Positions 1-64,000 of a stretch of DNA of 64,000 bases are shown one piece after another. Positions within the stretch are counted from its first letter, which is position 1, and the number at the start of each line of letters is the position of its first letter. The notes beneath the pieces were generated by a model. That model saw nothing but the letters and a program-made list of their open reading frames with translations, had not been told where the DNA came from and searched no databases. The position numbers and the translations under genes were made by a program. Source of the DNA: Dastarcus helophoroides (taxonomy: Eukaryota > Arthropoda > Insecta > Coleoptera > Bothrideridae); NCBI GenBank assembly GCA_028583605.1, contig CM053327.1:41988059-42052058 (forward strand), in the 5' to 3' direction.

Positions 1-2534
1 TAAAAATAAAAAAAAGCTTTTAGGGTCGAAGATTCAAGAAAAAATTCAATATATGGAAGTTAAACTTGAAATTTTGAAAAAAGAATTGATACTTAAATTA
101 AACTTCTTCGAAATTTCAAGTTTTTATTTAAAAAAGTTTGACTTTAATCCTAAAGTTTGTAATTTCGAGAGGAACTCATATTTTGAAATTTAGGTTTTTA
201 ACAAAATTTCGATATTAATTCGAGATTTTAACAAAAACATAATGAATAGTAATTTAACTTAAATTTTATAGAAGAAATTTTAACATTTCAACGAGTAATC
301 ATAAAATTTTGATTAAATTTCGATTATTAGATTTTTGCTTAAAAGCTTTAAAAAAAGGCAACATGTCAAGATAATACGAGTATATCAAAGGCAAAGAAGA
401 ATTGCTTCAATAAATCTAAGTCTTTTTTAAAAGATTTCATAAAAAATAAAAATTTAGGTTTTTTTTTCTCGAAATTTCAAATTAAAACTAAAAATTAAAT
501 CAATAAACTAGTTAAACTCTAAGAAAATTTCCTAAAAACCGCCGGAATTTGAAAATCAAAATTTGGAGGAAAAACTTGATATCACTGGAAAAAATGATAT
601 TTTGGGAAAATTTCGAAATTTTTAAAAATATTGAATCGAAAGTCGAAAAATAGCAAATTTAAAATTGATGTCAACAATTTATGAAAAACCAGATATTGAA
701 AGTCAAAATTTCGACTTTATTATCGAAATTTCTAGTAAAGGTAAACCCAAAAAATCGACTTTTTTCTTCAAGTTTAAAAAAAAATGGAAGCTTTTACCCG
801 TAATTCTAGAACGTCGAGAAAAAAGTCACTATTTCACGATTATAATTAAAATCTTTGAGAAAAACCTAAACAATTTTTTTTTAAACTCGAAGTTTCCAAA
901 ACATTTTTTTTAAATTAATGGCCTTTCTGCGTTCCATTTCCTTTAATCCCAATATACTGACTTTTTTCTAAAAATTCCGAGATGAAGGCCAAAATTTCGA
1001 CTTTAATCTCGAAATTTCAAATACAGGTAAACCCGAAAATTCGACTTTTTTCTTGAAGTTTCGAGAAAAAAATGGAAATTTCTACGGTAATTTTAGAATG
1101 TCGAGATAAAAGTCACTATTTCACGATTATAATCAAAATTTTGAAAAAAAACTCAAAATTTTGCCGTTAAACTCGAAGTTTTTAAAACATTTTTTTTTTA
1201 ATTAATGATCTTTTTACGCTCAATTTCCTCAATGATTTGTTATGCTGCGACAATTATTTTCTTTCCCAATTCTAATTTAGATATTTTTTATTTATCTTTT
1301 TTCTCAAAATTTTGACAAAAACTCAAAATCTAAATTTTTGAACCGAACATTATGTTTGAAGATTAAAACTTTCAAAAAAAAAGTAGACATTTCGAGACTA
1401 CAGCCAAACATCGGAGAAAAAATTCAACATTGAAAAGTAAAATTCAACATTAAAAAGTTAAATTCAAAATTTTAAAAATGTTCACTTTAACCTCAAATAT
1501 AAAAGATGCTCGAATTTTCGATAAAAATTCAAGGTTAAGCTCTTGATTTGAAGAAAAGGTTCAAATCCCAGGAAAACTAAAATTTATAAAAATAAAAGGA
1601 TTGTAAAAATGTCAAATGTTTCGAAAAAAGCCTAAATTTTGAAAAATTTTAAAATTCTTATAAAATATTAAATTTTGATAAAATTCTGTTTAAAAATTTC
1701 AGGCAAAATTTTGGAATAATGCCAAATGGTATAAAAGTCGGAATTTAAAAAAAAAAGGCAAAATTTTGAGAAAATATCGAATTTTGTTTGAATTTCGACT
1801 AATAAAAAATTAATTCAAAATTCGGCGTTTAAAATTTCAACTTTTTCGAAAATTGTGACTGAAAATTTGAATTTTTTAAAAAAATTCTTTTCAAAAAGTT
1901 TAAAAGTTTCGAAAAACTCGAAAATTTAACTGTCGAATTTTGAATTAATATTTTAATAATCGAAATTCATAAAATATAAAATTTTTCAATAAGATTCCCG
2001 AGAATGTGGAAATTCTAAAAAATTCGATATTTTACAAAGAGTGCTCAATTTTGAAAAATTTAAAAAAAATGTCAAGGCAACATTTTGAAAAAAATTTGAG
2101 AAAATCTAAATTTTCAAAAAAAGACGATATTTTTGAAGTCGTACTAATTTAATTTGAAAATTATAATTTAGAGCAGAGTAAATATTTTCAAAAAAGGTTG
2201 AAAATTTGTAAAACAGTCAAAATTTCAAAAAGGGCAAAATTATGAAAAAATAGACTTTTAAAAAAATCGAAAAATTTTAAAAGTTGCTGAAATATTTAAA
2301 AAAATTAAATTTCTTTTTATTAAAAAAAGAAATTTTGAAAAAGGCTAAAATGTTTGTAAAGTCGTTTTAGTTTAATTAAAAAAATGTAACTTTGAAAATT
2401 AGCATTTTCAACAACAAAAATTCGAAATTTTCAGAACCAGTCAAAAATTTTAAAAATAAGTGCAATTTTGAAAGAATTTTGTATTTTGAAACAAATCTAA
2501 ATTAAAATTTTGCAACCTATGTAATCTTTCAATT
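1..2534. repeat. AT-rich degenerate repeat sequence, no gene
   Basis: This stretch is built of drifting short motifs such as aaatttcgaaatttt and gaaaaagtcgaaat. The only clear longer structure is a direct repeat: about 700-922 resembles about 988-1210 at a spacing of roughly 288 bp, sharing cactatttcacgattataat. The 82-codon frame at 665-913 lies in the first copy, is low-complexity and is not kept open in the second copy, so I do not call it a gene. Confidence 0.6.
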
Positions 2535-2591
2535 GGAAATTGCACGCATCATTAGGTTTCCTCTAAATCCAAAGTACATACAACATACATT
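2535..2591 (+). repeat. Left arm of perfect 57-bp inverted repeat
   Basis: The arm begins ggaaattgcacgcatcatta and is the exact reverse complement of 4334-4390. Together the arms enclose the purine pentamer tract, so the whole 2535-4390 block looks like one foldback or MITE-like element. No flanking target duplication was recognised. Confidence 0.85.
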
Positions 2592-2600
2592 ATTATTAGG

Positions 2601-4299
2601 GAAGAGAAGAGAAGAGAAGAGAAGAGAAGAGAAGAGAAGAGGAGAGGAGAGGAGAGGAGAGGAGAGGAGAGGAGAGGAGAGGAGAGGAGAGGAGAGGAGA
2701 GAAAAGGAGATGTGAGAAGAGGATATGAGAGAAGAGGAGATGAGAGAAGAGGAGATAAGAGAAGAAAGGAGGAGAGAAGAGAAGAGAAGAGAAGAGAAGA
2801 GAAGAGAAGAGAAGAGAAGAGAAGAGAAGAGAAGAGAAGAGAAGAGAAGAGAAGAGAAGAGAAGAGAAGAGAAGAGAAGAGAAGAGAAGAGAAGAGAAGA
2901 GAAGAGAAGAGAAGAGAAGAGAAGAGAAGAGAAGAGAAGAGAAGAGAAGAGAAGAGAAGAGAAGAGAAGAGAAGAGAAGAGAAGAGAAGAGAAGAGCAGA
3001 GAAGAGAAGGGTAATAAAAAAGGGAATTGAAGGGAAGGGAAGGGAAGGGAAGGGAAGGGAAGGGAAGGGAAGAGAAGGGAAGAGAAGAGAAGAGAAGAGA
3101 AGAGAAGAGAAGAGAAGAGAAGAGAAGAGAAGAGAAGAGAAGAGAAGAGAAGAGAAGAGAAGAGAAGAGAAGAGAAGAGAAGAGAAGAGAAGAGAAGAGA
3201 AGAGAAGAGAAGAGAAGAGAAGAGAAGAGAAGAGAAGAGAAGAGAAGAGAAGAGAAGAGAAGAGAAGAGAAGAGAAGAGAAGAGAAGAGAAGAGAAGAGA
3301 AGAGAAGAGAAGAGAAGAGAAGAGAAGGGTAATAAAAAAGGGAATTGAAGGGAAGGGAAGGGAAGGGAAGGGAAGGGAAGGGAAGGGAAGGGAAGGGTAG
3401 GGAAGAGAAGAGAAGAGAAGAGAAGAGAAGAGAAGAGAAGAGAAGAGAAGAGAAGAGAAGAGCAGAGAAGAGAAGGGTAATAAAAAAGGGAATTGAAGGG
3501 AAGGGAAGGGAAGGGAAGGGAAGGGAAGGGAAGAGAAGGGAAGAGAAGGGAAGAGAAGAGAAGAGAAGAGAAGAGAAGAGAAGAGAAGAGAAGAGAAGAG
3601 AAGAGAAGAGAAGAGAAGAGAAGAGAAGAGAAGAGAAGAGAAGAGAAGAGAAGAGAAGAGAAGAGAAGAGAAGAGAAGAGAAGAGAAGAGAAGAGAAGAG
3701 AAGAGAAGAGAAGAGAAGAGAAGAGAAGAGAAGAGAAGAGAAGAGAAGAGAAGAGAAGAGAAGAGAAGAGAAGAGAAGAGAAGAGAAGAGAAGAGAAGAG
3801 AAGAGAAGAGAAGAGAAGAGAAGAGAAGAGAAGAGAAGAGAAGAGAAGAGAAGAGAAGAGAAGAGAAGAGAAGAGAAGAGAAGAGAAGAGAAGAGAAGAG
3901 AAGAGAAGAGAAGGGAAGGGAAGGGAAGGGAAGGGAAGGGAAGGGAAGGGAAGGGAAGGGAAGGGAAGGGAAGGGAAGGGAAGGGAAGGGAAGGGAAGGG
4001 AAGGGAAGGGAAGGGAAGGGAAGGGAAGGGAAGGGAAGGGAAGGGAAGGGAAGGGAAGGGAAGGGAAGGGAAGGGAAGGGAAGGGAAGGGAAGGGAAGGG
4101 AAGGGAAGGGAAGGGAAGGGAAGGGAAGGGAAGGGAAGGGAAGGGAAGGGAAGGGAAGGGTAGGGAAGGGAAGGGAAGGGAAGGGAAGGGAAGGGAAGGG
4201 AAGGGAAGGGAAGGGAAGGGAAGGGAAGGGAAGGGAAGGGAAGGGAAGAGAAGAGAGAGAAGAGAAGAGAAGAGAAGAGAAGAGAAGAGAAGAGAAGGG
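2601..4299. repeat. 1.7-kb polypurine pentamer array (GAGAA / GGGAA / GGAGA)
   Basis: The + strand is almost purely A and G. There are blocks of GGAGA (about 2640-2700), AGAAG (about 2770-3005, 3070-3325, 3400-3470 and 3550-3910) and GGGAA (about 3030-3070, 3345-3400, 3490-3530 and 3912-4248). The spacer gggtaataaaaaagggaatt recurs near 3009, 3328 and 3476, and a related gggtaataaaaaat ends the tract near 4298. The array was therefore copied in segments of several hundred bases as well as by slippage. Long open frames on both strands (597 codons on the minus strand) exist only because a pentamer without stops stays open. Polypurine/polypyrimidine mirror tracts can form triplex DNA. Confidence 0.9.
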
Positions 4300-4333
4300 T
4301 AATAAAAAATTACCTCATTCAAAAAAAAATTAT

Positions 4334-4390
4334 AATGTATGTTGTATGTACTTTGGATTTAGAGGAAACCTAATGATGCGTGCAATTTCC
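4334..4390 (-). repeat. Right arm of perfect 57-bp inverted repeat
   Basis: Starts aatgtatgttgtatgtactt and ends gatgcgtgcaatttcc; exact reverse complement of 2535-2591. The lack of divergence between arms suggests recent insertion or arm-to-arm gene conversion. Confidence 0.85.
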
Positions 4391-4470
4391 AGGGAATCCC
4401 ACTATTCCAATAAAAACGTTAAACGGAAACAGGGCTAAACGGAGCAGCGTTAAGCGGGGTCTCACTGTAT
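4391..4470. mobile_element. Possible pogo/Tigger-like terminal repeat end
   Basis: Read on the minus strand, the block starts TACAGTGAGACCCCGCTTAA and continues as a run of TTTAACG/TTTAGCC-like words. That form (CAGT plus a C-rich then TTAACG-rich terminus after TA) is typical of pogo-type Tc1/mariner ends. No opposite end or transposase was seen, so this is a tentative single-end call. Confidence 0.35.
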
Positions 4471-4920
4471 TTTAAACTGACTTTGGGAATATACTGATGT
4501 GATGCATCTTAACCATTTGCTGCTGAATCCATGAAAGAGTCCTTGCCACCGCGCTTTGACACCCTCGACCGCAGATCACCATGTTATTGCTTCTTCTATA
4601 CGGCTGTCAGCGCTTTTATCCCTTTCCACGCTTTCCTAGGGATCCCCTTTCACTATTAAACAACTTGTAATACAAATTACTGTCAAAACAAGCCTTTACA
4701 AGTATAATTTGGATAGTCGCGCTACTTGGCAACATATTTATATCCTCGTTAGATTTAACTCGAAATTGAGGCCCCCTGTTCTTTCTAAAAGTCGGAAAAA
4801 TAATGATAATGTGTTTATAGATTGTGTTTTAAATTCGACGTCAATGTAGAGAGCGATAGAGAACCACGCTTAAATCTGGAGTAAGTTAGAATATGAGTTC
4901 GCTCTAATTTTTTTACTACT
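4471..4920. other. Non-repetitive AT-rich sequence, nothing recognised
   Basis: I see no gene, RNA or repeat in this stretch apart from its junction with the dispersed repeat that starts near 4921. Confidence 0.5.
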
Positions 4921-5192
4921 TTGATCTCCTAGTGTTATCCTGATTTAGCGAAGGATGGAATGCAGATCGTTGTGTTTTGCATTATTACATTTAGATGGAT
5001 ATTTTCGGAGTTAGCACTAGTTTATTAAATTGGACCCAACGTAGTAATTGCTGTTGTAGGCACGATCAGAGGCAATGCCATAAATTGTGTTAGTCATCGA
5101 CTTATTGCGAATGAATGCTTTCTTTCTGAGATATTATCAACACAGTTATCAGTTCCATATATATTTGGATTGATTGTAGAAAAAAGTGTGAA
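4921..5192 (+). repeat. Dispersed ~270-bp repeat, copy A
   Basis: Runs from ttgatctcctagtgttatcc to gattgattgtagaaaaa and matches 9011-9272 across its whole length with scattered substitutions. Shared blocks include attttcggagttagcactag and ttgcgaatgaatgctttt. No coding potential or terminal repeats were visible. Confidence 0.8.
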
Positions 5193-8126
5193 TCTCTGAA
5201 AATAAACAATCTTTTTATTTGTTAATTATAGTGCAAGAAAATTATGATAAAATTTCAAATTCCTACATAAATAAAAATGATTTCATTTGGTCTATTGACT
5301 GTTCACTGTAGTCATTGTTATGAAACTCTAATTGTGCGAATACAATTTGCTCTTTGTTCCCGATCAGCTTCCCTAGTTATTAAAGATATGACACATCACT
5401 GAGGCACAAAATAAATAACAACCAGAAGGCTAATTCTCATCACATGACCACAAACTGGGGTATACAAAATGGAGCAAACATTTTTCTGCTACCAACCAAA
5501 GCTGTTCATCTTTATGCTAAGATTTAGTAAAGGTAAGGAACTCTTATCAAAGAACAAAGTGAGACTGCTGTTGAAATGTATTAGTAAATTAGCCAATTTA
5601 AAGGAGACATTCTCTGTACCTTTTTTTTGGTTAATTCCATTCATATTGAGTAGTATTTTCGTTGCCAGTTGCTTCTTTCACACGCCTACCTTTTTTGATT
5701 ATTAAATAAAGAAAATAAATGAATTAAATTAAATGAGACAATTAAAAATATCGAATTATTTTTCCTTTATAAATTTTATCGTATTATTGATTATTAAGAG
5801 TCATTTAAGTTAAATTTTTATTGACAATTAATAACTTCATAATATAATATCGCTTCATAATATAATATCAGCTTCATAATAACTTAATAGCACACAACAC
5901 ATTAGTTACAATTAGTTTGTTGATTTTTTACGTCACCGTGATAAAGCTTTGAATGCAACTCGATTATTAACGATTTAAAGAATCTCGAATGTGGCCAGAC
6001 GACTCAGCTAACGCCGCGTCGCCTGGCAACATCCCCGATTATTATAAATCGCGTAATAATCCCGTTACATTAATAGCTACAAAAAAATCGCATAATAATC
6101 TCGTTACACTAGTAGCTATAATCACAAGGTATTTAACATTGCTTTATTGATGTAAATCGTCCTTGATTTTTGTCCTGTTGGAGCCTGGGTAAATAAAACA
6201 ACGTAATAAAAGGGAAATGTTTTTTGAAGTTTTCAAATTATTTACGGAATAGTTGGAACCCAGTAGAGGTGAGATATGTGACCCTTCAGTGATTCAGGAA
6301 TCGACGGTCAAGAGAGTGGGTTCGAGACACTTCTCTTAGCAGATTACCCTTTGGGGACCTTCCGGAATATCCCCATGGCATCCCACCACTTACTCCAATC
6401 GCCATTGTGCCGTTTACATTTACGATTGCATTTGATGTCTCCTGTGTCTGTTCAATTTTCAGCGGACTTCAATTCTTCGAAAACGACACGAAGTAAATAC
6501 AACTGCAATTGCAACTACAACTACACGACGAATAACGCGTTAGAAAAAGCGAGATGTTATTTGAAATGACTTGTATAAACGTTTGGAGATAATGTCGCCA
6601 AGTGATGTGATGTGAACTTATTCGTGTAATTTATCTGACAGGGTTTATACTACTATGACACGAACAATGAAACGAGGCCGAGGTGGCGATAACAATATTG
6701 CGAAGTGACAGCTCTAGACAGTATGTAATTATTAAATGTAAAACGTCTGATACTCCCGTAAACATACACACACGCAAAGGAAGTATTAACAACGCCCGAA
6801 TGTCACGGAAGGTGCGCTTTGGACAGCCAATTGTTCTATTATCTACATTAATGTACTTTACATGTAAAAATAATTCAACTTTTGTGTTTACTAATGAAGC
6901 CATTTACGTGGGCATCGAGATTATTACTTTAACTTGATATCTTGAGCAGCGGATGTACAATTTTTCCATACCGGAGCAAAAACTTGACATTGGAAAAAAA
7001 CGACAGCTTTATATTCAAATATAGCAGGAGTTGTTTATTTATACAGAAGGAGACAGAGGTAAAACTTCGTTAATGGGAGAGTGTAATGACGAGTATAATG
7101 GATGCAATTGAAATCTAATGAATTGGGTACTTCAAGAAGATAATTGTGTTATATCATAGTTTTAAGTTTTCACTTCCGTCGGCAGTCTCCCCATAACTGT
7201 CCAATTTTTTTTTCTTTCAATAGAACATTTAAATAATTGAACTTTTATTGAGAATTACAATCATTGCCTGTAGGTGTTAATTTAACCAAGTGTTATTACT
7301 AGGTGTTATTATTACCAATTACCAACCAATTCTAGTTTCAAGACACTGTATTAGGATCAAGTCGACAAAAAAATTAAAACAGAAACATAGGTAGAAGCTT
7401 AAGAACGAACAATTAAATTGTAGTCCTGTAGCAAGAAGACGGGATAGCGTAAATATATCTTAAATGTGCGACGTGTCAAGAACATTGACATAACTTTGTT
7501 TAAACATGCCATTTAGTTAGCGGCGCGAAGCAGCCACTACTAGATAGTGGTGATTGGCGGCTTTGTTTGTGCCACTCCACAGACGGCTACTAATGGAGCG
7601 ATACGTTCACATTGTTTGCGTTGCTGAGATAGGCATAATAATTGAGCAAATATGGAGACAAATTACCAGCTACTTGTTTATCCCACTCATTTGCAGAGCA
7701 ACCGTATTTCATACCAAGGTACATAGAGAAGCTATGGTTATTCATTAGGTTTTATTAACACCTCTAATAGCCATTTGAACTTACCCAATATTAGTAATAT
7801 ATTTTTATCACTCAAAGAAAAAATAATTTTAAAAATTCCCCATAGTTGCATGAAACTATCAACATGCAGGGCAATATTTTTAATAGCTGAATAGTCAAAA
7901 TTGGTCAAACGAACACCCCACTACACTATCACTGGAGAAAAAATTCGGAACCATAGGAAAAACTATCCACAATATTCATTAGATTGTTTACAAAGCATCA
8001 GGTAAACGTCTGTTGTATTTATGTAATTAGAGCTTTTGCGACAATTACTGTTTAGAAAAAGAAGAAGAAGAAATATATGACCATCATCAGGAACGCTTAT
8101 CAAGAAACAAATATATAAATATAACA
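5193..8126. other. Mostly unique AT-rich intergenic sequence
   Basis: No convincing gene. Short open frames (5469-5705, 6351-6569, 6683-6937, 7554-7748) show no domain I recognise and no convincing splice context. Local features are a small duplication of cttcataatataatatc near 5840-5875 and a repeat of ataatcccgttaca / ataatctcgttaca near 6055-6110. Confidence 0.5.
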
Positions 8127-8355
8127 TCTGGTCTTTCTCCTGGACTCTGTCATTTGTTAACCAGTTTTCTCGCTGATAGATCTCTTCAGGTCGTCGTTGA
8201 AGGCAATCCTAGACATTTGCGAGTAATGCAGGGGTGCCTCAGGGGTTTGTCCTGTCTCCTACTCAGTTTATGTTACACATAGCTTCAACTTCCAATTCGA
8301 TATACAGTTACGCAGATTGGATCAGCGTTTGCATTGAAAACGTCGCAAATAAACG
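8127..8355 (+). pseudogene. Non-LTR retrotransposon reverse transcriptase fragment
   Basis: In two frames joined by a frameshift near 8225 the sequence reads as the palm region of a LINE reverse transcriptase. First comes LLTSFLADRSLQVVVEGNPR (a strand before the conserved turn). Next is NAGVPQGFVLSPTQFMLHI, containing the GVPQG-VLSP motif. Last is YSYADW, where the catalytic YADD box has its second Asp replaced by Trp. The frameshift and the lost catalytic Asp mark it as dead. The NAGVPQGxVLSP style is that of arthropod non-LTR elements; the clade was not resolved. Confidence 0.75.
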
Positions 8356-8840
8356 AAAAAAAAACTATCTTCACTTTGCTCTCTCGAAATAGGGGAGATC
8401 TCGTCCCAAATGTAGGATTACGGTAGACAGCATTCTTTTACCAAAATACGAAAAAACCTGGAAAATACGGGAGATTTGGCAACGTCACTTCTGCCACAAA
8501 TATCAATTTTCTGCAATTTTTAGGTTGGAATCAAAATGATTAGGATAATATCGAAGGTAAATAAACATTTCCAATCAATCGAAGGTGTCAAATTTATATT
8601 TTAAATTGGATGGCTTTTTGTAGAATGGAATCAACCCCAAAAAACAGTTATTGAGAAATCCATGGTTGAAGTTTGACACTAATTTAAATATCATCAGTAT
8701 TATTAAGCAACAATATTTTTGACTTAAAATATGCACAAATAATTTATTTATTTACATTTTATCAAAAATAGCTTCTCTGCTGAAATTTTACGTTTTTGTG
8801 GGTTCGTTGATTGTTGCAAAATCAAATTTTCTAACTTTGG
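8356..8840. other. AT-rich sequence, nothing recognised
   Basis: No gene or clear repeat was seen between the reverse-transcriptase fragment and the next foldback arm. Confidence 0.5.
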
Positions 8841-8930
8841 TGGAATGGACTGGTTCTTTGTTATCTTAAAAAATTGATATACAATTCTTGTCCCTTGAAA
8901 CCAAGAAATATTAAAATTTACAACAGTTGT
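8841..8930 (+). mobile_element. Foldback family: left arm, diverged
   Basis: Contains ggaatggactggttctttgt and cttgaaaccaagaaatatta, matching the outer and middle parts of the foldback element at 9974-10209. A reverse-complement arm occurs at about 9379-9437. The two arms bracket a GTTGT microsatellite and copy B of the dispersed repeat, so this may be one disrupted element. Confidence 0.65.
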
Positions 8931-8998
8931 GTGATGGGTTGTTGTGTTGTTGGGTTGTTGTGTTGTTGAGTTGTTGTGTTGTTGTAATGTTGTGTTGC
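8928..8998 (+). repeat. GTTGT-type microsatellite
   Basis: Imperfect run of gttgtgttgttg words directly after the foldback arm. Confidence 0.85.
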
Positions 8999-9010
8999 TT
9001 TTTTGATCTA

Positions 9011-9365
9011 TTTTGATCTCTTACTGTTATCTCGATGTAGTCGAAGGATGGAATGTTTTACATTATTTCATTTAGATGAATATTTTCGGAGTTAGCACTA
9101 GTTTACTAAATTGTACGCAACACAGTAATTGGGGTTATAGGCTCGATCAGAGACAATCTCATAAACTATGTTAGTCATCGAATTATTGCGAATGAATGCT
9201 TTTTATCTGAGGTATTATCAACACAGCTTTCAGTTCCATAAATATTTGGATTGATTGTAGAAAAAAAAAGAATATTGCAGGCAACACACTAATTGCGATT
9301 GTAATCGAACATTTTAGCGGGATCCCAGACGATCTCATAAACTGTGTTAGTCATTAACTTATATC
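9011..9365 (+). repeat. Dispersed ~270-bp repeat, copy B plus partial third copy
   Basis: 9011-9272 is homologous to 4921-5192. A diverged partial repeat of the interior follows at about 9280-9365 (compare gatctcataaactgtgttagt with ccataaattgtgttagt). Confidence 0.75.
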
Positions 9366-9378
9366 GACAGCAACTATT

Positions 9379-9437
9379 GTTGCATTTTTTAATCTTTCTT
9401 GGTTTTAGAGGACAAGACTTGCATATCAAATTTTAAA
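9379..9437 (-). mobile_element. Foldback family: right arm, diverged
   Basis: Reads tttttaatctttcttggttt then aggacaagacttg, the inner-to-outer order of the right arm of the 9974-10209 element. Partner of 8841-8930. Confidence 0.6.
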
Positions 9438-9973
9438 ACTTCTTACATTAAAAGAAAGTCAATTTCGAAGAAAAAGTCAGCATTTCTAAAAACATAATAT
9501 ACATCGCATTTTGAGATAAAAGTTGTAATTTCGAAGTTGTAATTTCCGAAAAGTCGTCTTTCAGGAAAGTAGTCTTTCAAAAAGGTCGTCTTTCAGAAAA
9601 GTCGTCTGTCAGAAATGTTGTCTTACAGAAAAGGATGAATGTAAAGAAAAATTGTGGCATTTCGAAAAAAGACAATTTCTGAAATTTTCCTTCCAAAAGT
9701 GAACCTTAGAGAATCAATTCGAAATTTCGAAAAAGATAAATTTCGATAAAAAAAAGGGAAACTTCCTAGAAACGTTGAATATAAAATTTGAGACGAAGTT
9801 TCAAACTTTAGGAAAGAATCCTTAAAAAACCAAACCTTTAGAATCCAGTTACAATTTTTGGAAATTCAGACTCTAAAAGGTCAAAATTTACATAAGAACC
9901 CAATTTCAGGAAAAAGCGAAGTCTTAAAAAAGAAAGAGAAAGCAATCGAAATTATGAAGAAGAAATTCGAATT
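9438..9973. repeat. AT-rich degenerate sequence with a 17-bp tandem repeat
   Basis: Contains about five drifting copies of gtcgtctttcagaaaa at about 9549-9635. The rest is cgaaatttcgaaaaa-type filler. No gene. Confidence 0.6.
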
Positions 9974-10209
9974 TGATGGAACGGACTGGTCCTTGGTTAT
10001 CTTCAAAAATTGAAACACAGAACTTGTCCCCTGAAACCAAAAAAAATTAAAAAACACAACAAAGGTTGCTCTAACGCGTTTCGACAGCCAAGCTGTCATC
10101 TTCAGAGAGAAGATGACAGCTTGGCTGTCGAAACGCGTTAGAGCAACCTTTGTTGTGTTTTTTTTTAATTTTTCTTGGTTTCAGGGGACAAGTTCTGTGT
10201 TTCAATTTA
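9974..10209. mobile_element. Palindromic foldback element with central ribozyme motif
   Basis: The left arm runs from tgatggaacggactggtcct through ctgaaaccaa and the ggttgctctaacgcgtttcg block. The right arm is its reverse complement, but its outer ~35 bp (the ttatcttcaaaaattg side) is lost after about 10209. The arms meet at cttcagagagaag near 10100-10112, so nearly the entire element can fold as one hairpin. Relatives are at 8841-9437, 20100-20345, 35685-35796, 43343-44400, 44840-45065 and 60028-60640. No open frame is present. Confidence 0.85.
10069..10109 (-). ncRNA. Minimal hammerhead ribozyme motif (Penelope-element type)
   Basis: On the minus strand: helix I 5' CUCU (10109-10106), core CUGAAGA (10105-10099), one extra U, stem II GACAGC-UUG-GCUGUC, core GAAA (10082-10079), helix III as the self-complementary ACGCGU, U17, then helix I 3' AGAG pairing with CUCU. 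Predicted cleavage lies between 10073 and 10072. Minimal hammerheads with a very short palindromic helix III, thought to act as dimers, are known from metazoan Penelope-like elements. The extra U before helix II departs from the textbook core, so activity is uncertain. Confidence 0.65.
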
Positions 10210-10319
10210 AGAAATTCGAAATTTAGAAAAAATTCGAAATCTTAGTCAGTTCTGAAAAAAAGTTGAATGTATTCTAAAATTAAACGAAATTACGAGAAAA
10301 AAGACAAAATTCAAGAAAA

Positions 10320-13300
10320 AAAAATGGTTTTGCACAGAAATGTAATAGGTTTGTTTTTCTGATGAAAAAGTGCAAATTTTGAAAAAAAAATGGACAAAAT
10401 TTCAAAACTAAAAGACGAGTTTCGAAGAAGTTTCAGGAAAAAATAGATATTTCGTGTTGAATGTAAAATTTTGAGAAAAAGTCAAAAATCGAAATTGAGA
10501 AAAAATTCGAAATCTTCTAGGAAAAATTAATTCTAAGAAAAAATGTCGAAATGTAAAAAAATGGGTTCTAAAGCTAGTCGAAATTCCGATAAAAAAAGCA
10601 AATTTCAAAAAAGCAAAAATGGTTTTGCACATAAATGTAAAAAGTTGATTTTTCTGAATGAAACCAAAAATGAAAAAGTGCAAATTTCGAAAAAAATAGG
10701 CAAAATTTCGAAACTTTTAGGGAGGTTTTGGGAAAAAATCAGTTCTGAAGTCGAAATGTAAATAAAATAAATTCTAAAAATAGTAGACATTCCGAGAAAA
10801 AAGACAACTTTCAAGAAAACAAAAATGGTTTTGCACAGAAATGTAAGTTGTTGATTTTTCTGAATAAAATCGAAAATGAAAAGGTGCAAGTTTTGAAAAA
10901 AAAAATAGGTAAAATTTCGAAAAAATAGACGAATTTCGATGAAGTTTTAGGAAAAAATGGATATTTCACGTTGAATATAAAATTTTGAGAAAAAGTCAAA
11001 ATTCGAAATTGCGACAAAATTCGAAATCTTCCAGAAAAAATCAGCTGTGAGGAAAAAAAGTCGAAATGTAAAAAAATAAATTCTGAAAGTAGTAGAAATT
11101 CCGAAGAAAAAGATATCTTTCAAGAAAACAAAAATGGTTTTGCACAAAAATGTAAGAAGTTGATTTTTCTGAATAAAATCGAAAATAAAAAAGTGCAAAT
11201 TTTGAAAAAAATAGGCAAAATCTCCAAAAAAAAGACGAATTTCGAGGAAGTTTTAGGAAAAAATGGATATTTCACGTTGAATGTAAAATTTTGAGAAATA
11301 GTCAAAATTCGAAGTTGAGAAAATAATCGAAATCTTCCAGAAAAAACCAGTTTTGAGAAAAAAAGTCGAAGTGTAAAAAAATGAATTCTAAAAGTAGCCG
11401 AAATTCCGAGAAAAAAGACAAATTTCAAGAAAACAAAAATGGTTTTCCAACAATATGCACAGAAATGTAAAAATTGATTTTGCCGAATAAAATCAAAATT
11501 GAAAAAGTGCAAATTTTAAAAAACATTAGGCTAAATTTCGAAAAAAAAGACGAATTTCGAGGGAGTTTTAAGAAAAAATGGATATTTCGCGTTAACTGTA
11601 AAATTTTGAGAAATAGTCAAAATTTGAAATTGAGAAAAAATTCGAAATCTTCCAGAGAAAATCAGTTTTGAGAAAAAAAAGTCGAAATGTAAAAAATAAT
11701 TCTCAAAGTAGTAGAAATTCCGAGAAAAAAGACGACTTTCAAGAAAACAAAAATGGTTTTGCACAAAAATGTAAGAAGTTGATTTTTCTGGATAAAATAG
11801 AAAATGAAAAAGTGCAAATTTCGAAAAATATAGGCAAAATTTCTAAAAAAAAAGACGACTTTCGAGGAAGTTTCAGGAAAAAAATGCATATTTTGCGTTA
11901 AATGTAAAATTTTGAGAAATAGTCAAAAAACGAAATTGAGAAAAAATTCGAAAACTTCTAGAAAAAATTAGTTCTAAGAAAAAATGTCGAAATGTAAAAT
12001 AATGGATTCTAAAGCTAGTCGAAATTGCGATAAAAAAGATAAATTTCGAGAAAACAAAAATGGTTTTGCACAAAAATGGTTTTGCACAAAAATGTAAAAA
12101 GTTGATTTTTCTGGACAAAATTGAAAATGAAAAACTGCAAATTTTGAAAAAAAATAGGCAAAATTTCGAGAAAAAAAGACGACTTTCGAGGAAGTTTTGG
12201 GAAAAAAATGGATATTTCGCGTTGAATGTAAAATTTTGAAAAATAGTTGAAATTGAGAAAAAATTCATAATCTTCCAGAAAAAATCAGTTCTGAGAAAAA
12301 AAGTCGAAATGCAAAAAAAATGTATTTTAAAACTAGTCGAAATTCCGATAAGAAAGACAAATTTCAAGAAAACAAAAATGGTTTTGCACAGAAATGTAGA
12401 GACATGTAAAGAGTTGATTTTTCTAAATAAAACCAAAAATGAAAAAGTGCAAATTTCGAAAAAAATAGGCAAAATTTCGAAACTTTCAAGGAAGTTTTGG
12501 GAAAAAATGGATATTTCGCGTTGAATGTAAAATTTTGAGAAATAGTCAAAATTCGAAATTAAGAAAAAATTCGAAATCTTCCAGAAAAAATCAGTTCTGA
12601 GAAAAAAAAGTCGAAATGCAAAAAAAATTAATTCTAAAACTAGTCGAAATTCCGTTAAAAAAGACAAATTTAGAGAAAACAAAAATAGTTCTCCACAGAA
12701 ACGTAAAAATTGATTTTGCTGAATGAAACCAAAAATGAAAAAGTGCAAAAATAGGCAAAATTTTGAAAAAAAGAGACGACTTTAGGGGAAGTTTTGGGAA
12801 AAAATGGATATTTCGCGTTGAATGTAAAATTTTGAGAAATAGTCAAAATTCGAAATTGAGAAAAATCTAAATCGTCCAGAAAAACTCAGTTCTCAAAAAA
12901 AGTCGAAATGTAAAAAAATAAATTCTAAAACTGGTCGAAATTCCGAGAAAAAAGACAAATTTCAAGACAAAAATTGGTTTTGCACAGAAATGCACAGAAA
13001 TGTAAAAAATTGATTTTTCTGAATGAAACCAAAAATGAAAAAGTGCAAATTTCGAAAAAAAAATGCAAAATTTCGAAAAAAAGACGACTTTCGAGGAAGT
13101 TTTAAGAAAAAATGGATATTTCGCGTTGAATGTAAAATTTTGAGATATAACCAAAATTCCAAATTGAGAAAAAATTCGAAACCTTCCAGAAAAAATCAGT
13201 TCTGAAAAAAAAGTTGAAATAAAAAAAAATGGATTCTAAAATTAGTCGAGATTCCGATAAGAAAACAAAAATGCTTTTGCACAGAAATGCACCGAAATGT

Positions 13301-13770
13301 AGGAAGTTGATTTTTCTGAATAAACTCGAAAATGAAAAAGTGCAAATTTTGAAAAAAAAATAGGCAAAATTTCGAAAAAAAAGACGAATTTCGATGAAGT
13401 CTTAGGAAAAAATGGATATTTCACCTTGAATGTAAAATTTTGAGCAATAATCAAAATTCCAAATTGAGAAAAAATTCAAAATCAGTTCTGAGAAAAAAAG
13501 TCGAAATGTAAAAAAAATGAATTTTAAAACTAGTCGAAATTCCAAGAAAAAAGACAAAATTCAAGTCAAAAAATTGGTTTTGCACAGACGTGCCTACAAA
13601 TGTAAGAAGTCGATTTTTCCGAATAAAATCGATAATGAAATAGTGAAGCTTTTGACAAAAAAATTAGACAAAATTTCGACAAAAGGACGTATTTCTAGAA
13701 AATTTGGAGAACAAAATGGATATTTCGCTTTCAATGTAAAATTTCATGGTCATAGTCAAATTTTGAGAAA
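10320..13770 (+). repeat. 12-copy ~305-bp AT-rich tandem array
   Basis: The anchor tggttttgcac(a) or a close variant recurs near 10324, 10619, 10826, 11132, 11440, 11752, 12061, 12378, 12687, 12974, 13268 and 13573. Spacing is mostly 287-317 bp, with one short 207-bp step. Each unit contains aaaaatggatatttcgcgtt or a variant and atcttccagaaaaaatcagt. Open frames here (up to 291 codons, minus strand) are low-complexity Phe/Ser/Lys readings of the repeat, not genes. Confidence 0.85.
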
Positions 13771-14660
13771 ATTCGTTAAGAAGAAGACTTTAAAAAAAAA
13801 TAAATTTTCGTGGAAATTCGTTATGAAAAGGAAGAATTTTGAGAAAAATAAAAAAGTTGATAAATGTTGATGAAAAGGCGAATTTCAAGGTAAAAGTTTA
13901 CATAAAACGGTAATTTCGAAAATATAATTAGATTTTAAGAAAACTAACGCCGTTTCCAAAAAAGATGAATTTCGAGAAATAAAATTGAAATATCAAAAAT
14001 CAAAACGAAAAAAATCGAAATTTCAAGCAAAAATCTTTGTTACAAAAGGACAGATCCAAATTACGACAAAAAGGTCAAATTTTCGAGGGCAAATATCGAA
14101 ACTTTTGTCACATTTTGTCGAAATTTCAAAAACTGGCTGAATTTTCAGAAAAAGCCGGAAGCTGCTTGCTGAATATTCACTTTCTTTTGAGTGTTGTCAG
14201 AGCGAAACGAAAGCTCCACTTTATCCAGTATTGAGATGGTTGTCGAAGCTTTGATAAACAAGGTGCAATTTCCAAAATTTGGATTTAAAAAACTGTTGAA
14301 ATTTACACAGAAATTGTTCCTTGAATGTTTACTTTTATAGAAAAATTGAAAGTTTTGAAAAAAAGTTTTCAACATTCTTACATATTTATTGAAAGATCCG
14401 GCAAATGTTGATAAACCAACCGAAATTAATATGACGATCTTCATTCGACTTTTTTTGAAATTTTTCACTTTTCTTAAAAGACGTTTCAAGAATTTCAAAA
14501 AAAAGGTCGAATTTTGAGAAAGTCAAATTTTGAAAAAGAAATAGCTAAGCAATTTCAGATAAAATTTCAAAATTTTTGGGTCTTATTTTGACAATTGCAG
14601 TCAAAATATAAAAACAAATTCGAAATTAAAAAAAAAGACAAATTTTGAGAAAAAAGACTC
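13771..14660. other. AT-rich degenerate sequence, no gene
   Basis: Continuation of aaatttcgaaaa-type filler without clear periodicity. Confidence 0.5.
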
Positions 14661-17600
14661 TTTAAATCCTGAATTGGTCACCAGATGTTTAAGGGCAGCC
14701 ACAGATTACCCTCTACTCTACAAGAGGCAGCAGTTTTGAATTCCTCTATCTTTGGTGCAAATGGCGAGTTCGTTCTTGGGCCAGCGTTCGTTTAGAACGA
14801 AAGTCGAACAAGCACGACCCAACTAGAATATTAGCTGCACTGTGGGGTATCGCAGGGCTCTGTCTTGTGACGTCTGTGATACTTTTCGTTTGCAGCAGAT
14901 ATTCCTTGAACTGATCAGAGGCCACTAGGTACGTAGGCAGATGATACAGCTTTTCTCACTCACTTAACAGCTCACTCTTACTCTCTTAACCCAGCATTGG
15001 TTACCAGCCTTCTACAGGCAGCCATAGAACACCGTCTAGAACTCTATAGCTTGCAGTAGTTTTGATTTCTTCTGTCGATGGTACAAGCGGTGAGTTCGCT
15101 CTTGGGTCAGCGCTCGTTTAGAAAAAAAGTGGGATAGGAACTATCTAACTAGCACATCGGGTGCACTATGGGGTATCGCAGGGCTCTGTCTTGTAACGTC
15201 TGTTATACTTTTGGTCTGTAGCAGATATTCCTAGAACTGACCAGAGACCACTAGGTACGTACACAGATGATACAGGTTACTCTCACTCATTTAGCAGTAC
15301 ACAGATGATACAGGTTATTCTTATTCATTTAGCAGCTCACTCTCTTAACCTAGAATTGGTCACCAGACTTCTATAGGCAGCCACAGAACACCGTCTAGAA
15401 CTCTACAGCTCGCAGTAGTTTTGATTTCTTCTATCGATGGTACAAGTGGTGAGTTCGCTCTTCGGTCAGCGCTCGTTTAGAAAAAAAGTGGGATAGGAAC
15501 TATCTAACTAGCACATCAGATGCACTATGGGGTATCGCAGGGCTCTGTCTTGTGACGTCTGTTATACTTTTTGTTTGCAGCAGATATTCCTAGAACTGAC
15601 CAGAAGGCGCTAGATACGTACACAGATGATACAGCTTACTCTCACTCACTTAGCAGTTCACTCTGACTCTCTTAACACAGAATTGGTCACCAGACTTCTA
15701 CAGGCAGCCACATAACACCGTCTAGAACTCTACAGCATGCAGTAATTTCGAATTCTTCTATCGACGGTACAAGTGGTGAGTTCGCCCTTTGTTCAGCGCT
15801 TGTTTAGAAAAAAAAGTGGGTCAGGAATTATCTAACTGCAATAGTATATTAGCTGCACTATGGGGTACCGCAGGGCTCTGTTTTGTGACTCCTGTTTTAC
15901 TTTTGGTCTGCAGCAGATATTCCTAGAACTGACCAGAGGCAACTAGGTACGTACACAGATGATGTAGCATACTCTCATTCACTTAACAGCTCACTTTGAC
16001 TCTCTTAACCCAGACTTCCACAGGCAGCCACGGAACACCCTCCAGAACTCTACAGCTTGGAGTAGTTTTGATTTCTTCTATCGATGGTACAAGTGGTGAA
16101 TTCGTTCTTGGGTCAGCACTCGTTTAGAAAACAGTGGGACAGGAACTATCTAATTAATCTATCAGCTGCACTATGGGGTATCGCAGGGCTCTGTTTTGTG
16201 ACTTCTGTTATACTTTTTTTTGCAGCAGATATTCCTAGAACTGACCAGAAGCCGCTAGATACGTACACAGATGATACAGCTTACTCTCACTCACTTAGCA
16301 GTTCACTCTGACTCTCTTAACACAGAATTGGTCACCAGACTTCTACAGGCAGCCACATAACACCGTCTAGAACTCTACAGCATGCAGTAATTTCGAATTC
16401 TTCTATCGATGGTACAAGTGGTAAGTTAGCTCTTGGGTCAGCGCTCGTTTAGAAAATAATTGGGACATGAACCATCTAACTAGTATATCAGCTGCACTAT
16501 GGGGTATCGCAGGGTTCTGTCTCATGATTTCTGTTATACTTTTGCAGCAGATATTCCTAGAATTGAGCAGAGGCCACTAGGTACGTACACAGATGGTACA
16601 GCTTGCTCTTATTTACTTTGCAGCTCACTCTGACTCTCTTAACCCAGAATTGGTCACCAGACTTCTACAGGCAGCCATGGAACACCCTCTAGGACTCTAC
16701 AGCTTGCAGTAGTTTTGAATTCTTCTATCGATGGTACAAGTGGTGATTTCGCTCTTGGGTCAGCGCTCGTTTAGAAAACAGTGGGACAGGAACTATCTAA
16801 CTAGTATATCAGCTGCACTATGGGGTATCGCAGGGCTCTGTCTTGTGACGTCTGTTATACTTTTCGTTTGCAGCAGATATTCCTCGAATTGACTAGAGGC
16901 CACTAGGTACGAACGCAGCTGATACAGCTTACTCTTACTCACTTAACAGCTCACTCTTACTCTCTTAACCCAGAATTGGTTACCAGACTTCTACAGGCAG
17001 CCACAGAATACCGTCTAGAACTCTACAATGTGTAGTAGTTTCTAATTCTTCTATCGATGCTACAAGTGGTGAGTTCGCTCTTGGGTTAGTGCTCGTTTAG
17101 AAAATAAGTGGGACAGGAACTATCTTACTAATATATCAGCTACACTATGGGGTACCGCAAGGCTCTGTCTTGTTACGTCTGTAATACTCTTTGTTTGCAG
17201 TAGATATTCATACAACTGTCCAGACGCTACTAGGTACATACACAGATGATACAGCTTACTCTCACTCACTTAGCAGTTCACTCTGACTCTCTTAACACAG
17301 AATTGGTCACCAGACTTTTACAGGCAGGAACATTACACCGTCTAGAACTCTACAGCATGCAGTAGTTTCGAATTCTTCTATCGATGGTACAAGTGGTAAG
17401 TTCGTTCTTGGGTCAGCGCTCGTTTAGAAAATAATTGGGACAGGAACTATCTAGCTAGTATATCAGTAGCACTATGGGGTATCGCAGGGTTCTGTCTTAT
17501 GATTTCTGTTATACTTTTGTAGCAGATATTCCTAGAATTGAGCAGAGGCCACTAGGTACGTACACAGATGATGCACTTACTCTCATTCACTAAACAGCTA

Positions 17601-18260
17601 ACTTTGACTCTCTTAACCCAGAATTGGTTACCAGACTTCTACAGGCAACCACGGAACACCCTCTAGGACTCTACAGCTTGCAGTAGTTTTGAATTCTTCT
17701 ATCGATGGTACAAGTGGTGATTTCGCTCTTGGGTCAGCGCTCGTTTAGAAAACAGTGGGACAGGAACTATCTAACTAGTATACCAGCTGCACTATGGAGT
17801 ATCGCAGGGCTCTGTCTTGTGACTTCTGTTATACTTTTTGTTTGCAGCAGATATTCCTAGAACTCGCCAGAGGCACCTAGGTACGTACAAGGATGATACA
17901 GCTTATTTTCACTCACTTAACAGCTCACTCTGACTCTTTTAACCCAGAATTGGTCACCAGACTTCTACAGGCAGCCACAGAATACCGTCTAGACTCTACA
18001 ATGTGTAGTAGTTTCTAATTCTTCTATCGATGCTACAAGTGGTGAGTTCGCTCTTGGGTTAGTGCTCGTTTAGAAAATAAGTGGGACAGGAACTATTTAA
18101 CTAGTATATCAGCTACACTATGGGGTACCGCAAGGTTCTGTCTTGTTACGTCTGTTATAACTTTGTTTACAGTAGATATTCATAGAACTGATCAGAGACT
18201 ACTAGGTACCTATGCAGGTGATACTCTAAACCTAGAATTGGTCACCAGACCACAACCTCA
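14661..18260 (+). repeat. 11-copy ~323-bp satellite derived from a LINE reverse transcriptase
   Basis: The anchor actatggggtatcgcagg or a variant recurs near 14840, 15167, 15525, 15858, 16171, 16496, 16817, 17146, 17470, 17791 and 18117. Spacing is about 320-328 bp apart from one ~359-bp step caused by an internal duplication near 15260-15340. One frame of the unit gives YGVSQGSVL. After a frame change it gives AADIPRTDQRPLGTYTDDTA, the GVPQGSVLGP and (Y/F)ADDTA motifs of jockey-like non-LTR reverse transcriptases. The 75-codon frame at 16084-16311 is one such stretch. Variant-sharing units recur at ~975 bp (16330-17305 against 17305-18260), giving a trimeric higher-order repeat. Confidence 0.85.
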
Positions 18261-18288
18261 AACTACCGTCTAGAGTCTAAACTCTAGA

Positions 18289-18415
18289 GTCTCCATAGAT
18301 AGAGAGCGTTCACTTGGATTCTTCAGTGTCGAAAGAAATCTAGAGTCTAAACTCTAGACTCTAGATTTGTTCACACAATGAAGAATCCAAGTGAACGCTC
18401 TCTGTCTATGGAGAC
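18289..18415. repeat. Palindrome with 37-bp arms
   Basis: The arms 18289-18325 and 18379-18415 are reverse complements with one mismatch (shared word gagagcgttcacttggattc). The loop holds smaller inverted words built from tctagagtctaaactctaga. It lies between the satellite and the noc promoter region. Confidence 0.85.
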
Positions 18416-18599
18416 TTCTTTTTACTTCCAAACTCCAGAATTCGTTACCCAACAAAACATGAGTCTTTTTCACCAAAACTGAAATAGGTCAACCATATTG
18501 ATTTTTTTTTTCCATTCGATCAAGATGATTCCTGGTGAATTTATTCGTTGATATGATATTAAAAGAATAATATGATATTCGTTTCTTTAGTCCTTCGAG

Positions 18600-18845
18600 G
18601 ATACAGGGTTGGAAGGACGCACGTCAGTGACGTCACGATGGCGAGAGAGTGCGCTGGTATCGTCGTCCTGTGCTCGAAGGCGCGGCGTGACGAGGAACGG
18701 AAACGGAAAACAGTCATGCTCTCACCGCTGAAATAGAAGGTAATAGCGTTGAATGTGTAAAATCCTCATGGCCGACGTACTCGAGTTTTTAAGTACCAAC
18801 AGTGTTATTATTTAGTGTTAGTGAAAATTTCAGTGGTTGTTCAAT
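18600..18845 (+). promoter_or_regulatory. noc: CpG-rich proximal promoter / 5' leader of noc
   Basis: From about 18610 to 18740 the base composition shifts abruptly to GC- and CpG-rich, unlike everything around it. A perfect CRE-like palindrome TGACGTCA lies at 18628-18635, overlapped by TCAGTG (18624-18629), which resembles an arthropod initiator. An upstream ATG at 18639 opens a 32-codon frame that stops before the main start, and an in-frame TGA at 18822 precedes the chosen ATG. The transcription start was not determined. Confidence 0.45.
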
Positions 18846-18908
18846 ATGTTAACTTCACCCAGCAACCAGTATCTTAGGCCGGAATACTTAACTCCTCTAC
18901 CGACCACA
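18846..18908 (+). CDS. noc: Noc/Elbow zinc-finger protein, coding exon 1 (21 codons)
   Basis: The exon reads MLTSPSNQYLRPEYLTPLPT plus one Thr and ends at ACA, directly followed by the splice donor GTAAGT (18909-18914). This N-terminal block (NQYL-PEYL-PLPTT before DAKKSPLALLAQTCSQIG) is the conserved start of insect Noc/Elbow proteins, which is why I join this short exon to 34220-35506 although they are 15.3 kb apart. The junction is phase 0 on both sides, so the frame continues as PLPTT-LDAKKSPLA. An in-frame stop lies 22 bp upstream of the ATG. The exon would not be found by frame length alone. Join confidence rests on family conservation and matching splice phase. Confidence 0.85.
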
Positions 18909-18914
18909 GTAAGT

Positions 18915-19995
18915 ATGTTTAGTGTGGAAAAACAAACAGTACTTTCGACTTACGAATTATAAACCAACCAAAAATGAATAAACGGTTTGGGTTTTGAGGA
19001 TATGTTAATGGGAAATGAAAATGTATGTAATATGATTGTTCCTAAACATTATCCTTGTAATTTCAATTATTTAAGTTCCCAACTCTTTTTAATTTACTAA
19101 TATGATGAATACTGCTATATTTTCTAAAGTAAAAACACACGTTCTTCATTGTAATAGAATTTCACCATCATTTTTCCAAATTTACGTAGAAAGCTTAAGT
19201 GTTCCAATATTTTTCGATTCTCTGCAACGCATCATCTGCTAGCATGGTAGGCTATAGTTATGGTCGCGTTCGACAATAATTTGATTTTGAATTACGAGCT
19301 CAGGACTTTTTGTAAAAAATAACATACAAGTCGTCACTGAGTTAATAGTCATCAGTTATGTTCCTATCAGTGTTGAGAAGATTAAGACTACTTAACGTAT
19401 GCCTTGTTGTTTTGCAAAAATTTTGACTCAATCACCTACCATATCTCAGGGAATTATTTTGTCATTTTAATGAGAATTACGCAAATGCGATGTTCCATAC
19501 ACATCTCCAAACTCGATTTTACCACATCAGGGGTTAATAAAATCGCTCACATACATCTCTAACGATTTCTTTCGTAGATTATTTAGGCAAAATTTCACCC
19601 CTTCAGGGGCTCAATTCTTGAAATTGGTCACATGTCTAATGATTTCTCTCGTAGATTATTTAGACGAATTTTAGGTTTTAAAATTGCATTATCTCTGTTC
19701 CGTGGTAGTTTGGAAACTCCATTTTACCCCCTTTTACCACCTTAGAGGACCACCACCACTCATTTGTACCATGCAAGAATCTACTATTCAAATTTCGTGT
19801 TACTGACTTCAGCAGTTTTAGCTGTTTTGGAGATTATGTTTTTCAGTCGATAAGAACTTCTCTTTTAATAATATTAGTATGGATAATACACATGTGTATA
19901 TGCTGATGAAACTTAATTACAGCTGAAAATTTAAATAACTATTTTCGTTTGAAAAATTCTAAATTTGAGATATTCGACTGAAAAACGGCTAAACA
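18915..19995. other. 5' intronic sequence, largely unique
   Basis: No gene. A weak internal duplication (cgatttctttcgtagattat near 19562 and gatttctctcgtagattatt near 19641) suggests an old transposon fragment. Confidence 0.45.
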
Positions 19996-20345
19996 AATTG
20001 ATGGTATAACCGTCAATGATGCTGAAAAACGAAACCAGGTTGAGTCACACCAAATATTTATGGAAAAATCCTGGAATTTTTAATATTTGTTGTTTTAATC
20101 GTGAATAAAGTTGAAATACAAAGCTTGTCCCCTGAAAAAATTGATGGTATAACCGTCGATGATGCTGAAAAACGAAACCAGGTTGAGTCATAGCAAATAT
20201 TTATGGAAAAATCCTGGAATTTTTAATATTTGTTGTTGTTTTAATCGTGAATAAAGTTGAAATACAAATCTTGTCCCCCGAAACCAAGAAAGATTAAAAA
20301 ACAAAACAAAGGTTGCTCTAACGCGTTTCGATAACCAAGCTTTGT
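19996..20345 (-). repeat. ~150-bp direct duplication ending in a foldback arm
   Basis: The block from aaattgatggtataaccgtc to aagttgaaatacaaa occurs twice (about 19996-20140 and 20141-20268). Each copy ends in a piece of the foldback family (cttgtcccctgaaa). The second continues through ggttgctctaacgcgtttcg into a truncated minus-strand ribozyme core that breaks off after gataaccaagc near 20340. Confidence 0.7.
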
Positions 20346-20483
20346 AATTCAACGATTACTGTATAAAAAAATAATGCAAGCGAATAAAATTTCATATTTT
20401 TCACGGCCAACTAGATAATCTTCTTTGCATTTACAAGTTTCCAGTGGAATCTGGAAACGTAAAATTGTGGCCAAGAAAAGTGT

Positions 20484-22680
20484 GAACCGCCTTCAAAGCC
20501 CCCAAAGTTAAGATTTTTAAATCAAAAAATACAAGGCTTAAAAAACAAGGGCCAGCAAATTTTCAGTTGATTTGATCACAATTTGATAATCGATTCTTCT
20601 CGCACTATTTACGATGGTTTGTAGCTCTAAGAGGGTGCACTTTAGGATACATGTTTACTTAAAGAAAAAGTCGTATTTTGATCCCGAAAATACGCTTTCA
20701 AAATGTGGGCATATAATTTTGAATCACTCTGAATAAAATGTGTTATTTACACCTGAAAAGAGCCTTATAATTTTATGAGAATAAAATGTCTGAATTGCAA
20801 GCTAAACTCGAAATAATTTGGCAAGGGTTGAATCAGACTGTATATTTCCTCTAACATCTCAACTTTACGTTCAACGTGTCTAGATTTTTCTATAAATATT
20901 TCAAAATTTTCCTGGAAATGTCGACGTTTTTTCTTAAAATTCAAACTGACACTATTTATACTTTTTCTTTGAGTTTAAACCTAAAACTTTTCATTTTTTT
21001 TTTACAAAATGTTGAAAGGAATTCAAAAATTTTAAACTCTTAGGTCAGTCAAAGCTTTTTTTTTAATTTTTATAATTTGATTTGAAAATTTTAACTTTTT
21101 CTTTATAAGTTCGGTTTTAATATTGAAATGCTGACCACGAAAATACTTAAAACTATGTTTTTCTCAAAATACTATTTTCCAATTTTTTTTACTTAGGATT
21201 TTGGTTAGGTGAACCATCCTTCAAAGCCCACAAAGTTAAAATTTTTGAATCAAAAAATACAGGGCCTAAAAAACAGGGGTCAGCAAATTTTCAGTCGATT
21301 TGATCACAATTTGATAATCGATTCTTCTCCCACAATTTACGATGGTTTGTAGCTCGAAGAGGGTGCATTTTAGGACACACGTTTATTTGAAGAAAAAGTC
21401 GTATTTTGATCCCGAAAATACGCTTTCAAAATGTGTGCATCTAATTTTGAATCACTCTGCATAAAATGTGTTATTTACACCTGAAAAGAGCCTTATAATT
21501 TTATGAGAATAAAATGTCTGAATTGCAAGCTAAACTCGAAATAATTTGGCAAGGGTTGAATCAGACTGTATAATTCCTCTAACATCTCAACTTAACGTTC
21601 AACGAGTCTAGATTTTTCTATAAATCTTTCAAAATTTTCCTGGAAATGTCGACGTTTTTTCTTAAAATTCAAACTGACACTTTTTATTCTTTTTCTGTGA
21701 GTGTAAACCTAAAACTTTTCATTTTTTTTTTACAAAATGTTGAAGGAAATTCATAAATTTTAAACTCTTAGGTCAGTCAAAGCTTTTTTTTTAATTTTTA
21801 TAATTTGATTTGAAAATTTTAACTTTTTCTTCATAAGTTCGGTTTTAATATTGAAATGCTGACCACGAAAATAGTTAAAACTATGTTTTTCTCAAAATAC
21901 TATTTTGCAATTTTTTTTTACTTAGGATTTTGGTTAGGTGAACCACCCTTCAAAGCCCCCAAAGTTAAAATTTTTGAATCAAAAAATACAGGGCCTAAAA
22001 AACAGGGGTCAGCAAATTTTCAGTCGATTTGATCACAATTTGATAATCGATTCTTCTCCCACAATTTACGATGGTTTGTAGCTCGAAGAGGGTGCATTTT
22101 AGGACACATGTTTATTTAAAGAAAAAGTCGTATTTTGATCCCGAAAATAGGCTTTCAAAATGTGTGCATCTAATTTTGAATCACTCTGAATAAAATGTGT
22201 TATTTACACATGAAAAGAGCCTTATAATTTTATGAGAATAAAATGTCTGAATTGCAAGCTGAACTCGAAATAATTTGGAAAACGTTGAATCAGACTGTAT
22301 ATTTCCTCTAACATCTCAACTTTACTTTCAACGTGTCTAGATTTTTCTATAAATATGATATGATATTTCAAAATTTTACCTGGAAATATCGACTTTTTTT
22401 CTTAAAATTCAGACTGACATTTTTTATTCCTTTGCTTCGAGTATAAATCTAAAAGTTTTCATTTTTTATTTAAAAAATGTTGAAAGAAATTCCAAAATTT
22501 TAAACTCTTAGGTCAGTCAAAGCTTTTTTTTAAATTTTTATAATTTGACTTGAAAATTTTAATTTTTTTTTCATAAGTTTGGTTTTAATATTGGAATGAT
22601 CACCAGGAAAATACTTAAACTAGACGTTTCTCTCAAAATAATATTTTCCAATTTTTTTTTACTTAGGATTTTGGTTATCT
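20484..22680 (+). repeat. Three tandem copies of a ~727-bp AT-rich repeat
   Basis: Copies start with gaaccrycctt caaagccc at about 20484, 21211 and 21940 and share cgattcttctcrcacwattt and aaatgtctgaattgcaagct. The third copy is the most diverged and fades out near 22680. No coding potential. Confidence 0.9.
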
Positions 22681-22869
22681 AGGTTCGAAATTTTAAATTT
22701 TTCGAGGTATTTTGATTTTTATTTTTAAAGTTTTGTACTTGAATTTAATCTTTGAGGTTTGGATACAAGGTTATTCACGACATATACGACACGAAAGATT
22801 ATTCTTCATGGTGGACTCTTATCGACCGGAAACATTATGTTTTTTTTAATTCTATTTAACATTTTTTCG

Positions 22870-22985
22870 GTCCAGTTTGGAAATATTTAAATTTTTATTG
22901 TTTGTTGACAATATTCTAATATTTCGGAAACTGTTTTAGAATATTGTCAACAAACAATAAAAATTTAAATATTTCCAAACTGGGC
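22870..22985. repeat. Hairpin element with ~49-bp arms
   Basis: The arms 22870-22918 (gtccagtttggaaatattta onward) and 22936-22985 are near-perfect reverse complements around a 17-bp loop. No frame and no recognised target duplication. Confidence 0.85.
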
Positions 22986-23081
22986 CGTCTATACTACTTG
23001 AATCAAAAAATCTTCAAGGTTTTGCTTTGAAGGGTGGATAGAGATATATTAGCGGAACGTTTCAAAATCAGTTTCATCATG

Positions 23082-24635
23082 TACAGGGTGAGCGAAACTC
23101 GATGTCTCAGCTCTATTATAAGACAAGGAAAATCGATATAAGAAATCGGAAAAAAGGTTCTTAAATTGGATTAAATAAGGTCCATTTTAGGTCAAATGTT
23201 CATATTTTTCCAGATCTGGAAACCAAAGTAATATCATTGAACTTTTTTTTTCAGAAACACCCCCCGTATTTTTGCATATTCAAAAAGAACTAGTTTTTCT
23301 AAACAAATTTTATTTCAAAAAAATTTGTATCTTTTTTGGCTAAAAAGTTATAAGCAATTTTATTGTAAAAATAGAATATTATCAAAAATTCGTAATTACT
23401 TCGATTTAAACAAGTAGCCTTTGGAAATTCAATAAAGCGAAAATCAAAGAATAGGGGCATCTGTCAATCATTGAACTAATAGTTGACAAACATTTTTTGT
23501 TGCCATTTGTCTTTGATAAACGTTCACGTAAATGATATACAGGGTGAGTCTGAAAGAAAGGGCCAACGCTAAACTGGAGATACTAGACGCCAAAATATTG
23601 CGATTGAGCTCAACATGCCTTATACCAATGTGGCTCGTTTAAGAGATACAGGGCGTTCAAAGTTTAAATTTTATTCTGAAAGTTTTTGATAATTAAGAAA
23701 GTTTTGATGCTATAAATTTAATATTTGGGAATTTTATGTTTTTTTGGTGTGGGAATTACGAGTTTTGAATTTATATTGATGTTTCTCCCAGAGGGCGCTA
23801 GTTTCGCATAATAATTTACGTAAATTAAAACATATTTTTTTATCTGTAGAGTTTTACTTAAAACAAGTAGCCAATATAAAAGAACGATCAATTTTACAAA
23901 GAAAAGGTACTCTTGTTTAAGTCGTCTAAAGCCAACGGTTTTTAGGATATTTTCATTTAAAAGTTTCAATGTATTTTTTTATGATTTTTGAATATTGAAT
24001 TTACAGCAGCAAAACTTTCTCAATTATTGAGAAATTTCAGAATAAAATTTAAACTTTGAAGGCCCCGTATCTCTTAAACCAGTCACATTAGTATAAAGCA
24101 TGTTGAGCTCAATCGTAATATTTTAATGTCTAGTATCTCCCCTTTTACATTGGCCCATTCTTTCTGATTCACCCTGTATTATTTATTAGTTTATAGGGAA
24201 TTTCAAAAGAACCCTAGAAGAGCAGGTGAATATTCTCCGAGATACCCAGAACAGGTTATTCCAAATTTAAAAATATTTAATAGATTTGTCTCCAAAAGCT
24301 GTTTGATTAAATCGTTCCAATTGTGCATTTTTAATAATACATTTTTTATAATAAATTTACATAACTTTTGGACGGAAAAAATACCGAATTTTTTTTGTTT
24401 ACAAAATTTGTTTAGAAAAATTAATTCTTTTTAAATGTGGAAAAATATAGGTTTGTTTCTGGAGAAAAAAAGTTCAATGACGTCATTACTTTGGTTTCCA
24501 AATCTGGAAAAATATTCAGATTTAGCTTAAAATGGACCTCATTCAATCCAGAATAAGAATCTCTTTTCAGATTTCTTACACCATCTTTGCTTTTCTCATA
24601 ATAGCGCCGAGACATCGAGTTTCGCTCACCCTGTA
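23082..24635. mobile_element. Outer terminal-inverted-repeat element, ~1.55 kb
   Basis: The left end tacagggtgagcgaaactcg is matched in reverse complement at the right end near 24616-24635. Similarity continues inward for roughly 200 bp with decay (for example tttccagatctggaaaccaa on the left and ttggtttccaaatctggaaa on the right). A second TIR element is nested inside. No transposase was recognised; likely a non-autonomous DNA transposon of unassigned superfamily. Confidence 0.7.
23538..24178. mobile_element. Inner nested terminal-inverted-repeat element, ~640 bp
   Basis: The left end tacagggtgagtctgaaaga mirrors the right end tttctgattcaccctgta. Similarity extends inward past gctcaacatg / catgttgagc and gagatacaggg / cccgtatctc. 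The ends share the TACAGGGTGA word with the outer element, so the two are related. A minus-strand 83-codon frame (23718-23969) lies inside; I recognise no domain in it. Confidence 0.75.
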
Positions 24636-24768
24636 CTGATAAATATTGAGGTTGCAGTCTAGCTTTCTCTGGGGTTTGGTGTTCAAAGTACAAATTTCAG
24701 ATTTAAAGCTATTCAACCTCATAAAATCAAGTTGCAGGGGTACTCACTTTTGGTTTTCCCAATTTACT

Positions 24769-25265
24769 GATATGTGCATTGGAATCGAGTCTTCTGGGCT
24801 TTTCCAGAGAACGACCGCTTGCTAAGTGTTTGTGGTTCATCTGTATGTAGCTTGGCTACCTATGATAAAACACGCATATTGTGGTCTATATTCAAACCTA
24901 ATAGTCGATGCATTAGAATTGAGTCTTCTAGGTTTTTCCATAGGGCGACCCCTTGCTAAGCCTCTGTGGTTCAACTGTTGGTATTTCGGCTACCTAGGAT
25001 TTACAAAACACGCAAATGTAGTCTAGATTTAAACCTGTGTGTGACCTGTGTATTAGAATACTGATCTGTGCATTAGAATCGGGTCTTCTAAGCTTTTCCA
25101 GGGAGCGACCGCTTGTTAAGCGTTTGTGGCTCAACTGTTGGTAGTTAGACCACCTATGATCCACTATATGCGCATACTATAGCCTAGATTGAAAGCTACT
25201 GATCTGTGCATTAGAATCGAGTCTTCTAGGTCTTTCCAGCGAGCGACCCCTTGCTAAGCGTCTGT
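24769..25265 (+). repeat. Four ~140-bp monomers of the ribozyme-repeat body, without the ribozyme
   Basis: Units start with gatctgtgcattagaatcg or a variant near 24769, 24903, 25062 and 25202 (steps 134, 159 and 140 bp). Each continues through cgaccgcttgctaagcg, ctcaactgttggtag and cacctatgatccactat. That order is collinear with the segment following the hammerhead in the ~380-bp monomers (ctgtgcattagaatcc, gcaaccgcttcgctagg, tcaactgttggtagttcagc, ctatgattcactatac). The hammerhead and the rest of the long monomer are missing, so this is a diverged short form of the same family. Confidence 0.7.
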
Positions 25266-25390
25266 GGCTCAACTATTGGTATGTGGCTTCACTATTGGTC
25301 TGTGGCTTAACTATTGGTCTGTGGCTTAACTATTGGTCTGTGGCTCAGCTGATGTACAACTATTGGTCTGTGGCTCAACTGACGTACCAT
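25266..25390 (+). repeat. Short tandem repeat of ctattggtctgtggct
   Basis: About five imperfect copies of a ~20-bp word, apparently slipped from the end of the last 140-bp monomer. Confidence 0.8.
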
Positions 25391-25704
25391 GCACGTGTAG
25401 AGTGTAGTCTAGATTGTATCTTATTTAAAAAACTGCAAATGTTTGAGCTAAAACTGTGTAAGTTGTCAAGAGAATAATCGGTGGCAAAGTGCGAAAACGT
25501 CGTACAACAAAAAACAAACGATTGACCAAGGACAATTCACGCGGAGGTAAAATATATAAGTATTTCGATGAGGGACTCCGAGTAACGGTCGAGTTGATGA
25601 AGGTGGCAAATAAAAAAAAAAAAAAATAGGTAGCCGTCGAAAATTTGGAGACTTCTTAGTTTGTGGTGCCCTCTTTCCATTTTCATATGAACTACTTGAC
25701 TGGA
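25391..25704. other. Intronic spacer, nothing recognised
   Basis: Includes a poly-A run at about 25612-25626. The 84-codon minus-strand frame at 25466-25720 shows no recognisable domain. Confidence 0.45.
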
Positions 25705-25879
25705 TGCAAGAAGAATGCAACCTAGACTACAAATTCATGCAGCCCTCCAGGTGGCGTGTATAGTGAATCATAGGTAGCTGAACTACCAACTGTTGAAACA
25801 CTGCCACCTAGCGAAGAGGTTGCTCTCTAGGAGAGTTCCCAGAAGACAAGGATTCTATAATGCACAGACCAATAGGTTT

Positions 25880-25980
25880 GAACGTTTATTAGATTCGAAG
25901 TTTGGAAACCAAATACCGGTTTCGATCTTGTTAGATCTCGTCAGTTTGGTATATCCAACTCGAATGCTAATAAATGTTCC
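25880..25980 (-). ncRNA. Type I hammerhead ribozyme, copy 1
   Basis: On the minus strand: a long helix I 5' arm ending CCAAA, core CUGACGA, stem II GAUCU-AACA-AGAUC, core GAAA, helix III from the palindrome ACCGGU (A15.1 to U16.1), A17, then UUUGG pairing with CCAAA and a long bulged outer helix I (aacatttattag against ctaataaacgtt). The predicted cleavage triplet is GUA, with the cut between 25914 and 25913. All core positions required by the CUGANGA...GAAA consensus are present. Confidence 0.8.
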
Positions 25981-26260
25981 GACAAGTAAGTACTAAAACA
26001 ATCACAGGCGTCAAGCGAGTGACTCTTTAGTACTACCACCTATTGGTCCATAGAGAAACTATGGCCATCGCCAACAATGTCGTATGCAAGAAGAATGCCA
26101 CCTAGACTACAAATTCATGCAGCCCTCCAGGCGGCGTGTATAGTGAATCATAGGTAGCTGAACTACCAACGGTTGGAACACTGCCACCTAGCGAAGCGGT
26201 TGCTCTCTAGGAGAGTTCCCAGAAGACAAGGATTCTATAATGCACAGACCAATAGGTTTT

Positions 26261-26361
26261 GAACATTTATTAGATTCGAAGTTTGGAAACCAAATACCGG
26301 TTTCGATCTTGTTAGATCTCGTCAGTTTGGTATATCCAACTCGAATGCTAATAAATGTTCC
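26261..26361 (-). ncRNA. Type I hammerhead ribozyme, copy 2
   Basis: Same architecture as copy 1 with an intact core, ACCGGU at 26296-26301 and predicted cleavage between 26295 and 26294. Only isolated substitutions outside the core separate it from copy 1. Confidence 0.8.
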
Positions 26362-26640
26362 GACAAGCAAGTACTAAAACAATCACAGGCGTCAAGCGAG
26401 TGACTCTTTAGTACTACCACCTATTGGTCCATAGAGAAACTATGGCCATCGCCAACAATGTCGTATGCAAGAAGAATGCAACCTAGACTACAAATTCATG
26501 CAGCCTTCCAGGTGGCGTGTATAGTGAATCATAGGTAGCTGAACTACCAACTGTTGAAACACTGCCACCTAGCGAAGCGGTTGCTCTCTAGGAGAGTTCC
26601 CAGAAGACAAGGATTCTATAATGCACAGACCAATAGGTTT

Positions 26641-26716
26641 GAACGTTTATTAGATTCGAAGTTTGGAAACCAAATACTGGTTTCGATCTTGTTAGATCTC
26701 GTCAGTTTGGTATATC
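26641..26716 (-). ncRNA. Hammerhead ribozyme, copy 3, truncated outer helix I
   Basis: Core CUGACGA, stem II and GAAA are intact. Helix III reads ACCAGU instead of ACCGGU, leaving A-U and C-G pairs around a CA loop. The 5' arm of helix I is lost after AUAUACCAAA, where the array ends, so only the five inner base pairs of helix I remain. Confidence 0.65.
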
Positions 26717-27467
26717 TGACTGGATATTTTAAAGACCTTCGACAGCTTCGTCAGCTTCAGATATATAAAAAAAAATGTACACAGTTCTCTTCTTTATATT
26801 TCTGAGAATACAACATTCTCGTAAATTTCCTGAGAATACCACATTCTTGCAAGTAATCAGAAGTCAAAAGAAATCCTTTGAATGAAATCACGGACCTCAC
26901 ATTATTTAGTCGATCATCGTGAAGGGTTCAAATGCTAACAATACGATACGATTCGAAGTTATCTTGGACCGAATACTGATGACGAGCTAACTTGTATAAA
27001 TGGGAAATATTATCGAAATCAACCAATCTCCTCTCAGTTACTTCAACGTTTCAAGAAAGGAAATCATATCAACAAAGCGTCAGCTTTGTGTTAAGGGGGG
27101 ATAACTTTGGAAAGAGCAGCAGATCACCCTGAAAACAAACAGAGGAAACCCTTAAAATCCAAAGGATGTAAATTGAGGTCTGGAAGAAAAGACAGACGGT
27201 TGCGGTCCTTTTTAGTTTATCTCTGTTCGTGGTTGGTGTCTATCGAAAATTCATTTAGGTTTACGGAAGCTTCCCTCTGACTATATCAGAGATTGGATTA
27301 TTTTTTATTTTTGTTTTTCCAACTTTTCGCATTGCTAGGTTGGTCGGAAAGAATTTTCTTTTTTTTAATAAAAATGGAAGGCGATTTTCTTTTAGTGAAA
27401 TAAAATTATGATTCATTATGCTTAAATAGCAATTTTTATTCAATTAAATGTTGTCCATTCTGATCCA
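26717..27467. other. Intronic sequence between arrays, no gene
   Basis: No recognisable coding or RNA feature. A pair of similar words (ctgagaatacaacattctcg / ctgagaataccacattcttg) lies near 26802-26850. Confidence 0.45.
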
Positions 27468-30467
27468 GTACCTCTTTCGAACCTTCAAACTGTCGAGCTT
27501 TCAACTTTCGAATTTTGAACTTTCGAACTTTTCAACTTTTCGATATTTCGCCCCTAAAACACTTCGACATTCTTACTTTTCAAGCTGCGATTTTTCGAAC
27601 TTTCGGACCATCAAATTTCGAACTCCTCATCTTTTAAATTTCTAATATTTCGATCCTTCAAACTGTCGAGCTTTCAACTTTCGAATTTTGAACTTTCAAA
27701 CTTTTCGATATTTCGACCCTAAAACACTTCGACATTCTTACTTTTCAAGCTGCGATTTTTCGAACTTTCGGACCATCAAATTTCGAACTCCTCATCTTTT
27801 AAATTTCTAATATTTCGAACCTTCAAACTGTCGAGCTTTCAACTTTCGAATTTTGAACTTTCAAACTTTTCAACTTTTCGATATTTCGACGCTAAAACAC
27901 TTCGACATTCTTACTTTTCAAGCTGCAATTTTTCAAATTTCCGGACCATCAAATTTTGAAGTTTCAAACTTTTCAACTTTTCGATATTTCGACCCTAAAA
28001 CAATTCGACATTCTTACTTTTCAAGCTGCGATTTTTCGAACTTCCGGACCATCAAATTTCGAACTCCTCATCTTTTAAATTTCTAATATTTCGATCCTTC
28101 AAACTGTCGAGCTTTCAACTTTCGAATTTTCAACTTTCGAACTTTTCAACTTTTCGATATTTCGCCCCTAAAACACTTCGACATTCTTACTTTTCAAGCT
28201 GCGATTTTTCGAACTTCGGACCGTCAAATTTCGAACTCCTCATCTTTTAAATTTCCAATATTTCGAACCTTCAAACTGTCGAGCTTTCAACTTTCGAATT
28301 TTGAACTTTCAAACTTTTCAACTTTTCGATATTTCGACGCTAAAACACTTCGACATTCTTACTTTCCAACCTGCAATTTTTCAAATTTCCGGACCATCAA
28401 ATTTTGAACTTTTCAGCTTTTAAATTTCCAATGTTTCGAACCTTCAAACTATCGGGCTTTCAACTTTCGAATTTTCGACTTTTCGATTTTTTCAACTTTT
28501 CGATATTTCGCCCCTAAAACATTTCGACATTCTTACTTTTCAAGCTGCGATTTTTCGAACTTTCGGACCATCAAATTTCGAACTCCTCATCTTTTAAATT
28601 TTTAATATTTCGAATCTTCAAATTGTCGAGCTTTCAACTTTCGAATTTTCAACTTTCGAACTTTTCAACTTTTCGATATTTCGCCCCTAAAACACTTCGA
28701 CATTCTTACTTTTCAAGCTGAAATTTTTCAAATTTCCGGACCATCAAATTTTGAACTTTCAAACTTTTCAACTTTTCGATATTTCGACCCTAAAACACTT
28801 CGACATTCTTACTTTTCAAGCTGCGATTTTTCAAACTTCCGGACCATTAAATTTCGAACTCTTCTTTTTTTAAATTTTTAATATTTCGAACCTTCAAACT
28901 GTCGAGCTTTCAACTTTCGAATTTTGAACTTTCAAACTTTTCAACTTTTCGATATTTCGCCCCTAAAACACTTCGACATTCTTACTTTTCAAGCTGCGAT
29001 TTTTCGAACTTCCGGACCATCAAATTTCGAACTCTTCATCTTTTAAATTTTTAATATTTGGAATCTTCAAATTGTCGAGTTTTCAACTTTCGAATTTTGA
29101 ACTTTCAAACTTTTCAACTTTTCGATATTTCGACCCTAAAACACTTCGACATTCTTACTTTTCAAGCTGAAATTTTTCAAATTTCCGGACCATCAAATTT
29201 TGAACTTTCAAACTTTTCAACTTTTCGATATTTCGGCCCTAAAACAATTCGACATTCTTACTTTTCAAGCTGCGATTTTTCGAACTTTCGGACCATCAAA
29301 TTTCGAACTCCTCACCTTTTAAATTTCTAACATTTCAAACCTTCAAACTGTCGAGCTTTCAACTTTCGAATTTTCAACTTTCGAACTTTTCAACTTTTCG
29401 ATATTTCGCCCCTAAAACACTTCGACATTCTTACTTTTCAAGCGGCGATTTTTCGAACTTTCGGACCATCAAATTTCGAGCTACTCATCTTTTAAATTTC
29501 CAATGTTTCGAACCTTCAAACTATCGGGCTTTCAACTTTCGAATTTTCGACTTTTCGATTTTTTCAACTTTTCGATATTTCGCCCCTAAAACATTTCGAC
29601 ATTCTTACTTTTCAAGCTGCGATTTTTCGAACTTTCGGACCATCAAATTTCGAACTCCATATCTTTTAAATTTCTAATATTTCGAACCTTCAAACTGTCG
29701 AGCTTTCAACTTTCGAATTTTGAACTTTCAAACTTTTCAACTTTTCGATATTTCGCCCCTAAAATATTTCGACATTCTTACTTTTCAAGCTGCGATTTTT
29801 CGAACTTCCGGACCATCAAATTTCGAACTCCTCATCTTTTAAATTTCTAATATTTCGAACCTTCAAACTGTCGAGCTTTCAACTTTCGAATTTTCAACTT
29901 TCGAACTATTCAACTTTTCGATATTTCGCCCCTAAAACACTTCGACATTCTTACTTTTCAAGCTGCGATTTTTCGAACTTTCGGACCATCAAATTTCGAA
30001 CTACACATCTTTTAAATTTCCAATATTTCGAATCTTCAAACTCTCGAGCTTTCTTTCAACTTTCGAATTTTCAACTTTCGAACTTTTCAACTTTTCGATA
30101 TTTCGCCCCTAAAACACTTCGACATTCTTACTTTTCAAGCTGCGATTTTTCGAACTTCCGGACCATCAAATTTCGAACTCTTCATCTTTTAAATTTTTAA
30201 TATTTCGAACCTTCAAACTATCGAGCTTTCAACTTTCGAATTTTGAACTTTCAAACTTTTCAACTTTTCGATATTTCGACGCTAAAACACTTCGACATTC
30301 CTACTTTCCAACCTGCAATTTTTCAAATTTCCGGACCATCAAATTTTGAACTTTTCAACTTTTAAATTTCCAACCTTTCGAACCTTCAAACTATCGGGCT
30401 TTCAACTTTCGAATTTTCAACTTTTCGATCTTTTCAACTTTTCGATATTTCGCCCCTAAAACATTTC
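27468..30467 (+). repeat. 18-copy ~173-bp satellite
   Basis: The anchor cttcgacattcttactttc or a variant recurs from about 27567 to 30294. Fourteen of the seventeen steps are 164-183 bp. The other three are shortened to ~94-105 bp (27904-28009, 28708-28802 and 29148-29250) by loss of the same interior part. The unit is a chain of faux-repeats (ctttcgaactttcgg, caaactgtcgagctttcaac). Short open frames in it are repeat artefacts. Confidence 0.9.
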
Positions 30468-31345
30468 TGGAAGAAGCGTGATTCTACGCTCACAAAATGT
30501 TTGTTCTTTGCTGGCAAAAAACTGATCCAAGTGATTTTTGACCTCCCCCATTAAATTTAATACCATCTTAAAATTCTTGTAGAAACCTAAACAAATGATA
30601 ATCGGAAGGTGCCAGGTCTGGAGAGTATGGTGGCAGTATATCCAATCCAAACTCTAGAGTGGTCAAACTTGTGTATATGGTTTGGCATTATCCTGTTGGA
30701 ACACTATACCTTTCTTGTTGACCAATTCTGGCCTTTTTTATTTAAGTGAATCATTCAATATGTCCAACTGATCGCAGTACACTTCAAAATTGATTGTTGT
30801 GTTGCTCGGTAGAAGTTCAAATTAAACAAGTCCTTTGAAATCCCACCAAACTGATAGCACAACCGTTTTTTGATGAATATTGGCTTTCAAAGTGCTTTGA
30901 GTCGGTTCACTTTTTTCTACCCCAGGATCTTTTGCGCTCATATTGTTGTAGACAACCCTTTTTTCGCCCCCAAGCTTCAAAAGTGGATCATTTTTGTGAC
31001 GTTTGAAAAGTATATCGCATACGTCAATGCAACAGCACAATTTTTTTTGCGTAAGATGATGAACCCATATGTCGAGCTTTGAGATTAAACCTAACCCTTT
31101 TAAATGATCGTGAACGGTCGAATTTGATCAATTTAATCTAGCCTAATCACTCGTGAGATCGCTAAGAGATCGCCTTAGCCTTTGCCGGTTTGAGACCGCT
31201 GAGAGATCGCCTTAGCCTTTACCGGTTTGAACCAATGAATGCCTTTACTATGTCTTCATCAGCTGGTTAGCTGATCTTCCTGAACATGGTGCATCTTCGA
31301 GATCAAAATTGTCGAAGTTTTGGCACTGGTAACACATCTTTTGCG
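30468..31345 (-). pseudogene. Degenerate mariner transposase
   Basis: Read on the minus strand across several frames, mariner landmarks appear in correct order. A weak N-terminal trace (PADEDIVKAF) is followed by HLKGLGLISKLDIWV (end of the helix-turn-helix half), then IDVCDILFKRHKNDPLLK and VVYNN (the first catalytic Asp box, here GGEK instead of GDEK). After these come SVWWDFKGLV, VFQQDNAKPYTQV (second Asp), PPYSPDLAPSDYHLF (third Asp region) and VKNHLDQFFASKEQ near the C terminus. Stops and frameshifts throughout, and the altered first Asp, mean it is inactive. A ~35-bp tandem duplication containing gagatcgccttagccttt lies at about 31160-31230. It abuts the end of the 173-bp satellite. Confidence 0.85.
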
Positions 31346-31670
31346 TGCACATCAGATAATTTTTTTTTTGCTTGAACAGCATTTTTACCTTTTCTATAGT
31401 AAAAAAGTAAACTATGTTGAAAATGCTGCTTTTTACTTTCCATATTTAAAAGTGTATCAACCAAAAACTACTGCGCAGCATCAGTCGAAATTTTTCACAA
31501 GCAAGCCTTGCTATGTCAGCTATCAAAATGCATACCATTATAGGGCATAAGTGTGAGGTTGGTTGCAAAAAAATACAATTAAGTCCTCTGTTGAAAGAAA
31601 AAAACGAAATCACTTTCCGAACAACCCATCAAAATTCAACAATAATTGAAGTAGTTGTAAGACAGTACAG
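31346..31670. other. Short unique segment between mariner and the GAA block
   Basis: No coding or RNA feature recognised. The first codons of the long frame beginning 31513 lie here, but that frame runs straight into microsatellite. Confidence 0.4.
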
Positions 31671-32230
31671 ACTCATAATACAGGAGGGAAAATCCGAGGA
31701 AAAGGTAATGTCGACAGCCACGGAATATCCGACTCAGGAATTTAAGAGAATCGTTTGGATGCAGCAGTGCAGAACTATTCAGAGCGACGGCCAACAAAGT
31801 TCATATAGCCATGATGGTTATCAACCTTTGATAGCAGATGGAACCCGAAGAAAAAGAAGAAGAAGAAGAATGAGAAGAAGAATGAGAAGAATGAGAAGAA
31901 GAAGAAGAATGAGAAGAAGAAGAAGAAGAAGAAGAATGAGAAGAAGAAGAATGAGAAGAAGAAGAAGAATGAGAAGAAGTAGAAGAAGAAGAATGAGAAG
32001 AAGAAGAAGAAGAAGAATGAGAAGAAGAAGAAGAAGAATGAGAAGAAGAAGAAGAATGAGAAGAAGAAGAATGAGAAGAAGAAGAAGAATGAGAAGAAGA
32101 AGAATGAGAAGAAGAAGAATGAGAATGAGAAGAAGAAGAAGAAGAAGAAGAAGAATGAGAAGAAAAAGAAGGGGACTAAAAAGAAGAAGAAGAGGACAAT
32201 ATAGGCGTTTTTTCTTTCGAATGTTGACAG
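31671..32230 (+). repeat. Direct repeat unit 1 with GAAGAAGAATGA microsatellite
   Basis: Begins actcataatacaggagggaa, runs ~170 bp of unique-looking sequence to gcagatggaacccgaag, then a GAA/GAATGA purine array (about 31850-32165), then the tail ggggactaaaaagaag to ttcgaatgttgacag. The same order is repeated in unit 2. The long Arg- and Phe-rich frames are microsatellite readings. Confidence 0.85.
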
Positions 32231-33600
32231 ACTCATAATACAGGAGGGAAAATCCGAGGAAAAGGTAATGTCGACAGCCACGGAATATCCTGACTCAGGA
32301 ATTTAAGAGAATGGTTTGGATGCAGCAGTGCAGAACTATTCAGAGCGACGGCCAACAAAGTTCTAATAGCCATGATGGTTATCAACCTTCGATAGCAGAT
32401 GGAACCCGAAGAAAAAAAAAGAAGAAGAAGAAGAATGAGAAGAAGAAGAAGAAGAAGAATGAGAAGAAGAAGAAGAAGAAGAAGAAGAATGAGAAGAAGA
32501 AGAATGAGAAGAAGAAGAATGAGAAGAGGAAGAATGAGAAGAAGAAGAAGAATGAGAAGAAGAATGAGAAGAAGAATGAGAAGAAGAATGAGAAGAAGAA
32601 GAATGAGAAGAAGAATGAGAAGAAGAATGAGAAGAAGAAGAATGAGAAGAAGAAGAAGAATGAGAAGAAGAATGAGAAGAAGAATGAGAAGAAGAAGAAG
32701 AAGAATGAGAAGAAGAAGAAGAATGAGAAGAAGAAAAATGAGAAGAAGAAGAAGAATGAGAAGAAGAAGAAGAATGAGAAGAAGAAGAAGAATGAGAAGA
32801 AGAAGAAGAAGAATGAGGAGAAGAAGAAGAATGAGAAGAAGAAGAAGAATGAGAAGAAGAAGAAGAATGAGAAGAAGAAGAAGAATGAGAAGAAGAAGAA
32901 GAATGAGAAGAAGAAGAAGAATGAGAAGAAGAATGAGAAGAAGAAGAATGAGAAGAGGAAGAATGAGAAGAGGAAAAATGAGAAGAAGAAGAAGAATGAG
33001 AAGAAGAAGAAGAATGAGAAGAAGAATGAGAAGAAGAATGAGAAGAAGAAGAATGAGAAGAAGAATGAGAAGAAGAATGAGAAGAGGAAGAATGAGAAGA
33101 GGAAGAATGAGAAGAGGAAGAATGAGAAGAAGAAGAAGAATGAGAAGAAGAAGAAGAATGAGAAGAAGAATGAGAAGAAGAAGAAGAAGAAGAAGAATGA
33201 GAAGAAGAATGAGAAGAAGAATGAGAAGAAGAAGAAGAATGAGAAGAAGAAGAAGAATGAGAAGAAGAAGAATGAGAAGAAGAAGAATGAGAAGAAGAAG
33301 AAGCAGAAGAAGAATGAGAAGAAGAAGAAGAAGAAGCAGAAGCAGAAGAAGAAGCAGAAGAAGAAGAAGAATGAGAAGAAGAAGAATGAGAAGAAGAAGA
33401 ATGAGAAGAAGAAGAAGAAGAATGAGAAGAAGAAGAAGAATGAGAAGAAGAAGAAGCAGAAGAAGAAGAAGCAGAAGAAGAAGCAGAAGAAGAAGCAGAA
33501 GAAGAAGAAGAAGAAGAAGAATGAGAAGAAAAAGAAGGGGACTAAAAAGAAGAAGAAGAAGAGGACAATATAGGCGTTTTTTCTTTCGAATGTTGACAGC
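32231..33600 (+). repeat. Direct repeat unit 2 with a 1.1-kb GAAGAATGA array
   Basis: Same head and tail as 31671-32230 but with the purine array grown to about 32408-33540. The difference in size (560 against 1370 bp) is all in the microsatellite. The array is nearly pure purine on the + strand, the second such tract in the window. Confidence 0.9.
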
Positions 33601-34219
33601 CATATGCCTTTAAGATAAACAGAATCATTTGAAAGGCAAACTATTTCAATCTTCTCATAAGCAAAGCTCATTTTTTATTGCTTGTCTTATGTAGATTTTC
33701 CTCTATATTAATAACTCTCTACTTTGAGCCAAATGCTAGATATATGTTTTTTCTGATTTTACTTTTGGTTAAATAGTTGTGTTTCTTAATTCCAACATAG
33801 ATTGACCTAAATGTTTTTCCCATGTAGATCTCATAATTGGGTATTTGTATAGTTTGGGCTTGTCTGAGTTCACCACCTCTAGCTTATTTTGCAAATCGTT
33901 TTGATACTCGACGTGACTCTTAAAAAATTAACGTAGTTCATTATCTGCAATCTACCATCTTGAAACAGAAGGATCAAAAGAATGGAATCGTTTTAGAAAT
34001 AACCGGGTTTTTATTATTTCGGAAATTAAAATTAATAACTATTAACATCTGCTGCGCAATTACCAATAATTTATCAACTACTTCATGACTAAAACCAGTA
34101 ATTGGTACCATCTGTTGGTTTATGCAATTTTTTCGTACATTATACTTGTAATTAATATTTACAAATTGATGGCAAATTATAATCGAGCAATAAATTAAAT
34201 ATAGGCTTCTTTGTTACAG
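33601..34219 (+). other. 3' intronic sequence leading to the noc acceptor
   Basis: Non-repetitive AT-rich sequence ending in the splice acceptor ttctttgttacag. No other feature recognised. Confidence 0.5.
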
Positions 34220-35506
34220 CTAGATGCGAAGAAAAGTCCTTTGGCCCTCTTAGCCCAAACATGTAGCCAAATTGGTGCCGATGCCCCAAATGCAAAGCTA
34301 ATACAAAGTGCTGAAAAATCCAGCAAATCAAACAAATCCGAATCTGGTAAAGAGAAATCCGACACTTCATCGCACCACAACAACAAATCGACTTTCAAAT
34401 CCTACGAGCAGAGCAACGTACGTGAAAAATCAAAATCTCCCGAGGAACGATCCAGTTCTACTTCTGGGGGTAGTCGCGTCCGAACTCCCTTGACCACAAA
34501 AGGTACAAATTCCGGCCGATGCGGCAGCAATCAGAGTGCGACGTCCGCTAGGGAATCCCCCAACGTAGGGTATACTCAAGAGCGTAAGTCTCCAACTGAG
34601 ACGACGACGGAAAGGTTATCTCCGGAGAAGAATAGCGAGAGGGGCAGCCCACAAACCCCTACTTCTTCGGCGGCGAAAACTGCATTTACTCCAAACATTT
34701 TGACATCCTCATCCGATCCGTCAATCAAGGATTTGCCACTGGGAACCTTCAAACCAGGCGTGCCCGTTACTTCGGCTTTTTTGGGTGGTTATCCCACCCA
34801 TGGCTTTGCTTTACCGATGGACCTGATGGCTAGCAGTTTAATGTCGCAGCATCATGCTTTGAAGAACGGTGGGTTGAGTCCATATTTAAGTTATGGTCGG
34901 TTGAAACCGTCAGACTTACCGACAGTGTGTCGCGATCCTTATTGTACAGGGTGCGGTGTTAATTCCCATTTGGTTGGTGCTAAATCACCAGTGTCATGTC
35001 CAGCCGGTTGTGCTCAGTGTGATCATGCTAAAGTGCCGACTTCTAATGGTTATCTTGGACATAATCCAGCTGCTGCGGCGTATGCGCACGCTCAGTTAGC
35101 CGCTTTGGCCGCAGCTTCGCATTTGCCCTATGTCTGCAACTGGATATCCGGTGATGCTGCTTATTGCGGAAAAAGGTTCTCCAGTTCTGAAGAACTGTTG
35201 GCTCACTTACGGACTCATACTAGTGTTGCTTCAGTTTCGGAAGCTTCGACGGCTCTCTCTTTGTTGGGTTCGCCTAGTTTGCCGCCGACTCATCCATTGT
35301 TCCACAGGACGTATCCTACGCCGCCGTTGAGTCCATTGGCCACTGCTAGGTATCATCCTTATACCAAACCGTCGCTGCTGCCTCCTTCTCTTACGTCCTC
35401 GCCTTTAAGTAGTTTTCCTTTGTCACATCCTGGATTGCCTCCGTATTTATCGCCTTATTCTTTGTATGGGCCTCGTTTGGGATCCTCACCTGGTATGCAT
35501 CCCTAA
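34220..35506 (+). CDS. noc: Noc/Elbow zinc-finger transcriptional regulator, coding exon 2
   Basis: Exon 2 supplies residues 22-449 of a 449-residue protein and ends with TAA. Visible in order (full-length numbering): DAKK then SPLALLAQTCSQIG at 27-40, the Sp-type motif that opens the conserved part of NET-family proteins (Noc, Nlz, Elbow, Tlp-1). Next is a long Ser/Thr/Lys-rich disordered stretch (about 45-180), then TFKPG near 198, related to the Groucho-binding FKPY region. A Cys box CRDPYCTGC (258-266) is followed by SCPAGCAQC, then an Ala-rich YAHAQLAALAAA segment. A single atypical C2H2 finger has Cys327, Cys337, His350 and His354 (C-X9-C-X12-H-X3-H). The tail is Pro/Ser/Leu-rich. In Drosophila Noc and Elbow are nuclear co-repressors acting in tracheal, ocellar and appendage patterning. 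The sequence does not say which paralogue name applies. Upstream TTG/ATG readings in the acceptor were rejected in favour of the splice. Confidence 0.95.
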   Translation, partial: LDAKKSPLALLAQTCSQIGADAPNAKLIQSAEKSSKSNKSESGKEKSDTSSHHNNKSTFKSYEQSNVREKSKSPEERSSSTSGGSRVRTPLTTKGTNSGRCGSNQSATSARESPNVGYTQERKSPTETTTERLSPEKNSERGSPQTPTSSAAKTAFTPNILTSSSDPSIKDLPLGTFKPGVPVTSAFLGGYPTHGFALPMDLMASSLMSQHHALKNGGLSPYLSYGRLKPSDLPTVCRDPYCTGCGVNSHLVGAKSPVSCPAGCAQCDHAKVPTSNGYLGHNPAAAAYAHAQLAALAAASHLPYVCNWISGDAAYCGKRFSSSEELLAHLRTHTSVASVSEASTALSLLGSPSLPPTHPLFHRTYPTPPLSPLATARYHPYTKPSLLPPSLTSSPLSSFPLSHPGLPPYLSPYSLYGPRLGSSPGMHP

Positions 35507-36424
35507 AGTTCAGGGTCTCTAAGCCAAATATAAAGCTGTGTTACTATAGACTTACCTAGTCTCACAAGATTACCTAACGGTTTGTGCCCAGTCTCGAATA
35601 CTTAATGTTGGGATTTCTCGATGGTCCTTAATTATGCGAGAAGACTAAAAAAATGTTAATGTTTACAGGTGTGCATTAAGAATAATTGAAATACAGAACT
35701 TGTCCCCTGAAACCGAGAAAGAGTCTTTCTTGGTTTCAGGGGACAAGTTCTGTGGTTCAATTTTTGAAGATAACCAAGGACTAGTCCGTTCCATCAAAAA
35801 AACAAAAAATTAAGCATAATAATTAGAGATAATTTGGAAGGGGGATGCCCTATTATTATTAAGCCGATGTTAGTAAAAACTATGAAGTTTGTAAATGTCA
35901 GGTGTCACAATTTTATATTATTTGTTCTTTGACTCGCTGGAGCTCTAAGCGGGACCAAAAAAATTCTCCAATTTTAAGAATTCAAGCAAACGTAATGAAA
36001 ACAGTTCTCAAAAATCCGTAAATCTAAAAAAAATTAACCAAATGACTAAACAAAGCGCACCACTGTTGATTACAATCACCTAAGCTTTTAAAACAAATTT
36101 AAGTTTGCTAAAAATGAAAAAAATCAAAGCAGCTACAAAACAGCTTACTTTACAATACTGGACACCTTAATAATGTATCAGGTAAAAATGCCCCTCATAA
36201 ATTTAGAGCAAAAGCTCATGAAGACTTCTCTATAAATCCTGACTTTAAATTTGGAAATTTGAGCGGTCTCTGTTCTTTAGTAATTTTGCTCCAATTTAGA
36301 ATTTTTTTCATAAATTCTAGATTATCTTTTTTTCTAATATTTTAGCTTTTAAAAAATGTTTACATTTCAAGAAGTTTAAATTAAATCAATTAATTAATAA
36401 AGATGTTAAAAGAATACATTTTTT
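35507..36424 (+). other. noc: 3' flank / probable 3' UTR of noc
   Basis: Follows the stop codon. Contains a foldback insertion (35685-35796), the AU-rich words tgtaaatg near 35899, and a possible poly(A) signal AATAAA at 36396-36401 just before the next array. The true transcript end was not determined. Confidence 0.4.
35685..35796. mobile_element. Foldback family copy in the noc 3' flank, ribozyme core deleted
   Basis: The left part attgaaatacagaacttgtc...accgagaaag meets the right part gtctttcttggtttcagggg...cgttccatc directly. The hairpin arms remain but the whole central ggttgctctaacgcg / ribozyme segment is missing, as is the outer left arm. It lies ~180 bp downstream of the stop codon and would form a ~38-bp hairpin if transcribed. 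Confidence 0.8.
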
Positions 36425-38660
36425 TCTCAAAATTTCAATTTTAAATTGAAAAAGTTTTTTTCATGAAAATCTTAAAATTGAAAAAGTTTGTTATGAAAAT
36501 TTTAAAATTGGGACTTTTTTTCCCCAAAATTTCTGGATTAAACTCAAGTATACGATTTCTGTAAAATGTTAAAAGTATACATTTTTTCTTAAAATTTCGA
36601 CTTTAAATTCAAAAAGTTTTTTATGAAAATCATAAAATTGAAAAAGTTTTTTTACGTAAATCTTAAAATTAGAATTTTTTTCCCAAAATTTCTGAATTAA
36701 ACTCCAATACGCGATTTCTGTTAAATCTTAAAAATATACAATTTTTCTCAAAATTTCGATTTTAAATTCAAAAGGTTTTTTATGAAAATCTTAAAATTGA
36801 AAAAGCTTTTTTATGAAAATTTTAAAATTAGGACTTTTTTTCCCAAAATTTCTGGATTAAACTCGAATATGCGATTTCTGTAAAATGTTAAAAGTATACA
36901 ATGTTTCTCAAAATTTCGACTTTAAATTAAAAAAGTTTTTTTTATGAAAATCTTAAAATTGAAGTTTTTTTATGAAAATTTTAAAATTAGGACTTTTTTC
37001 CCAAAATTTCTGGATTAAACTCGAATATGCGATTTCTGTAAAATGTTAAAAGTATACAGCTTTTCTCAAAATTTCGACTTTAATTTCAAGAAGTTTTTTA
37101 TGAAAATCATAAAATTGAAAAAGATTTTTTATGAAAATCTTAAAATTAGAATTTTTTTCCCAAAATTTCTGAATTAAACTCCAATACGCGATTTCCGTTA
37201 AATCTTAAAAGTATACAATTTTTCTCAAAATGTCGACTTTAAATTCAAAAAGTTTTTTTATGAAAATCTTAAAATTGAAAAAGTTCTTTATAAAAATTTT
37301 AAAATTAGGACTTTTTTTCCCAAAATTTCTGGATTAAACTCGAATATGCGATTTCTGTAAAATGTTAAAAGTATACAATTTTTCTCAAAATTTCGACTTT
37401 AAATTCAAAAAGTTTTTTATGAAAATCATAAAATTGAAAAAGTTTTTTTACGTAAATCTTAAAATTAGAATTTTTTTCCCAAAATTTCTGAATTAAACTC
37501 CAATACGCGATTTCTGTTAAATCTTAAAAGTATACAATTTTTCTCAAAATTTCGATTTTAAATTCAAAAGGTTTTTTATGAAAATCTTAAAATTGAAAAA
37601 GTTTTTTAATGAAAATTTTAAAATTAGGACTTTTTTTTCCCAAAATTTCTGGATTAAACTCGAATATGCGATTTCTGTAAAATGTTAAAAGTATACAATT
37701 TTTCTCAAAATTTCGACTTTAAATTCAAAAAGTTTTTTATGTAAATCTTAAAATTGAAAACGTTTTTTTATGAAAATTTTAAAATTAGGACTTTTTTTCC
37801 CAAAATTTCTGGATTAAACTCAAATATGCGATTTCTGTTAAATCTTAAAAGTATACAATTTTTCTCAAAATTTCGACTTTAAATTCAAATTTTTTTTATG
37901 AAAATCTTAAAATTGAAAAAGTTTTTTTATGAAAATTTTAAAATTGGGACCTTTTTTCCCAACATTTCTGGAATAAACTCAAATATGCGATTTCTGTAAA
38001 ATGTTAAAAGTATACAATTTTTCTCAAAATTTCGACTTTAAATTCAAAAAGTTGTTTATGAAAATCTTAAAATTGAAAAAGTTTTTCTATGAAAATTTTA
38101 AAATTAGGACTTTTTTTCCCAAAATTTCTGGATTAAACTCAAATATGCGATTTCTGTAAAATGTTAAAAGTATAGAATTTTTCTCAAAATTTCGACTTTA
38201 AATTCAAAAAAAATTGAGCGTTTATGAAAAGTTGTTTATGAAAATCTTAAAATTGAAAAAGTTTTTTTATGAAAATTTTAAAATTAGGACTTGTTTCCCA
38301 AAATTTCTGAATTAAACTCGAATATGCGATTTCTGTAAAATGTTAAAAGTATACAACTTTTCTCAAAATTTCGACTTCAAATTCAAAAAGTTTTTTTATG
38401 AAAATCTTAAAATTGAAAAAGTTTTTTTATGAAAATCTTAAGATTAGGACTTTTTTTCGCAAAATTTCTGTATTAAACTCGAATATGCGATTTCTGTAAA
38501 ATCTTAAAAGTATACAACTTTTCTCAAAATTTCGACTTTAAATTCAAAAAGTTTTTTTATGAAAATCTTAAAATTGAGAAAGTGTTTTTATGAAAATCTT
38601 AAAATTAGGACTTTTTTTCGCAAAATTTCTGGTTTAAACTGGAATATGCGGTTTCTGTAA
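36425..38660 (+). repeat. 14-copy ~159-bp AT-rich tandem array
   Basis: The anchor aaaatttctggattaaactc or a variant recurs about every 158-162 bp from about 36527 to 38624, with one 179-bp step near 38200. Units contain atgcgatttctgtaaaatgt and tctcaaaatttcgactttaa. No gene. Confidence 0.9.
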
Positions 38661-39408
38661 ATGTCAACTCGAAATCTACACTTTTTTCCATTAATCAGAC
38701 CGTCAAGTTTCCAAATTATTGAGCTTAAACTGAAAATTTTGGTCCTCTGACATATTTCTCGAAGTGTCCACCTGAAGTATATCAGATTAGTTCCATAAAA
38801 TTTGTTTTTATTTATTAATTTATTTTTTTTTTCAAAACTCTCAACTAAGACTTGGAATTTTTATTGCGAATTTAAGATCGAAGTTTCTAAATTATTTTAT
38901 AAATTTCGTTTTCTTTTAATTTCGATGTTTTTAAAGTTCCAAATGCAAATATGATTTCCATTTCAAAACTAGTAACTTGTAACTATTAACTGGTAACTAT
39001 TAACTAGTAACATTTTTTTTGGAAAGTATTACTTTTTTAAGCTTTATTGTAGACTCTTATTGGTTGAAAACCTTATGGTTATTAATTTCATTTGAAATTT
39101 TTTGTGTTTTAATTTATTATTTTTAAGTACTTCTTTCTCCTTTATTGTTCTCTTTCCTTGTTATGCATTGCTGATGAGCTGAAATGAGAACAAAACATTG
39201 ATGTCCAATACTACCAATTTTTTAAAATATTTTCATGATTTATTTAAAAAATATTTTATGTCTAATTTTAGTCTTGGATATTTCAGTTTTTTCCAATTCT
39301 ATATAAATTAAACTAACTTATTTTATTGTTACCTGTCCAGAGGTAAAGTTTTAAAAAGTTAGTTATCACCTAGTCATATTTCAAAAAAATCTTTCAGAGT
39401 ATTCTAAT
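38661..39408. other. AT-rich sequence, nothing recognised
   Basis: Only small local repetition (taactattaactggtaactattaac near 38975). Confidence 0.45.
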
Positions 39409-39421
39409 ATCCAATAGGGTT

Positions 39422-39522
39422 GAACATTTATTAGATTCGAAGTCTGGAAACGAAATACCGGTTTCGATCTTGTTAGATCTCGTCAGTTTGGTATATCCAA
39501 CTCGAATGCTAACAAATGGTCC
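39422..39522 (-). ncRNA. Hammerhead ribozyme, copy 4, weakened helix I
   Basis: Minus-strand core, stem II and ACCGGU are intact. The inner helix I 3' strand reads UUUCG instead of UUUGG, breaking one pair with CCAAA. Confidence 0.65.
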
Positions 39523-39530
39523 GACAAGTA

Positions 39531-39620
39531 AGCATTCGAGTTTGATATACCAAACTGACGAGATCTAACAAGATCGAAACCGGTATTTGGTTTCCTAACT
39601 TCGAATCTAATAAATGTTCA
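39531..39620 (+). ncRNA. Hammerhead ribozyme, copy 5, intact core
   Basis: Plus strand: CCAAA (39550-39554), CUGACGA (39555-39561), GAUCU-AACA-AGAUC, GAAA, ACCGGU, A17, UUUGG. Predicted cleavage between 39585 and 39586. The outer 5' arm of helix I is shortened by the head-to-head junction. Confidence 0.75.
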
Positions 39621-39898
39621 AACCTATTGGTCTGTGCATTAGAATCCCTGTCTTCTGGGGAACGTTTCCTAGAGAGCAACCGCTTCGCTAGGTGGCAGTG
39701 TTTCAACTGTTGGTAGTTCAGCTATCTATGATTCACTATACACGCCGCCTGGAGGGCTGCATGAATTTGTAGACTAGGTTGCATTCTACTTGCATACGAC
39801 ATTGTTGGCGATGGCCATAATTTCTCTGTGGACCAATAGGTGGTAGTACTAAGAGTCACTCGCTTGACGTCTGTGAATGTTTTAGTACTTACTTGTCG

Positions 39899-40000
39899 GA
39901 ACATTTGTTAGCATTCGAGTTGGATATACCAAACTGACGAGATCTAACAAGATCGAAACCGGCATTTGGTTTCCAAACTTCGAATCTAATAAATGTTCAA
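39899..40000 (+). ncRNA. Hammerhead ribozyme, copy 6, U16.1 mutated
   Basis: The core and both helix I strands are intact, but helix III reads ACCGGC, so U16.1 of the cleavage triplet is C. The NUH rule is broken, which predicts loss of cleavage. Confidence 0.7.
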
Positions 40001-40150
40001 ACCTATCGGTCTGTGCATTAGAATCCTTGTCTTCTGGGAACTCTCCTAGAGAGCAACCGCTTCGCTAGGTGGCAGTGTTTCAACTGTTGGTAGTTCAGCT
40101 TCCTATGATTCACTATACACGCCGCCTGGAGGGCTGCATGAATTTGTACT

Positions 40151-40286
40151 CTAAAAAATGAATAAAACAAAGTGAAAAATTTTTCAGTTTTAATCTTTTT
40201 TCCAAATTATTTATTTTAAATTTTAATTCTATTACTTTCTTTTTAAGTTATTAAATTTCACAATCAAAATGTTCAATTCTCATCAT
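40151..40286. other. AT-rich spacer
   Basis: Nothing recognised. Confidence 0.4.
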
Positions 40287-40590
40287 TTTGAGTCTAATTT
40301 CCAATTTTTTTAAAAATCGAGTTCTGTCATAAGGTTATGATTTACTAGCGAGTTTTTTTCCTTAAAATTTCAACATTTAGGTCGAAATATGAACCAATTT
40401 CCAATTTTTTTTTAAAATCGAGTTCTGTCATAAGGTTATGATTTACTAGCGAGTTTTTTTCCTTAAAATTTCAACATTTAGGTCGAAATATGAACCAATT
40501 TCCAATTTTTTTTTAAAATCGAGTTCTGTCATAAGGTTATGATTTACTAGCGAGTTTTGTTTTCTTAAAATTTCAACATTTAAGTCAAAA
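40287..40590 (+). repeat. Three tandem copies of a 101-bp repeat
   Basis: The word ggttatgatttactagcgag recurs at a constant 101-bp step (about 40333, 40434 and 40535). Copies are nearly identical, so recent. Confidence 0.9.
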
Positions 40591-41251
40591 TATGAACGTT
40601 TCCTAATCAATTAAAGTTTATTCGTAAAATATTCGGTAGACTCTCAAACTTGGAACTAATTTTAAAAATTCGTTGCCACAAATTCGCAAAGACGATGCAG
40701 AAAATATAAAAACTTCGTGTTGAAATGTTAAATGTGTAATTTTTCTTCAAGTTTCGGTTAATACTTAACACCTTTCGAAAGTTTACATTTTTATTTCGAA
40801 AATTCGGCTTAACACTTTTTAAAATTTTACACGAAACTTTGTCTATTGTTCCAAGTTATTCGATTAAATTGTTAAATTTGAATTTTTTGCTTTTTTTCCA
40901 AAATTTAAAAATTTTAAAATTTAGAAAAATATTTATGTATTTTCTAAACGTTGAGTTTATTATCAAAAGATTTCTCTTTCTTCTTCTCTTTCTCGAGGTT
41001 TCCACTTGACATTATCTTATTTTCTATAATTTACATATTTTTTTCGAAATTTTCGACGAAATTTTAGGCCAAAATTTGAATTTGTTTTTATTAATTGATC
41101 AGTTAACAAAAGTACTTTTATGTTGCCAAAATAACAATTTCAGAGGCACAAGTTAAAAAAAAAAGTAGGTAAAGTTGAATTTTGAAGTTACTAAAAGGCG
41201 AAAACTCGAGAAAAAGTCACAATTTCAAAATAGAGCTTGAATATTCGGTAG
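40591..41251. other. AT-rich sequence, no gene
   Basis: No reading frame or repeat of note. A pyrimidine run (ctttcttcttctctttctcg) lies near 40976. Confidence 0.45.
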
Positions 41252-41291
41252 TCACACAGGCGACCTCTGTTGATTCTACAGTACTTACCTG
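41252..41291 (+). repeat. Remnant of the ~380-bp monomer upstream of solo hammerhead
   Basis: gtcacacaggcgacctctgt...cagtacttacctggaac aligns with gagtcactcgcttgacgtct...tagtacttacttgtcggaac, the part of the monomer just before the ribozyme. Confidence 0.6.
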
Positions 41292-41386
41292 GAACATTTG
41301 TTGGCATTCGAATTGGATATACCAAACTGACGAGATCTAAGAAGATCGAAACCAGTCTTTGGTTTCCAAATTTCGAATCTAATAAA
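41292..41386 (+). ncRNA. Solo hammerhead ribozyme, copy 7, GUC cleavage site
   Basis: CCAAA, CUGACGA (41327-41333), stem II GAUCU-AAGA-AGAUC, GAAA (41348-41351), helix III A-C-[CA]-G-U, C17, UUUGG. Helix III has two pairs with a 2-nt loop, and the triplet is the canonical GUC. Predicted cleavage between 41357 and 41358. No second monomer follows. Stem II keeps its pairing although the loop has changed. Confidence 0.75.
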
Positions 41387-41449
41387 TAGAGACCGGATTT
41401 TAAGCACAATCAAATAAGTTAAAAAGGTGAACAAAACGTTAAATTAGGC

Positions 41450-42025
41450 AAAAACGAATAGCTGCACATTAAAAAGACAAAATACTCTGAAAAAGGCCCT
41501 AAAAGGTCAAAATCACTATTACCAAAAAAGGCAGGGCCCTAATCAATAAACTTACAAAAGAAGTTTAAAATTGATTACAGAACTACTCGACAAAAGAACA
41601 ATATTGAAAGTGCAAACCTAGAATTGTGAAAAAAACGTCGAAATTTCGAAATAACTTAAAGTTTATAAAAAAAAGAGTCGAAATCTCACAAATACACATA
41701 TAAGTCCACAAGTTCCATCAGAGGCAGAAACAAATAACTACAAAAGGCATTAAAAAGACAAAATACTCTAAAAAAGGCCCTAAAAGGTTAAAACCACTAT
41801 TACCAAAAAAGGCAGGGCCGTAATCAGGAATATTACAAAAGAAGAAGAAAGAAGAAGAAGAAAATTGATTACAAAACTGCTCGAAAAAAGAACAATATTG
41901 AAAGTGCAAACTTTCAATTGTGAAAAAAACGTCAAAATTTCGAAATAACTTAGTTTATAAAAAAAAAAAGAGTCGAAATCTCACAAATACACATATAAGT
42001 CCAAAAGTTCCACCAGAGGCAGAAA
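41450..42025 (+). repeat. Two-copy ~292-bp direct repeat
   Basis: The block from ttaaaaagacaaaatactct to aagttccatcagaggcag occurs twice, starting near 41449 and 41749. The second copy contains a small gaagaaagaagaagaag expansion near 41840. Confidence 0.85.
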
Positions 42026-42045
42026 TTTTGAGTTTTTAAGTAAAC

Positions 42046-43240
42046 AAGTAGGAAAAAAAGGTGACAATTGAAATCGAATTTTCGACAAAAACACCTCGAA
42101 AGTTTACATTAAAATACAACTTTATAGTTTAAAATCGAAATTGGTTAAAAAAGTGAAAATAAAAATTATGAAAGGGAAGTCGTTATTTAAAAAAAAAACA
42201 AAAAATTTGTACCTGTGGAAATTGAAAATTTGGAAAGTATAAATTTCGGGATTGGGATCGAAATTTCGAAATAAAATCAAGATCCCTGAGGAGTCAAATT
42301 TACTAGATACTAAGAAAAAAAGGTGACAATTTGAAATCGAATTTTTGACAAAAAAAACCACGAAAGTTTATATTAAAATACAACTTTCTAATTTAAAATC
42401 GAAATTAATTAAAAAAGTCAAAATAAGAATTATGAAAGGAAAGTCGTTATTTAAAAAAAAAACACAAATTGTACCTGTGGAAATTGAAAATTTTCGAAAG
42501 TCAAAATTTCGGGATTGGGATCGAAATTTCGAAATAAAATCAAAATCCCTGAGTCAACGAAGTCTTCCACGGCCAGAGTCAGTACAGGATATACTTCTTC
42601 CGGGATTGGACCGTGTCAAAGGGACTACTAAAAAAAACGTCGAACACTTTTAGTAGTTCTTTGACAGGGTCCAATCCCGGAAGAAGTATATCCTCCCTGA
42701 GTCAAATTTAATAGCTTAAAGTAGTAATTTTAGGAAGAGTTAACTGTTAAATTTGGCATTTTGAGAAAAAAAAATCCACAAAAAAACAATAATAAAAACT
42801 GTCTCGAAATCTCAATAAAAAAAAAATGACATTTCTGAAGCAAAACTTTTTTTAAGTGAACAACTAAGAAAAAAAGGTGACAATTGAAATCGAATTTTTG
42901 ACAAAAAAACCACGAAAGTTTATATTGAAATACAATTTTCTAGTTTAAAATCGAAATTGGTTAAAAAAAGTGAAAATAAGAATTATGAAAGCGAAGTCGT
43001 TATTTAAAAAATAAATAAAAAATTTGTATCTGTGGAAACTGAAAATTTCAAAAGTCAAAATTTGGGGATTGGGATTGAAATTTCGAAATAAAATCAAAGT
43101 CCCTGAGTCAAATTTAATATTTAAAGTAGTAATTTTAGGAAGAGTTAACTGCTGAATTTGGCATTTCGAGAAAGAAAATTCCACGAAAAACAATAATAAA
43201 AACTGTATCGAAATCTCAATAAAAAAAAGACGACATTTCG
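42046..43240 (+). repeat. Three copies of a ~265-bp AT-rich repeat with a hairpin insertion
   Basis: Units starting aaaaaaggtgacaattgaaat lie near 42054, 42318 and 42871 and share attatgaaagsgaagtcgtt. The second is interrupted by the hairpin at 42583-42694. Frames in it (such as 42345-42653) are repeat readings. Confidence 0.8.
42583..42694. mobile_element. Compact hairpin element, ~50-bp arms
   Basis: The left arm caggatatacttcttccggg...gggactactaaaa is matched by the right arm ttttagtagttctttgacag...agaagtatatcct around an aaacgtcgaacac loop. A half-copy of the same sequence (ggattggaccgtgtcaagga then aaaagtgttcgacg) begins the insertion at 57420. Confidence 0.8.
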
Positions 43241-43342
43241 GATTGAAATTTGAAAATAACTGAACATCTTTGGAATAAACCTAAAATTTGAAACCTACAA
43301 TTAGAGCACTTTGTTTTTCTAAAGGCATTTTCCAGACAACGA
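43241..43342. other. AT-rich spacer
   Basis: Nothing recognised. Confidence 0.4.
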
Positions 43343-44400
43343 ATTCATTGTATAGATATTTCCAGAAAAAAAAGTCGAAATTTAAAATGTAAACGTGATT
43401 TTTTTTTTCATAAAACAAACTTCCTTGGTTATCTTCAAAAATTGAAATACAAATCTTGTCCACTGACATAAAAAAATATTAAAAATTACAACAGTTGCTC
43501 CAATGTATATTTTCAGAAAAAAAGTCGAAATTTGAAATGTAAACGTTATTTTTTTTTCATGAAACAAACTTTCTTGGTTATCTTCAAAAATTGATATACA
43601 AATCTTGTCCACTAAAATCAAAAGATATTAAAAAATACAACAGTTGCTCCAATGTATATTTTCAGAAAAAAAGTGGAAATTTAAAATGTAAAAGTGATTT
43701 TTTTTTTCATGAAACAAACTTCCTTGGTTATCTTTAATAATTGAAATACAAATCTTGTCCACTGAAATCAAAAAATATTAAAAAATACAACAGTTGCTCC
43801 AATGTATATTTTCAGAAAAAAAGTCGAAATTTGAACTGCAAACGTGAGTTTTTTTTTCATGAAACAAACTTCCTTGGTTATCTTCAAAAATTGAAATACA
43901 AATCTTGTCCCCTGAAATCAAAAAATATTAAAAATTACAACAGTTGCTCCAATGTATATTTTCAGAAAAAAAGTGGAAATTTAAAATGTAAACGTGATTT
44001 TTTTTCATGAAACAAACTTCCTTGGTTATCTTCAAAAATTGAAATACAAATCTTGTCCACTGACATAAAAAAATATTAAAAATTACAACAGTTGCTCCAA
44101 TGCATATTTTCAGAAAAAAAGTCGAAAATTAAAATGTAAACGTGATTTTTTTTTCATGAAACAAACTTCCTTGGTTATCTTCAAAAATTGAAATACAAAT
44201 CTTGTCCACTGACATAAAAAAATATTGAAAAATACAACAGTTGCTCCAATGTATATTTTCAGAAAAAAAGTCGAAATTTGAAGTGTAAACGTGATTTTTT
44301 TTTTCATGAAACAAACTTCCTTGGTTATCTTCAAAAATTAAAATACAAATTTTGTCCCCTGAAACCACGGAAGATTAAATTGGGGCAACTTTTGTTGTAT
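43343..44400 (+). repeat. Seven-copy ~150-bp tandem array built from a foldback arm
   Basis: Each unit contains catgaaacaaacttccttgg, the foldback arm words ttatcttcaaaaattgaaat and cttgtccactgaaatcaaaa, then acaacagttgctccaatgta. Anchors lie at roughly 43420, 43570, 43715, 43870, 44015, 44165 and 44320. The outer and middle arm of the foldback element has thus become a small satellite. Frames on both strands here are repeat readings. Confidence 0.8.
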
Positions 44401-44480
44401 CTTTTGCGGTATTTTTTAATCTTTTTTTGGTTTCAGGGAACAAAATTTGTATATCAATTTGTGATTATAACCAAGGACGT
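44360..44480 (-). mobile_element. Foldback right arm, diverged
   Basis: tctttttttggtttcaggga then acaaaatttgtatatcaatt follows the last tandem unit in reverse orientation, so the array end folds back on itself. Confidence 0.6.
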
Positions 44481-44839
44481 CATTTGCAGCAAAAAAAAAT
44501 TACGTTTAGCTTTCAAATTTCGACTTTTTTTTGGAAATATCTATCATCTAAACCATGAGACTAAAGTTAGAAGTCTAGAAAAGGGTTTTTCAATATTAAA
44601 CACGATTTCGAATCAAAACTCAAAAAATAATCAAAAGAGAACAACAAAATAGTCATTCTATTCAGCTTCCTAGTTTAAGATTCAGCTATTCACTTAAATA
44701 TAATACATTTTCTTGTTCAGTTTGATTAACTTTGATCCATAATATAAGACATCATTCAAATAACTTGAAAAACAACTGTTTCGTTTATTAATGTTTGCAT
44801 TTTGAGTGAAATATTTAAGTTTGTTTTTTTTTTTGGTGA

Positions 44840-45065
44840 AACGGACTGGTCCTTGGTTATCTTCAAAAATTGAAATATAAATCTTGTCCCCTGAAACCAA
44901 GAAAGATTAAAAAACACAACAACGCGTTTCGACAGCCAAGCTATCATCTTCAGAGAGATACTGCAGTAGAAATGCGTTAGACTAACCTCTGTTATGTTTT
45001 TTAATCTTTCTTGGTTTCAGGGGACAAGATTTGTATTTTAATTTTTGATTTCAGTTTTTGTTAGC
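44840..45065. mobile_element. Foldback element copy with damaged ribozyme
   Basis: The left arm gaaacggactggtccttggt...aagaaagattaaaaaacaca and the right arm gttttttaatctttcttggt...caagatttgtatttta flank cgcgtttcgacagccaagct. The minus-strand hammerhead (44928-44960) keeps CUGAAGA and GAAACGCGUU. Stem II is GAUAGC/GCUGUC with one G-U pair, and the AGAG strand of helix I is missing, replaced by GUUG. Confidence 0.75.
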
Positions 45066-47135
45066 ACTGCATTATATGAATCTAAATGATGTAAGTTATA
45101 AATGAAATAAAACGGAATATAACCTCTCAATTTTTTTGCAAAGTATTTGAGTCTGGGTGCCCACCGAAACAGTAGTAGGAATAGAAAATATGGGCAATGT
45201 TGGCCCCCTTTCTGATACCTGCTAACCTTTTTCTTTCATTTCGCGGTATTTTTTTTTGTGGACGTGACCGTGTGATATTATTTTGTAATAACAATTGTGA
45301 AAGTAAAGGGATTTCTTTTGTACATATTCAATATAATTGAAGTAATAAATTATATCTGATAGAATCAGATTTCTAATGTGTATATTTATGTACAGATCTC
45401 ATTTTTTTTTAATTTATTGCCATTGTTAGCACAATTTTCGAACCGTTCTTCACACGAGAAGTGTAATATTTTGCTCAAGGAAGCAATCCGTTTTTTAAAC
45501 ATCATAATTAGCCATAATGTTGTATCTGTCAATATTTTAATACATAATAGCTATTTCTGTACAAATTGTTCTAAACCATATCATAATGTGTAATTTACCG
45601 TATATAAATTGAGAAACTATTTTTATTGTTAATGACTTCGAGACGTGTTATTTTATTTCTTTATTTTAAAAATAAAATGATGAAAAATGATTTTTTTTTA
45701 TTTCTACCCTGATAAATATTCTGTTGACAATACGGTCCTGACCCAACACACGCTCGCTAACAAATTATCGCAAATAACAAGGATATAAAATTGTCCGCAA
45801 CAGCTGAAGAAAATTTTTGGCACACGAAAATCAGGAGCAGCTGTCGTTTCCAGAGTTAGATAAATGATCGAATTCTATCGTCATTTTGTCCCAATTATTT
45901 TTGTTTTATGGTTGACGAAACGCTGAAATATACACGACGCTAATTTATTTCTCCGGAATATTTTATTTTGTCACGTCGACCAATAAAAATTTTGTTGGGT
46001 GTTTTGCATCAGTTAATTTATGGCGAAAACGGACAGCGTTTCATTAAATAAAACTAAACAGCATATTTTGTATAATTATGCTAATGTTATTTATTATCGG
46101 CGTTGAGTCAGTGAAATTCGCAATCTTTCCAGCTGCGCAACAACCTTAAAGGTTAAATATTAATGGGCATTAGCACGACTTGTTCTTTGAAAACGATAAA
46201 TTTCGCCTAACAGGCCTTTAATAAATTGAATTTTCATGGCTGAATGTTGCTAAATACTATGGTATTTTAGAGAATAGAAAATTGCAGTGACTATGGCTAA
46301 TATCCAACTTATATGACCCCTAACAGTTATATATTGGGACAAACTAAAATACATCGAAAATTCAATTGATGGTTTACTATTTTTTTTTTAATTTCAGGCT
46401 ATTATATCATTAATTAGTTGTATTGCAGTAATCAACAAGACAAGATAATAATTTTATCATCAGTAATTAACAGAAAAAATATTTATTTTGTTTAACAACG
46501 ACCTAATTAGTTTATGGGCTTAGGCAGGATTTCCTTCAAAGGGGAGCAAGAATCATTCTCAAAAATCTATAAGAAAATAACCTTCCGGTGCTGAGTAATG
46601 TGTATTTTCACTTAAAAATAACACGAACTGAGCAGTTCACATTTCCAGATTAAAGTTGAAATTTCGAAAAAGAGCCAAACTAAGACAAAACCTTTCGGGG
46701 AACTTCAAAAAATATCGAAATTTCGAAAAAGTGGAGTTGCCAAAAAAAGACGAAACTTCCAAAAGTCAGTTTTAGTGAACAAAAAATGGTAATTTCCAGA
46801 ACAAGACGACTTTTGGTAGAAAAAATTGCTACTCTTAAACTTTAAAATAAAACTTTTTAAAGTATTTCTCTCATAGTTTATTTCATTTAAATTTTGTCAT
46901 ATTATTGAAATTTACAAGAAAGCTTTTTCTTAAAATTCCTAGAAGTGTTATTTTTAGATTTTTAGTTTTATATCAAAATTTGAATCCAATTTCAGAAAAA
47001 TAAACGAATTCCATAAAAAGTCGAAATCTTTAGAAAGGCTTCAAGTTTAAATGGAAATTTCCAAAAACAGAAAATATCAAATTTTGAGATATAGAAGTCA
47101 AAATTTCAGTGTTAGACTTTTATTAAATAGATTAC
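45066..47135. other. Mostly unique AT-rich sequence, no gene
   Basis: 45100-46630 is the longest stretch here without tandem or inverted repeats. It has UTR-like features: tgtacata at 45319-45326 (fits the Pumilio consensus UGUANAUA), several ttattt words, and AATAAA at 45671-45676. No frame with recognisable protein content. From about 46640 the cgaaatttcgaaaaa filler resumes. Confidence 0.45.
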
Positions 47136-47275
47136 CCATAATTTATTGATCAATCAGCAATATCGTCGCCATTTATGTGTATCCTTAAACCGCTGATGAA
47201 TCTCATTAGGAGTCACTTCTTCAGCAGTTAAAAATTGCATAAACATTTCGCATTGACAGCACTCGATGTCTCCAA
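47136..47275 (-). pseudogene. Mariner-like transposase N-terminal fragment
   Basis: Minus-strand reading MFMQFLTAEEVTPNEIHQRF then, after a frameshift, NGDDIAD*SIN. This corresponds to the first helix-turn-helix of mariner-family transposases (FL-AEG-xP-EIH-RL-xVYGDD). Very short and broken; assignment is by pattern only. Confidence 0.5.
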
Positions 47276-47395
47276 TCTTAGACTTCTCAAAACACTCTGA
47301 ATAAATTCAAAAACTTCAAAAGGGTGCTTTTGAAAGTCATCTCATTCGTGCTGTACAAGCATTTTCAACCCCTCCTCCCTCTTACAACTAGTACC

Positions 47396-49264
47396 ATAAA
47401 ATCAGACAACAAACTGCCACAAAAGAAAACGTTGTATATGCATACCCCTTAAAGGTGACGACCCACTTTAATGAGAAGGTATTACAGACACCAAGGGCTG
47501 TACTCTCCCTCATGAAAGCGGTACCTGGCACATTAACTAATGAGGAAGAAAGTAGACGCTTCCCCATCTCAATCACTATCATTCGAACCCGTCGACCGCC
47601 GATAAATAACTACATAAATTGAATATAAATGAATCGATATTTTTCGATTATGATGATAATGATAAGAGAACTCCCAAATTTTTCAGGGTAACAACTAGTG
47701 TTGGATTGCTACATAGCAATCTGCTACTTTCTCACTGCTACTTATTGAGTAGCAGTTGGAATAGTTATCAGTTCCTAAAAGTAACTGCTACTTTCCGAAC
47801 ATAAAAGATTTTTTAGTCGCAGTTGTTACACATTACGTAGCTGCTACCTCGACTCGATTAACTCCGTGTACTTTCGGTACATTTCCTTAAGGAATTGTGG
47901 GTTTTATCAGTGTTTCAGGGAATCAGACAACAAACTTCCACAAAAGAAAAGGTTGTATATACATACCCCTTAAAGGTGACGACCCACTTTAATGAGAAGG
48001 TATTACAGACACCAAGGGCTGTATTCTCCCCCATGAAAGCGGTACCTGGCACATTAACTAATGAGGAAGAAAGTAGACTGCTCCCCCATCTCAATCACTA
48101 TCATTCGAACACCTCGACCGCCGACAAATAAATAAATTAAATATAAATAAATCGATAGTTTTCGATTATGATGATAATGATAAGAGAACTCCCAAAAATT
48201 TTTCACGGTAACAACTAGTGTTGGGTTGCTACATAGCAATCTGCTATTTTGTCACTGCTACTTATTGAGTAGCAGTTGGAATAGTTATCAGTTCCTAAAA
48301 ATAACTGCTACTTTCCGAACATATAAGATTTTTTAGTCGCAGTTGTTACACATTACGTAGCTACTACCTTGACTCGATTAACTCCGTGTACTTTCGGTCC
48401 ATTTTCTTAAGGAATTGTAGGTTTTATCAGTGTTTTGGGGAATCAGACAACAAATTTCCACAAAAGAAAACCTTGTATATACATACCCCTTAAAGGTGAC
48501 GATCCACTTTATTGAGAAGGTATTGCAGACACCAAGGGCTGTATTCTCCCCCATGAAAGCGGTACCTGGCACATTAACTAATGAGGAAGAAAGTAGACTG
48601 CTCCCCATCTCAATCACTATCATTCGAACACCTCGACCGCCGATAAATAACTAAATAAATTGAATATAAATAAATCGATAGTTTTCGATTATGATGATAA
48701 TGATGAGAGAACTCCCAAAAATTTTTCACGGTAACAACTAGTGTTGGGTTGCTACATAGCAATCTGCTATTTTGTCACTGCTACTTATTGAGTAGCAGTT
48801 GGAATAGTTATCAGTTCCTAAAAGTAACTGCTACTTTATGAACATATAAGATTTTTTAGTCGCAGTTGTTACACATTACGTAGCTGCTACCTTACTTGAC
48901 TCGATTAACTCCGTGTACTTTCGGTCCATTTCCTTAAGGAATTGTAGGTTTTATCAGTGTTTCAGGCAATCAGGCAACAAACTTCCACAAAAGAAAACGT
49001 TGTATATACATACCCCTTAAAGGTGACGACCCACTTTAATGAGAAGGTATTACAGACACCAAGGGCTGTATTCTCCCCCATGAAAGCGGTACCTGGCACA
49101 TTAACTAATGAGGAAGAAAGTAGACTGCTTCCCCATCTCAATCACTATCATTCGAACACCTCGACCGCCGATAAATAACTAAATAAATTGAATATAAATG
49201 AATCGATATTTTTCGATTATGATGATAATGATAAGAGAACTCCCAAATTTTTCACGGTAACAAC
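47396..49264 (+). repeat. 523-bp composite higher-order repeat (satellite + truncated MITE)
   Basis: Three full steps of the anchor acaactagtgttgg lie at 47691, 48211, 48734 and 49260 (520, 523 and 526 bp). Each unit contains ~290 bp of the ~270-bp satellite, starting atcagacaacaaac...ccccttaaaggtgacg, plus ~230 bp of the left end of the hAT-like MITE at 49265, cut at ttatcagtgttt. The MITE insertion therefore preceded the amplification. Confidence 0.85.
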
Positions 49265-50240
49265 TAGTGTTGGATTGCTACATAGCAATCTGCTACTTTC
49301 TCACTGCTACTTATTGAGCAGCAGCTGGAATCGTTATCAGTTCCTAAAAGTAACTGCTACTTTCTGAACATATAAGATTTTTTAGTCGCAGTTGTTACAC
49401 ATTACGTAGCTGCTACCTTACTTGACTCGATTAACTCCGTGTACTTTCGGTCCATTTCCTTAAGAAATTATAGGTTTTATCAGTGTTTCTCTTCTATAGT
49501 CGGGAGCATCTTGGAATTCCAATGATATCATTTCGTTCTTGCAATAAATAATAAGTGATGTTGATAATAATGGAGCTTATTTTTATATTTTTACCCTTCT
49601 TTGTCTTTAATTAGTTTCTTTTAGAAGATTATGTCAAAACAAAACAGCTAAATTGTACTGATACCTTTACTGATTGTTGGATGGTAAATTTTACGATTTA
49701 AATTACATGTTCACTTCTTATAAATTCAAACGTCTCTTAAAATTCTCATAATAGAAAAAATGATCAATATTATACCGTACATTTGAGTTCCCCAAACATA
49801 ACCACAGTTTATAAAAGGTTGTCTGCCAAATGAATTAGAAATATATCCATGTACCAATTCTCCTATCGTCCGAACGTGACTACGACTTTCAGTGATTTAG
49901 CGTAGGGACTGCTATTGTATAATCATACTGTGACAAAGTAGCAGGAAAAGTTTAGTGGAGAAGCAGCTATTTCTTGTCGGTCGCTCCTTGCTCGATTCAG
50001 TTTTGACTACGATTTGCGATCGCGTCACAGTAACAAAGTAGCAGTAGCAGGTACTCTGTAGGTTGCTACTTGCTCCGTTCCATTCCGCTCCGACTTTTAG
50101 TATACTGCAACTGTGATATGTGATCGAGCATTCATAATAAGTAGCAGTGACAAAAGTAGCAGCTATTTAAAACTGTTACTTGGTTGTATCAGGAGCAACT
50201 CGTAACTGCTACTTGTAAGTAGCAGTTTTGCCCATCACTA
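49265..50240. mobile_element. hAT-like MITE, 976 bp, with 8-bp target duplication
   Basis: The left end TAGTGTTGG and right end CCCATCACTA form short imperfect terminal inverted repeats. The flanks are identical 8-mers gtaacaac at 49257-49264 and 50241-50248. Satellite monomers without the insertion read gtaacaactaccccaacg, confirming the empty site. Subterminal regions are packed with gctactt / agtagcag words, as expected for hAT transposase binding regions. No transposase frame. Confidence 0.85.
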
Positions 50241-53200
50241 GTAACAACCACCCCAATGTAAACGCAATTTATAATCTTAAAGGTGACGATCCACTTTATT
50301 GAGAATGTATTACAGACACCAAGGGCTGTACTCTCCCGCACGAAAGCAGTACCTGGCACATTAACTAATGAGGAACAAAGTCCACCGCCCGCTCCCCCAT
50401 CTCGATCGCTATTATTCGAACACCTCGACCGCCGATAAATAAATAAATAAACTGAATATAAATGAATAGATAGTTTTCTATTATGACGATAATGATAAGA
50501 GAACTCCCAAATTTTTCACTGTAACAACTACTCCAACGTAAACGCAATTTATAATCTTAAAGGTGACGACCCACTTTATTGAGAAGGTATTACAGACACC
50601 AAAGGCTGTACTCTTTCGCATGAAAGCATTTGGCACATTAACTAATGAAGAATAAAGTTAACCGCCGGCTCCTTCGTCTCGATCACTATCATTCGAACAC
50701 CTCGACCGCCGATAAATAACTAACTAAATTGAATATAAATGAATAGATAGTTTTCGGTTATGATGATAATGATAAGAGAACTCCCAAATTTTTAACGGTG
50801 TCAACTACCTCAACGTAAACGCAATTTATAATCTTAAAGGTGACCTACTTTATTGAGAAGGTATCACAGACACCAAGGGCTGTACTCTTCCGCATGAAAG
50901 CGATACTTGGCGCATTAACTAATGAGGAAGAAAGTCGACCGCCGGCTCCCTCGCCTCGATCATTATCATTCGAACACCTCCACCGCCGATAAATAACTAA
51001 ATAAATTGAATATAAATGAATCAATAGTTTTCCATTCTGATGATAAAGATGAGAGAACTCCCAAATTTTTCACGGTAACAACTACTCCAACGTAAACGCA
51101 ATTTATAATCTTAAAGGTGACGACCCACTTTATTGAGAAGGTATTACAGACACCAAGGGCTGTACTCTTTCGCATAAAAGCATTTGGCACATTAACTAAT
51201 GAAGAATAAAGTTAACCGCCGGCTCCTTCGTCTCGATCACTATCATTCGAACACCTCGACCGCCGATAAATAACTAAATAAATTGAATATAAATGAATAG
51301 ATAGTTTTCGGTTATGATGATAATGATGAGAGAACTCCCAAATTTTTAACGGTGTCAACTACCTCAACGTAAACGCAATTTATAATCTTAAAGGTGACCC
51401 ACTTTATTGAGAAGGTAGCACAGACACCAGGGGCTGTACTCTCCTGCATGAAAGCAGTACTTGGCAAATTAACAAATAAGGAAGAAAGTCGACCGCTCCC
51501 CCGTCTCAATCACTATTATTCGAACTCATCGACCACCGATATAGTACTAATTAAATTGAATATAAATGAATCGATAGTTTTTGATTGTGACGATAATGAT
51601 AAGAGAACTCCCCAATTTTTAACGGTGACAACTACCCCAACGTAAACGCAATTTATAATCTTAAAGGTGACGACCCACTTTATTGAGAAGGTAGCACAGA
51701 CACCAAGGGGTGTACTCTCCCGCATGAAAGCAGTACTTGGCAAATTAACTAATAAGGAAGAAAGTCGACCGCTCCCCCGTCTCAATCACTATCATTCGAA
51801 CTCATCGACCGCCGATAAAGAACTAATTAAATTGAATATAAATGAATCGATAGTTTTCGATTGTGATGATAATAATAGGAGAACTCCCAAATTTTTAACG
51901 GTGACAACTACCCCAACGTAAACGGAATTTATAATTTTAAAGGTGACGACCCACTTTATTGAGAAGGTAGCACAGACACCAAGGGCTGTACTCTTCTGCA
52001 TGAAAGCGTTACTTGGCACTTTAACTAATGAGGAATAAAGTTAACCGCCGGCTTCTTCGTCTCGATCACTATCATTCGAACACCTCGACCGCCGATAAAT
52101 AATTAAATAAATTGAATATAAATGAATCGATAGTTTTCGATTATGATGATAATGATAAGAGAACTCCCAAATTTTTCACAGTAACAACTACCCTAAGGTA
52201 AACGCAATTTATAATCTTAAAGATGACGACCCACTTTATTAAGAAGATATTACAGACACCAAGGGCTGTACTCTCCCGCATGAAAGCGGTATTGAGAAGG
52301 TAGCACAGACACCAAAGGCTGTACTCTCCTGCATGAAAGCAGTACTTGGCAAATTAACTAATAAGGAAGAAAGTCGACCGCTCCCCCGTCTCAATCACTC
52401 ATTCGAACTCATCGACCGCCGATATAGTACTAATTAAATTGAATATAAATGGATCGATAGTTTTTGATTGTGACGATAATGATAAGAAAACTCCCCAATT
52501 TTTAACGGTGACAACAACCCCAACGTAAACGCAATTTATAATCTTAAAGGTGACGACCCACTTTATTGAGAAGGTAGCACAGACACCAAGGGCTGTACTC
52601 TTCTGCATGAAAGCGGTACTTGGCGCATTAATTAATGAGGAAGAATGTCGACCGCCAGCTTCCCTGTCTCAATCACTATCATTCGAACACCTCGACCGCC
52701 GATAAATAAATAAATTGAATATAAATGAATCGATGGTTTTAGATTATGACAATAATCATAAGAGAACTCTCAAATTTTTCACTGTAACAACTACCCCAAC
52801 GTAAACGCAATTTATAATCTTAAAGGTGACGACCCACTTTATTGAGAAGGTAGCACAGACACCAAGGGATGTACTCTCCCGCATGAAAGCAGTACTTGGC
52901 ACATTAACTAATGAGAAAGAAATTTGACCGCTCCCCCGTCTCAATCACTATCATTCGAACTCATCGACCGCCGATAAAGAACTAATTAAATTGAATATAA
53001 ACGAATCGATAGTTTTCGATTGTGACGATAATGATAAGAGAACTCCCAAATTTTTCACGGTAGCAACTACTCCAACGTAAACGCAATTTATAATCTTAAA
53101 GGTTACGACCCCCTTTATTGAGAAGGTATTACAGACACCAAGGGCTGTACTCTTTCGCATGAAAGCGTTTGGCACATTAACTAATGAAGAATAAAGTTAA

Positions 53201-53545
53201 CCGCCGGCTTCTTCGTCTCGATCACTATCATTCGAACACCTCGACCGCCGATAAATAACTAAATAAATTGAATATAAATGAATAGATAGTTTTCGGTTAT
53301 GATGATAATGATAAGAGAACTCCCAAATTTTTAACGGTGTCAACTACCCCAACGTAAACGCAATTTATAATCTTAAAGGTGACGACCCACTTTATTGAGA
53401 AGGTAGCACAGACACCAAGGGCTGTACTCTCCCGCATGAGTACTTGGCACATTAACTAATGAGGAAGAAATTTGACCGCTCCCCCGTCTCAATCACTATT
53501 ATTCGAACTCCTCGACCGCCTATAAATAACTAAATAAATTGAATA

Positions 53546-54424
53546 GGGAAGACTGGGGTATTCTGGACCACGGGGAATTGCGGTCCATCTTCATATTTTT
53601 TTCTCTAATAGTGGTTGATAGCTACAAATAACTGTCGTCAGCTCGCCTCATATTAAGCTCAAATTCCCTTCAATACTGGATTTATGTACAAGAACCTTTA
53701 CCTCGCTTGGATACCAAGTAGAAATGGGATACTTCGAATTTTTTTTTTCACTTTAGAGTTTCCTCTAATTTGACTACACTTTTCGAGAACCAATCAAGTA
53801 AATATCTTCATAATATTCGCAGAACGTTAAGTCTTCGACAGCAACACGAAGTTTTGCATGAAGTTTGTATTGTTACTTATATGCAGCCATATTGTAAAAA
53901 ATGACCTTCGGGGAATTACGGACCACTTTTGTCGTGGAATTAGGAATCACTCAATTCTTTATATTTCACTAGCTGATTTCGTGCATTTGATGCATACAAG
54001 TGATTATTCATGCAAATTTTAACACAGCTTTATTTTTCGGCAATTTCTAATAGTCTTTTAGTACAATAATAATTTCGTTGTGAACCGATTTTCATTGCCA
54101 TTTGTCACTCCATTTATTTCTCTTTCATAATAAATCTTCTGCCACTCTGATCAAAAACGAGAAGGTTTTTCTACCACATTTTTCGATTTTTATCCGATTT
54201 ACAAAGTGGTCCGTAATTTCCCGACAATTTTCAAAATCCCAAAAATGCAATTTTTACGCAAACTGTTATAAGTTGTATAATTTAATGCAATTTGACCAAA
54301 CTGCTGCGACCCAAAGAGAGATTATTAGTTGCATTACAAATTCAAGCTTTGAAATTTTTAGAAAAAAAAATTTTGCCGGTTTTTAGGCAACATAAAAAGG
54401 CGGTCCACAATACCCCAGTCTCCC
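53546..54424. mobile_element. TIR element, ~880 bp, inserted in the satellite
   Basis: The left end GGGAAGACTGGGGTATT with ctggacc mirrors the right end ggtccacaataccccagtct then cccc. Flanking sequence suggests a TA duplication in the satellite word gaatataaat. Interior words ggaccac and ggggaatt recur. The 94-codon frame at 54102-54386 lies inside; no domain recognised. Probably a non-autonomous Tc1/mariner-type element. Confidence 0.7.
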
Positions 54425-55617
54425 CTACATATAAATAAATCGATAGTTTTCGATTATGATGATAATGATAAGCGAATTCCCAAATTTTTAACGGTAACAA
54501 TTACCCCAACGTAAACGCAATTTATAATCTTAAAGGTGACGACGCACTTTATTCACAAGGTAGCACAGACACCAAGGGCTGTACTCTCCAACAGAAAGCA
54601 GAACCTGGCACATTAACTAATGAGGAATAAAGTCGACCGCCGGCTCCCTCGTCTCAATTACTATCATTCGAACATCTCGACCGCCGATAAAGAACTAAAT
54701 AAATTGAATATAAATGAATCGATAGGTTTCGATTGTGACAATAATGATAAGGGAACTCCCAAATTTTTAACGGTGACAATTACCCCAACGTAAACGCAAT
54801 TTATAATCTTAAAGGTGACGACCCACTTTATTCAGAAGGTAGCACAGATACCAAGGGCTGTACTCTCCAACAGAAACCAGAACCTGGCACATTAACTAAT
54901 GAGGAATAAAGTCGACCGCCGGCTCCCTCGTCTCAATTACTATCATTTGAACATCTCGACCGCCGATAAAGAACTAAATAAATTGAATATAAATGAATCG
55001 ATAGGTTTCGATTGTGACAATAATGATAAGGGAACTCCCAAATTTTTAACGGTGACAATTACCCCAACGTAAACGCAATTTATAATCTTAAAGGTGACGA
55101 CCCACTTTATTCACAAGGTAGCACAGACACCAAGGGCTGTACTCTCCCACAGAAAGCAGAACCTGGCATATTAACTAATGAGGAATAAAGTCGACCGCCG
55201 GCTCCCTCGTCTCAATTACTATCATTCGAACATCTCGACCGCCGATAAAGAACTAAATAAATTGAATATAAATGAATCGATAGTTTTCGATTGTGACAAT
55301 AATGATAAGAGAACTCTCAAATTTTTGACGGTAACAACTACCCCAACGTAAACGCAATTTATAATCTTAATGGTGACGACTCACTTTATTGAGAAGGTAT
55401 TACAGACAGCAAGGGCTGTACTCTCCCACAGAAAGCAGAACCTGGCACATTAACTAATGAGGAATAAAGTCGACCGCCGGCTCCCTCGTCTCAATTACTA
55501 TCATTCGAATACCTCGACCGCCGATAGATAACTAAATAAATTGAATGTAAATGAACCGATATTTTTCGATTGTGATGATAATGTTAAGAGAACTCCCAAA
55601 TTTGTCACGATATCAAC

Positions 55618-56567
55618 TTTTTCTTGCAGTGCTTATTCGCTCCGAATGTTGGCGACTAGCATGGCTATTCTTACTTTATTGGTAGCTGCGCGGAACACAC
55701 CAGTTGTGGTCATGTTAAACCATTTTCTTAAATTCTAAAGTCATGAGATTCGTCTTCGCCCTGGTTCTCTCTTACCGCACATTTTCCCTTGCAGTATTAG
55801 TTAGAGAAGGCCGTATCTTTGTTCGTTTCTCATAATCTGGCCCAAGTATTCCAATTTGCGTTTCCTAATTGTAGCGGTAATTTCGCATTCGTTCCCCGTT
55901 CTGTGTAGGACTTCGTTATTCGTGACATGGTCGATCCAGGAGATTTTTAGGATATGACTATAACACATCATCTCAAACGCTTCAAGTTTTTTCAATGACG
56001 CTTCGGGGAGTGTCCAAGCCTCCGTTCCGTGGAGCAAAATTGAAAAAGTATAACATTGGAGTACGAGGATCTAGATTTTCAGTGGCAGGTCATGGCTTCT
56101 GAAGACACTACTCATTTTCATAAATGCTGCTCTAGCTTTTACTATACGTTGTTTTATTTCTAGTCCAGTGAATGATCCCGTTGACTATTTACATTAGTGC
56201 CAAGCTATGTATAGCTTTCCGCCCTTTCAGTTGGTTGTTGGTTGATTATCAGTTGTGTATTCAGGATTATGCTGATACTGATAACCATGTATTTTGTCTT
56301 CTTTGTTTTTAGGTTTAATCCATAACGCTGGCTGATTTCGGTTATGCGTGTCATTAAAATTTGTAGTCCTTTCATACTATCTGCGAATGTTACTGCGTCG
56401 TCCACGTACCTAATGTTATTTAAGATTTTGCCGTTGATTAGTATGCCTTCATTAAATTCTTTTAAGACTTGTTTGAAGATATGTTCGAAGTATATATTAA
56501 ACAGCATGGGGGATAATATACATCCTTGTCGTACTCCGAGCTCTATTGAGACTGCTTCTGTTAGTAG
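55618..56567 (-). pseudogene. 5'-truncated LINE fragment (RTE-like reverse transcriptase)
   Basis: The minus strand encodes the palm motifs GVRQGCILSPMLFNIYFE and IRYVDDAVTFADS (catalytic box YVDD), followed by RITEISQRYGLNLKTKKTKY. Downstream (56037-55801) is the conserved C-terminal block LEAFEMMCYSHILKISWIDH...IRKRKLEYLGQIMRN seen in insect endonuclease-reverse transcriptase elements. A break between about 56040 and 56205 puts these in separate frames. The 5' junction with the satellite is near 56567, so the element lacks its endonuclease and much of its reverse transcriptase. The clade name is tentative. Confidence 0.85.
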
Positions 56568-56997
56568 GTAAGAAGGTATTGCAGACACCAAGGGCTGTAC
56601 TCTCCCGCATGAAAGCAGTACCTGGCACATTAACTAATGAGGAACAAAGTCGACCGCCGGCTCTTTTGTCCCAATCACTATTTTTCGAAGACCTCGACCG
56701 CCGATAAATAACTAAATAAATTGAATATAAATGAATCGATAGTTTTCGATTATGATGGTGATGATAAGAGAACTCCCAAATTTTTCACGGTAACATCCAC
56801 ATCAACGTAAACGCAATTTATAATCTTAAAGGTGACAACCCACTTTATTGAAGAGGTATTACTGACACCAAGGGCTGTACTCTCCTGCGTGAAAGCGGTA
56901 CCTGACACATTAACTAATGAGGAAGAAATTTGACCGCTCCCCCGTCTCAATCACTATCATTCGAACTCCTCGACCGCCTATAAATAACTAAATAAAT

Positions 56998-57154
56998 TGA
57001 AAAGGGAATACTGGGGTATTCTGGACCACGGGGAATTGCGGTCCATCTTCATATTTTTTTCTCTAATAGTGGTTGATAGCTACAAATAAGTGTCGTCAGC
57101 TCGCCTCATATTAAGCTCAAATTCCCTTCAATACTGGACTTATGTAAAAGAACG
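56998..57154. mobile_element. Truncated copy of the 53546 TIR element
   Basis: Starts gggaatactggggtattctg and follows 53546-53697 closely, then breaks off at tgtaaaagaac into satellite sequence. The two copies share their satellite flank on the left (cctataaataactaaataaa), suggesting segmental copying rather than independent insertion. Confidence 0.8.
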
Positions 57155-57419
57155 CCGATAAATAACTAAATAAATTGAATATAAATGAATCGATAGTTTT
57201 CGATTATGATGGTGATGATAAGAGAACTCCCAAGTTTTTCACGGTAACATCCACATCAACGTAAACGCAATTTATAATCTTAAAGGTGACAACCCACTTT
57301 ATTGAAAAGGTATTACTGACACCAAGGGCTGTATTCTCCTGCATGAAAGCGGTACCTGACACATTAACTAATGAGGAAGAAAGTTGACCGCCGGCTCCCC
57401 CATCTCAATAACTATCATT

Positions 57420-57840
57420 ACAGGATATATTTCGTCCGGGATTGGACCGTGTCAAGGAACTACTAAAAGTGTTCGACGTTTGGCCCACCATCGTAGAGGG
57501 CTTCTTTAGGAACAAAGAAAAGAAACAATAAATTAAAAGGGAAATATAAGAGAATATGCCAAAATGAAAGAATAAAAAGGCCAATTTCAATTCATCAGAG
57601 CACGGTAACCCAGTATGTCCACCTTACGAGAGGCGAAACTCTTCTGAATTGAAAATTGGTACAAAGGATAAGAAAGTTTAGACAGAAGAGCACGGTAACT
57701 CAGTATGTCCACCATGCCAGAGGCGAAATCCTTCTGAGAGGAAAGAAAGAAAGGGAAACTTTATATACCATTCGTCTGCGCGATTACCGATGGTTGGTTT
57801 CCAAATGAAGGAAAGCATGTAACCGTCGTCTCTCTTGATG
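57420..57840. mobile_element. 421-bp insertion flanked by an 8-bp duplication
   Basis: The satellite word ctatcatt occurs on both sides (57412-57419 and 57841-57848), consistent with an 8-bp target duplication. The insertion begins with half of the hairpin element seen at 42583-42694. It contains two copies of a ~90-bp unit (gagcacggtaac(c/t)cagtatgt...gaggcgaaa). No terminal inverted repeats, so the class is open. Confidence 0.6.
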
Positions 57841-58560
57841 CTATCATTCGAACACCTCGACCGCCGAAAACAGCTAAATAATTTGAATATAAATGAGTCG
57901 ATAGTTTTTGATTATGATGATATTGATAACAGAACTCCCAAATTTTTCACGGTATCAACTACCCCAACGTAAACGCAATTTATAATTTTAAAGGTGACGA
58001 CCCACTTTAATGAGAAGGTATTACGGATACCAAGGGATGTACTCTCCCGCATAAAAGCAGTACCTGACACATTGACTAATAAGGAACAATGTCGAACGCC
58101 GGCTCCTTCGTCTCGATCACTATCATTCGAACGCCTCCACCGCCGACAAATAATTAAATAAATTGAATATAAATGAATTGATAGTTTTCGATTATGATGA
58201 TAATGATAACAAAACTCCCAAATTATTCACGGTAACAACTATCCCAACGTAAACGCAATTTACAATCCTAAAGCTGACGACCTACTTTATTGAGAAGGTA
58301 TTATGGGCACCAAGGGCTGTACTCTCCTGCTTGAAAGCAGTACTTGGCGCATTAACTAATTAGGAAGAAAGTTAACCGGCGACTCCCTCGTCTTAATCAC
58401 TAACATTTAAACACCTCGACCACCGATAAATAATTAAATAAATTGAATATAAATGAATCAATAGTTTTCGATTATGATGATAATGATAAGAGAACTCCCA
58501 AATTTTTTTACGGTAGCAACCACCCCAAACGTGAACGCAATTTATAATCTGTCATGAATG

Positions 58561-60027
58561 ATGCAAGATATAATCAAGCAAATAAATCACGTTTGTAATA
58601 CAATACACATTAAATAAACAATCTTTATTTGGATACGAAATAGGAATGAAAACATGTTAAATATTTATGTATTCGAAAAGGATTTTGTTTTGAAATTCTC
58701 AAATGATAAAAGTTGCAATAAAAATTCATTAAAAGCGATGATAGGAAATTCGTTCCGCTGGTGTGACTAGATATAATGTTATTTATATTAAGCAGAATAT
58801 AAACGTCAATAAAATTTATGACGAGCCATGTAATTTATGCTATCGTAAAAACTTTAAAATATATCGACATTTAACCTTTGCTTGAAATTACTATAGAAAG
58901 TTCTAATATAAATCTCGTCAGTAGTAGCTAAGTAGTTATAGACTAATAGAAATGCCAACTCGAATGGAAATAAATTACCTTAATGTATGGTAAACATTCA
59001 TATATGTAAGCGCAAGAATCATAAATATGTCACTACTGTTGTCAAGTAAATGCCGATTAATGTGTTCTTGGGAAACTTGAAATATTGTCTGTTATGTTTT
59101 CTACACGTCAGCCGCCAAATGCAGAACCGTAACTAAAACGTTGGCTCCTGATCCTGTTACGCCGCGTCGCCATATGTAGGACGCAACTCTAGGTCTTGCT
59201 TAGATCTTGAACGCAGCAGCTAGACAAAGATGTTGCAGTTAACTCGGTTGTTCGATCCTGTCGTAGGAAATTATATTCCTGTATTTTGGTTTAAATTAGA
59301 TCGAGAATAACTCAAACAAAATCCCATTTGTTTCAAGTTTAGACCAAAGGAAATTTACACCAAAGTTTCAGGTACATGAAGTGGAAACTTCTTTAAGCGA
59401 CTAAAGATAGGGGAGGAAGTGATGGTTTCGTGTTACCAATAACGCTCAATTTGAACTACGGTCATGCTGTAATATCTAGTAGATACATCTCTGTGAATAG
59501 ATCCTGCAATAGCATTTAAAAAACGCGATATTTATAGCAAGGTTCGAACTCGGAGCAGCCACGCCCACCACTGCTGCTGTTCATTGAATTGAAAGCTAAA
59601 CTTGTCTGATAATCTAACCTTACCAATAAAGTAAAGCTGAATAAGCGAAAATGTGGATGCTATAATTGTTTAAATTGAGTTTAATGTGATTAATTATAAT
59701 TCCTATTTTCTCCGTTAACGAAAAATGACTATATCAGAAAAAAAAAGCGCTGGCAAATTACAACTAGGCGCCAATTCGAAAGACGGATGCGACGAACAAG
59801 ATTAAAATCGGCGTAATAAATATGTACTTTACACAAGGCACATAATTTCTCCTGCGCATTGCGAACAACATCAGACAGAGTGACAAGAATTAGTAAGATT
59901 TGACTGAGCGTCTGGCGACGCTGTTATATTTTTAATGACAAATCTTAAAATCTTTATCTACACTTTTGTACTTTCGTGACCCAATTATTTCTTGTAAAAA
60001 ATGCAATAGCAGAGTATATTTCTTGTT
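58561..60027. other. Largely unique AT-rich sequence, nothing recognised
   Basis: No frame, RNA gene or repeat of note was seen. Confidence 0.45.
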
Positions 60028-60331
60028 GGAACGGACTGGTCCTTGGTTATCTTCAAAAATTGAAATACAAATCTTGTCCCCTGAAACCAAGAAAGATTAA
60101 AATACACAACAGAGGTTGCTCTAACGCGTTTCAGAGAGATAGTCTCTGAAAATGATAGTTTGCCTATCGAAATGCGTTAGGGCAACCTCTGTTGTGTTTT
60201 TTAATCTTTCTTGGTTTCAAGGGACAAGATTTGTATTTCAGTTTTATACAATACAATACAAATCTCGTCCCCTGAAACCAAGAAAGATTAAAAAACACAA
60301 CAGAGCTTGCTCTGAGCATTTCAGACAGATA

Positions 60332-60370
60332 CTCTCTGAAGATGATAGCTTGCCCATTGAAACACATTAG
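60332..60370 (+). ncRNA. Decayed minimal hammerhead motif
   Basis: CUCU, CUGAAGA and GAAA are retained, but stem II is weakened (GAUAG against CCAUU) and helix III reads ACACAU, so folding would be poor. Confidence 0.5.
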
Positions 60371-60416
60371 AGCAACCTCAACAGCAGAGGTTGCTCTAAC
60401 GCATTTCAGAGAGATA

Positions 60417-60457
60417 CTCTCTGAAGATGATAGCTTGCCTATCGAAACGCGTTAGAG
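60417..60457 (+). ncRNA. Minimal hammerhead ribozyme motif (Penelope-element type), best copy
   Basis: CUCU (60417-60420), CUGAAGA (60421-60427), extra U, stem II GAUAG-CUUGC-CUAUC, GAAA (60444-60447), helix III palindrome ACGCGU, U17, AGAG (60454-60457) pairing with CUCU. Predicted cleavage between 60453 and 60454. Relative to 10069-10109, both strands of stem II have changed (GACAG/CUGUC to GAUAG/CUAUC), a compensatory pair that supports the fold. Confidence 0.7.
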
Positions 60458-60631
60458 CAACCTCTGTTGTGTTGTTTAATCTTTCTTGGTTTCAAGGGAC
60501 AAGATTTGTATTTCAGTTTTATACAATACAATACAAATCTTGTCCCCTGAAACCAAGAAAGATTAAAAAACACAACAGAGGTTGCTCTGAGCATTTCAGA
60601 GAGATACTCTCTGAAGATGATAGCTTGCCTA

Positions 60632-60690
60632 CAGTGGCGGCTGGCGTATAGGTACTGTGGAACTGCAGCACCCCCAATTTCGCTTACAGT
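60632..60690 (+). mobile_element. hAT-like terminus interrupting a ribozyme
   Basis: CAGTGGCGGCTGGCGTATAG begins inside the ribozyme stem II word gcttgccta and matches the CAGTGGCG style of hAT ends. The other end was not found in the window. Confidence 0.5.
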
Positions 60691-63011
60691 TTTTTTTCAA
60701 GATTTTCTGAACACTTTTCATTACACAATTTTTTGTAGAAATTTCAAATTTTCTCTGATTTCTTTTTATAGAAATTTTAGGTTTCTTTCACGAAGTCACG
60801 ACATTTAAAAACCTATTTTATTTTTAATTTTGATCAAAATCACATTTATAAAAACTAATTTTGTAAAACTATTGAGAAAGAAATCAATATTTCGAGTAGG
60901 AATTAAAATGTTAAGAAAAAAACCTCAATTTTTTTTGAAAATGTCAACATTTTGAGAAAATAATTAAAATTTCAGGAAAAAATCTAAATTCAACTCATCT
61001 CGCATTTTATTATTTCTTTAAAATTTAATTTATTATTTAAAATTTCCTTAAATAATAAGTTAAGTTTGAATTTTTACCTCAAATCTCATTTTGTATAAAA
61101 ATTTTGAGTTTTGTTCAGATATTTCGATTTTTTTAGAAAATTTCGATTTTTTCTGCAAAGTTTCCATTTTTCGTAAATATTTTATAAACAGAATTTTCTC
61201 AAAATTTCCTTTTTTCCTAAAAGTATTGTTAAAATTTCTTCTAGCAATTCCAACTTCTCCAGATTTTTCTTTATGTTCCTCTAATTTGCGAAACTTTGAC
61301 AATTTAGAGTTTATTTTATTTTGTAGTTTTGACAAAAAATGTTTGAAAAAAACCTGAAAACTCTAAAAAAACATTTTGGGAAAAACAAAAAAATTCGATT
61401 TTTTTGTAAAGATATATCATTTTTTTTTCAAATTTCGATTTTTTCTCTAAGAAATATTGCTTGTTTTTTCCTATGAAATTTGTGTTTTTCTCTAAACATT
61501 TTATACAAAGAATTTTTTTAGAAATTTTGACTTTTTCTGGAGATTTTGTCTTTAAAATATTTTTTCTTGCAGAAAATATGATTTCTCTCTAATTTATTTT
61601 GGAAATTTAAAAGTTTTTTAACGAAATTTTAATATTTGAAAGTTTATTTTATTTTGTAATGTTGATAAGAAACTGAAAATTATAAGTATAAATTTGGGGA
61701 AAATACTTCAAATCTGCATAAAAATAAGAAATTTTTGAGAAAAATTCTTCATTTGAGAAAAATATTGAAATTTCAAGAAAAAATTAAACTTGTAAATTTC
61801 AACCTTTTTTGCAATTTAATATTTCTCTAAAAAATTTCGATTACTGTAGGACCAAAGAAAATTTTGAATCGGAAATTACATTTTTTCTAGAAATGTTAAA
61901 TTTATTCTTGAAATTCTTAAGTTCAAATTTAAAATTCAAATTTCGATAAAAAAAATCGAAATTAAAAAATTAAACCCGAAAATTCAAGAGAAAGCAGATC
62001 ATATTTCTAAAAAAAGTTAAAATTTCTTATTTGTAAACATTTTTCAAAAAATATTTTCGGAATAAAAAAAAAATTTTTTGAAAAAAATTAATTGTCAAAA
62101 ATATTCTTATAATTTCATACATAAAGTGGAAATTATTGAAAATTTTGAGAAAAAGAGTCAACATTTCTAGCAGAGTCCCAAAATTTCGAAATTAAAATAA
62201 ATCAAAATGTTGAAAAAAGTTCATTAACAATTTGCTGCTCTAATTTAATGTTTTTTTAATAATTTTGAAATTTAATCAGGATCTTTTCTTTTAAGTAGAA
62301 GATTTAATTGGAAATGTTTAACAAAATGTATAAATAAAATTTTTCAAAAGTTTGAACTTTTCAAACAAAGTCAAGTTTCCAAAAAGAGTCGAAATTTTGA
62401 ATAAAAAATCATAATTTTGAAATGGAGTCGAAATTTTAGGAAATATTAGATGAAAATTTTAATAAAAGGTTTTAAGAAATGTCTGACCTACAAAAATATC
62501 ACAATTTTCAAAGAAAGGATCGACAGTTTGAAAAAATGTCAACATTTTGAAAATAGTTGTAATAAAAAAATAAATAAAATTTTTAAGTGTAATTTTGGAA
62601 AAAGACCATAATTTTAAAAAATTCGAACACTTGGAAAAGGTCGGAATTTTTAACAAAATGGGAATTAAAATAAAAAGTTGGAAATTTCAAAAATATGCAG
62701 ATTAGGGAAAAGTTAAAATTTTCAATAAAGAAAGTCGAAATTTGTTGAAAAGGCAAAAATTTTCAAAATCTTTCGAATTTGCAAAAGAAGTCAAAATTTT
62801 GCAAAAGAAGACATATTTTAAAAAGAAAAGGTCGAAAATTTATAGTCGAAATTAAAAAACTCTCAAAGTTTGCAAAAAATTTGAGAATTTTTATCGAATT
62901 TACGAAATAATTCGTTTGAAAAAAGTTTAAATTTTGAATAGTTGGGAAATTTGCACTCAACTTTTCAATGTAAACCAAAATTTTCGAAATAGAAATATCG
63001 ATTTTCAAAAT
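60691..63011. other. AT-rich degenerate sequence, no gene
   Basis: Runs of aaatttcgattttttc and its reverse, like the left end of the window. No clear periodicity. Open frames are Phe/Lys/Asn-rich and unconvincing. Confidence 0.5.
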
Positions 63012-64000
63012 CAAAATTTTGAAAGAATTTTGAAAATTAAGAAGTAGCGAAATTTTCAACAAAAAAATCAAAAAATAATCGATACTTTGCAACTAAAGTC
63101 GAAATTTTGAAAAATAGGTGACATTTAAATAAAAACCGATCGAAATTATTAAGAATCATAATTTTCAATAAATAAATTATAATTTTCCAGAAAAAAATTA
63201 TAAACAAGGATGAAATTTATAAAAAAGTCGAAAATTTAAAAACTCAAAAGTCCAGTTTTGAAAAAATTACATTTTTAAAAAAAGTAAGAATTTCCAAATG
63301 GTAAAAATTAAAAAAAATGTGATAAATAATTTTCAAAAAAATTTAAAAAAATCAGAACACGGAAAAGTCTAAATATTTACGAAAAAACGGAAATTTTTAA
63401 TCAAAGTGGAACATTTTTTTAAGAAGTTGAAAATTTAGGTCAAGAAAATTAAAATTTTGAAAAATGTCAAACGTTTCATAAAATTTCAAAATTTTCAAAA
63501 ACAATCAAAATTTTGAAAGAATTTTGAAAATTAAGAAGTAGCGAAATTTCCAGCAAAAAAATCAAAAAATAATCGATACTTTGCAAAAATAGTCGAAATT
63601 TTGAAAAATAGGCGACATTTAAATAAAAACCAATCGAAATTATTAAGAATCATAATTTTCAATAGATAAATTATAATTTTCCAGAAAAAAATTATAAACA
63701 AGGATGAAATTTAGAAAAAAGTCGAAAGTTTAAAAACTCAAAAAATTGAAAAAATTACATTTTCAGAAAAAGTAAGAATTTCCAAATGGTAAAAATTAAA
63801 AAAAATGTGATAAATAATTTTCACAAATATTTAAAAAAAACAGAACACGGAAAAGTCTAAATATTTACGAAAAAACGGAAATTTGTAATCAAAGTGGAAC
63901 ATTTTTTTAAGAAGTTGAAATTTTAGGTCAAAAAAATTAAAATTTTGAAAAATGTCAAACGTTTCATAAAATTTCAAAATTTTCAAAACAATCAAAATTT
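63012..64000 (+). repeat. Two-copy 494-bp direct repeat running off the window
   Basis: The word gaattttgaaaattaagaag recurs at 63025 and 63519. The copies match along aatcgatactttgcaa, aaacaaggatgaaattta and aacacggaaaagtctaaata. The second copy is cut by the window end. Confidence 0.85.

Follow-up and report, generated by a model that had tools for sequence, protein, structure and literature searches.

The window, that is, the whole 64,000-nucleotide stretch of the Dastarcus helophoroides genome analysed here, very probably carries a family of non-coding, non-LTR retrozymes copied via self-cut RNA. The family looks like a new member of the known animal retrozyme class with a few unusual details, and would place retrozymes with an amphibian-type ribozyme in a beetle, antisense within a developmental gene. 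Array 1 (25706–26716, minus strand) was a head-to-tail tandem repeat of 2.7 copies with a unit of ~381 bp, for which Tandem Repeats Finder reported 25704–26716, a period of 381, 2.7 copies, and 97% matches. When split at the predicted cleavage site, it consisted of a 5′ partial unit, units of 380 and 381 nt, and a 210-nt 3′ partial unit (Table 1). The hammerhead cores on the minus strand started at 25944, 26325, and 26705, with spacings of 381 and 380, which confirmed the ~380-bp minus-strand tandem described in an earlier account based on the bare sequence (hereafter, the sequence-only reading).

In the available parts of PMC7229834, metazoan non-LTR retrozymes (Acropora, Mytilus, and Ambystoma) are described as tandem repeats of 150–450 bp with a type I hammerhead, low GC content, duplications of >4 bp when present, and a highly self-paired predicted circle. 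Such elements have no LTR, primer binding site, or polypurine tract, their hammerheads form tertiary contacts between loops 1 and 2, and they occur as many dispersed genomic copies expressed as linear and circular RNA. The repeat lengths in the window were inside this range (a period of 381 in array 1 and a spacing of 379 bp in a second array, array 2), and the GC content of the monomer was 43.3%, i.e., below 50%. The longest start-codon ORF touching array 1 had 84 aa and lay mostly outside the array, and no stop-to-stop ORF of at least 110 aa overlapped array 1 or array 2. The proposal of the sequence-only reading that this is a non-coding retroelement of the retrozyme type was thus supported by the ~380-bp tandem, the GC content, and the lack of a long ORF, together with a flanking repeat of >4 bp at one array and a strong circular fold (see below).

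Table 1. Coordinates and strands of the retrozyme copies, their parts, and the host gene exons in the window
Feature	Position	Strand	Remarks
Retrozyme array 1	25706..26716	-	Partial (positions ~340-381), 380 nt, 381 nt, and partial (to position ~208), head to tail
Left copy of 9-bp direct repeat ATCCAGTCA	26717..26725	-	Putative target site duplication
Right copy of 9-bp direct repeat ATCCAGTCA	25697..25705	-	
Monomer m1	26295..26674	-	380 nt
Monomer m2	25914..26294	-	381 nt, cleavage site to cleavage site; GC 43.3%
Type I hammerhead	25891..25962	-	Predicted cut 25914/25913
Type I hammerhead	26272..26343	-	Predicted cut 26295/26294
Type I hammerhead	26652..26723	-	Predicted cut 26675/26674; helix III ACCAGU; outer helix I overlaps insertion junction
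Retrozyme array 2	39531..40153	+	Partial (55 nt), full 379-nt monomer, partial (189 nt)
Array 2 hammerheads	39537-39608, 39916-39987	+	Second with C for U16.1, predicted inactive
Inverted retrozyme piece	39411..39532	-	Monomer positions 305 through 381 to 46; hammerhead 39433-39504; head to head with array 2
Solo hammerhead piece	41280..41387	+	Monomer positions 301 through 381 to 30; hammerhead 41309-41380
Diverged tandem units	24762..25416	+	Three BLAST matches, 72-73% to monomer positions 36-161; fourth unit by eye
First coding exon, Elbow-like gene	18846..18911	+	Followed by GTAAGT
Second coding exon, Elbow-like gene	34220..35503	+	C2H2 zinc finger, E 5.7e-5, just below Pfam cut-off

Hammerhead motifs and predicted folding

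The unit junctions of array 1 read CUGACGA-GAUCU-AACA-AGAUC-GAAACC(G/A)GUA, preceded by CCAAA and followed by UUUGG, which by the motif rules is a type I hammerhead with cleavage predicted after GUA. Each array 1 repeat carried it with an intact CUGACGA/GAAA core, a 5-bp stem II, and a long bulged helix I. The sequence-only reading had named the same CUGACGA, 5-bp stem II, GAAA, and CCAAA/UUUGG, and its cut sites (25914/25913 and 26295/26294) agreed with the motif, which predicts a third at 26675/26674; its ACCGGU failed for the 5′-most array 1 copy, which has ACCAGU. It had also called the hammerhead complete; the type I motif stood, but because helix III is minimal, completeness holds for a dimer only. 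The core CUGACGA...GAAA was unchanged in all 7 hammerhead copies of the family, while the monomers differed by 1–6%. The ACCGGU palindrome of helix III was whole in 4 of the 7, with ACCAGU in two and ACCGGC in one. An internal loop in helix I and an AACA loop II, which might form tertiary contacts with each other, were present.

At gathering scores, Rfam gave no matches in the whole 64-kb window. Under relaxed settings, the best-matching Rfam hammerhead family was HH9 (RF02275; overlapping same-clan matches were dropped in the scan), which in the 2 kb around array 1 scored 34.4, 34.4, and 27.3 bits (E values of 2.2e-6, 2.2e-6, and 4.2e-4, becoming 6.9e-5, 6.9e-5, and 1.3e-2 over 64 kb). Over the window, HH9 matched all 7 family copies with 27.3–35.5 bits (E values of 3.1e-5 to 1.3e-2), and none of them reached its gathering score of 52 bits (best, 35.5 bits). 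As a control, sub-threshold microRNA models in the same relaxed window scan matched hairpins elsewhere with E values down to 1.8e-8, so the HH9 E values alone would not settle the presence of a hammerhead. A structural scan requiring the core, a stem II of at least 3 pairs, an A-U helix III, and a helix I of at least 3 pairs found 6 sites in the window, each in the retrozyme family, compared with a mean of 0.06 and a maximum of 1 in 200 dinucleotide shuffles. The copy at 39916–39987 was missed because its C for U16.1 breaks the A-U rule. The structural scan against shuffles, together with the HH9 model matches, ruled out a chance origin of the motifs. Our own hammerhead model, when run over the whole window, returned the 7 copies from which it was built and one 13.3-bit match (E = 1).

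Sites with a CTGAAGA...GAAACGCGTT-like pattern near 10.1, 44.9, and 60.3–60.5 kb were considered as hammerheads, and none passed the strict structural scan. On reading the sequence, the 60-kb sites were parts of a fold-back, MITE-like hairpin, while those near 10.1 and 44.9 kb were set aside by motif likeness only. Fold-back, MITE-like hairpins of this kind, superficially hammerhead-like through the pattern, occupied 60051–60660 and perhaps also 10072–10136 and 44862–45049, with several sub-threshold microRNA-model matches. One further HH9 match, a weak one (26.1 bits and E = 0.03 in the window-wide scan), was located at 39153–39228 (plus strand), ~180 bp from the inverted piece; its core is CUGAUGA, with CAAAAC where GAAAC is expected, and its sequence is otherwise unlike the family. 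It is either a decayed hammerhead of another family or a chance match.

The circular monomer was predicted to fold at −139.8 kcal/mol, compared with −93.1 ± 6.1 kcal/mol in 100 dinucleotide shuffles, none of which was as good (z = −7.6). With 72% of it paired, the predicted circle is highly self-paired, as in retrozymes. The linear monomer gave z = −8.8, and the raw folding energy of the circular antisense monomer was −111.4 kcal/mol. Beyond its internal loop, helix I continued as a bulged helix with 25 pairs past the inner five (positions 316–341 with 8–34). For 36 named pairs (helices I, II, and III and the extension), 95.9% of 221 cells were paired across the 7 copies, falling to 22.9–58.1% when slid by 1–3 columns. 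This pairing is no covariation proof because the structure was drawn from one copy, none of the 36 pairs had substitutions in both partners, and every one of the 500 column shuffles equalled the observed values; covariation was accordingly ruled out as proof of the helices. Of the three outcomes that the sequence-only reading had named as refuting it, two, the lack of a hammerhead model match and the lack of helix I pairing across the copies, did not occur: a match was found in all 7 copies, though below the Rfam cut-off, and the pairing was found, though without covariation.

Because helix III consists of just one A-U pair enclosing palindromic CCGG, hammerhead cleavage probably needs a dimer. 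A single native hammerhead was computed at −5.7 kcal/mol with the one-pair helix III and −11.2 kcal/mol without that pair, and a misfold in which the core CUG is paired at −16.6 kcal/mol; as computed, the ribozyme is weak as a single copy. The native double hammerhead, with a shared 6-bp ACCGGU helix III, reached −31.7 kcal/mol, and the dimer optimum was −35.6 kcal/mol, i.e., 3.9 lower. When the two copies were joined on one strand by a 30-nt linker, the double native form was at −28.0, two single native forms at −22.4 (no helix III) or −11.4, and two misfolds at −33.2 kcal/mol, which leaves the double native fold 5.2 kcal/mol above two misfolded copies. Calculated without terms for tertiary contacts and core pairs, these energies rank the double native form ahead of the single one, yet both stay above the misfold.

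Other copies, insertion boundaries, and host gene

A BLAST search of the monomer over the 64-kb window retrieved both arrays plus two pieces, with copies in either orientation. The sequence-only reading had overlooked array 2, the inverted piece, the solo hammerhead, and a set of ribozyme-less diverged tandem units. In the solo piece, the cleavage triplet is GUC instead of GUA and the loop is AAGA instead of AACA, changes that should be tolerated; an upstream extension past 41280 was not significant (65 of 500 shuffles were equally good). The BLAST matches of the diverged units spanned 24894–25281 (plus strand), with the fourth unit beginning by eye at 24762. The units lay 0.3 kb from array 1 with starts 130–165 bp apart, and by eye they were without the monomer segment from ~197 through 381 to ~33, where the ribozyme sits. 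No convincing degenerate hammerhead was found in them: our own model, applied to 24300–25700 with filters off, gave 16 matches, the best with 12 bits (E = 0.046). That these units conserve the body structure was likewise not clearly supported: RNAalifold on 9 sequences gave −9.21 for folding and +1.79 for the covariation term, and both partners had changed in 3 of 24 predicted pairs. The last diverged unit contains an internal ~19-bp minisatellite (25260–25345). Exact-pattern scans of viral and prokaryotic contig collections yielded no relatives, as expected because the element is an animal one.

The 9-bp repeat ATCCAGTCA is flush with both ends of array 1 and exceeds the 4 bp used for retrozymes. 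Because it flanks both ends, the element limits were set at 25706–26716, within one base of those in the sequence-only reading (25705..26716). Among 20,000 random pairs of same-size stretches of the window, 204 shared a string of at least 9 bases anywhere. No target site duplication was found at array 2, where the best shared string had 5 bp. Array 1 begins at monomer position ~340 and stops at ~208, and array 2 begins at ~327 and stops at ~190, with no end at the cleavage site. According to PMC11167929, reverse transcription of a Penelope-like element (PLE) of Anolis starts internally. The head-to-head arrangement at array 2 would be compatible with 5′ inversion during target-primed integration.

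Adjacent monomers differed by 1.8–5.3% (5.3%, or 10/189, between adjacent units of array 2), which counts against a single monomeric circle as template, since such a circle would not yield these differences at insertion. Among the three array 1 copies of positions 1–210, there were 8 variable columns; the outer copies agreed against the middle one in 6, and one column each set either outer copy apart. With array 2 as the outgroup, columns 30, 126, and 165 had a state common to the outer copies and absent from the middle copy and array 2, and no column united either other pair of array 1 copies. This A-B-A pattern, defined by 3 columns in one array, points to a template that contained two or more different monomers, or else to gene conversion at a later stage. 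Repeated copying of a single monomeric circle would instead yield repeats that start out identical and then diverge each on its own, so a template exceeding one monomer in length is suggested.

The ORF at 34205–35503 forms one exon of a zinc finger gene, with a splice acceptor before 34220. Among the best 120 of 1712 related proteins, the best named matches were from Henosepilachna (75% identity) and Tribolium (Elbow, 76%). Within these best 120 of 1712, many were called Elbow, and one bee protein lower down was called Noc; the named proteins up to rank 76 come from beetles. Going by names among the matches listed, the gene is closest to Elbow. Array 1 is antisense in a 15.3-kb intron because the coding exons lie at 18846–18911 and from 34220, and array 2 and the solo piece are downstream of the coding region. 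The location antisense in a noc intron given by the sequence-only reading therefore held for strand and intron, but not for the gene, whose beetle relatives are named Elbow and which is closer to Elbow than to noc. Also present in this region were a hairpin lying ~200 bp past the 3′ end of the Elbow-like coding sequence (35693–35753, both strands; mir-5615 model, 49.2 bits, cut-off 82) and, downstream of the gene, arrays of a ~277–280-bp repeat (50241–53545, 54429–55603, and 57841–58549) and a reverse transcriptase fragment on the minus strand (56208–56633; RVT_1, E = 5e-16), which we take to be LINE-like by its look.

Explanations for the spread of the family

The element was probably copied through RNA. 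Under the retrozyme reading, read-through transcripts of an array would self-cleave, chiefly in the double hammerhead form, where two ACCGGU palindromes pair into a 6-bp helix III. The resulting unit-length or dimeric RNA would be circularised by a host ligase and copied from an internal start by the reverse transcriptase of an autonomous LINE or PLE, and this internal start would lead to new arrays ending away from the cleavage site. The points against this reading are the scores below the Rfam gathering level, the better E values of sub-threshold microRNA models in the window, the lack of covariation, the double fold lying above the misfolds, the palindrome retained in 4 of 7 copies, the lack of a duplication at array 2, and the differences between adjacent monomers. 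As a tentative and rather doubtful refinement, this may be an insect retrozyme gated by dimerisation, whose hammerhead, as computed, misfolds alone and gains a 6-bp helix III only through a palindrome shared between two repeats, so that dimers or longer forms would be the products of RNA processing and the templates of reverse transcription; the A-B-A pattern would then be the trace of a heterodimeric template, and the ribozyme-less units would reflect spreading of the body without the ribozyme. The insertion boundaries, the variants, and the ribozyme-less relative make the copying mode of retrozymes (monomeric circle, dimer, or linear multimer, and which reverse transcriptase) testable.

An origin of the repeats as pseudo-LTR remnants of a PLE, and not as free-standing retrozymes, is unlikely. 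Type I hammerheads with a minimal helix III also occur in tandem in PLEs (PMC7761336 and PMC6155905, as far as their available text goes). The minimal helix III here resembles that of PLE hammerheads (same part of PMC7761336), the array ends inside the monomer are like the internal starts of PLE reverse transcription (excerpt of PMC11167929), and the head-to-head piece at 39411–39532 would also suit a PLE. However, the monomers abut at 379–381 bp in both arrays with no coding segment between them, and no ORF with a reverse transcriptase and GIY-YIG was found between the directly adjoining repeats, which makes a PLE origin less likely. The ORF lengths given above for the arrays also argue against it, as do the HH9-like internal loop and long extension of helix I and the Pfam results for three window ORFs, which included one RVT_1 match (56208–56633) and no GIY-YIG. 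A PLE could be the machinery moving the family.

Satellite DNA growing by unequal crossing over, with a fossil hammerhead and no RNA intermediate, is very unlikely. The presence, 0.3 kb away, of diverged tandem units that share the body but lack the ribozyme, the loss of U16.1 in the second array 2 hammerhead, the loss of the helix III palindrome in 3 of 7 copies, and HH9 scores under the curated cut-off would all suit a satellite, but not the flush 9-bp repeat at array 1, the occurrence of short arrays at different sites and on either strand, or the solo piece. The core invariant in 7 of 7 copies with monomers differing by 1–6%, and the strong folding of the ribozyme strand, also speak for a retrozyme rather than a satellite. 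Spread by DNA circles that leave an array and reinsert elsewhere is hardly likely at all. It would also explain array ends at any monomer position and the mixing of monomers (A-B-A), but would by itself predict neither a target site duplication nor a head-to-head inversion and would leave the hammerhead without a role.

Comparison with known systems

The Rfam family HH9 (RF02275) is amniote and intronic, occurring as a single copy rather than in tandem. It shares with the beetle motif the internal loop in helix I, an A-rich loop II, and a short helix III, but the beetle copies score 27.3–35.5 bits against its gathering score of 52. Among insect repeats, the pDo500 satellite has, going by its name, a unit of ~500 bp. 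In the part of PMC2837043 available, this tandem repeat of Dolichopoda cave crickets has a self-cleaving hammerhead with single and double forms proposed; stem III of the double form is made within a single sequence, whereas helix III of the beetle family would be shared. PLE hammerheads have the minimal helix III and tandem copies of the beetle family (partial texts of PMC7761336, PMC6155905, and PMC11167929), but the reverse transcriptase/GIY-YIG ORF of PLEs is absent between the beetle repeats.

The coral, mussel, and axolotl retrozymes covered in the available parts of PMC7229834 share the sequence anatomy of the beetle family. In the same text, Mytilus repeats measure ~350–390 bp, retrozyme sequences are species-specific, and insects are named within a general list of groups with such repeats. 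Single copies of the coral ribozyme cleave fast and those of mussel more slowly, while the axolotl ribozyme cleaves much better as a dimer; unlike the coral and mussel ribozymes, that of the beetle has a one-pair helix III and a palindromic tetraloop, as in axolotl HHR_Amex1 (PMC7229834, same parts). PMC7761336 attributes a stable helix III to most type I motifs of invertebrates, unlike the minimal one of the beetle. For the newt hammerhead, the double form is favoured (PMC6155905, in part). The newt and axolotl elements are like the beetle family in their one-pair helix III and palindromic tetraloop, with a double hammerhead that works there and is predicted here; as far as the available descriptions go, they differ in host, in monomer length (330–350), and in sequence, the latter by description without alignment. 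Compared with the elements in the accessible text of PMC7229834 and PMC7761336, the beetle family appears to be a new member, one in which an insect carries a helix III like that of amphibians.
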